A DNA stretch of 34,435 nt from Bacteroidota bacterium. Lineage in GTDB: Bacteria; Bacteroidota; Bacteroidia; UKL13-3. The notes beneath the pieces are model-generated. The model searched no databases and was not told where the DNA came from. It saw only the letters and a program-made list of their open reading frames with translations. The stretch spans positions 1 to 34,435 of the forward strand of contig CANNQU010000035.1 in the NCBI GenBank assembly GCA_947507965.1. The letters are read 5' to 3'. A program made the translations under genes and the position numbers. Within the stretch, counting starts at the first letter, position 1; each line of letters opens with the position of its first letter. Shown here piece after piece: positions 1-34,435 of the stretch.

Positions 1-137
1 AATCTGTATTTTTGTCAATCCAAAATATCGAAAGAGCTTGGAGTGTCGGGATTTACAATTGGGGAATAATCCTCCAACAATATTTAACTATATTTGAAAA
101 ACGATGCGGGCTCTAAATCCTGTTTACACAATCTTCT

Positions 138-320
138 TTATACTCTCCGACTACTGTAAACAATTAAATTATTCTCTATTTCATCATTTCCATAATTTAA
201 TGGATAGGAAGCTATTTTATTCCTAGAGAATTTCCATTTCCCAATAATGGTATCTGTTTTACAATTACTGGTGTCTATAAAGATTCCATTTTTTTTGTTT
301 GACTTCCAATATCGATTCAT
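138..320 (-). CDS. Doubtful 60-residue hypothetical protein
   Basis: I do not recognise this short frame. It has an ATG start, no signal peptide and no membrane segment. It is rich in Asn, Lys and Ile, as any frame would be in such AT-rich DNA. No clear ribosome binding site or well-spaced -7 box precedes it. An 11-bp tandem repeat lies 25 to 46 bases upstream of the start. The rest of bases 1-417 shows no gene that I can support; bases 1-137 could be an unrecognised intergenic region. Treat this as possible noise. Confidence 0.15.
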   Translation of the reverse strand: MNRYWKSNKKNGIFIDTSNCKTDTIIGKWKFSRNKIASYPLNYGNDEIENNLIVYSSRRV

Positions 321-344
321 AGAAAAGATTGAATGGATTTGTCA

Positions 345-366
345 ATTGTATGCAAATTGTATGCAA
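345..366. repeat. Tandem 11-bp direct repeat
   Basis: ATTGTATGCAA occurs twice head to tail (345-355 and 356-366) with no mismatch. The period is about one helical turn. It lies between the tRNA-Asn terminator and the doubtful frame at 138-320. Confidence 0.8.
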
Positions 367-379
367 GTGTAAAAATAAA

Positions 380-407
380 AAAGGGTTCCAGTTGCCTGAA
401 ACCCTTT
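380..407 (-). terminator. Intrinsic terminator of tRNA-Asn
   Basis: AAAGGGTT (380-387) pairs with AACCCTTT (400-407), and CAG/CTG closes a TTGC loop inside. Read on the minus strand, the hairpin is followed by a T-rich run (TTTTTATTTTT type). It starts about 10 bases after the tRNA 3' end, so it probably terminates the tRNA transcript. Confidence 0.8.
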
Positions 408-417
408 ACTACTCTTG

Positions 418-491
418 CTCCCTGATCTGGGCTCGAACCAGAGACCTAGTGATTAACAGTCACTCGCTCTAACCAACTGAGCTATCAAGGA
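418..491 (-). tRNA. tRNA-Asn (anticodon GTT)
   Basis: On the minus strand the sequence folds as a cloverleaf. A 7-bp acceptor stem pairs TCCTTGA with TCAGGGA (one G-T pair). The D arm contains AGTTGGTTA. The anticodon stem AGTGA/TCACT encloses the loop CTGTTAA, giving anticodon GTT. The T arm contains TTCGAGC. The discriminator base is G and the CCA end is not encoded. A -7 box at 531-538 lies about 40 bases upstream and a terminator follows, so it appears to be a single-gene transcript. Confidence 0.95.
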
Positions 492-530
492 ATTTAAAAC
501 AGGCCTTTGCCCGAATTTTTTTAAGGAGTG

Positions 531-538
531 CAAAAGTA
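531..538 (-). promoter_or_regulatory. -7 box of the tRNA-Asn promoter
   Basis: The minus strand reads TACTTTTG, an exact match to the Bacteroidota consensus TAnnTTTG, 39 bases before the mature tRNA 5' end. I find no well-placed TTG -33 element. The box covers the first base of the ATG at 538, which argues against that ATG as the start of the kinase gene. Confidence 0.6.
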
Positions 539-561
539 TGAATAACTCTCAAAATAAAAAA

Positions 562-577
562 TATCTTTGCAAAAATA
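562..577. promoter_or_regulatory. Palindromic back-to-back -7 boxes, kinase/tRNA interval
   Basis: TATCTTTG on the plus strand (562-569) abuts CAAAAATA (570-577), which reads TATTTTTG on the minus strand. Both match TAnnTTTG. The plus box would start transcription near 576, a few bases before the ATG at 583. The minus box would add a second, longer leader for tRNA-Asn. Assignment is by motif only. Confidence 0.5.
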
Positions 578-582
578 TTTTT

Positions 583-1491
583 ATGAGTCTACTTAGTATA
601 GGAACCGTCGCTTTTGACGCCATTGAAACCCCCTTCGGGAAAACAGATAAGATTATTGGTGGTGCTGCCACTTTTATCTCACTTTCGGCGTCTTATTTCA
701 CAAAAAACATCAATCTGGTAGCCGTTGTGGGTGAAGATTTCCCTACAACATATATCGCTTTGTTAAATGCCAAAGGCGTTAACACCGATGGATTGCAGAT
801 AAAGAAAGGGGAGAAATCTTTTTTCTGGAGTGGTAAATACCATAGCGACATGAACGGCAGGGATACGTTAATTACGGAACTTAACGTGCTGGCCGATTTC
901 GACCCCATCATTCCGGAGAGTTATCAGGATTGCGATTACCTCATGCTGGGTAACCTTACCCCAATGGTACAGGAATTAGTTACACAGCGGCTGGTGAAGC
1001 GCCCAAAACTGGTGGTACTCGATACCATGAACTTCTGGATGGATGTGGCTTTAGATGACTTAAAACGCGTTCTGAAAAAAATTGATGTGTTAACGATCAA
1101 TGACGAAGAAGCACGCCAACTTAGCGGTGAGTATAATATATTAAAGGCGGCCCGGAAAATATTAAGCATGGGGCCTAGAACCTTAATCATAAAAAAAGGA
1201 GAACATGGGGCATTGCTCATTAACGACCAAGATATGTTTTATGCTCCCGGCTTGCCACTTGAAGAAGTATTCGACCCTACGGGGGCTGGTGATACTTTTG
1301 CCGGTGGATTTATTGGATATTTGGCCCATACCGGCGATATTAGCTTCGACAATATGAAAAGAGCCGTCATTCATGGGTCGGCCATGGCTTCTTTTTGTGT
1401 TGAGAAATTTGGCACCGAAAATTTATTGAACCTAACACCAGAGCTCATTACTACCCGGGTCAATAAATTTGCCAAACTGGTTACCTTTTAA
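583..1491 (+). CDS. PfkB-family carbohydrate kinase
   Basis: This is a ribokinase/PfkB-fold sugar kinase of 302 residues, near the usual family length. The N-terminal GGAAT motif (residues 26-30) fits the substrate side of PfkB signature 1. DPTGAGD (231-237) is signature 2, with the anion hole and Asp237 as the expected catalytic base. The sugar specificity cannot be read from the sequence. I chose ATG 583 over the longer frame from ATG 538 because homologous sequence begins at MSLLSIG and a TAnnTTTG box (562-569) lies between the two. Against this, AAGGAG precedes ATG 538 at good spacing. The last four bases overlap the convergent pdxH at a TTAA palindrome. Confidence 0.88.
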   Translation: MSLLSIGTVAFDAIETPFGKTDKIIGGAATFISLSASYFTKNINLVAVVGEDFPTTYIALLNAKGVNTDGLQIKKGEKSFFWSGKYHSDMNGRDTLITELNVLADFDPIIPESYQDCDYLMLGNLTPMVQELVTQRLVKRPKLVVLDTMNFWMDVALDDLKRVLKKIDVLTINDEEARQLSGEYNILKAARKILSMGPRTLIIKKGEHGALLINDQDMFYAPGLPLEEVFDPTGAGDTFAGGFIGYLAHTGDISFDNMKRAVIHGSAMASFCVEKFGTENLLNLTPELITTRVNKFAKLVTF

Positions 1492-2123
1492 GGCGCTAAC
1501 CGAACCCAACTCCAAGCTGATGCGTTTTGGGTGAATTGTATCCTGTCGTGGAAACGGCTTTGACGTCCCTGCCAGAATTCAATCATGGAGGGCATGAGCA
1601 GGAAACCTCCCCAATGATCGGGGAAAGGAACTTTTCCTCCGGCGTACATTTCCGTAGTCCTTTTATGCAATGCTTCCAACTCGAGTTTGCCTTCAATCGC
1701 TTTACTCTGTGGGGATATAATAGCACTTATCTGACTTTCAAAAGGACGGGAATAAAAATATTGCTCAGTTTCTTCTCTGCTCACCTTTTTTACGATTCCT
1801 TCAATTCTAACTTGCCGCTCTAATTCCAGCCACAAAAACACCAATGCGGCCTGTGGATTTTGAGCTAATTCAACCCCTTTGTGACTCTCGTAGTTCGTGT
1901 AAAAAATAAAACCATCGGGGGTTACTCCTTTTAACAACATCACGCGGGCCGAAGGTTTAGCATCGAGTGTGCAGGTAGCCAACGTCATTGCATTCGGCTC
2001 TGGCACTTGCGCCTCGATGGATTCTTCAAACCATCGTTTAAACTGCTGCATCGGATCATGAAGGACCTCTGTCTCATTCAAGCTCTTCATCTTATACTCT
2101 TTTCGCATTGCGGCTAAATCCAT
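1488..2123 (-). CDS. pdxH: Pyridoxamine 5'-phosphate oxidase
   Basis: This FMN-dependent oxidase converts PNP or PMP to pyridoxal 5'-phosphate, the last step of PLP synthesis and salvage, in the cytosol. The protein has 211 residues, the normal length. Recognisable blocks are the N-terminal MRKEY and DPMQQFKRWF stretch, the FMN-binding region SARVMLLKG through FYTNYESHKG, the LERQVRIEG strand, and the C-terminal PdxH signature with FHDR and the ending WVRLAP. The start fits the family. A near-consensus -7 box (TAACTTCG, 2181-2188 minus) lies upstream. The gene converges on the PfkB kinase with a 4-base stop-codon overlap. PLP made here would supply GlyA, encoded further on. Confidence 0.96.
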   Translation of the reverse strand: MDLAAMRKEYKMKSLNETEVLHDPMQQFKRWFEESIEAQVPEPNAMTLATCTLDAKPSARVMLLKGVTPDGFIFYTNYESHKGVELAQNPQAALVFLWLELERQVRIEGIVKKVSREETEQYFYSRPFESQISAIISPQSKAIEGKLELEALHKRTTEMYAGGKVPFPDHWGGFLLMPSMIEFWQGRQSRFHDRIQFTQNASAWSWVRLAP

Positions 2124-2216
2124 AAAAAATAAGTTGATTACATTAACCTTCTTCTAACAAAACACACTTGTTTCGATGTGCGAAGTTATAGAAGTAATTC
2201 TGAGAATCTAAAATAA

Positions 2217-2245
2217 AAAAGGCGACACACCACATGTCGCCTTTT
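2217..2245 (-). terminator. Strong intrinsic terminator
   Basis: AAAAGGCGACA (2217-2227) pairs perfectly with TGTCGCCTTTT (2235-2245) around a 7-base loop. On the minus strand it is followed by TTTTTTATTTTAG-type sequence. It lies about 265 bases past the stop of the Ig-repeat T9SS gene but only 20 bases past the stop of the decayed sorting-domain copy, so it was probably the terminator of that original 3' end. The plus-strand side also has a short T run. Confidence 0.85.
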
Positions 2246-2265
2246 AACAAAACAAATATTAACCC

Positions 2266-2392
2266 CTATTTTTTAACCATACGTTGTTTGTGTAATTTAA
2301 GCAGATGCCCTATTTACAAAATAAATAATCACATCTAAATCACGAAACCAATAGTCACCGTGGCTATCTGCCCCACTTCCAATCAACGACCG
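2266..2392 (-). pseudogene. Relic of a T9SS sorting-domain 3' end
   Basis: In the 387-base gap after pdxH the minus strand carries two short frames that together resemble a T9SS type A C-terminal domain. One contains FRDL, three residues, IYFV and then RASA (ends 2299); the other ends KLHKQRMVKK (stop 2266-2268). The neighbouring gene encodes FRDL, three residues, IYFV at the same place. At the DNA level a 14-base block (2313-2326) and an 11-base block (2337-2347) are identical to 2560-2573 and 2584-2594, each with a 10-base spacer between. The distance from IYFV to the stop differs by only about one codon. A frameshift and in-frame stops upstream rule out a working gene. Confidence 0.6.
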
Positions 2393-2510
2393 CTAATTTA
2401 TTGGCGACCCTATCGATTGCAAAATATTTATGGCCGAATATGTTTAATTAAAGGATGAACGGGGTAAATTGGGCATTGAATCAAACACCGATTTCCATAA
2501 TTTAGCGATA

Positions 2511-5216
2511 CTATTGCTTTACGACACGCAATATTTGCGAGGCACCGGCCGACGAAACCTTTACAAAATAAATGCCGGTCGCCAAATCACGAAAATCGAT
2601 GATCGTGCTTTGCTCCACTTCGTAATGGGCTTTCAGTAGTTTTCCGGCAGCATCAAAAACAGATATCTTATGCAAACCAAAATCGGCGAAGTTTAAATTG
2701 AGGTCCAGCTGTATTGGATTAGGATAAGCAGACACGATATCGGAATTTGCTCTTGTATCCAACCCTACAGGAATGACAAAGATCGCCACCGACTTGTTTT
2801 TACATCCATTCGAACCGGTAATTTCAACATAATAGGTTCCGTTTCCTAGAATGGTATAATTTTGCAATATGGCAGCATTAATAGGTAAGCCGTTTTTAAA
2901 CCATTGATATGCTACCGCTGTTGTGGAGGTAAGCACATCTGCATTTCTGGTAATAACAGGTAATGCTGGCAAAGCCTTTTCGACTACATTGAGAATATTG
3001 GATATTTTCTGACATGAACCAGAAGAAATTTTGACATTATAAGCACCCGGTGATTTGGCATAATAAACCGAACTGTTGGTACCCGTTAGTGGATTATTGT
3101 TTTTGTACCATAGATAGTTTAATCCCGCTAAGTTGTTCGTGGTTAATGGTATGGAGTCGCCGGCGCAATAAGAGCTGTCGTTGGCCGACACAACGGCTAC
3201 CGGAGTAGCATTTACCGTTACGTTTCGTGAGGAAGAGTTGACGGAACATACGCCATTATCGACCACCACAAAATAGGTTCCGCTATCGCTTATTGTTAAT
3301 GCATTTTGTGTGGCTGGTATTATTAATATTCCGTTTCGATACCATTTATAGATTAAACCATTCACATTGGGCACCTGATAGGTAATATTGCTATCACTAC
3401 AAATGATCGCATTATTTAAAGGAGTTATATTCGCATTGGGTGCATTGGGTATATTCAACGAAATGGAATTGGTCATACTTTGGCATCCGGTGGCATTACT
3501 TATCAATAAGGAATACACTCCGGTTACCGAAGCCGTTACCGAGGTATCCGTGGTGTTAAAGGGAATTCCATTTCGAAGCCACGTATAATTATAATTCCCG
3601 GTATTACGAACCTTTAAATTATAGATGCAGCCTATTTTTACCGAGTCGATGAAATTAGCTGGCGGAAGTGGGTTTACCTTAATTTGTTTTGCCAGGAAGG
3701 TGTTTTTGCATCCTCTATTTGAAGTCAATTCAACGGTGTAGATGCCTGAGGTTAACGCATAGCATTCCTTTTTGTTCGCACCAATAATTGGAGTAGAATT
3801 AAGGTACCATTGATAGGTTGTAATGGTATCGAGCGTTGAAACCGTTAACTTAGCAGAGTCTCCGGCACAAATGCTATCGAATGCAGCACTTATGTTTGCT
3901 GCCGGCAAATTATAAAATGTTGCTGTCAGCGTATTTGAAATTGTGTTACATCCGGTTGTTGTAAAAACGGTTACGCGATAGTCACCATCCAAGAAGACAT
4001 AATAGTTGGAGTCAAGGGATTGCTTTTCTAAAACATTATTCTTATACCAATAATAGCTATAGTTTAATCCACTTACTGTTTTCAGATGAATGCTATCGCC
4101 TTTGCAAGTGGAAGTGCCATTGATTGCGGTAAGAAAGGCATTAGGCTTAACATTAAACGTTAAGGTAATGGGTGTTGTTATAATCACACAACTACTGGTA
4201 GTAGAAACAATTAACGTATAGCTACCGGAGGTTTTAGCGTAATAGGTAAAGCCAATGGCACCAGGGATATTACTGCCATCTTTTTGCCATTGGTATGAAT
4301 ACGAAACGCTATTAAAACTATTAGACAATGCAATGGAATCGCCGGTACATAATAAGAGGCTAGAATTATAAATAATTCCGGCTATTGGGTTGGCGTTGAT
4401 GGTAACATTTTTTGTTATATAGGACGAGTACATGATGCTATTGGCAACCCGTAGTGAGCAGAGTTTGACTCCAGAACTAAATTTAACCCAAACGTTTTGA
4501 GCCGTTGATACCGCAGGAGTACCACCGGAAAAAATCCATTGATATGAGCTTGTTCCATTGGTTCCACTCGCAGAAAATAAGATGGAATCGGACTGACAAA
4601 TACTGTTCACATTGGTCGTTATTGATGCTACCGGTACATTGGTTGTTTGAGGGATGGTGAAATCCTTCAAGTTAATTTCGTCACCTGAATTGGTACTTGA
4701 ATTATCGGTTGCATTCATGGCAATATAGAGCCGTGCATTTCCTGAGAGCGAGGAAGGAGCCTTCCAATTAAAAAGCCATTCGGTACTATCGGTGAATACC
4801 GCACTTGTACCTGAACTGGTATGGGCGATATAATCGCGTGTGCCGCTCGTTAACTGAATGCTAGTGGAAGCCGTTGGAACTTGCAAGAGTCCTAGTTTTA
4901 TAGGAGATGCATTATCATCAAGTATGGTAGTAGAAAAACCAAACTTCACACAACTGGTCTTCCTTGCACGTATTCTTATTTGATATACCGAGTCGGGAAT
5001 ATACTGTCCATTCGTCATGTTCGTAATTAACGAAATGGCCGACGAATTCGTGATTGCGGAACCAGAATGGCATGAAGTACAATCGTCTTCCCCAGGAGCT
5101 CCTGTTTTTCCCGTTGGAGGCCCAGTCACATACGAGAGTGCATGATGTGCGATAAATAATAATGAAGAAACAAAAAAAATGGTAATAAATTTAAAAGGAG
5201 TAGAAAATTTTCTCAT
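2511..5216 (-). CDS. Secreted Ig-repeat protein with CxxCH motif, T9SS type A cargo
   Basis: This 901-residue exported protein has a signal peptide at about 1-28. Residues 30-190 resemble the Reeler-like choice-of-anchor V region of Bacteroidota, with GPPTGKTGAPGE followed by CTSCH (46-50), a possible c-type haem site. About eight Ig/PKD-like units of roughly 80 residues follow, most with a Cys near the start (xICxGDS) and one near the end (GC), fitting one disulfide per unit; the last unit lacks the first Cys. The final ~85 residues are a type A sorting domain (AYPNP, GKLLKA, GIYFVKV, ending VVKQ). It is probably a cell-surface or matrix protein of unknown ligand. Its ATG overlaps the flippase stop (TAATG), implying translational coupling. 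Confidence 0.88.
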   Translation of the reverse strand: MRKFSTPFKFITIFFVSSLLFIAHHALSYVTGPPTGKTGAPGEDDCTSCHSGSAITNSSAISLITNMTNGQYIPDSVYQIRIRARKTSCVKFGFSTTILDDNASPIKLGLLQVPTASTSIQLTSGTRDYIAHTSSGTSAVFTDSTEWLFNWKAPSSLSGNARLYIAMNATDNSSTNSGDEINLKDFTIPQTTNVPVASITTNVNSICQSDSILFSASGTNGTSSYQWIFSGGTPAVSTAQNVWVKFSSGVKLCSLRVANSIMYSSYITKNVTINANPIAGIIYNSSLLLCTGDSIALSNSFNSVSYSYQWQKDGSNIPGAIGFTYYAKTSGSYTLIVSTTSSCVIITTPITLTFNVKPNAFLTAINGTSTCKGDSIHLKTVSGLNYSYYWYKNNVLEKQSLDSNYYVFLDGDYRVTVFTTTGCNTISNTLTATFYNLPAANISAAFDSICAGDSAKLTVSTLDTITTYQWYLNSTPIIGANKKECYALTSGIYTVELTSNRGCKNTFLAKQIKVNPLPPANFIDSVKIGCIYNLKVRNTGNYNYTWLRNGIPFNTTDTSVTASVTGVYSLLISNATGCQSMTNSISLNIPNAPNANITPLNNAIICSDSNITYQVPNVNGLIYKWYRNGILIIPATQNALTISDSGTYFVVVDNGVCSVNSSSRNVTVNATPVAVVSANDSSYCAGDSIPLTTNNLAGLNYLWYKNNNPLTGTNSSVYYAKSPGAYNVKISSGSCQKISNILNVVEKALPALPVITRNADVLTSTTAVAYQWFKNGLPINAAILQNYTILGNGTYYVEITGSNGCKNKSVAIFVIPVGLDTRANSDIVSAYPNPIQLDLNLNFADFGLHKISVFDAAGKLLKAHYEVEQSTIIDFRDLATGIYFVKVSSAGASQILRVVKQ

Positions 5217-6649
5217 TAGCGAAGGGTTAGTTTTTTTAATTGATTAAGACTGAAAACATTCAAATATAATAAAACAAATAATCCGATAATGATTTGCAAA
5301 AATACTTTTACCAAAATATGACAATCAATATTTTGAAGAAAATAAGGTAATGCAAACTCAATAACAGCAAAAATCAGAACTTTAAATAACATCGAAAAAT
5401 CAAAGCTAATTTTATGTTTCTGATGCGTGATGATAAAATGAAACATGGCCACAAACCCTTGGGTAATAAGAGCTGACCATGCAGCACCTACAATTCCGTA
5501 GCTTCTAATGAAAAAATAATTAAGGGTAAAATTAATAATACAAGCAACGAATGCTATTTTGTTAAGTAACTTTAACTCGCCTTGTGCCGTTAAGTAGGTG
5601 CCATAAATATAAACGGTACAAGTAAACACAAAAGAGAGCATCAGGAGAAATAAAACATTTTCAACTTCTACATTATTGACCTTATTAAGCCATAATATGA
5701 TTTCATGATTATAGAAAAAGCATACCGATGCTCCGAATAAAGCAGGCGCAATAATCAAACTAAAACTTAATTTAAGCAATGCGTTGGGTGATTCCCTCAT
5801 TTGGGTGAAACGGGAAAAAATAGGGAGGAGTAATCCGGCAAAAAGAACAGCAATCATATTAGCCGCATCAAGTAATCGATAGGCCGAAGCGTAATGTCCC
5901 GCTTCAACCTTACCCGAAGGCAAAAGTCGCTCAATAAGGATGCCATCCATTTTAGAATAGAATCCCATTAAGATCCCAAGAATGGCATATGGATAACTTT
6001 TTTTCAGTAGATGAATAGAGAATGCCGTATTCCACTTCCAATTTAAATTGCTTAAATGCGGTTTGAGTAACAGAAAACAAAAAACCAACGTAATGAAATA
6101 AGAAAGTGACTGGGAGTAAACAAACCATTCGAGCTTCATGGCTCCAAAAATATTCCCCCATAGTAACAAAGCACAAAATAGAATCATTAATAATCTATCC
6201 AATACGGATAGCAGGCTATCGGTAATAAAATAGTGTAGTCCAGAAATATTAGACCTTAAATACGTGACCCCAAAAGATAATACCTGATTAAAACACAAGA
6301 GGAGAAGAAGGTTAAGATGCACTTTATCATAGCCTACGATAAATGCAATCGTTAGGGTAATCATAAGATAGAGTACCACCAACAGCAGCTTAAGCATCAC
6401 CAACTGAGGAAACTTTTTACTAAGAAGCTGAGGGTATTTGGCAATAAAAGTATTATTATAATTATTAATGCCAAAATCCAGCATTACATTAAAAATAAAG
6501 GAGAAGCTAAATAATGAAAAATAAAAGCCATATTCTTCTGCGCCTATGGCATTTTGAACACCACGTTCCACCCCTAATACCCAAAAGGGTTTAATGAGCA
6601 GATTGATACCCACGGCAAAAATTAAATTAATGATGAACCTCCGCTTCAC
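5216..6649 (-). CDS. Wzx-like polysaccharide flippase
   Basis: This integral membrane protein of the polysaccharide-synthesis/MOP flippase superfamily has many hydrophobic helices along its 477 residues. The N-terminus has the Bacteroidota pattern LLIKPFWVLG, VQNAIGAEEYGFYFSLF and LDFGINNYN. It probably moves lipid-linked oligosaccharide across the inner membrane for surface glycan assembly. I place the start at GTG 6649, just before KRRFIINL, where homologous sequence begins. An in-frame ATG at 6709 would add 20 residues, but a minus-strand TAnnTTTG box (6688-6695) lies inside that extension, and that ATG overlaps the divergent glycosyltransferase ATG. It is the first gene of a pair with the Ig-repeat protein. 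Confidence 0.85.
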   Translation of the reverse strand: MKRRFIINLIFAVGINLLIKPFWVLGVERGVQNAIGAEEYGFYFSLFSFSFIFNVMLDFGINNYNNTFIAKYPQLLSKKFPQLVMLKLLLVVLYLMITLTIAFIVGYDKVHLNLLLLLCFNQVLSFGVTYLRSNISGLHYFITDSLLSVLDRLLMILFCALLLWGNIFGAMKLEWFVYSQSLSYFITLVFCFLLLKPHLSNLNWKWNTAFSIHLLKKSYPYAILGILMGFYSKMDGILIERLLPSGKVEAGHYASAYRLLDAANMIAVLFAGLLLPIFSRFTQMRESPNALLKLSFSLIIAPALFGASVCFFYNHEIILWLNKVNNVEVENVLFLLMLSFVFTCTVYIYGTYLTAQGELKLLNKIAFVACIINFTLNYFFIRSYGIVGAAWSALITQGFVAMFHFIITHQKHKISFDFSMLFKVLIFAVIEFALPYFLQNIDCHILVKVFLQIIIGLFVLLYLNVFSLNQLKKLTLR

Positions 6650-6679
6650 GTATACTTTAATAAATTTAATGTACACTTG

Positions 6680-6695
6680 TACCTTTGCAAATATA
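6680..6695. promoter_or_regulatory. Divergent promoter core: abutting -7 boxes
   Basis: TACCTTTG (6680-6687, plus) directly abuts CAAATATA (6688-6695), which reads TATATTTG on the minus strand. Both match TAnnTTTG exactly. The plus box serves the glycosyltransferase (ATG 6708) and the minus box the flippase (GTG 6649). The two polymerase footprints would overlap almost completely, so the genes should compete for transcription. No clear TTG -33 elements were found. Confidence 0.65.
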
Positions 6696-6707
6696 TCCTT
6701 TACACGC

Positions 6708-7826
6708 ATGAAGATTGCAGTAAATACGAGATTCTTAATTCAAGATAAAATAGAGGGCATTGGTAGATTCACCTATGAAATGCTAAAATGCATGGTTTTA
6801 CAACATCCTGAAGTTGAGTTTGTTTTTTTTTTCGATCGTAATTTCAGCACCGATTTTTTGTTTTCAACCAATATAACGGCCGTAAAACTATTTCCACCAG
6901 CCCGGCACCCTTTGTTGTTTATCTGGTATTTTGAATGGAGCATTTACAGGGCGCTAAAAAAACATAAACCAGATGTTTTTTTAAGTTGTGATGGTTTTTT
7001 ATCACTTCGAAGTAAAACGCCTCAAATTGCGGTAATTCATGATCTCGCTTTTGAGCACAATCCTGAAGATGTTTCCCTTCTTGAGCGTTACTATTATAAA
7101 TTTTTCTTCCCGCGATTTGCGAAAAAAGCGAGTAGAATATGTACCGTTTCTGATTTCTCTAAAAAAGATATCATGGAGAGATACAACATAGAAGCACAGA
7201 AGATAGACATCGTTTATAACGGCGCTAATGCAGTTTTTAAGCCGATAGATAGCACACAGAAACTGGAGACAAAAATTAGATTCACTTCGGGCGAAGATTA
7301 TTTTATGTACGTTGGTGCCATCCAACCTCGGAAAAATATTAGCCGATTGCTTTTAGCCTTCGATGCGTTTAAGAAAACGCAACCTTCCACCTGTAAACTA
7401 TTGATTGTAGGACGAAAAGCATGGAAAACCAAATTCATAGAGGACACCTACGATCAAATGATGTTTAAGAGCGATGTTTTGTTCACCGGGAGAGTAGCTG
7501 ACGAGGATTTGGCAAAGCTCATGGCAAGTGCCTTGGCACTTACCTACATTCCCTACCTGGAAGGATTTGGCATTCCTATATTAGAAGCGATGCAATGTGG
7601 CACACCGGTTATTACAAGTAACAGAACATCGATGCCGGAAGTAGCGGGCAATGCCGCTATTTTAGTTAACCCGTTCGATCTTGATGACATTTGTAATGCA
7701 ATGAAAACAATCTTCTTAGATTCTACTTTACAACATACGCTCTCCCAAAACGGCTTAATTCAATCGAAAAAGTTTAGTTGGGAAAAAACGTCGGAACTTC
7801 TATGGAAAAGCATAAACTCAGTCTAG
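6708..7826 (+). CDS. GT4-family glycosyltransferase
   Basis: This is a GT-B fold, family 4 glycosyltransferase of 372 residues. Evidence includes the N-terminal glycine-rich loop GIGRFTYEML (17-26), HDLAFE at His111, AIQPRKN (204-210) for the sugar-nucleotide phosphate, and the E-x7-E motif EGFGIPILE (285-293), followed by CGTPVI and MPEVAG. It probably adds mannose or a related sugar to a surface polysaccharide, in the cytosol at the inner membrane. It is divergent from the flippase, its likely partner. The start is the ATG at 6708, 20 bases after the plus-strand -7 box; an upstream in-frame ATG at 6594 lies before that promoter. Its stop overlaps the next, convergent gene within CTAG. Confidence 0.9.
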   Translation: MKIAVNTRFLIQDKIEGIGRFTYEMLKCMVLQHPEVEFVFFFDRNFSTDFLFSTNITAVKLFPPARHPLLFIWYFEWSIYRALKKHKPDVFLSCDGFLSLRSKTPQIAVIHDLAFEHNPEDVSLLERYYYKFFFPRFAKKASRICTVSDFSKKDIMERYNIEAQKIDIVYNGANAVFKPIDSTQKLETKIRFTSGEDYFMYVGAIQPRKNISRLLLAFDAFKKTQPSTCKLLIVGRKAWKTKFIEDTYDQMMFKSDVLFTGRVADEDLAKLMASALALTYIPYLEGFGIPILEAMQCGTPVITSNRTSMPEVAGNAAILVNPFDLDDICNAMKTIFLDSTLQHTLSQNGLIQSKKFSWEKTSELLWKSINSV

Positions 7827-8518
7827 TTTTTCCATTCTAATGCCTTTTGTTTGATATAAAAGGCTAAATCATAATCACTTAAACCCATCAGATACTCCCA
7901 GCTCAAATTCAGGCTTTTGGTAAACTCTTTGTATTCGCTTGGAGGCACCTGAATTATTTCTTGTGCATTGTAAATGTCAAGTAACTGCCCAATTAATTTA
8001 TTTTTTTCTAATTCAAATTCATATTCTACCAAGAGTCTTTTGCTTAAGGCCTTCTTACTATTTTTCTCATAAAAGAAGGTAATTGGACTTTGGATAAGAT
8101 TGGTTCGATCCAAAGAAAACACATATTCAGCCACCAAATTTTTTACATCCCGTCGAACCTCACGTTGTGTTCGAGCCTCCTTTATGGTTACTTCACTAAT
8201 TTCCTCACTAAAATGATACATCTGTATTTTTACCTTCAAATAATCGGTGTTGGGTGCCGAATCTTTTAAACAAAGGTATTTTACGCGATACCCATAAATA
8301 CCAAAAATCAAGGTATCGGACGGCTTAACGAATACGCTGAAACTACCGTCGGTATTGTTTTGCATAATACGAGAGGTATGCTTTACGATAATGGTAACAT
8401 GTTCCAAAACGGCATTACTATCGGCGTCATAAATAACTCCTTTTATTTGCACCATACCTTGTGAAAAGGCATTCAATGCTGCATAGAAAAGGATGAAAAA
8501 GAGCAGAAGTTTTCTCAT
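7823..8518 (-). CDS. Secreted carboxypeptidase-regulatory-like protein
   Basis: This 231-residue protein has a signal peptide (MRKLLLFFILFYAALNAFSQ). A CarboxypepD_reg-like beta-sandwich follows at about 23-110, with the typical IKGVIYDADSNAVLEHVTI opening and a TDGSFSV turn. The C-terminal half (about 115-231) is charged, predicted mostly helical, and not recognised. Such proteins usually sit in the periplasm or outer membrane of Bacteroidota, but this one lacks the TonB-dependent barrel that often follows the domain, and no T9SS sorting domain is visible. It is last in the minus-strand run after tsaB, 29 bases away. Function unknown. Confidence 0.75.
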   Translation of the reverse strand: MRKLLLFFILFYAALNAFSQGMVQIKGVIYDADSNAVLEHVTIIVKHTSRIMQNNTDGSFSVFVKPSDTLIFGIYGYRVKYLCLKDSAPNTDYLKVKIQMYHFSEEISEVTIKEARTQREVRRDVKNLVAEYVFSLDRTNLIQSPITFFYEKNSKKALSKRLLVEYEFELEKNKLIGQLLDIYNAQEIIQVPPSEYKEFTKSLNLSWEYLMGLSDYDLAFYIKQKALEWKN

Positions 8519-8547
8519 CGAAGCATTACGAAGATATTGAAATTAAG

Positions 8548-9231
8548 TTACTTTTTATGAAAGGTGTTTTGGCTTACAAACTCTTTCAAATAATACGGCT
8601 CAAAGTAGGCAAGGCTTTCAAACTGTTGTTCAACAAATTTCTTCTGTGCAAGCACCCCAATACTGGAAGCAGAGGCTTCAACCGCATCGATAAAAAAGAA
8701 TTGGCCGCACGGAGCTAAAACTTCTTTACATTTAGGCATACCATCGCCAAAAAAATAACAGGGCTTCGTGCTTAACGTTACAAAGCTTTGAGCATCAATA
8801 ATAGTGGCCTGAGTAGGCACTATTTCATTCAGTTTCCAATCATAAACAGCATTATAAACTTCCATCCGTCGAGCATCGATCATTGGAATTAGTAAAGCCT
8901 CACGATCACCTGCCTTTTTAGATGCGCCGTGGGCCATTCCTTGAAGTGAGCTAACGCTTAATAGCGGTATGCCAAGGCTATAACACAGGCCCTTGGCTGC
9001 ACTCACCCCGATACGCAAACCCGTATATGAACCGGGGCCTTTACTTACCGCCACTGCTTTAAGCTGATTCCGTGAGATGCCATTTTCTAGCAATATATCG
9101 TTAATAAACACAAATAACTGTGATGCATGAATGTTGGGCTCGTTACGCTCTACAATGGCCACCTGCTCGCCTAAAACCGTATGCAATGCTACAGAACAGT
9201 TGGACGTGGCGGTTTCTATACTTAATATCAT
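8548..9231 (-). CDS. tsaB: tRNA t6A biosynthesis protein TsaB
   Basis: TsaB (YeaZ) is the inactive ASKHA-fold partner that stabilises TsaD in making N6-threonylcarbamoyladenosine at tRNA position 37. The 227-residue protein begins MILSIETATSNCSVAL, the family's N-terminal strand pair, and carries SKGPGSYTGLRIGVSAAKGL and a later MIDARRMEVYNAVYD stretch, all characteristic. It lies 20 bases after the TauE/SafE-like gene on the same strand, so the two are probably cotranscribed. A near-consensus -7 sequence (TAAAATTG) also occurs just upstream. Confidence 0.93.
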   Translation of the reverse strand: MILSIETATSNCSVALHTVLGEQVAIVERNEPNIHASQLFVFINDILLENGISRNQLKAVAVSKGPGSYTGLRIGVSAAKGLCYSLGIPLLSVSSLQGMAHGASKKAGDREALLIPMIDARRMEVYNAVYDWKLNEIVPTQATIIDAQSFVTLSTKPCYFFGDGMPKCKEVLAPCGQFFFIDAVEASASSIGVLAQKKFVEQQFESLAYFEPYYLKEFVSQNTFHKK

Positions 9232-9251
9232 CTCAAAACAATTTTAGCCGA

Positions 9252-10112
9252 TTAAAAATACCCTATAAAATAGTACATTACATCATGAATCGCCTTTATT
9301 TCGATAAGCATTTTAATGATTATTAGCGCACTGAAAACGATAAAGACTTTTTTTAATGTTTGTGGTTTTATCCTGTTAGCCGTATTTACGCCCAATGGCG
9401 ATACCAAAAGAACCCCGGCAATGAGAGGCAAAAGTGCAAAAACCATGATAAACCCGATATGAAAAATTCCAGGAGGGAAGTTAAGCGGCTGTTGCACCAT
9501 ATAATACAATACCAATGGAATGGAGATCAGTGGAATGGTGCCTGTCGATACGGCCGTCGCTTCTTTGATATCGATTTCAAGCCACTGCACAAAAAGCATG
9601 ACCATAATAAAGCCACCACCTAACCCGGAGAGTGCGGCAAAGGCTCCCGTTAAAACACCGATAACAATAAACTTTCCTAATGTAAACGTGTTCACCTTTA
9701 AAATGGTTTCCTTATTGCGTTGTATAAACAAACGAATATTCAGAAAAATTAATACCGAAATAAAAAAGACAGAAAAAATCAATTTATTATACCAATGTCC
9801 GATACTAATAAGCCACGATACAAAAAGAGAAGAGGCGATAGCCCCAAAGGAAGTAGCCAGTACTTCTCTCGGAAAAAATTGTCCGTTTTTATATTGCTTA
9901 ATGCTTGCACTAATACCCGAAAAGATAATAGCAAAGAAAGAGTTTGCGATGAATGCCTTGGTCAGATCGGGGTCGGTAACACCCATCTTAATAAAGAAAT
10001 AGCTTAGTACCGGAATAAAAACCATTCCCCCACCGATACCTAACAACCCGGCAAAGAAACCACCCAGGCAGCCACATAAAAAAAGCAAAATAATGGTGTA
10101 AATATCAAGCAT
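9252..10112 (-). CDS. TauE/SafE-family membrane permease
   Basis: This 286-residue integral membrane protein has about eight hydrophobic helices in two similar halves. Each half opens with the family's glycine-rich motif: GGFFAGLLGIGGG near residue 18, and GAFAALSGLGGG near 160. TauE/SafE (former DUF81) proteins export or import sulfite, sulfonates and other organic anions; the substrate here is unknown. The ATG start places the first motif at the normal distance from the N-terminus. It follows glyA on the same strand after about 96 bases and precedes tsaB by 20 bases. Confidence 0.9.
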   Translation of the reverse strand: MLDIYTIILLFLCGCLGGFFAGLLGIGGGMVFIPVLSYFFIKMGVTDPDLTKAFIANSFFAIIFSGISASIKQYKNGQFFPREVLATSFGAIASSLFVSWLISIGHWYNKLIFSVFFISVLIFLNIRLFIQRNKETILKVNTFTLGKFIVIGVLTGAFAALSGLGGGFIMVMLFVQWLEIDIKEATAVSTGTIPLISIPLVLYYMVQQPLNFPPGIFHIGFIMVFALLPLIAGVLLVSPLGVNTANRIKPQTLKKVFIVFSALIIIKMLIEIKAIHDVMYYFIGYF

Positions 10113-10208
10113 AGGTGGTGCAGGCGCGTTGAATAAAATTTCTAAATCACCGAATAAAAAAAAGACAGAATAAAAAATGGATCACGGAGCCGGGCTTCTC
10201 CTTTTTCA

Positions 10209-11489
10209 TTAATTCTTATACAGTGGAAAACGACTCATCATACGTTTCACCTCATTCTTTACCTCTCCTATTTCGCTTTCATTATCTAAATTTCCCAAAA
10301 CCCGATCCATCAAATTTGCAATTTCATCCATATCGCCTTCTTTCAATCCTCGTGAGGTTACAGCCGCAACCCCTAGGCGAATACCACTTGTAGTAAATGG
10401 CGTGCGACTATCAAAAGGCACCATATTTTTATTGATGGTGATATGTGCCTGCACTAAAGCATTCTCGGCTGCCTTACCATGCAGATTGGGGAATTTTGTT
10501 CTCAAGTCGATGAGCATGGAATGGTTGTCGGTACCTCCGCTTATTACTTTATACCCCCTATCCATCATCGCTTTGGCTAATGCTCGTGCATTGGTGCGAA
10601 CCTGCAAAATATAGTCTTTATATTCTGGTGTTAGAGCCTCACCAAAAGCAATAGCCTTACCTGCAATTACATGTTCTAATGGCCCTCCTTGCGTTCCGGG
10701 AAACACGGCACTATCAAGTATTGCACTCATCATTTTAATTTCGCCTTTAGGTGTTTTAACGCCCCATGGATTTTCAAAATCTTTCCCCATCATTATAATA
10801 CCACCACGAGGCCCACGTAATGTTTTATGCGTGGTACTGGTAACAATATGACAATGCGGAATTGGGTTATTGAGTAATCCTGTAGCGATGAGTCCTGCTG
10901 GATGTGCGATATCCGCCATTAGCAGAGCACCTACCTTATCGGCCACCTCCCGCAATTTTTTATAATCCCAGTCTCTACTATAACTGCTGGCACCACAAAT
11001 AATTAATTTTGGCTTTTCGCGCAGGGCGATCTCTTCAATTTTATCAAAATCGATTAACCCTGTAGCTTCTTCCACTCCATAGAAGGAAGGGGTATAGGTT
11101 TGTCCACTAAAGTTTACCGAAGAGCCATGGGTCAAATGTCCACCGTGGCTTAAATCGAAGCCCAGAATTTTATCTCCTGCTTTTAGGCATCCAAGCATAA
11201 CCGCCGCATTGGCTTGCGAGCCGCTATGCGGTTGCACATTAGCCCAGGTGGCGCCAAACAATTCTTTTAAACGATCGATGGCCAACTGCTCTATTTTATC
11301 GACTACCTCACAGCCACCATAATAGCGTTTGCCGGGATATCCTTCGGCATATTTATTGGTGAGGCTGCTGCCAACCGCTTCCATCACTTGTTTGGAAACG
11401 AAATTTTCTGAGGCAATAAGTTCTATTCCGTCCTGTTGCCGAATAAGTTCTTCATCAATCAAATTAAATACCGTGGTATCGCGTAGCAT
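10209..11489 (-). CDS. glyA: Serine hydroxymethyltransferase
   Basis: GlyA is a PLP enzyme that interconverts serine and glycine and passes the one-carbon unit to tetrahydrofolate in the cytosol. The protein has 426 residues, against about 417 in E. coli. Visible hallmarks are ELIASENF (23-30), [35 protein letters not shown], and the PLP lysine in [13 protein letters not shown] (Lys222). The start is ATG 11489. A longer frame begins at TTG 11510, but that codon sits inside a consensus -7 box, so it cannot be in the transcript. A 7-bp inverted repeat (11544-11560) lies further upstream; its role is unknown. Confidence 0.97.
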
Positions 11490-11507
11490 AGAGATTTCTT
11501 TTTTCGG

Positions 11508-11515
11508 CAAAAGTA
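11508..11515 (-). promoter_or_regulatory. glyA: -7 box of the glyA promoter
   Basis: The minus strand reads TACTTTTG, matching TAnnTTTG, 18 bases before the glyA ATG. No good TTG -33 element was seen. The position decides the start codon, since the upstream in-frame TTG lies within it. Confidence 0.6.
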
Positions 11516-11597
11516 AAGGATAATGTTTTAATGTGCTAATTTCAGAAAATATGATTTTCTATGTACGTGATTTTCTCGTTAACCCATACGGTTGAAT

Positions 11598-11621
11598 TCA
11601 TCCTGAGGCAGGAAGGATCTC
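11598..11621. repeat. Possible REP-like palindromic element
   Basis: TCATCCTGAGGCAGGAAGGATCTC-type sequence lies in the 212-base glyA/propeller-gene gap. ATCCT and AGGAT form inverted arms, followed by an A8 run. From memory it resembles a dispersed intergenic repeat in Bacteroidota that runs from TCATCCTGAG to AAGGATCTC. Only one copy is in this window, so the repeat status is unproven here. Confidence 0.35.
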
Positions 11622-11701
11622 AAAAAAAAGGCATTGAAAAATGACGTTAATAAGAGGCTACCCCTATCCTAGAAGAAATAGACCAAGATCCGTTAAGATT
11701 C

Positions 11702-14587
11702 TTACTTCTCCTTAAATTCAAAGCGCTTCTCGTCAGTGGCTTTTCCTTGAATGATACGCAGCGTGTAGCTGCCTTTGGGAAGATAGAGCTTCCCGTCTTC
11801 AGACGGTTTGGGATCGATCCATCCAGGTTTGCTTTTTGCAGACGTTGTTTTTTGTATGGTATAATCATACTTTAAACTATTTAACCCGGCACGGGCTGTA
11901 TCGTATAACGACGTTAAAATAATTTTGTTTATTGAATCCATCAACTCCAATTTAACACGTCCTGCTTCTTTTGCATAATAATTTATTTCAACGGACGGTG
12001 ACCCGCTTTTTGAATAATAATAGTTGTTGACTTTGCCTAAATGATGGGGCAATTTATATCTCGTCTCCGTCATTAGTTTTAGTTCACTCTTTACCATTTT
12101 TTCATCTAATTGCTTTATTAGGCGTAAGTCGGCAATAAAAACACTTCGTCCATGTGTGCCAACCACCAATTCCTTTTCGCGTTTCTGTATTACCATGTCA
12201 TGCACCGGTACGTTAGGCATACCCTTATTCCAACGCATCCAGGTCTCCCCTTGGTTTAGGCTTACATAAACCCCATAATCGGTTCCCAGATATAAAATAT
12301 TTTCATTGTCATCGTCTTCTCTAATAACATTGATGGGCTCATTCGGCAAATTACTGCCTATATTTTTCCATGAAACGCCATAATCATCACTCACAAAAAT
12401 ATACGCATTAAAATTATCATTTCTATAACCGTTCAACGTAACGTACACTCTGCTTAATTTATGGCTTGATGCAATAACACGACTCACCCATAACTTTTTT
12501 GAGATATTTAATTGCGAACAAAGAGTCTCCCCTATTGATGACCAGTTGGCTCCTCCACTTTTTGTTACAAATATATTCCCATCGTCGCTCCCGGTATAAA
12601 TCAAGCCAAATTGTAATGACGATTCATCGATGCTGGTGAGGGTTCCAAAAGCCACATCGCCTTCCTGTTTGCCCCCAGTTAAATCGCCGCTGATGGTTTG
12701 CCAGGTCTCCCCCTTATCTAAACTTCGATGCAGTTTATTACTCCCCCAATATAAGATATCCTGACTGCTCTTTGAAATTAATATTGGGGTGTTCCAATTC
12801 CAACGTAGTTTTTCATCTCCAATATTCTCCTCGACATGCAAGGCCATTGTTTTACCGGTAACTTTATTTATTCTAAAATAGTTGCCAAACTGGTACCCCG
12901 TATAAACAGTATTATTATCTCGGTTGTCAATCTGTACCTGCATGCCATCGCCTCCAATGAGCGCTTTAAAATTATAGTCACCTTCTTGGTGCCATGCTAC
13001 ACTTTCATCGCCTCTATGTGTGCCTGTCCACACATTATTATCCTGTAAACCGGTATAAACATTATACTCTTCTGCATTATCTACATTCACACTATAGCAC
13101 TGTGCCACAGGAATACTATTGCATTTTATCCAATGATCCCCTTCATCGTAGCTAATATTTACGCCACCATCGTTACCACATATCAAATGCTTTGGATTTT
13201 TTGGATCAATCCATAAAACATGGTAATCGCCATGTACATTGTCGCCATCAATACTTGTCCAGGTTGCACCCGCATCAGCGCTTTTAAGCAAGGGCACTCC
13301 AAAAGTATAGACCTTTTTTTCATCTGTTGGCGATACTACAATTTGACCAAAATAATACCCATACGTATTAAACACATAATCCAAATATTTCGCATTTTGC
13401 TTCTTCCAATGAATCCCCGCATCAACGCTTTGATAAACCTCAGCACCTACAATAGGCGTTTTAAAAAGAAGGCTGTTCGCATCATCCGTATAAATGACGA
13501 TATCATGGGCATTAATTTTATTGTTTTGAACCATTTCCTTAAGCACGGTGGTGGAATATCTATTCGGAAAATCTTTAGATAAAAGATAATCCGCTAGTTT
13601 TTTATCATCGAGCTTTAAGAACTCCTCCTTCGTTAAAGCATCCAATTGTTCGGCCGTAATTTCTCCACTTTTAGATGTGGCGGTATCTATTCGATGATTT
13701 TGATTATCAATAACACAATACAATAAAGAAGCGTTTTGTGCTGACACGGCAATTCCACTTCTTCCGAAGCCTTCGCCGTCGGGCAACCCATTAACAAGGC
13801 CAGAAATCTTAGCCCATGACTCACCACCGTCGATACTTTTATAGATTCCACTGGTTTTGCCACTCTCTTCAAAATTCCAGGCACGGCGCGTACGGTACCA
13901 CATATTGGCATATAAAATCTGAGCGTTCATCGGATCTATTTGGATTTGAACGCAGCCTGTGTTATCATCAATAAACAATGTTTTTTTCCATGTTTTGCCT
14001 CCGTCAATCGTCTTGTAAACTCCCCGATCTTGGTTAGGGGTGTATAAATGTCCTAAAACGGCAACCCATATCGTGTTTGCATCCATTGGATGCAAAATAA
14101 TTTTTCCAATATGATGGCTTTCGGGCAACCCCAAATTTTCCCATATTTTCCCTCCGTTAATACTTCTGAAGACGCCCATTCCACTATAGGAAGAACGGGA
14201 AGAATTTACCTCGCCGGTGCCCACCCATAGCTCATGGTTATTGATGGACGTCCAACGTACTGCTAGAGCACCTATGGTTAACACCGCTTCATTATCGAAG
14301 ACGGAAGCGAAAGAATGCCCGTTGTTACTGGTGTACCATAAACCACCACTTGCAAAGGCAACATAAAATTCGATGGTATTATTGGGGTTAACCGCAATAT
14401 CTACGACGCGTCCACTCATTATTCGTGGGCCAATATTTTTGAAAGCTACGGCATTGATTAACGATTGATCTGTAAGTATCTTACGCTGTTGCAACGCCAA
14501 AATTCTTTCGCCAGCAGGGGTCGATTGAGGCTGCGAATAAGCCTGAAATACACAGAGTAGAAAGAGAGCAGGTAAAAATTTAAGCAT
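11702..14587 (-). CDS. Exported BNR/VPS10-like beta-propeller protein
   Basis: This 961-residue protein has a signal peptide (MLKFLPALFLLCVFQAYSQ). The body is a sortilin/sialidase-like propeller with about nine Asp-box-like motifs of the form S-x-D-x-G-x-x-W, such as TIDGGKTW, SIDGGESW, SVDAGIHW, SADAGATW, SLDKGETW, SDDYGVSW and SLNQGETW. A C-terminal FlgD-like Ig fold follows (VKLELMDSINK onward). Proteins of this family are often labelled glycosyl hydrolase, but I see no catalytic residues that prove activity. There is no T9SS sorting domain, so it is probably periplasmic or outer-membrane associated. The start is ATG 14587; a TTG five codons earlier opens the longer frame. It follows the RelA/SpoT gene by 59 bases. 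Confidence 0.85.
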   Translation of the reverse strand: MLKFLPALFLLCVFQAYSQPQSTPAGERILALQQRKILTDQSLINAVAFKNIGPRIMSGRVVDIAVNPNNTIEFYVAFASGGLWYTSNNGHSFASVFDNEAVLTIGALAVRWTSINNHELWVGTGEVNSSRSSYSGMGVFRSINGGKIWENLGLPESHHIGKIILHPMDANTIWVAVLGHLYTPNQDRGVYKTIDGGKTWKKTLFIDDNTGCVQIQIDPMNAQILYANMWYRTRRAWNFEESGKTSGIYKSIDGGESWAKISGLVNGLPDGEGFGRSGIAVSAQNASLLYCVIDNQNHRIDTATSKSGEITAEQLDALTKEEFLKLDDKKLADYLLSKDFPNRYSTTVLKEMVQNNKINAHDIVIYTDDANSLLFKTPIVGAEVYQSVDAGIHWKKQNAKYLDYVFNTYGYYFGQIVVSPTDEKKVYTFGVPLLKSADAGATWTSIDGDNVHGDYHVLWIDPKNPKHLICGNDGGVNISYDEGDHWIKCNSIPVAQCYSVNVDNAEEYNVYTGLQDNNVWTGTHRGDESVAWHQEGDYNFKALIGGDGMQVQIDNRDNNTVYTGYQFGNYFRINKVTGKTMALHVEENIGDEKLRWNWNTPILISKSSQDILYWGSNKLHRSLDKGETWQTISGDLTGGKQEGDVAFGTLTSIDESSLQFGLIYTGSDDGNIFVTKSGGANWSSIGETLCSQLNISKKLWVSRVIASSHKLSRVYVTLNGYRNDNFNAYIFVSDDYGVSWKNIGSNLPNEPINVIREDDDNENILYLGTDYGVYVSLNQGETWMRWNKGMPNVPVHDMVIQKREKELVVGTHGRSVFIADLRLIKQLDEKMVKSELKLMTETRYKLPHHLGKVNNYYYSKSGSPSVEINYYAKEAGRVKLELMDSINKIILTSLYDTARAGLNSLKYDYTIQKTTSAKSKPGWIDPKPSEDGKLYLPKGSYTLRIIQGKATDEKRFEFKEK

Positions 14588-14646
14588 CGTAGTGCAAAGC
14601 AAAGAAAAAAGTTTGCACTATCCAAAAATTAAAGTTCCGATTTAAA

Positions 14647-16902
14647 TTATACGTTCACTCGTTTCACGTTATCGAGACCGGTAACATTTTTTAGTTTCTC
14701 CATAAGAGCTTCCAGATGCAATACATCGGTGATATAGAGGTTTATTTTTCCTTCAAAAACGCCTTCCTTACTATCAAAAGAAATGGATTGCATATTAACT
14801 TTTAACTCTTTACTGATTACATTCGTGAGTCGGCTAACAAGACCTACACTATCGATTCCGGAAACGGAGATACTAGCTAAAAAATCTTTCTTTACTTCGT
14901 CGGAGGCCCAACGCGCTTTCATCACACGGTAACCATACTGACTGAATAAAGACGTGGCATTGGGGCAATCGGTACGATGAATTTTTATGCCTTCGCCGAT
15001 GGTTACAAAACCAAAAACATTATCCCCTGGAATTGGCGTGCAACATTTTGAAAAGGTATAATCCAAAGCTAAATCTTCGCCTAATATGATGGTATCTTTA
15101 TTATTAACTTTGGTACGTGTATAGTCTTGCTGAATTTTTACTTTTGAGTCATCATTGGACTTGCTCTCTACCTTACGCTTATAAATTTCCTCTTGAATTT
15201 TTTTCAGGTCAAGCTTCTCTTTTGCAATTTTACCAACTGCTATATCATAATATAAATCGAGGGTACTATGCAGTCTGAAGAAGGTAACCAGCTCATCTAA
15301 TTTTTGTGCTTTAAAAGGGATATCTGCTGAGGAAAATTTCTTTTGCAGAATTTCTTTGCCGATATCAGCCACCACCTTTTTCTCTTCCCGCAGTGCTTCT
15401 CTAATTCGCTGCCTGGCTTTACTGGTAACCACAAAACGCAGCCAGTCTTCATTCGGACGTTGTGTTTGTGAGGTAATGATTTCTACCCGATCGCCACTTT
15501 TTAATTTATGACTCAGGGGTAACATACGCCCATTTACTTTTGCGCCTAAACATTTGCTTCCTACATCGGTATGTATTTCAAAAGCATAGTCAAGTGCGGT
15601 TGCTCCTAAAGGCAATTTCTTTAAATCACCTTTTGGAGTAAAAACAAAAATTTCTTCCGTATATAAATGAAGGCGGAAATCTTCCAAAAATTCGAGCGCT
15701 GTTCCCTTCGACCCTTCCAGTCCATCACGCACTTTCTTCAACCACTCATCGATAGATGAATCTTTGATATCTTGTTTTTGTTTCTCTGCTGGCAACTCGG
15801 TTCCTTCCTTATATTTCCAATGAGCCGCATATCCTTTCTCCGCGATCTCATCCATTCTGACACTTCGAATTTGCACCTCTACGTATCGTCCATTAGGCCC
15901 CACAAAGGTATTGTGTATTGATTCGTAGCCATTCTCTTTAGGATTCGAAATCCAATCTTTGAAACGATTGGGTACCGGTGTGTAGGTTTCCGTAATGCTT
16001 CCATATACTAGCCAACAGTCATTTTTTTCTGTTTCAGGAGAGGAATCAATAATAATTCGAATTGCAAAAATATCATATAGGTCTTCGAACTCCATGGAGT
16101 TTTTCTCCATCTTATTATAGATTGATGAGATGGATTTTGCACGACCTTTTATTTCAAATTTTATACCTGCCGCATCAAGTTTTTTTTCTAACGGAGCAAT
16201 AAACTGATTAATGTAACGATTACGCTGCGTTTTGGTAGCCTGTAGTTTCTCCGCCAAATTGCGGTATTCCAAGGGGTGCAGGTAACGCAAGGCCAAATCT
16301 TCAAGTTCGGTTTTTATACTGTATAACCCGAGCCGATGTGCGAGTGGCGCAAAAATATATTGTGTTTCAGAGGATATTTTCAACTGCGTGTTCGAACTCA
16401 TACTGTCGAGTGTGCGCATATTATGAAGGCGATCGGCAAGCTTTATTAAAATTACTCTGATATCATCATTAAGAGTAAGCAACATCTTCTTGAAATTCTC
16501 AGCCTGTATGCTTCCGTGTTGATCTACTAGGTTTGATATTTTCGTCAGACCGTCAATGATTTTAGCCGTTTGTTCATCAAAGTTTTGCTTGATATAGTCG
16601 AGTGATACTTCGGTATCTTCCACCACATCATGCATTAAGGCGCACGCAATACTGGTAGCCCCAAGTCCTATATCCTCTGCCACGATTTGTGCTACCGCTA
16701 ATGGATGGAAAATATAGGGCTCTCCACTTTTACGACGTACATCTTTATGTGCATTTACCGCAATATTAAAAGCCTTACTAATTCTATTTCTATCTACTTT
16801 AGTTAAATTGTTTTTGTTGGCTGTTCGCAGTAACGTTCGATAACGCCTGATGAGTTCTTGTTTTTCCTTTTCGGCATTTTCAATGCTTGTTTGTTGAGAC
16901 AT
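14647..16902 (-). CDS. Bifunctional (p)ppGpp synthetase/hydrolase
   Basis: This RSH enzyme makes and degrades (p)ppGpp in the stringent response. It has 751 residues, full length. The HD hydrolase domain is intact: His52, His66 in YIFHPLAVA, and HDVVED (91-96). The synthetase domain has YDIFAIRI (276-283), RFKD (313-316), NGYESIHN and the catalytic EVQIRS strand. RFKD is the RxKD form of bifunctional Rel/SpoT rather than the ExDD form of monofunctional RelA. A TGS domain (about 413-478) and a C-terminal ACT domain (about 675-751) complete the order, with a conserved-cysteine CCTPIPGD segment between. Both activities appear retained. It starts at ATG and is divergent from the Nfu gene. Confidence 0.95.
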   Translation of the reverse strand: MSQQTSIENAEKEKQELIRRYRTLLRTANKNNLTKVDRNRISKAFNIAVNAHKDVRRKSGEPYIFHPLAVAQIVAEDIGLGATSIACALMHDVVEDTEVSLDYIKQNFDEQTAKIIDGLTKISNLVDQHGSIQAENFKKMLLTLNDDIRVILIKLADRLHNMRTLDSMSSNTQLKISSETQYIFAPLAHRLGLYSIKTELEDLALRYLHPLEYRNLAEKLQATKTQRNRYINQFIAPLEKKLDAAGIKFEIKGRAKSISSIYNKMEKNSMEFEDLYDIFAIRIIIDSSPETEKNDCWLVYGSITETYTPVPNRFKDWISNPKENGYESIHNTFVGPNGRYVEVQIRSVRMDEIAEKGYAAHWKYKEGTELPAEKQKQDIKDSSIDEWLKKVRDGLEGSKGTALEFLEDFRLHLYTEEIFVFTPKGDLKKLPLGATALDYAFEIHTDVGSKCLGAKVNGRMLPLSHKLKSGDRVEIITSQTQRPNEDWLRFVVTSKARQRIREALREEKKVVADIGKEILQKKFSSADIPFKAQKLDELVTFFRLHSTLDLYYDIAVGKIAKEKLDLKKIQEEIYKRKVESKSNDDSKVKIQQDYTRTKVNNKDTIILGEDLALDYTFSKCCTPIPGDNVFGFVTIGEGIKIHRTDCPNATSLFSQYGYRVMKARWASDEVKKDFLASISVSGIDSVGLVSRLTNVISKELKVNMQSISFDSKEGVFEGKINLYITDVLHLEALMEKLKNVTGLDNVKRVNV

Positions 16903-17095
16903 CTAAACTTTTTATTAAATAGCTGAATTTCAATGGCAATATATAGAAAATTAATTTAAGAAACATGGACGGTAATTATTTACCAAAACCTAATTATTTA
17001 TCGCTACTAAGAACATTTATTCCCTTTTATAGACCCCAAAGCCCTTGTTAATCGTGAAAAGGTGATTCGACTTCCTTATTTAGAATTATTTTAAT

Positions 17096-17103
17096 TAACT
17101 TTG
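17096..17103 (+). promoter_or_regulatory. -7 box of the Nfu gene
   Basis: TAACTTTG matches TAnnTTTG and lies 22 bases before the ATG at 17126. No clear -33 TTG at 17-23 bases was found. Confidence 0.55.
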
Positions 17104-17125
17104 CACTCAACCTTTAAAATCATCC

Positions 17126-17704
17126 ATGGAAACCACCGATTTAAAAAATATGATTACCATTTATAGTGAGGCTACACCGAACCCCGAAACGATGAAGTTT
17201 GTGTTGAACCGCCTCCTATTACCCAATGATACTGCTGATTTCACGGATGCCGCCTCGGCATTCGATGCTCCATTAGCCGCGGATTTATTTAATACTTTCG
17301 ATTATGTGCGCGGGGTATTTTTGATGAACAACTTTGTTACCATAACGAAAGCTGAAGGAGCAGATTGGTACGATATTATTCCAACTTTGAAAGAATTCAT
17401 TAAAAAACACGTCGAAGATGATAAACCCATTATTAATGTCCGTGTCGAAGGCATCGACCATGATGACGACACCGAAATTGTTAAGAAAATAAAGGAATTA
17501 TTAGATACGCATGTGAAGCCAGCCGTTGAAATGGATGGCGGGGCCATCACCTTCAAATCATTTGAGCATGGTACCGTTACGGTGTCATTAAAAGGTTCCT
17601 GCAGTGGATGCCCATCTTCTACGGTTACCCTTAAGGCGGGCATCGAAGGTTTGCTTAAACGCATGATTCCGGAAGTGAGTGAAGTAATTGCCGATGCCGA
17701 TTGA
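17126..17704 (+). CDS. Nfu-type Fe-S cluster carrier protein
   Basis: This is a NifU-family scaffold/carrier that delivers Fe-S clusters to apoproteins in the cytosol. It has 192 residues in two domains. The N-terminal Nfu_N domain (about 9-97) contains SEATPNPETMKFVLNR. The C-terminal NifU domain (about 115-187) has MDGGAITF and the cluster-binding CSGC (Cys159 and Cys162). ATG 17126 lies after the -7 box. An internal ATG at 17150 (MITIYSEATPNP) matches the usual family start and is a real alternative, eight residues shorter. An intrinsic terminator follows 19 bases after the stop, so it is probably monocistronic. Confidence 0.93.
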   Translation: METTDLKNMITIYSEATPNPETMKFVLNRLLLPNDTADFTDAASAFDAPLAADLFNTFDYVRGVFLMNNFVTITKAEGADWYDIIPTLKEFIKKHVEDDKPIINVRVEGIDHDDDTEIVKKIKELLDTHVKPAVEMDGGAITFKSFEHGTVTVSLKGSCSGCPSSTVTLKAGIEGLLKRMIPEVSEVIADAD

Positions 17705-17722
17705 TGTCATTCAGAATAGTTT

Positions 17723-17754
17723 AAAAACCATCTTACGATTTTAAGATGGTTTTT
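17723..17754 (+). terminator. Intrinsic terminator after the Nfu gene
   Basis: AAAAACCATCTTA (17723-17735) pairs with TAAGATGGTTTTT (17742-17754) around a 6-base loop, followed by more T. It lies 19 bases after the Nfu stop. Confidence 0.9.
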
Positions 17755-17841
17755 TTATTTAAACTGCTTTCACCTATATACATTTTATGTGTATGGGAGG
17801 AGATAATTAGGTTGAAACGTAAAATGTAATAGATAATTTTA

Positions 17842-17849
17842 TACATTTG
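17842..17849 (+). promoter_or_regulatory. -7 box of the giant surface-protein gene
   Basis: TACATTTG matches TAnnTTTG, giving a leader of roughly 30 bases to ATG 17885. The nearest upstream TTG is 27 bases away, longer than the usual 17-23, so the -33 element is uncertain. Confidence 0.55.
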
Positions 17850-17884
17850 CTTTATTAGATTTCAGCCATCAACCTCAATCCTAC

Positions 17885-20800
17885 ATGAAAAAAATTTTAC
17901 TTTCTTGCGTGCTGTTGGCTTCCTATCTATTTGCTAGTAGTCAGCAACTGTCAACCCGAGGCACCGAATTTTGGATGGCCTTCATGGAAAATACGAGCAC
18001 CACGGGCTTAACCATTTCATTACACTTCAGTGCCTTCCAGGCTTCCGTAGTTACGATTTCGAACCCCAATACCGGATATTCTCAAATCGTAAACGTAAGT
18101 GCGGGTGGTTTGGTTTCTACAACAATTCCATTACTACAATGCTATAATACCGGCTCTGGCATTATAGCCAATAAAGCATTAAAGATCACGGCAACAACCG
18201 AAATAACGATGTATGCACTAAATTCTATGTATGCTTCAGCAGATGGCACCGTTATTTTACCTATACAGGCTCTTGGCTTAAACTACCGGGTAATATCCTA
18301 TAAAGGAAGGTTTGCTTCCTATCCCTCGGAATTTTGTGTGGTAGCAACGAAGGATACCACGATTATAAAAATAGTTCCCACTTGTAATACGGCCGACAAT
18401 AACGCTAAAGGCGTACCCTATTTTGTTACCTTAAACAAGGGCCAATCCTATCAGGTTCAATCAATAACAGACTCCTCTTTAACAGGCTCCACAGTAGAAG
18501 TGCAAAATTGCAAGCCCGTTGCTGTTTATGGCGGAAGTGTATGCAGTAACGTGCCTTTATCATGTGACTTTTGCGATCACCTTTATGAACAAATCTATCC
18601 AATAAATATGTGGGGGAAAGAATTCATTTTAGTGCCGACAGCAACACGCATAAAAGATCGCTATATTATATTAGCTGATAAAAGTAATACGGTGGTAACC
18701 ATCAATGGCGTTCCGAATACCCTTACGAATGCGGGAGACACCTACGAGGCTGACATCTTTACAACAACTTATGTAAGCACCACCAAGCCCGTATCGATCG
18801 CACTATTTGCCGAAGGGCAAGTTTGTGCTGGAGGAAGCGGAGACCCCATGATGATGTGGGTAAGCCCTATTGAACAAGGCATTGACAGTATTATTTTTGT
18901 AGCACAAAATTCTGCCGTTATTGATAGTCATTTCGTGAATATTGTTGCCAAAACATCCACGCTTAGTTCCATCCGGCTCAATGGAATTAATATTGGTGGC
19001 TTGTTTTCTACGGTTACGGCTAACCCTGTTTATTCTTATATTAAAAAATATATCAGTTCGGGGGCCAATACCATCACCTCTGATTCGGGCTTTACAGCGT
19101 ATGCTTATGGTTATGGAAATTATGAGTCGTATGGATACAATGTTGGTTCTTCCGTGCATGATTTAAATCGATTCTTTACGGTAAACAATTATAATAACGA
19201 GAATTTTAATTCACCAGCAACCGCCAAGAAGTTTTGTAAAAATTCGAACCTAACATTCTATGGGAACTCCGGAAGTTATACCCCCTTATTCTGGCATTGG
19301 AAATTCAATAATGACACAGCAAGTACCCAAAATGTAACGAAAACATTCCCCGATACCGGACTCGTTCATGTACTCATGATTACCAGCTGGGTGGGAACTA
19401 ATTTATGCTCTCCAAACGATACTACCTTGGATACCGCCTCCATGTATATCCGAATTATTGGGCCTCGAGTTACGATCCTTACACCCGATACTGTTGTATG
19501 TCGAGGGGGTTCTTTTCAGGTGAACGTATCGTTCGTTGACGATTCAACCATTTCCTGGCAAGCCAACTCCGATTTAAGTTGTACGCAATGTATTAAACCG
19601 GTTATTACACCCACTTCCAGTGGCTGGTATAAAGCAACTACATCGGGTAATTTATTGGGATGCGTTGCCACCGACTCCTTTTACGTGCATGTTATAGATA
19701 CGATACAGATGAGTATTTCCGGTGATACTTTAATATGTGCCGGCCAAAAGCTACCGTTACGAGTAACCATACTAAATCAGGATACCGCTACGGATTATAT
19801 CTACAAGCTATACCGTAATTCCATTTTTCTTCGGCAAGATACCCTTGGGTTTTTTGAAGAAGTATTAGACAGCACAAAAACTTTTGTTATTAAAGTAAGT
19901 AATGGATGCAATGAGGTGAGTTCGATACCGGTGACCGGATTTGTAAGGACTCCTCTACGTGTACAATTCACCGATTCATTTCTAATTTGTAGAAATAGTA
20001 ATAATAGCTTTGCGTTTAAAGCAAGTGGTGGCGATAGCACTTATTCTATCTATCTATTACAGAATAATAGTATTGTTGACTCCATCAATAATGCAATTCC
20101 AAACACAAACTACAACTTTACTTTTGCACCAAATCCTGCATTTACCTACCGCATTTTACTAAAAGATGGTTGCACTATCTTAAACGACACCCCAACGATA
20201 CATTTCAAATATCGAACTGCACTAAATTTCACCCATTCGCCCGACACGATGATTTGCATCAAGCAAACACAAATCCGGGTTACTCCATTTGGAGGTGACA
20301 GTACGTATTCGTTCTATTTAATTAAAAACAATCTCGTCGTTGACTCTATACTTAACACAACCATTGGCAATACTTATTTCTTCAACATATCGCCATTAAC
20401 AAGTACCAGTTATAAGCTACTATTAGTAGATGGATGTGCCAGTATAAATGATACCCAATCTGTTACTATTCAGGTGAGAAATCCATTGGGTTTTACCATC
20501 TCGTCGGCACCTGTTATTTGCCTAGGGCAATTTCTAAATATGGTGGTAACGCCGATTGGAGGCGATAGCACTTACAGTATTTACTTGCTAAATAATAATT
20601 TGGTAATCGATAGCATTAAAAATGCTGCGATTAATACAAGTTATAGTTTTAACCCTAAACCTACCTTAACTTCAAATTATAAAATAGTATTAACTGATGG
20701 ATGTACATTTTTAAATGACACCCAGACGATTCCATTTAGTTTCAGGGCTCCACTGAGCTTTACCCACACCCCCGACACCATGATTTGCATCAAGCAATTC

Positions 20801-23389
20801 CAGATTCGGGTAACCCCTTTTGGTGGGGATAGTAGTTATACTTTTTATCTTTTGAAAAACAATCTGATAGTGGATTCAATACAAAATACAATACTTGGAA
20901 ACAATTATTATTTTAATGTATCACCAACCTCAAACACTACCTATAGGGTTGTGCTAAAAGACGGATGTACGTTGGCAAACGACACACAAACCGTTACTCT
21001 TCTGGTTAGGAACCCGCTTAGTTTCACGCATTCACCCGACACGACCATTTGCCAGAATCAAATTCAAATCCGAGTAACCGCTTATGGCGGAGACAGCGTC
21101 TATACATTATATCTTGCAAAAAATAATCTGATTATCGATTCCATTTTAAATGCGACCACAGGCAATAACTATTTTTTTACGGTAGCGCCGCTAACCAACA
21201 CCACGTACAAAATTATACTAACCGATGGTTGTACCTTATTAAACGACACGCAGTTGGTAACCATTCTTGTTCGAAGTCCGCTAAGCTTATCGCACTCACC
21301 CGATACCACCATTTGCATTAAACCATTTGCGCTTCGTGTTAGCCCTTCTGGTGGATCTGGCCCATATACAATTTATCTGCTTAGCAATAATATAGTTATC
21401 GACTCTATTGAAAATACGATACTCGGCAGTACCTACTACTTCAACCAATCGCCCATCGTAAGCACTACCTATAAAGTTGTGCTAAAAGATGGTTGCACGC
21501 TAATTAATGACAGTCAAACCGTTCAAGTCATGGTAAGAAATCCACTACGTTTGAGTGTAACCAACAGCCCTATTATTTGTCGAGGTCAAAAGCTAAATAT
21601 TGGAATAACTCCTTATGGAGGCGACAGTACCTATACCCTCTATTTATTGAATAATAATGTTATTGTTGATAGCATAAAAAATGCCCTTCATGGCGTTGGA
21701 TATGCCTTTAATCCATTACCTTCATTAACCTCAAATTATAGTATTGTTCTGGTCGATGGATGTACCCTGATGAACGACACGCAGTCGGTAACTTTTAGTT
21801 TCCGAAATGCATTAAGTTTTACGCATTCGCCAAATCAAATACTATGCATCGGGCAACGTTACGACATCCAGGTTACACCGTATGGTGGCGACAGCACCTA
21901 TACTTTTTATCTGCTTAAAAACAATATTTTGGTTGATTCATTAATCAATACAACCATAGGAAACAACTACTTCTTCACCGTATCACCACTCTCTACCAGT
22001 CAGTATAAAATAGTTTTAAAAGATGGTTGTACGGCTTTGAATGATAGTCAGGTAATTTCTGTCGTGGTAAGAAATGCGGTAAAACTCAATATTGCAAAAG
22101 ACACTATTATTTGCCGTGGGCAAACGGTAGCGATAGCCGTTATACCTTCTGGAGGCGATAGTACGTATACACTGTATTTGTTTCAAGGTGCAACTCTTAT
22201 CGACTCCATTAAAAACGCAACCAATGGCATTTCCTATAAATTTAATGTAAGCCCAACCATCAAAACAATATACAAAGTGCTCTTAAAAGATGGATGCACC
22301 ACCTTAAATGATTCGGGATATATTACCATCGATTTATACACCGCAGTGACCGTGAAGGCCACGACATCAAAAATAAAGATTTGTTTTAAGGATAAGACCA
22401 CATTAACGGCTACCGCCACGGGTGGTTTGCCCAATGCAACGTTTAGCTTTGTTTGGAATAATGGTGGCGGGAATACCGGTACTACAATAGTATCGCCACC
22501 TATTTCGAGTTGGTTTCTTGTAAGAGCGAGTGACGGGTGTTCTAACCCAGCCTATGATTCTGTTTATGTGGAGGTAGAGCCACTTCCAATTGTTGGCTTT
22601 GTTGCCGACAACACGTCAGGTTGTGAACCTTTCACTGTGCAGTTTACCAATAATTCATCTACCTTGAGTAACTCAAACTATCTATGGAAATTTGGTGATG
22701 GCACCACCGATAACTCACAAACACCTGCCAGCCATACTTTTGTTAAACCCGGTAATTATAAAGTAGTGCTTATGGTTAGCTCGCCTTTTGGCTGTGTCGA
22801 TTCATCCGTACAAAATAACTATATCACGGTGAACCCCAATCCCCAAATCACATTAAAAATTGACCCTAAAAAAGTAAAGGCGAATAATGGAAAAATTTCA
22901 TTCATCACCAGCTTTAAATTTACCGATGAATATGACTTTTATTTCGGTGATGGAAATTCGGTTTTATTAGAACCATTCAGTAAAAATTTATTTGCACATA
23001 TATATACCGATACCGGATATTATATTGTAAAATTGGTTGCATATAATTCGTTTGGATGTACTACACAACGAAGTGATACCTTATTTGTTGAAGACTATTA
23101 CACCGTTTTTGTGCCCAATGCTTTTTCTCCAAACAATAAAGATGGCATAAACGATTTTTTCAGGCCTGTTTCCTCTTTCACCAAACGTTACGATATGGTA
23201 ATCTACGATCGATGGGGGAATTTCGTTTATTCCGAAACCTGCCAGGGAAAATGGAACGCTTGCAAAGGTTGGGATGGTACCTTAAACAGTAAACCCGTAT
23301 TAGAGGATAATTATATTTACGAGATTACGCTATATGAAGAAGACGGGCAACGACATTATGTGAAGGGAACCGTTCTGGTTTTACGTTAG
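17885..23389 (+). CDS. Giant repetitive surface protein, T9SS type B cargo
   Basis: This 1834-residue exported protein starts with a signal peptide (MKKILLSCVLLASYLFASS). Residues about 20-430 resemble the IgGFc-binding-protein N-terminal region found in many Bacteroidota surface proteins (STRGTEFWMAFMEN). A PKD-like and a divergent Ig-like segment follow. Residues 692-1488 are nine tandem units of about 88 residues, each with an early IC, a GGDSTY turn, VDSI and a late DGC. A PKD domain (about 1566-1645, with WKFGDGT) and a second PKD-like unit precede the gliding-motility-type C-terminal domain (about 1741-1834: FVPNAFSPNNKDGINDFF, YDRWG). That last domain is the type B T9SS signal. It is probably an adhesin; the ligand is unknown. 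It converges on acs with an 8-base gap. Confidence 0.9.
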   Translation: MKKILLSCVLLASYLFASSQQLSTRGTEFWMAFMENTSTTGLTISLHFSAFQASVVTISNPNTGYSQIVNVSAGGLVSTTIPLLQCYNTGSGIIANKALKITATTEITMYALNSMYASADGTVILPIQALGLNYRVISYKGRFASYPSEFCVVATKDTTIIKIVPTCNTADNNAKGVPYFVTLNKGQSYQVQSITDSSLTGSTVEVQNCKPVAVYGGSVCSNVPLSCDFCDHLYEQIYPINMWGKEFILVPTATRIKDRYIILADKSNTVVTINGVPNTLTNAGDTYEADIFTTTYVSTTKPVSIALFAEGQVCAGGSGDPMMMWVSPIEQGIDSIIFVAQNSAVIDSHFVNIVAKTSTLSSIRLNGINIGGLFSTVTANPVYSYIKKYISSGANTITSDSGFTAYAYGYGNYESYGYNVGSSVHDLNRFFTVNNYNNENFNSPATAKKFCKNSNLTFYGNSGSYTPLFWHWKFNNDTASTQNVTKTFPDTGLVHVLMITSWVGTNLCSPNDTTLDTASMYIRIIGPRVTILTPDTVVCRGGSFQVNVSFVDDSTISWQANSDLSCTQCIKPVITPTSSGWYKATTSGNLLGCVATDSFYVHVIDTIQMSISGDTLICAGQKLPLRVTILNQDTATDYIYKLYRNSIFLRQDTLGFFEEVLDSTKTFVIKVSNGCNEVSSIPVTGFVRTPLRVQFTDSFLICRNSNNSFAFKASGGDSTYSIYLLQNNSIVDSINNAIPNTNYNFTFAPNPAFTYRILLKDGCTILNDTPTIHFKYRTALNFTHSPDTMICIKQTQIRVTPFGGDSTYSFYLIKNNLVVDSILNTTIGNTYFFNISPLTSTSYKLLLVDGCASINDTQSVTIQVRNPLGFTISSAPVICLGQFLNMVVTPIGGDSTYSIYLLNNNLVIDSIKNAAINTSYSFNPKPTLTSNYKIVLTDGCTFLNDTQTIPFSFRAPLSFTHTPDTMICIKQFQIRVTPFGGDSSYTFYLLKNNLIVDSIQNTILGNNYYFNVSPTSNTTYRVVLKDGCTLANDTQTVTLLVRNPLSFTHSPDTTICQNQIQIRVTAYGGDSVYTLYLAKNNLIIDSILNATTGNNYFFTVAPLTNTTYKIILTDGCTLLNDTQLVTILVRSPLSLSHSPDTTICIKPFALRVSPSGGSGPYTIYLLSNNIVIDSIENTILGSTYYFNQSPIVSTTYKVVLKDGCTLINDSQTVQVMVRNPLRLSVTNSPIICRGQKLNIGITPYGGDSTYTLYLLNNNVIVDSIKNALHGVGYAFNPLPSLTSNYSIVLVDGCTLMNDTQSVTFSFRNALSFTHSPNQILCIGQRYDIQVTPYGGDSTYTFYLLKNNILVDSLINTTIGNNYFFTVSPLSTSQYKIVLKDGCTALNDSQVISVVVRNAVKLNIAKDTIICRGQTVAIAVIPSGGDSTYTLYLFQGATLIDSIKNATNGISYKFNVSPTIKTIYKVLLKDGCTTLNDSGYITIDLYTAVTVKATTSKIKICFKDKTTLTATATGGLPNATFSFVWNNGGGNTGTTIVSPPISSWFLVRASDGCSNPAYDSVYVEVEPLPIVGFVADNTSGCEPFTVQFTNNSSTLSNSNYLWKFGDGTTDNSQTPASHTFVKPGNYKVVLMVSSPFGCVDSSVQNNYITVNPNPQITLKIDPKKVKANNGKISFITSFKFTDEYDFYFGDGNSVLLEPFSKNLFAHIYTDTGYYIVKLVAYNSFGCTTQRSDTLFVEDYYTVFVPNAFSPNNKDGINDFFRPVSSFTKRYDMVIYDRWGNFVYSETCQGKWNACKGWDGTLNSKPVLEDNYIYEITLYEEDGQRHYVKGTVLVLR
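19958..22348 (+). repeat. Nine in-frame repeats of about 264-267 bp
   Basis: 2391 bases encode nine consecutive units of 87 to 89 residues (797 in total), all in frame. Shared residues include IC near position 10, GGDS near 22, NN and DSI near 34-41, and DGCTxxND near 70. One degenerate unit flanks each side. Units 3 and 7 are especially alike (FNPxPxLTSNY), and so are 4 and 8, pointing to duplication of a four-unit block. Confidence 0.9.
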
Positions 23390-23397
23390 ACAGCAAC

Positions 23398-25320
23398 TTA
23401 TTTTATACCACTCTTGCCTTTCACGATTTCATCCACCACCGAAGGGTCAATTAACGTTGAGGTATCACCCAAATTCTGCGTCTCGTTTTCGGCTATCTTA
23501 CGAAGGATACGTCGCATAATTTTACCACTTCTGGTTTTGGGCAAACCCGTCACAAATTGTATGGTATCCGGTTTGGCAATGGCACCAATAAGGCGTGAAA
23601 CGGTTTGTAAAATATCTTGTCGCACCAAGTTCAAATCATGTGTTGTTTCTCCGTAGATAACATAGGCATAAATGCCTTGCCCCTTTATTTCGTGAGAATA
23701 TCCAACAACAGCACTTTCAATAACGCCGGCATGCCTGTTAATGGCATTTTCTACTTCAGCCGTTCCAATACGATGACCACTCACATTGAGTACATCATCA
23801 ACGCGGCCGGTGATGCGATAATTTCCATTGGTGTCACGCAGTGCCCCGTCGCCAGTAAAGTAGAGGTTTGGATAGGCTTCGAAATAATTGGTGCGGCACC
23901 GTGCATGATCGCCATAGGTTGTTCGTATGATGCCCGGCCAGGGTAATTTAATACAAAGATTTCCAGAAGCTACCGTGGTTGTTATTACCTCACCTTTTTC
24001 ATCCACAATAACCGGTAAAATTCCAGGCATCGGCAAGGAGGCTACGGATGGAATTCCAGGCGTTATGCCTGCCATATTACTAATCATGATACCACCCGTT
24101 TCTGTTTGCCACCAGGTATCTACAATAGGGCATCTGCTCTTGCCAATATTTTTATGGTACCAATGCCATGCTTCTTCGTTGATAGGCTCACCCACGGTGC
24201 CAAGAACACGTAAGCTTTCCAGACTTTTCCCTTCGAGTGGCTCGATACCAAAACTCATCAACGAACGAATGGCCGTTGGTGCGGTATAAAAAATGTTGAC
24301 CTTGAACTTATCGATAAGATCCCAAAACCTACCAGCATCTGGATACGTAGGGATACCTTCAAACATTAAGGAAGTACCTCCGGCCGTTAACGGACCATAT
24401 ACAATATAGCTGTGGCCTGTGATCCATCCAATATCAGCAGTACAAAAGAACACCTCCCCCGGTTGATAGTTGAACACATTGATGAAGGTATAATTAGCCC
24501 ACACCATATACCCGGCACAACTATGCACAACCCCTTTCGGTTTACCGGTGGAACCACTGGTATATAATATAAAGAGAGGATCTTCTGCGTCCATTTCCTC
24601 TGCTTTACACACCGGATTACCTTGTGTTTCCACTTTTCTTATTTCATCTTCCCACCATACATCGCGCCCTTTAATCATACTTACCGGCTGACGAGTACGA
24701 GTAAGTACGATACAACGCTTTACAAACTGGCATGAGATGAGTGCATCGTCTATCACCTCTTTCAAAGCGATGGCTTTATTACCTCGAAAAGCACCATCGC
24801 AGGTGATCACAAACGCTGCCTGTGCATCGTGCAATCTATCAGAAATACTTTGTGCGCTGAACCCCCCGAAAATAACCGAATGAATGGCCCCGATACGCGC
24901 GCAAGCAAGCACAGCAATGGCCAACTCCGGAACCATCCCCATATAAATACATACCCGATCGCCTTTTATAACTCCATTGTTTTTTAACACGTTGGCAAAC
25001 TGACATACTTTAAAATGCAATTCTTTGTACGTTAAAATCCGGTGATGTTCATCGGGGTCATTACTTTCCCAAATAAGTGCCGGCGTATTCGCATGGCCTT
25101 CCAAATGACGATCTAAACAATTTTCAGTAATATTTAGTCTGCCGCCGGCAAACCATTCAATCTTGGGTTCAACAAAATCCCATTTTAAAACCTGGTCCCA
25201 TTTTTTCTTCCATAAAAAGTTTTGGGCTATTGAATCCCAGAACGCTTCGGGGTTTTCAATACTGGCTTGATAGGCAATATCATATTGCTCTCGAGTACTA
25301 ATTTGATGCGGGTATGACAT
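23398..25320 (-). CDS. acs: Acetyl-CoA synthetase
   Basis: AMP-forming acetate-CoA ligase activates acetate through acetyl-AMP to acetyl-CoA in the cytosol. The 640-residue length is typical. It shows the N-terminal ACAS_N segment (FWDSIAQNFLWKKKWDQVL), the P-loop YTSGSTGKPKGVVHS, WWQTETGG, YFTGDGA, and the C-terminal PKTRSGKIMRRILRKIA, whose Lys600 is the catalytic lysine and the usual site of acetylation control. The start is ATG. It follows the GT2 gene after 41 bases on the same strand, although the two functions have no obvious link. No terminator fits in the 8 bases before the convergent surface-protein stop. Confidence 0.97.
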   Translation of the reverse strand: MSYPHQISTREQYDIAYQASIENPEAFWDSIAQNFLWKKKWDQVLKWDFVEPKIEWFAGGRLNITENCLDRHLEGHANTPALIWESNDPDEHHRILTYKELHFKVCQFANVLKNNGVIKGDRVCIYMGMVPELAIAVLACARIGAIHSVIFGGFSAQSISDRLHDAQAAFVITCDGAFRGNKAIALKEVIDDALISCQFVKRCIVLTRTRQPVSMIKGRDVWWEDEIRKVETQGNPVCKAEEMDAEDPLFILYTSGSTGKPKGVVHSCAGYMVWANYTFINVFNYQPGEVFFCTADIGWITGHSYIVYGPLTAGGTSLMFEGIPTYPDAGRFWDLIDKFKVNIFYTAPTAIRSLMSFGIEPLEGKSLESLRVLGTVGEPINEEAWHWYHKNIGKSRCPIVDTWWQTETGGIMISNMAGITPGIPSVASLPMPGILPVIVDEKGEVITTTVASGNLCIKLPWPGIIRTTYGDHARCRTNYFEAYPNLYFTGDGALRDTNGNYRITGRVDDVLNVSGHRIGTAEVENAINRHAGVIESAVVGYSHEIKGQGIYAYVIYGETTHDLNLVRQDILQTVSRLIGAIAKPDTIQFVTGLPKTRSGKIMRRILRKIAENETQNLGDTSTLIDPSVVDEIVKGKSGIK

Positions 25321-25361
25321 GGGTGTAAGGTAATGTTAAAATATTATAATCCACCATTAGC

Positions 25362-26480
25362 TTACCATTTCTTGTTTTTCACAACCATCGTCTTTACGCC
25401 AATCAAAAGATAATAAAACACATAAATAAAATCGAAAAGTAGGATACCCCACCATAATGAAAAGCAGTTCAGTTTTTTCATAATCGGTGCAAAAATCGCA
25501 TACTGAAAAAGTATTCTTATGCCAAATGCTCCTAAGGCAAACCAGCGGGTAGGCTCGAAAAACACCAGAAAGATGGTGAGCACATAGGTAAGAATATGAG
25601 AAATGCTGAATACCCCTAATACGTACTTGAATTTAATTTTATACTCCTTCCCCGTACTCAAATGCCTGCTTTTTTGTTGCCAGAATTCTCCCCACGTTTT
25701 TTTTGCCTCGCTGTAGGTGAATGCCTCTTTGTTTATCTCTATAACGGTATTCGTTGCGTTCGACGTTTCATTCACGAATAAATCATCATCCCCACTTAGC
25801 AAATGATTATGACTTGCAAAACCTTTGTATGCGAAAAATAAACTCTTTCGATAGCTCAGGTTTCTACCTACACCCATATAAGGTATTTTAGCCAACGCAT
25901 AACTAAGATATTGCAGTGCGGTATAAAATGTTTCGAATCGTACCAATCGATTTAATATCCCTTTCGTTCTTTTGTAAGGTGAATATCCTAAAACCAGGTG
26001 TGTTTCGGGCTTGTATTGCTGTTGCATTAAGCGAAGCCATTGATTGCTCGATGGCTCACAGTCGGCATCGGTTAGCAATAATAGCTCATGTGTTGAGGCT
26101 TTAATGGCTAAGGTGATAACAAATTTTTTTCCTTTCGGATATCGTTCATTCTCTACATACCTTACTTCTCTTAGATTAGCATATTGCATTGCTAATTCCG
26201 ATAAAAAATCGGAGGTGCCATCCCAACTATTATCATTGGCTACAATGACTTCAAAATCATGATAATCTTGTTGTAAAATTAATGGGAGATTCTTTCTAAG
26301 ATTCTCTATCTCGTTTCTGGCACAAATAATAATGGATACCGACTCCTCCTTCTTTATGATGTTTTTAGGATTCTTATAGATGGCCAGACGTAAAAACAAG
26401 ATAAAATAGCACATCAATTGCACCACCACCACAAAAAAAAGCAGATCGAGCAATGCGTTTAAAATATCTATTCGTTCCAT
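25362..26480 (-). CDS. Membrane GT2-family glycosyltransferase
   Basis: This 372-residue membrane protein has an N-terminal membrane helix (about 7-30), a GT-A domain (SVSIIICARNE, then VANDNSWDGT, the metal-binding LTDADCEP, and GDDDLFVNE), a QQKSRH stretch in the place of the QxxRW processivity motif, and three or so C-terminal membrane helices. It probably transfers a sugar from a nucleotide donor to a lipid or growing polysaccharide at the inner membrane. The start is ATG 26480. A longer frame from ATG 26507 would begin upstream of a near-consensus -7 box (TATTTTCG, 26494-26501 minus). It is divergent from the OmpA-family gene. Confidence 0.85.
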   Translation of the reverse strand: MERIDILNALLDLLFFVVVVQLMCYFILFLRLAIYKNPKNIIKKEESVSIIICARNEIENLRKNLPLILQQDYHDFEVIVANDNSWDGTSDFLSELAMQYANLREVRYVENERYPKGKKFVITLAIKASTHELLLLTDADCEPSSNQWLRLMQQQYKPETHLVLGYSPYKRTKGILNRLVRFETFYTALQYLSYALAKIPYMGVGRNLSYRKSLFFAYKGFASHNHLLSGDDDLFVNETSNATNTVIEINKEAFTYSEAKKTWGEFWQQKSRHLSTGKEYKIKFKYVLGVFSISHILTYVLTIFLVFFEPTRWFALGAFGIRILFQYAIFAPIMKKLNCFSLWWGILLFDFIYVFYYLLIGVKTMVVKNKKW

Positions 26481-26493
26481 TATAAAAGAAGTG

Positions 26494-26501
26494 CGAAAAT
26501 A
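26494..26501 (-). promoter_or_regulatory. Near-consensus -7 box of the GT2 gene
   Basis: The minus strand reads TATTTTCG, one mismatch from TAnnTTTG, 14 bases before the chosen ATG. It supports the shorter start. Confidence 0.35.
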
Positions 26502-26639
26502 ACACATTCACTTTTTTAAATTTGAAGTAATTAATCAACAATTATTTATTTTTCCGAGATGCTCTTTTTTTTCGTTCTTTTGTATAGCCAAACTTTAAAA
26601 GAGATAAACTAGAATGAAAACCCAATAATCAAAGAACTT

Positions 26640-27842
26640 ATGCGCGCCTTGCTATTCTTTCTAAGTCTAATCTTCTCCCTATCGGGTAACGCCCAAAAGG
26701 GTAGAGACTCCATACACTGTGATTGTTCTCAGGCATTAAACATACCTATTTACAAAAAGCATCACCATATTGCACCCAGTGGCCCAGGCGCGGTGTTGGA
26801 TATTGCGCATAATGGATTGAAAAACGGAAAGTATTTCGACCAAGAGCATCATACCATTTGGTATTCTTTCACCATTCCGAATGATGGCCTTTTAGCATTC
26901 GATATCATAGCTGATACGCTGATTGATGATTATGATTTTATCTTGTTTCTTCAAGGTGGACGAGGCACTTGCGACAGCATCAAAGAGAAAACCCTTCTCC
27001 CGGTGCGAGCCAACATTTCTCATAACGCACCCGCAACCAAAGGGATTACCGGCTTATCTACCTCCGCACGTTTCGATTTTAATAAACCAGGAGCACACGA
27101 TCAGTATAGTAAAGCGCTTCCTGTGAAGGCCGGAGATCGATACCTATTAGTTTTAGATAATGTTTATAAAGATGGGAAAGGACATACCATCAAGTTTTAT
27201 TTCGACTTCAAACTAAAAGGATTTGTGATCGATTCGTCAACCAGCAAGCCGCTAACGGCAACTATTACACTAAATGACTTACGAGCAAATAGCATCCTTC
27301 GTCAATCGAAAAGCGACTCCATAGGTAAAGGCTCCTTTGAATTCCCAGTGGCACTTCAAGATACCCTTCGATGGAGCTTAAACATAAGTGCGCCGGGGTA
27401 TTTTAATGAAAGTATGGTAATAACACAATATAGCATCGCCGCTATGCTTCAGCGCCCCCGGACTTTTAAGTTACGAAAAATAGAAAAGAATAAAAGTTTT
27501 GCTTTAAAAGACATCAATTTCTTTCCCAACAAAGACGTATTTCGTCCATCCTCCGCACCGGCCTTGCAAAATTTACTTAACGTAATGACAGACAACCCTT
27601 CACTAAAAATATTAATCGAAGGACATACCAATTTCGACCCGAATACCACAAAGGAAAAAGATTTAAAACTATCGGAAGGTAGGGCCGTGGCGGTAAAACG
27701 ATATTTAAATGACAATGGCATCGACAATGCCCGCATTGCAACCCGTGGTTATGGCAGCACTCGAATGATATTTCCCAACCCACGCACTCCCGACCAGCAA
27801 CAACTGAATATGAGGGTGGAGATCAAAGTAGAGGATTATTGA
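26640..27842 (+). CDS. OmpA-family outer membrane protein
   Basis: This 400-residue protein has a signal peptide (about 1-19). An unrecognised beta-rich N-terminal domain with HTIWYSF and a DYDFILF stretch resembles the pre-peptidase-like modules of Bacteroidota. A short carboxypeptidase-regulatory-like segment lies at about 197-275 (GFVIDSSTSKPLTATI). The C-terminal OmpA-like peptidoglycan-binding domain spans about 285-398, with FFPNKDVF, ILIEGHTNFD, LSEGRAVAVKRYL, ATRGYGS and NMRVEI. It should anchor to the cell wall from the outer membrane or periplasm. A weak promoter (TTG 26522, then TATTTTTC at 26547) could serve it. The following gene starts about 100 bases on. Confidence 0.88.
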   Translation: MRALLFFLSLIFSLSGNAQKGRDSIHCDCSQALNIPIYKKHHHIAPSGPGAVLDIAHNGLKNGKYFDQEHHTIWYSFTIPNDGLLAFDIIADTLIDDYDFILFLQGGRGTCDSIKEKTLLPVRANISHNAPATKGITGLSTSARFDFNKPGAHDQYSKALPVKAGDRYLLVLDNVYKDGKGHTIKFYFDFKLKGFVIDSSTSKPLTATITLNDLRANSILRQSKSDSIGKGSFEFPVALQDTLRWSLNISAPGYFNESMVITQYSIAAMLQRPRTFKLRKIEKNKSFALKDINFFPNKDVFRPSSAPALQNLLNVMTDNPSLKILIEGHTNFDPNTTKEKDLKLSEGRAVAVKRYLNDNGIDNARIATRGYGSTRMIFPNPRTPDQQQLNMRVEIKVEDY

Positions 27843-27943
27843 GTGCATCGAGTATAAAACAGTCTCCTGAGGTTTAATTAAGAATTTCTGCAACCTTTTT
27901 TGTTTTTTGTGTTTAAACTATAAATGCATCACTCTATAAAAAA

Positions 27944-29905
27944 ATGAAAGCGCAACGAAACTTCTATATTTTCCTATTGGTTATCGCTTCGTATGGTTGC
28001 GTGGCTGGAAGTGTTTATGGAAGCGACATTTTTTGGAAACGACTGGCCAACGACACCTTTCAAATTAAATTCGAAATTTACACCGACTGTTCAGAGCCTT
28101 TGGATAGTATCAATCCGGAAATTACATCCTTGCCATGCAGCACTGCAATTCCTGTTTTATTTGGGAAGCCAATTTCACACAGCACCTTTAACGTAACGCC
28201 CCGATGTAGTAACGAAAGAAGCAAATGTGAAACCAACCCCACACTGTCTTATGGAATGAACAAAAATACGTTTATTTATAAAATTTACTTGGGTGAAAAT
28301 ACCTCATGCTGTTGGTATAAAATTATTCTAAAAGGCCTGAAACGCGATGATGAAATTAATAATGGTAATGCGAATACGGAGTTTGAAACATCGGTTGCAC
28401 TAGATCGATGTGTTAACACCAATGTGGAGAGCATCGATTTTAAAAATAGTCCAATGAGAGTTTATTACAAGAATTTTGACGGCTATTATAATCATGGGAT
28501 AGTACAAGCCAATGGAGATTCTATTTCATTCGCCTTACCATCGCCTATCCATGCAACCTTCAACTCCCCATTTTCTGCTATCTATCCCTTACCCTGTTAC
28601 GGAGGCCCAATAAAACCTACAACCATAAGCCCTTTTAACGGATTTGGGTTGGATAGCCTTACCGGAGACATCTCCTCACGACCTACGCAAAATGGCTATT
28701 ATAATTTTAGAGTGGAAGCAAGACAATGGAAAAAAGTAAACGGCGTGTATGCCTTGGTCGGAATTTCAAATCGAGAACTGTTATATATCATTATCGATAA
28801 GCCCATAACAAATCCACCAACACTCAGTGGTCCGTATAGTTATCAAGCATATCCGGGTCAGCAGGTTTGTATTACAGTATATTCCAACGACTTAGATACG
28901 GATGACACAACCCGAGTTTTCTGGGATAGAAAAATACCGACGGGAACCTTTGCAGATAATAATGGCAGTGTAAAGCATGCATCGTGCACCTTCTGTTGGA
29001 CTCCAACGGAAGATGATGCTAGCTGCCTGCCATACTATTTTAATATCATTGCCCGTGATGATCATTGTATGGTTGAAGAATATGGCATCAAACAATACCA
29101 AATTCTTGTGATGCCGATGCTGAAAACAACAGAACAATACACTAAAATAAATTGTCATACCTATCAGTTTAAAAGCGCCCCAACCAATAGAAACGGTTGC
29201 TTAGCTAATATACCTTATTTAATTCGCTGGTATGAGCCAAAGTTAGTAGGCACCGGCAACACTACTACCCTGATAAGCAAACGGGATAGTGTAAGATATG
29301 ATTTCAAAGAGGGGGGGAAATATAGTATTAAACACTCCGTTACCGTTAACGGAAACACCGAGACCACTTTTGACACTTTACTTATCGAACCCTTTAACAC
29401 AGCAAATATTACCAATAATGATTCGACCGTTAATGCCAATGATATGGTGCAGCTATATGCCGAAACTAAATTTAATGTTCCATTAAACCAATATCAATGG
29501 TGGGCCAATGGTAAATTAATAGATACCTCTTCAACTGTTTTTGTTAGCCCATCGAAAAGCACTACCTACACTTTAATAAACAAGGCACTATCCTTTCCAT
29601 GCGATGTAACACAGGATAATGTGACCCTCCTAGTTGAAGGAACCGTTGGAATAAATCAATTACAAAAACGGCTGACAATGGGTGTAACAACAAATCCATT
29701 CCAGTCCAATATAAGCTTCCTAAATACCGAGAAGGAGTTTAATGAACTAACCTTAGTGGCTATGAACGGAAAAATTATTTTGAAAAAACAAATAACAGAA
29801 ACGATAATTAAAATAGATACCTCTAATTTACCTACTGGTATTTATATTGTTGAATTGAAAAACGAAAAGCGAAAGGAACTATTTAAATTGATTATAACGA
29901 ATTGA
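27944..29905 (+). CDS. Secreted surface protein, T9SS type A cargo
   Basis: This 653-residue protein has a signal peptide (about 1-26). Its N-terminal domain begins GSDIFWKRLANDTFQIKFEI, a form common at the N-terminus of SprB-like gliding adhesins and related Bacteroidota surface proteins. Many cysteines suggest disulfides. A PKD/Ig-like segment at about 490-560 contains YQWWANGKLI and SKSTTYTL. The last ~75 residues are a type A sorting domain (NPFQSNISF, VAMNGKIILKK, LPTGIYIVEL). Function is unknown beyond probable surface exposure. No clear -7 box was found upstream. Confidence 0.83.
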   Translation: MKAQRNFYIFLLVIASYGCVAGSVYGSDIFWKRLANDTFQIKFEIYTDCSEPLDSINPEITSLPCSTAIPVLFGKPISHSTFNVTPRCSNERSKCETNPTLSYGMNKNTFIYKIYLGENTSCCWYKIILKGLKRDDEINNGNANTEFETSVALDRCVNTNVESIDFKNSPMRVYYKNFDGYYNHGIVQANGDSISFALPSPIHATFNSPFSAIYPLPCYGGPIKPTTISPFNGFGLDSLTGDISSRPTQNGYYNFRVEARQWKKVNGVYALVGISNRELLYIIIDKPITNPPTLSGPYSYQAYPGQQVCITVYSNDLDTDDTTRVFWDRKIPTGTFADNNGSVKHASCTFCWTPTEDDASCLPYYFNIIARDDHCMVEEYGIKQYQILVMPMLKTTEQYTKINCHTYQFKSAPTNRNGCLANIPYLIRWYEPKLVGTGNTTTLISKRDSVRYDFKEGGKYSIKHSVTVNGNTETTFDTLLIEPFNTANITNNDSTVNANDMVQLYAETKFNVPLNQYQWWANGKLIDTSSTVFVSPSKSTTYTLINKALSFPCDVTQDNVTLLVEGTVGINQLQKRLTMGVTTNPFQSNISFLNTEKEFNELTLVAMNGKIILKKQITETIIKIDTSNLPTGIYIVELKNEKRKELFKLIITN

Positions 29906-29944
29906 GGAGAGCCATACTCCCAGCTCAAGATAGAGAGTAGACAC

Positions 29945-29982
29945 ATAACCTATGGTAAATTTTTCATTACTCATTAGGTTAT
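29945..29982. repeat. Spaced inverted repeat before a small secreted-protein gene
   Basis: ATAACCTA (29945-29952) and TAGGTTAT (29975-29982) are perfect 8-base inverted arms separated by 22 bases. They sit 17 to 54 bases upstream of the -7 box at 29999, so the right arm covers the expected -33 region. It could be an operator or a chance palindrome. Confidence 0.5.
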
Positions 29983-29998
29983 ATAAATACAATAGTGC

Positions 29999-30006
29999 TA
30001 CCTTTG
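29999..30006 (+). promoter_or_regulatory. -7 box of the small secreted-protein gene
   Basis: TACCTTTG matches TAnnTTTG. It lies within the longest open frame (from GTG 29995), which shows the translation start must be further downstream. Confidence 0.6.
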
Positions 30007-30021
30007 AACAAACAAGTCAAG

Positions 30022-30291
30022 ATGGCCATGAAAATAGTTTTTACCATTATCGCATTTTGTCTTTTCTGTATCACGGCTTCAGCGCAGTTGAATACCGATA
30101 GCGCGCAAACCGCTTCACCCATTACTTCACACGACGAAGCCAGAGCAAATACCTTTTCCGACCGGTTGCATCCTAAAATTCAGAATTTAGCAAACCCAAC
30201 TAGTCCTGGCTATGATATGGATGGTGCGGTGTTTCGTAGTGAAGCCATCATCAATCGTCACATCACCAATATATATGATTTGATTCGATAA
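30022..30291 (+). CDS. Small secreted protein of unknown function
   Basis: I do not recognise this family. The 89-residue product has a signal peptide (MAMKIVFTIIAFCLFCITASAQ), leaving a mature part of about 67 residues, polar and without cysteine, with a predicted helical end (RSEAIINRHITNIYDLIR). ATG 30022 and ATG 30028 are both possible; each follows the -7 box at 29999-30006. No lipobox or T9SS sorting signal is visible. It lies about 100 bases before the homogentisate dioxygenase gene, which has its own promoter. Confidence 0.65.
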   Translation: MAMKIVFTIIAFCLFCITASAQLNTDSAQTASPITSHDEARANTFSDRLHPKIQNLANPTSPGYDMDGAVFRSEAIINRHITNIYDLIR

Positions 30292-30353
30292 ATACCACTT
30301 ACAAATTGTTATTAAGCGATTACAGAAAGTTTCTACGCTAACGCAAATTATTC

Positions 30354-30361
30354 TATTTTTG
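30354..30361 (+). promoter_or_regulatory. hmgA: -7 box of the homogentisate dioxygenase gene
   Basis: TATTTTTG matches TAnnTTTG, 28 bases before ATG 30390. No convincing -33 TTG at the usual spacing. Confidence 0.5.
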
Positions 30362-30389
30362 CTAAAAATCATCCAACCTTAGATCGAAT

Positions 30390-31547
30390 ATGTCTTTTTA
30401 TTATACCCTTGGAAATATTCCACAGAAACGTCATACACAATTTCGTAAGCCCGATGGAACACTATACGCTGAAGAGCTGGTAAGCACCGAGGGCTTCAGC
30501 AGTATGTATAGTTTAGTTTACCATTGTCATCCACCTACCTTGGTTAAAAATATCGATGAAGCCTATAGCGTAAAGCCGATAGCCAAACTCGAGCACAACC
30601 TGCAAAACCGATCCTTCCTTACGTTCAAAACGGCCGCCGAAGACGATTATTTAAAATCACGTAAGGTATTGCTATTCAATTCGGATTTACATATGAGTTG
30701 CGCCGCTCCACGCAAAAGCATGACTGACTATTTTTTCAAAAATGCTGATGCCGACGAGATGATTTTTGTACATGAGGGAAGCGGAAAATTAAAAACACTA
30801 TACGGTGAGATTCCTTTTGAGTATGGCGATTATTTGGTAATTCCCCGCGGAATAATTTATCAGATGGAGTTTAACGACGAGAAAAACAGATTAATGATTG
30901 TGGAGAGCTTCTCGCCTATTCGTCCGCCGAAACGTTATATCAACGAATACGGGCAATTACATGAACATTCGCCGTATTGCGAGCGCGACATAAAACTGCC
31001 CCGCAACCTAATAACCCATGACGAGCTGGGCGACTTTAAGGTTTTAATAAAAAAACAGGATCATATTTACCCTTATACCTTGGGCGCCCATCCATTCGGT
31101 GCCATTGGATGGGATGGGTTTCAATATCCGTATGGGTTTAGCATTCATAATTACGAACCTATAACAGGCAGGGTTCACTTGCCGCCGCCCATTCATCAAA
31201 CCTTTGAAGGGCATAATTTCGTCATTTGTTCATTCGTGCCACGCATGTATGATTATCATCCCTTGAGCATCCCGGCGCCCTATAATCATAGCAATGTGGA
31301 TAGCGATGAAGTACTCTATTATGTAGATGGCGATTTTATGAGCCGCAAGCACGTGGAACGTGGCATGATATCGCTGCATCCCAAAGGTATTCCACATGGG
31401 CCACACCCCGGAACCGTTGAAAAAAGCATTGGAAAGGCGGAAACCAGAGAGCTCGCCGTAATGATCGACCCTTTTTACCCACTGATGATTACAGATGAAG
31501 CGATGCGGTGCGAAGACCCTAGCTATTACAAGAGCTGGATTGAATAA
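30390..31547 (+). CDS. hmgA: Homogentisate 1,2-dioxygenase
   Basis: This Fe(II) enzyme opens the ring of homogentisate to maleylacetoacetate in tyrosine and phenylalanine degradation. The protein has 385 residues, shorter than the ~445-residue human form but in line with the bacterial short form. Cupin-like halves carry DEMIFVHEGSG (122-132) and the C-terminal metal region: His300 in YNHSN, Asp306 or Glu307 in SDEV, and His336 in IPHGPHPG. The spacing is close to human His335, Glu341 and His371; which acidic residue binds iron is uncertain. No other tyrosine-degradation gene is in the window, so it appears to be a lone unit. Confidence 0.94.
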   Translation: MSFYYTLGNIPQKRHTQFRKPDGTLYAEELVSTEGFSSMYSLVYHCHPPTLVKNIDEAYSVKPIAKLEHNLQNRSFLTFKTAAEDDYLKSRKVLLFNSDLHMSCAAPRKSMTDYFFKNADADEMIFVHEGSGKLKTLYGEIPFEYGDYLVIPRGIIYQMEFNDEKNRLMIVESFSPIRPPKRYINEYGQLHEHSPYCERDIKLPRNLITHDELGDFKVLIKKQDHIYPYTLGAHPFGAIGWDGFQYPYGFSIHNYEPITGRVHLPPPIHQTFEGHNFVICSFVPRMYDYHPLSIPAPYNHSNVDSDEVLYYVDGDFMSRKHVERGMISLHPKGIPHGPHPGTVEKSIGKAETRELAVMIDPFYPLMITDEAMRCEDPSYYKSWIE

Positions 31548-31705
31548 CATCAAAGGCTTTAATCAAAGAGGTTTTATTTCAATTACCCCATAAAACGACC
31601 GTTATCATGTCTGATTATTTTCGTAAAAAAGATTTTGTTTTTTATCCGGTTTTTTTTATTTATTTGCGACCTTAAAATTTAATATAATAATTTAACGATA
31701 TAGAT

Positions 31706-31927
31706 ATGTATTGGACACTCGAACTAGCCTCTTATTTAGATGATGCCCCATGGCCTGCCACCAAAGACGAACTGATAGACTTTGCCATCAGAAGTGGTGC
31801 CCCGTTGGAGGTAATAGAAAACCTACAGGAACTGGAAGACGATGGAGAGCCTTTTGAAACCATTGAAGAGGTATGGCCCGACTATCCCACACCCGAAGAT
31901 TACTTTTTCAACGAAGACGAATTATAA
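31706..31927 (+). CDS. DUF2795 acidic small protein
   Basis: This 73-residue cytosolic protein is very acidic, with only about two basic residues. It matches DUF2795, whose core is PATKDELIDFA, GAPLEVIENLQEL and an acidic tail (WPDYPTPEDYFF). DUF2795 has no established function; small size and charge suggest a protein-binding role, which is inference. It has its own intrinsic terminator just after the stop, and an imperfect -7 box (TTTATTTG) about 30 bases upstream, so it is probably monocistronic. Confidence 0.85.
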   Translation: MYWTLELASYLDDAPWPATKDELIDFAIRSGAPLEVIENLQELEDDGEPFETIEEVWPDYPTPEDYFFNEDEL

Positions 31928-31931
31928 TTCG

Positions 31932-31963
31932 AAAACCCCTTTCAAAATATTGAAAGGGGTTTT
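31932..31963 (+). terminator. Intrinsic terminator after the DUF2795 gene
   Basis: AAAACCCCTTTCAA pairs perfectly with TTGAAAGGGGTTTT around a 4-base loop, followed by ATTTGT. It begins 4 bases after the stop. Confidence 0.9.
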
Positions 31964-32110
31964 TATTTGTACCCTTTTTCTTGAGAGGAGAGCTTATGAA
32001 GACCTGGATTAGTTTAATAACATCCTCATTACAAGCTACTTACACGCTCATTTCCTGCTCTCGCAACGCCACGGAATCAGAATAAGTAGGGTAGTATGGA
32101 TTATTTAGTG

Positions 32111-32118
32111 TATCTTCG
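32111..32118 (+). promoter_or_regulatory. Near-consensus -7 box of the cold-shock gene
   Basis: TATCTTCG differs from TAnnTTTG at one base and lies 30 bases before ATG 32149. The short leader argues against a long CspA-type thermosensor from this promoter. Confidence 0.4.
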
Positions 32119-32148
32119 CATATTACAATTTTAATACAATACAATTAA

Positions 32149-32343
32149 ATGTCACAACAAGGTACAGTAAAATTCTTTAATGATGAAAAAGGTTTCGGAT
32201 TCATCACACCTTCAACCGGTGGTAGCGAAATATTTGTTCATTCATCAGGCTTAATCGACAAAATTCGTGAGAACGATTCTGTTAGCTATGAGGTAGAACA
32301 AGGCAAAAAAGGCCCTAATGCGGTAAATGTAAAAAAAGCGTAA
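32149..32343 (+). CDS. Cold-shock domain protein
   Basis: This 64-residue CspA-family protein is a single OB-fold that binds single-stranded RNA and DNA and melts RNA structure. It has KGFGFI (RNP1, about 14-19) and IFVHSS (RNP2, about 28-33) and normal family length. Cold induction cannot be inferred from the sequence. It has its own promoter and a strong terminator, so it is monocistronic. The upstream bases 31967-32110 hold no gene I can support. Confidence 0.97.
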   Translation: MSQQGTVKFFNDEKGFGFITPSTGGSEIFVHSSGLIDKIRENDSVSYEVEQGKKGPNAVNVKKA

Positions 32344-32365
32344 AGCAATACAAGCATAAATCGTA

Positions 32366-32397
32366 AATGCCTCCTTCCAATTATGGAAGGAGGCATT
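32366..32397 (+). terminator. Intrinsic terminator after the cold-shock gene
   Basis: AATGCCTCCTTCCA pairs perfectly with TGGAAGGAGGCATT around an ATTA loop and is followed by TTTTT. It lies 22 bases after the stop, between this gene and the convergent repressor gene. Confidence 0.92.
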
Positions 32398-32435
32398 TTT
32401 TTATGACCTAAATTTTCTTGCGTAAGCAGGCATGC

Positions 32436-33197
32436 CTACTTCTTCTTCTTTATACCCTCTATTTCTACGCGCATGCTACGCAGCATCGTCATAATGCTAT
32501 CCAAATTTAATTCTTCCTCTTTCTTATCGGAGATATTTAGGTTACATACAAACTCCCATATCTCGAGTATATCCACCACTTTTACCGTAAACGGATCATA
32601 GCTCTTATTGTCGGAATGCAGATATAATACATTACCCTCCATCATCACACGCTTATACACGACACCGTCTGTTTGAGTAATTAAAATATAGGTTCGCCCA
32701 TTTCGAATTCCTTTTAACGATTCAATATACTTTCCTATCACATAGCACCCATCTTTCAAAGGAGGCATAGAATCGCCTTTGATGATGAACGCACGATGTT
32801 TTCCTATGATACGAAAAGGCAAACTCATAATGGGCAGTTTTTCGATATACTCCGGGTCGGCATAGCCATTTAAATAGCCGGCAGAAGCCCTTACCGTGAC
32901 AACCTCTACCTGATCGTTATTCTCCCTGTCGACCATAATAGGAAACAAAATACGGTTCTCTCCTACTTTGATAAACGAGTCTCCGTTAAATTTGCTGAGG
33001 TCGGCTTTGATGAGCGCATCAACAGCGATATGAAACAAATTAGATATGCGTATCAGCACATCAATCGGTGGGTCGCACCGCTCCTCTTCATACGAGCCAA
33101 TACGTGCACGGGAGATGTCCAGTTTGAGCGCTAACTGTTCCTGCGACCACTTTTTTATGGTGCGCAAATGCCGGATGTTGATAGAAATTTTACTCAT
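32436..33197 (-). CDS. HTH-S24 self-cleaving repressor (LexA/CI-like)
   Basis: This 253-residue protein has an XRE/Cro-type helix-turn-helix at about 5-62 (WSQEQLALKLDISRARIGSYE) and a LexA/UmuD-type S24 peptidase fold at about 95-215. The self-cleavage parts are all present: Ala106-Gly107 in RASAGY, Ser143 in KGDSM and Lys182 in VVYKR. The intervals of 37 and 39 residues are close to those of E. coli LexA (35 and 37). A lysine-rich tail (221-253) follows and is not explained. It is divergent from a Y-family polymerase gene, whose likely regulator it is. Two 17-bp palindromes around its own promoter suggest autorepression. RecA-triggered cleavage is inference. Confidence 0.9.
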   Translation of the reverse strand: MSKISINIRHLRTIKKWSQEQLALKLDISRARIGSYEEERCDPPIDVLIRISNLFHIAVDALIKADLSKFNGDSFIKVGENRILFPIMVDRENNDQVEVVTVRASAGYLNGYADPEYIEKLPIMSLPFRIIGKHRAFIIKGDSMPPLKDGCYVIGKYIESLKGIRNGRTYILITQTDGVVYKRVMMEGNVLYLHSDNKSYDPFTVKVVDILEIWEFVCNLNISDKKEEELNLDSIMTMLRSMRVEIEGIKKKK

Positions 33198-33213
33198 GCT
33201 AAAATATTTAGCA
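33197..33213. promoter_or_regulatory. Operator 1, perfect 17-bp palindrome
   Basis: TGCTAAAATATTTAGCA has perfect 7-base arms around a 3-base centre. It overlaps the first base of the repressor ATG and the expected transcription start. Its pattern matches the second site at 33220-33236, which supports a repressor binding site. Confidence 0.7.
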
Positions 33214-33244
33214 CAAACGTACTAAATTATTTGGTAATTTTCAA
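33214..33244 (-). promoter_or_regulatory. Repressor promoter, full -33/-7 consensus
   Basis: On the minus strand TTG (33242-33244) is followed after 20 bases by TACGTTTG (33214-33221). This matches the Bacteroidota primary-sigma promoter TTG-N17-23-TAnnTTTG and is the only full match I found in the window. The -7 box lies exactly between the two operators. Confidence 0.75.
33220..33236. promoter_or_regulatory. Operator 2, near-perfect 17-bp palindrome
   Basis: TACTAAATTATTTGGTA has 7-base arms with one mismatch and a 3-base centre. It agrees with operator 1 in the shared form TnCTAAAnTATTTnGnA. Centres are 23 bp apart. It lies in the spacer of the repressor promoter. A weak plus-strand -7-like sequence, TAATTTTC (33235-33242), abuts its other side and might serve the polymerase gene. 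Confidence 0.65.
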
Positions 33245-33373
33245 ACCGAAAAACAAAAAAAAATTGAGCCGTGCGTTAAAAACGATGAGACATGCATTAA
33301 ATACAAGACAAACAACCCATATTCGATTCACGATTTACTTAACACGATTTACTATTCACCACCACCACACCCC

Positions 33374-34435
33374 ATGGACCGCAACATTGTACATATCGAT
33401 TTAGACTCTTTTTTTGTCTCCGTGGAACGGCTTATCAACCCCAAATTAATTGGCAAGCCGGTGCTCGTGGGAGGCACAAACGACCGTGGCGTGGTGGCCT
33501 CATGCAGCTACGAAGCCCGGGCTTTTGGTGTTCATTCGGCCATGCCTATGAAAACAGCGAGGCAGCTTTGTCCGGAGGCCATCATCGTAAAAGGCGACGC
33601 CGCAGAGTACAGCAAATACTCCAACCTCGTTACCGATATCATCAGCGACGACATGCCGCTGTATGAGAAATCGTCAATCGATGAATTTTATATCGACCTC
33701 ACCGGCATGGATCGCTTTTTTGGCTGTTACAAAATGGCTACCGAGCTACGGCAGAAGATTATGAGAGAAACGAATCTGCCCATCTCCTTTGCCTTATCGG
33801 CCAATAAAACAGTATCGAAAGTAGGCACAGGAGAAGCCAAACCCAACGGACAAAAAGAAATACTTTTGGGCACCGAAAAAGATTTTCTGGCACCTTTATC
33901 CATTCGCAAAATTCCAATGGTAGGCGATAAAACATTCCAGCTTTTGCGCGGTATGGGCGTGCTCTGGGTTCGCACGTTGCAAGATATGCCCATCGAGCTG
34001 ATGCAGCAGGTGCTAGGCGAAAATGGCACGGTGATATGGAAGAAAGCCAATGGCATCGACAACTCGCCGGTGATACCGTATTCGGAACGAAAATCGATAT
34101 CCACCGAACGTACCTTCGATAAAGACACCATTGATGTGAAAGCGCTGAAAGAGATATTAATTGGCATGACCGAGAAGCTGGCGTTCCAGTTACGTGGCGA
34201 GCAAAAATTAACGGCCTGCATCACCACAAAAATACGTTACTCCGACTTCAACACCTATACCATGCAGGCGCGCATACCTTACACCTCGCTCGACCATGTG
34301 TTGATAGAAAAAGTAAGTTCATTATTTGATAAGCTCTATCAAAAAAGGATGCTGATACGATTAATTGGAATTAAGTTCAGCCATTTAATTCAGGGAGGGT
34401 ATCAGTTTAATATGTTTGAAGATACGGTGGAGCTG
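33374..34435 (+). CDS. dinB: Y-family DNA polymerase (DinB/UmuC-like), 3' partial
   Basis: This translesion polymerase copies damaged DNA with low fidelity. The gene is cut by the window end after 354 codons. MDRNIVHIDLDSFFVSVE carries the first catalytic Asp (Asp9) and the steric-gate region; SSIDEFYIDLTG carries the second acidic pair. The finger YEARAFGVHSAMPM, the SANKTVSKVGTGEAKPNGQ stretch, helix-hairpin-helix KIPMVGDKT and the little finger (SISTERTF onward) follow in normal order. It may be DinB (Pol IV) or a UmuC-type enzyme; the missing C-terminus, including any clamp-binding motif, would decide. The pairing with the HTH-S24 repressor suggests damage-inducible expression. The 176-base gap carries the operators. 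Confidence 0.93.
   Translation, partial: MDRNIVHIDLDSFFVSVERLINPKLIGKPVLVGGTNDRGVVASCSYEARAFGVHSAMPMKTARQLCPEAIIVKGDAAEYSKYSNLVTDIISDDMPLYEKSSIDEFYIDLTGMDRFFGCYKMATELRQKIMRETNLPISFALSANKTVSKVGTGEAKPNGQKEILLGTEKDFLAPLSIRKIPMVGDKTFQLLRGMGVLWVRTLQDMPIELMQQVLGENGTVIWKKANGIDNSPVIPYSERKSISTERTFDKDTIDVKALKEILIGMTEKLAFQLRGEQKLTACITTKIRYSDFNTYTMQARIPYTSLDHVLIEKVSSLFDKLYQKRMLIRLIGIKFSHLIQGGYQFNMFEDTVEL

Follow-up and report, generated by a model that had tools for sequence, protein, structure and literature searches.

A decayed sorting-domain end beside an intact T9SS cargo gene as the probable stump of a lost tandem paralogue

Introduction

The window analysed here is the whole of a 34,435-nucleotide stretch (contig CANNQU010000035.1, assembly GCA_947507965.1) from a Bacteroidota bacterium of the lineage UKL13-3, in which the sorting-domain end of an intact T9SS cargo gene is accompanied, a short distance 3' of it, by a second and degraded one. 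The locus raises the question of how such a gene end came to stand alone. The preliminary description, made from the sequence of the window, proposed a 3'-end duplication or recombination through which the intact gene acquired a new sorting domain, its old tail and terminator staying behind. Bacterial gene relics are also known that remained when one member of a tandem pair of paralogues was deleted. Here we delimit the relic, describe the corresponding locus in related genomes, and argue for an origin of this latter kind.

Results

The intact gene and its neighbours

The intact gene, termed W, lies on the minus strand (2511-5216) and encodes 901 residues, comprising a choice-of-anchor V domain (residues 19-185), Ig-like repeats and a C-terminal T9SS type A sorting domain (residues 831-901). 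In profile searches NCBIfam NF041895 and TIGR04183, and Pfam Ig_7 and Por_Secre_tail, all exceeded their cut-offs; TIGR04183 scored 50.4 bits over residues 831-901 (cut-off 23) and PF18962 scored 43.4 (cut-off 27). The start of W overlaps by one base a flippase-like gene (5216-6709, minus strand), which in relatives also neighbours a gene termed B; beyond the relic lies pdxH (1488-2123, minus strand; TIGR00558 above cut-off), the downstream neighbour of a gene termed A in two relatives (G001 and G003). The window's own genome (G000; 3.4 Mb) contains at least 130 matches to TIGR04183 at E 0.01 or better, with 150 of 156 first-look candidates scored, which would appear to be a large T9SS cargo set for a genome of that size.

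Extent and sequence of the relic

As delimited by frameshift-tolerant and DNA alignments, the relic comprises the last 45-50 codons or so of a gene on the minus strand, ending in the stop codon TAG (2268-2266). It spans 2266 to at most 2413, an outer limit, and may thus extend past 2392, where it was first taken to end. The features by which it was initially recognised are present: blocks of 14 identical bases (2313-2326 and 2560-2573) and of 11 (AAATCACGAAA; 2337-2347 and 2584-2594), both 247 bases apart, and minus-strand translations that read FRDLDVIIYFVN in one frame and LLKLHKQRMVKK followed by a stop in another. Similarity to the end of W continues past both blocks, in a DNA local alignment of about 65 bases with small gaps; the DNA local alignment score of 43 was reached by one of 2000 Markov-shuffled sequences. 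When frameshifts were tolerated, protein alignment of 2413-2244 with the W tail scored 50, above all 300 shuffled sequences (mean 22.4, maximum 37), confirming a decayed second sorting-domain end beside W; aligned to the W C-terminus it reads NKLAVVD/WEVGQIAT/VDYWFRDLDVIIYFVNRASA*ITQT/TRMVKK-stop. Single-frame tblastn of the same stretch was not significant (best 21.2 bits, a score as high being obtained from 26 of 500 shuffles), for which the frameshifts would account. The 130 TIGR04183 matches listed for the genome at E 0.01, with 150 of 156 candidates scored, also include none at the place of the relic, so that frameshift-tolerant and DNA alignments recognise a sorting-domain end where this profile gives no match.

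Compared by frameshift-tolerant score with four functional tails, the relic is nearest to that of W (50), followed by those of the single intact gene of G002, termed G2 (44), and of the B (33) and A (29) genes of G001. In a partial control using 23 sorting-domain tails of its own genome, extracted from 22 of 30 loci out of the 130 TIGR04183 matches, the best score was 33 and the median 24, against 50 for the W tail. By a second DNA alignment its best partners were a corresponding relic in G002 (22.0) and the W tail (21.5), each reached by 0 of 1000 shuffles (dinucleotide shuffles in the case of W), whereas with the A tails of G001 and G003 the relic DNA did not align better than shuffled sequence (a score as high in 396 and 143 of 1000, respectively).

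A faint resemblance to a nucleotidyltransferase motif, remarked earlier in the same DNA, found no support: the stretch concerned aligns with residues 1019-1044 in the sorting domain of G2 (weakly when taken alone, E 0.05) and, on the strength of the alignments, is the decayed sorting domain itself. The stretch 2488-2414, where an FG-HK motif occurs and an alignment extending to 2488 scored 60 (maximum of 60 shuffles, 35), was considered as the preceding half of the decayed domain and was rejected. The upper part of that alignment is probably fortuitous, because 2510-2414 alone scores like shuffled sequence (36 of 300 as high) and aligns with an intergenic spacer in G002, described below.

The locus in related genomes

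Five genomes of the genus, including the window's own (G000-G004; in 40-180 contigs), were compared at the locus between the flippase-like gene and pdxH, which holds a gene pair in two of the five, one gene and a relic in two, and neither in one. G001 has two complete tandem genes, B (1055 residues, flippase side) and A (903 residues, pdxH side), 56% identical in alignment. In G003 gene A is complete; pieces of B adjoin A at one contig end and the flippase-like gene at another, and would be parts of one gene. Whether relatives have an intact gene at the place of the relic, a check suggested in the preliminary description, is thus answered by both genomes, and the gene found there is a related one, encoding sorting-domain cargo. 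With homology to a functional gene, disabling changes (an in-frame TAA and a 2-base shift) and an intact gene at the same place in relatives, the relic bears all the marks of a pseudogene.

G002 retains a single intact gene of B type, G2 (1056 residues from its likely ATG), and a decayed gene in the place of A. In G004 such a gene is absent from the neighbourhood of pdxH, a homologue (C9) lying elsewhere, and no second full-length copy was found in G000 or G002. A scan of the genome contigs for pdxH returned at least 80 loci; among the matches listed only one (L056) was close (84%), the others being at most 55% identical, and this locus is contig CAIUDH010000076.1, by its place G002's own contig. 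G2 (L021 4892-8233) and the B gene of G001 (L022 5427-8594) contain an extra block of about 155 residues, made of Ig-like repeats, that W and the A genes are without.

Downstream of G2 the minus strand retains three pieces of the second gene in colinear order, from its start, its interior and its tail; their E-values each apply to that short stretch only. The decayed start (L021 4634-4569; MAQFSTPFKFLTLIFASAFFLL-stop) matches six proteins of the genus by tblastn (E 2.7e-6 to 8.7e-5), the best of them W; the interior piece (L021 4567-4457), which ends LPAVPIIGRYYDLLTSS, is nearest to G2, the B-type gene of the same genome (E 1.8e-7); and the tail (L021 4443-4378; SGVYFVNM*SLNISQTIRVVKE) gives E 4e-4 to 0.014. 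The best single piece scored 35.8 bits, which none of 500 shuffles reached. Read from these alignments, the G002 relic is a complete second gene that has lost internal parts by deletion. The relic of the window and its 3' flank align with the G002 tail and flank (0 of 1000 shuffles each). The disabling change in the G002 relic is a TGA, and because the changes in the last codons differ between the two relics the lost gene may have begun to decay only after the lineages had separated.

Spacer, terminator and 3' flank

Between the relic and the stop of W, positions 2414-2494 (minus strand) would represent a remnant of the spacer between B and A, since they align with L021:4777-4697 of G002, upstream of the decayed start in that genome (score 33, against a maximum of 22 in 2000 shuffles, the query being cut at 2414). 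Without this cut, blastn aligned 2414-2470 with the G002 sequence (75% over 57 bases, E 4.6e-5). When 2266-2510 was searched as DNA across the genus, the matches outside its own place were that to the G002 spacer (E 3.5e-4) and 26 of lower significance (E 0.001 to 0.72).

On the pdxH side, the sequence between the relic stop and pdxH can be aligned with the flanks of G002 (0 of 1000 shuffles as high), G001 (2 of 1000) and G003 (3 of 1000), and the relic stop stands 142 bases before the pdxH start, the A stop being 141 bases before it in G001 and 140 in G003. The strong terminator first reported to follow the relic is borne out to the extent that one intrinsic-terminator-like hairpin, the candidate end of the lost gene, occurs at 2245-2217 (minus strand) and is the only one found in a scan of 2100-2620, but the scan alone is weak evidence, since shuffled sequences average 0.5 hairpins. 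In G002 likewise the only hairpin found lies beyond the relic (shuffles average 0.3). The B genes of G001 and G003 have their own terminator-like hairpin directly 3' of the stop. The scan for a terminator of A in G001 found none; by eye, a hairpin with GGCGGT/ACCGCC arms can be read there before a T run. Because the sole hairpin found by the scan lies beyond the relic, transcripts of W probably include the stump as their 3' untranslated region, and the stump now probably serves only as untranslated sequence carrying that gene's terminator.

Since G001 and G003 keep a whole gene A, and G002 a pseudogene with start, interior and tail, we regard it as highly probable from the compared sequences that the relic is the 3' remnant of a tandem paralogue that has since been lost, a grading that concerns the origin of the stump and not the conversion step discussed below. 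The ancestral order would have been flippase, gene B, spacer, gene A, terminator and pdxH, with A and B as tandem paralogues for T9SS cargo that carried an anchor V domain, Ig repeats and a type A sorting domain. The lost gene is called A by its position and not by its sequence type, because the relic is nearer to the tails of W and G2 and the G002 interior piece is nearest to G2.

Mosaic structure of W

W occupies the place of B, overlapping the flippase-like gene and being followed by the spacer, and was compared with its relatives in trees of seq­uences numbering seven. For residues 1-830, trees joining W with G2 were rejected by 43-52 lnL units (AU p at most 4e-4), and the three trees kept share a split of W and A from G2 and B, differing only in the root. 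The strongest signal resides in residues 516-830; with residues 1-190 alone no tree was rejected by AU at 0.05. In the preset tail (831-901) the preference is reversed relative to the body, with the W+A tree not rejected (AU 0.07). Summed along the gene, the per-site likelihood difference reaches its maximum at residue 811 and then loses 10 units across the final 90 residues, an end so negative having a site-permutation p of 0.007; in 50-residue windows, interior dips at 201-250 (-5.6) and 401-450 (-6.2) are as deep as the last two windows (-4.6 and -4.1). For residues 72-811 (2784-5003, minus strand) only W+A was kept among three trees, W+G2 being rejected by 50 lnL (AU p 3e-4), and for residues 812-901 (2514-2783, minus strand), which include the sorting domain, W+A was rejected (AU p 0.015), the break at 811 having been chosen post hoc from the same data. 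A 5' break was not significant (prefix permutation p 0.43), and the trees were not told apart on residues 1-71. By DNA alignment with intact tails, the W tail scored 51 and 51 with the two B tails, 44 with G2, and worst with the A tails (24.5 and 18.5).

By these tests W looks like a mosaic, of A type over residues 72-811 and grouping with the B-position genes over residues 812-901, and its position would make the tail native and the body imported. The recombination suspected earlier thus retains some support, in that the last 90 residues of W may be of other ancestry, but not through the tail duplication then proposed. Because W sits in the place of B with an A-type body and a B-like tail, we prefer, as an even call, a gene conversion in which A sequence overwrote most of the interior of B (about residues 72-811) in the window's lineage before A was lost; the deletion of A, from the spacer to about its last 50 codons, would then have followed.

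It has a sizeable chance, though one clearly short of even, that paralogue loss is true and W simply descends from one paralogue, the mosaic signal being an artefact of rate or alignment. Just seven sequences were available, the preset tail keeps W+A, with G004 as outgroup the split for the whole gene receives an ultrafast bootstrap of only 61/60, and the module of about 155 residues common to G2 and B, being repeat-like, could vary in copy number independently; such descent must nevertheless be set against the rejection of W and G2 as sisters, both for residues 1-830 and for 72-811, and against a tail that prefers the opposite tree. A crossover with later loss of the first gene is a possible substitute for conversion that needs more steps. 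Tentatively, and at somewhat less than an even chance, conversion may exemplify a wider process in which tandem T9SS cargo paralogues of the genus swap modules with a break near the start of the sorting domain, W being a hybrid of A body and B tail and the stump a leftover of the donor.

Alternative origins of the relic

The origin first proposed, in which W acquired a new sorting domain, either by duplication of about 247 3'-terminal bases or from an inserted foreign tail, while the old tail and terminator stayed, is improbable. It could draw on the proximity of the relic to W's own tail among the four functional ones and on the differing affinity of the last 90 residues of W, but it does not provide for the full second gene at that place in G001 and G003, the second start and interior piece kept in G002, or the alignment of 2414-2494, between the two tails, with a spacer upstream of a decayed start. 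Chance similarity in AT-rich DNA or an artefact of MAG assembly, with which the non-significant single-frame tblastn would agree, is barely credible given frameshift-tolerant and DNA scores above every shuffle made (300 and 1000) and a corresponding relic, spacer and hairpin in the separate genome G002.

Discussion

The relic is a real but ordinary product of tandem-paralogue loss and of ordinary genome decay. Like other relics of tandem deletion it is a truncated, frameshifted 3' stump where relatives keep an intact paralogue, and it differs from them in no essential way; here the retained terminator probably ends the transcript of the neighbour. Within one genus the locus presents a tandem surface-protein pair reduced to one gene, as an intact pair, a decayed copy and a bare stump, and it cautions that a stray sorting-domain end should not be called a tail swap without relatives.

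Should the mosaic be true, sorting domains would have recombined separately from cargo, with protein bodies and secretion tails evolving as separable units. Surface proteins of Porphyromonas gingivalis, gingipains included, are described as subject to domain rearrangement and allelic exchange (PMC5266723), and W would resemble them in that parts are proposed there to be reshuffled when related surface-protein genes recombine by homology. The P. gingivalis case concerns diversity among strains of one species, whereas W would reflect one conversion between neighbouring genes, stopping near the sorting domain, in an uncultured bacterium.

Elsewhere in the window a further TIGR04183 match occurs at 29690-29896 (plus strand), and the sole tRNA detected by ARAGORN, a tRNA-Asn (anticodon GTT; 417-491, minus strand), lies just upstream of a PfkB-type kinase gene.

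Follow-up and report, generated by a model that had tools for sequence, protein, structure and literature searches.

The window (the whole 34,435-nt stretch of DNA that was analysed) contains a gene for a 253-aa repressor with HTH_3 and Peptidase_S24 domains (32436-33197, minus strand) and, divergent from it, its predicted target, a gene for a Y-family DNA polymerase of the DinB/Pol IV type (PF00817, PF11799; 33374-34435, plus strand), which is truncated by the contig end. A small gene for a cold-shock-domain-like protein (32149-32343, plus strand) lies just downstream of the repressor gene and is convergent with it.

In the repressor, HTH_3 (PF01381) scores 35.4 bits against a Pfam cut-off of 23 and Peptidase_S24 (PF00717) scores 42.2 bits against a cut-off of 23.3; the LexA DNA-binding domain (PF01726) is absent from the protein, Pfam giving HTH_3 and HTH_19 instead. 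The bond at which self-cleavage is predicted, Ala106-Gly107 (codons at 32877-32882, minus strand), the predicted catalytic serine Ser143 in a GDSMPP motif (32769-32771, minus strand) and the predicted catalytic lysine Lys182 in a VYKR motif (32652-32654, minus strand) are invariant across 11 aligned repressor sequences of 45-100% identity. The repressor is CI-like and probably self-cleaving. It is also the only S24 protein found in its genome, which is 99.9% complete, so that neither a canonical LexA nor a UmuD is evident there. The AlphaFold2 model, whose mean confidence is low, has an all-helical N-terminal domain plus a terminal helix, and its best matches in the PDB are LexA structures, although the top hits include lambda CI as well; since the C-terminal half of the model is poor (mean pLDDT 57.8), this fold search simply backs the family assignment.

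Twin operators and the promoter of the repressor gene

Two 17-bp palindromes of common form, as the preliminary description had claimed, lie at the repressor's end of the intergenic region, neither being assigned to a strand. Operator 1, TGCTAAAATATTTAGCA (33197-33213), is a perfect palindrome with the core CTAA-N5-TTAG, and operator 2, TACTAAATTATTTGGTA (33220-33236), has the core CTAA-N5-TTGG with one change, sequence inspection finding one pair broken within its outer 7+7 bases. They are separated by a spacer of 6 bp (33214-33219), which places their centres 23 bp apart, and operator 1 shares its terminal base with the repressor start codon, namely the A of the ATG that begins at 33197. In lambda OR, adjacent 17-bp operators are likewise about 6 bp apart and lie over the promoter region of the repressor.

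The promoter of the repressor gene is interleaved with these sites. Its -7 element, TACGTTTG (33221-33214, minus strand), is of the TAnnTTTG type and occupies the inter-operator spacer and, with its upstream end, two bases of operator 2, which also reaches into the spacer between the -7 and -33 elements. The -33 element is a TTG (33242-33244, minus strand) 20 bp from the -7 box. The Bacteroidetes phylum consensus for the -33/-7 elements is TTTG/TANNTTTG, with the -7 box placed at -12 to -5 relative to the start site (PMC6847099), and this numbering predicts that transcription of the repressor would start at about 33209, a position within operator 1 that would give a leader of about 12 nt. The promoter had been described as matching the full consensus between and across the operators, which, for the -7 box, holds for TAnnTTTG but not for the revised TAHHTTTG (PMC6847099), owing to a G at the fourth position. 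TAnnTTTG is found at the corresponding position in 7 of the 16 close orthologues.

The pattern TRCTAAANNNTTTRGYA is matched without mismatch by operators 1 and 2 only in the whole window, and no pair at 23-bp spacing arose when the window's promoter was randomised 20,000 times under a first-order Markov model. It is the pair and its conservation that are significant, such single palindromes not being rare.

Conservation of the array and the polymerase as a putative target

The conservation of the array was assessed in 16 orthologue promoters, that of the window among them (repressors of at least 58% identity whose start is intact), an array being defined as two sites exactly 23 bp apart, each departing from the operator consensus at no more than two positions. 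It was found in all 16, and the TACCAA..TTAGTA form of operator 2 is retained in orthologues together with the 23-bp spacing. The preliminary description had read the layout as one of autoregulation, and this retention of twin operators over the repressor's own promoter lends support to that reading. In repressor orthologues of 55% identity, the operator shifts to TGCTTAnTATTGTAGCA-like forms.

Evidence that the polymerase is also a target came from genomes in which the two genes have been separated. In G001, which belongs to the same genus, the polymerase lies about 12.7 kb away from the repressor, and in G003, also of this genus, the two are on different contigs; in both cases there is a twin array at each gene, that of the polymerase consisting of TACTAAAATATTTAGCA, 6 bp and TACTAAAATATTTGGTA and beginning 99 bp (G001) or 76 bp (G003) before the start codon. 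In G039, from another family, repressor and polymerase are again on different contigs and both have a TGTAG-type variant array with 23-bp spacing. Altogether, the distance from the beginning of the array to the start codon is 43 to 99 bp in these separated polymerases, and the arrays provide strong comparative evidence for the polymerase as a predicted target, in line with the control of this gene that had been proposed. The roughly 12.7 kb between the two arrays of G001 (G001:C50:38000-56000) are filled with ordinary-looking genes.

The same arrays make it improbable that the window's operators autoregulate the repressor only, the polymerase being just an adjacent gene transcribed from its own promoter further downstream. 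The distances would favour such an arrangement, since about 137 bp separate the end of operator 2 from the polymerase start codon and the gap between the two genes ranges from about 60 to 310 bp among relatives, but the separated polymerases bear twin arrays of their own and the polymerases show the largest induction among published relatives (PMC8565304). A scan for sigma-70-type promoters, which does not cover those of Bacteroidetes, gave nothing useful, and the polymerase promoter was not located.

Operators at recA and at a parE-type gene

The preliminary description had suggested looking for the operator at recA. The strict pattern TnCTAAAnnnTTTnGnA missed this site, but the relaxed core TRCTAA-N5-TTAGYA recovered it in the window's own genome, and in six others. 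In the former, the operator TGCTAAAAAAATTAGCA is found 84 bp upstream of recA, the identity of RecA being confirmed by NCBIfam, and a single recA operator is present in 5/5 genomes of the genus as well as in G005 and G034 of another genus. In G013 and G024, the site in the recA region, TGCTCAAATTTGTAGCA, resembles their own variant repressor operator, TGCTTA(A/T)TATTGTAGCA. The recA operator was not seen in six members of the family that retain the repressor (G009, G015, G016, G021, G025 and G030).

A further operator, TGCTAAAGATTTTAGCA, precedes a parE-type topoisomerase gene by about 154 bp in the window's own genome, and a single site is found before this gene in all five genomes of the genus; this operator is placed further upstream than the promoter, and there is no conservation of its inner bases. 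The product is a topoisomerase B subunit, for which the cut-offs do not separate ParE from GyrB. Between operator and parE promoter there is a conserved inverted repeat, TTTCC(A/G)CAC...TTTGTGGAAA (G000:C11:43400-43500), resembling paired DnaA boxes, and DnaA-box-like TGTGGA words are also found upstream of the parE-type gene in other genera. An operator is present before a PA0069-family radical-SAM gene in G001 and G003, a gene with operator that is absent from the window's own genome.

Genome-wide, the relaxed core TRCTAA-N5-TTAGYA has four sites in the window's own genome (operator 1, recA, the parE-type gene and a gene without evident SOS role) compared with two for the reversed control, and the shorter RCTAA-N5-TTAGY has 27 compared with 40 for its reversed control; five of these 27 are intergenic, and three of the five are operator 1 and the recA and parE sites. 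Since the genome total does not exceed that of the control, the regulon must be small and its delineation rests on position and conservation. Several other sites were set aside. Those at a lysS-like gene (C68) and at metF-like genes (G002:C30:46760 and G000:C102:5248), all exact or near-exact operators, lie inside coding sequence and were attributed to chance, although in the metF-like genes of the two species the operator sequence is probably fixed by the protein sequence and could act as a decoy. The site at C50:19256 precedes a gene for which no SOS role is evident, and the sites inspected in other genus members include no counterpart of it.

The operators at recA and parE also bear on whether the protein might be a prophage or mobile-element repressor that governs its own element instead of an SOS response. 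Its N-terminal domain is indeed of the phage-repressor type, but such an origin is very improbable given the position of these operators, and given that the ORFs of the 34-kb contig include no evident phage genes, that a repressor orthologue was detected in most genomes of the family and that the genome yielded no second S24 protein. Scarcely credible is the notion that the palindromes are fortuitous AT-rich sequence or RNA hairpins for, although single motif matches are about as frequent as those of the control pattern, the 23-bp spacing and the half-site letters are fixed in the 16 orthologues, the randomisations never yielded the pair and the palindromes bear a published core tested by EMSA (PMC8565304).

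The proposed switch and its published relatives

These features very probably define an SOS switch, in which the twin-operator repressor controls itself, the divergent DinB-type polymerase, recA and probably the parE-type gene, and is removed from its operators upon DNA damage by RecA-stimulated self-cleavage. In an undamaged cell, repressor dimers would lie side by side on operators 1 and 2 and, because the bound dimers would cover the -7 box, the spacer and the start site, the repressor would limit its own expression and repress the divergent polymerase; it would also occupy the single recA operator and, probably, the one preceding the parE-type topoisomerase gene. Upon DNA damage, RecA filaments would stimulate self-cleavage at Ala106-Gly107 via Ser143/Lys182, the operators would be emptied and recA, the polymerase and the repressor would be induced, resynthesis of the repressor finally resetting the switch. 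Binding, repression and damage induction are predicted here by analogy with published relatives, and RecA-stimulated cleavage by analogy with these relatives and with S24 biochemistry.

Bacteroidetes lack LexA homologues, and S24 repressors with CI-like HTH domains were described in this phylum in 2021, with EMSA using mutants and induction by mitomycin C (PMC8565304). One group of these repressors binds CTAA-N5-TTAG, and its targets are recA, dinB, umuDC, splB, the repressor itself and the topoisomerase IV operon (parCE) (PMC8565304). With this group (type Pontibacter actiniarum WP_025606010.1), the present repressor has in common the HTH_3 and S24 domains, the Ala-Gly bond, the Ser-Lys pair and the operator core, as well as recA, dinB, parEC and its own gene as predicted targets. 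Since operator core, domains, catalytic residues and targets match, it can be assigned to this known group of non-canonical LexA. There are differences, however: the target set looks small here (repressor/polymerase, recA and parE), and a two-site array with fixed 23-bp spacing is found across one family, whereas multiple sites per promoter were reported in general terms (PMC8565304). Elizabethkingia anophelis (WP_078407279.1) shows the same divergent arrangement, the region shared by repressor and polymerase containing a palindrome and both genes being induced by damage (PMC8565304, Figure 8), but its operator is TTAC-AAATT-GTAA instead of CTAA-N5-TTAG.

With E. coli LexA, the system has in common the S24 self-cleavage logic, autoregulation and a regulon including recA and dinB, but it has a phage-type HTH in place of the winged HTH (PF01726). 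The operator had been presented as unlike the E. coli LexA box, and CTAA-N5-TTAG does differ from CTG-N10-CAG, but the novelty that this implied is limited because the box is already in the literature (PMC8565304). To judge from its sequence, the locus is thus a further example of a Bacteroidetes system known since 2021, real but ordinary, and it leaves the known picture of SOS control in Bacteroidetes unchanged. It adds an uncultured family, the close relatives being environmental MAGs, to those with a non-canonical LexA.

The likeness to lambda CI extends from the CI-like HTH and S24 C-terminal domain to the adjacent-operator geometry, although there are two operators here (three in lambda), the system is chromosomal, and recA and a polymerase take the place of lytic genes as targets. 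Tentatively, the two-operator array with its rigid 23-bp spacing may be a lambda-like cooperative module, in which pairs of repressor dimers would bind side by side and which would be under selection as a whole; hence its presence at both separated genes and the concerted changes of half-site letters in the promoters of repressor, polymerase and recA. We regard this as possible rather than probable but, if true, cooperativity would be a specific design feature of this Bacteroidetes LexA branch. The separated pairs of G001/G003 and G039, and the operator variants shared within G013/G024 and G039, represent natural experiments for regulon membership. In remoter repressor/polymerase pairs (L038, L037, L035 and L044), other palindromes are found close to the start codon, such as TGATACAATTTGTATCA, TGTGATAAATAATCACA and TTGACA..TGTCAA types, which suggests a wide turnover of the motif.
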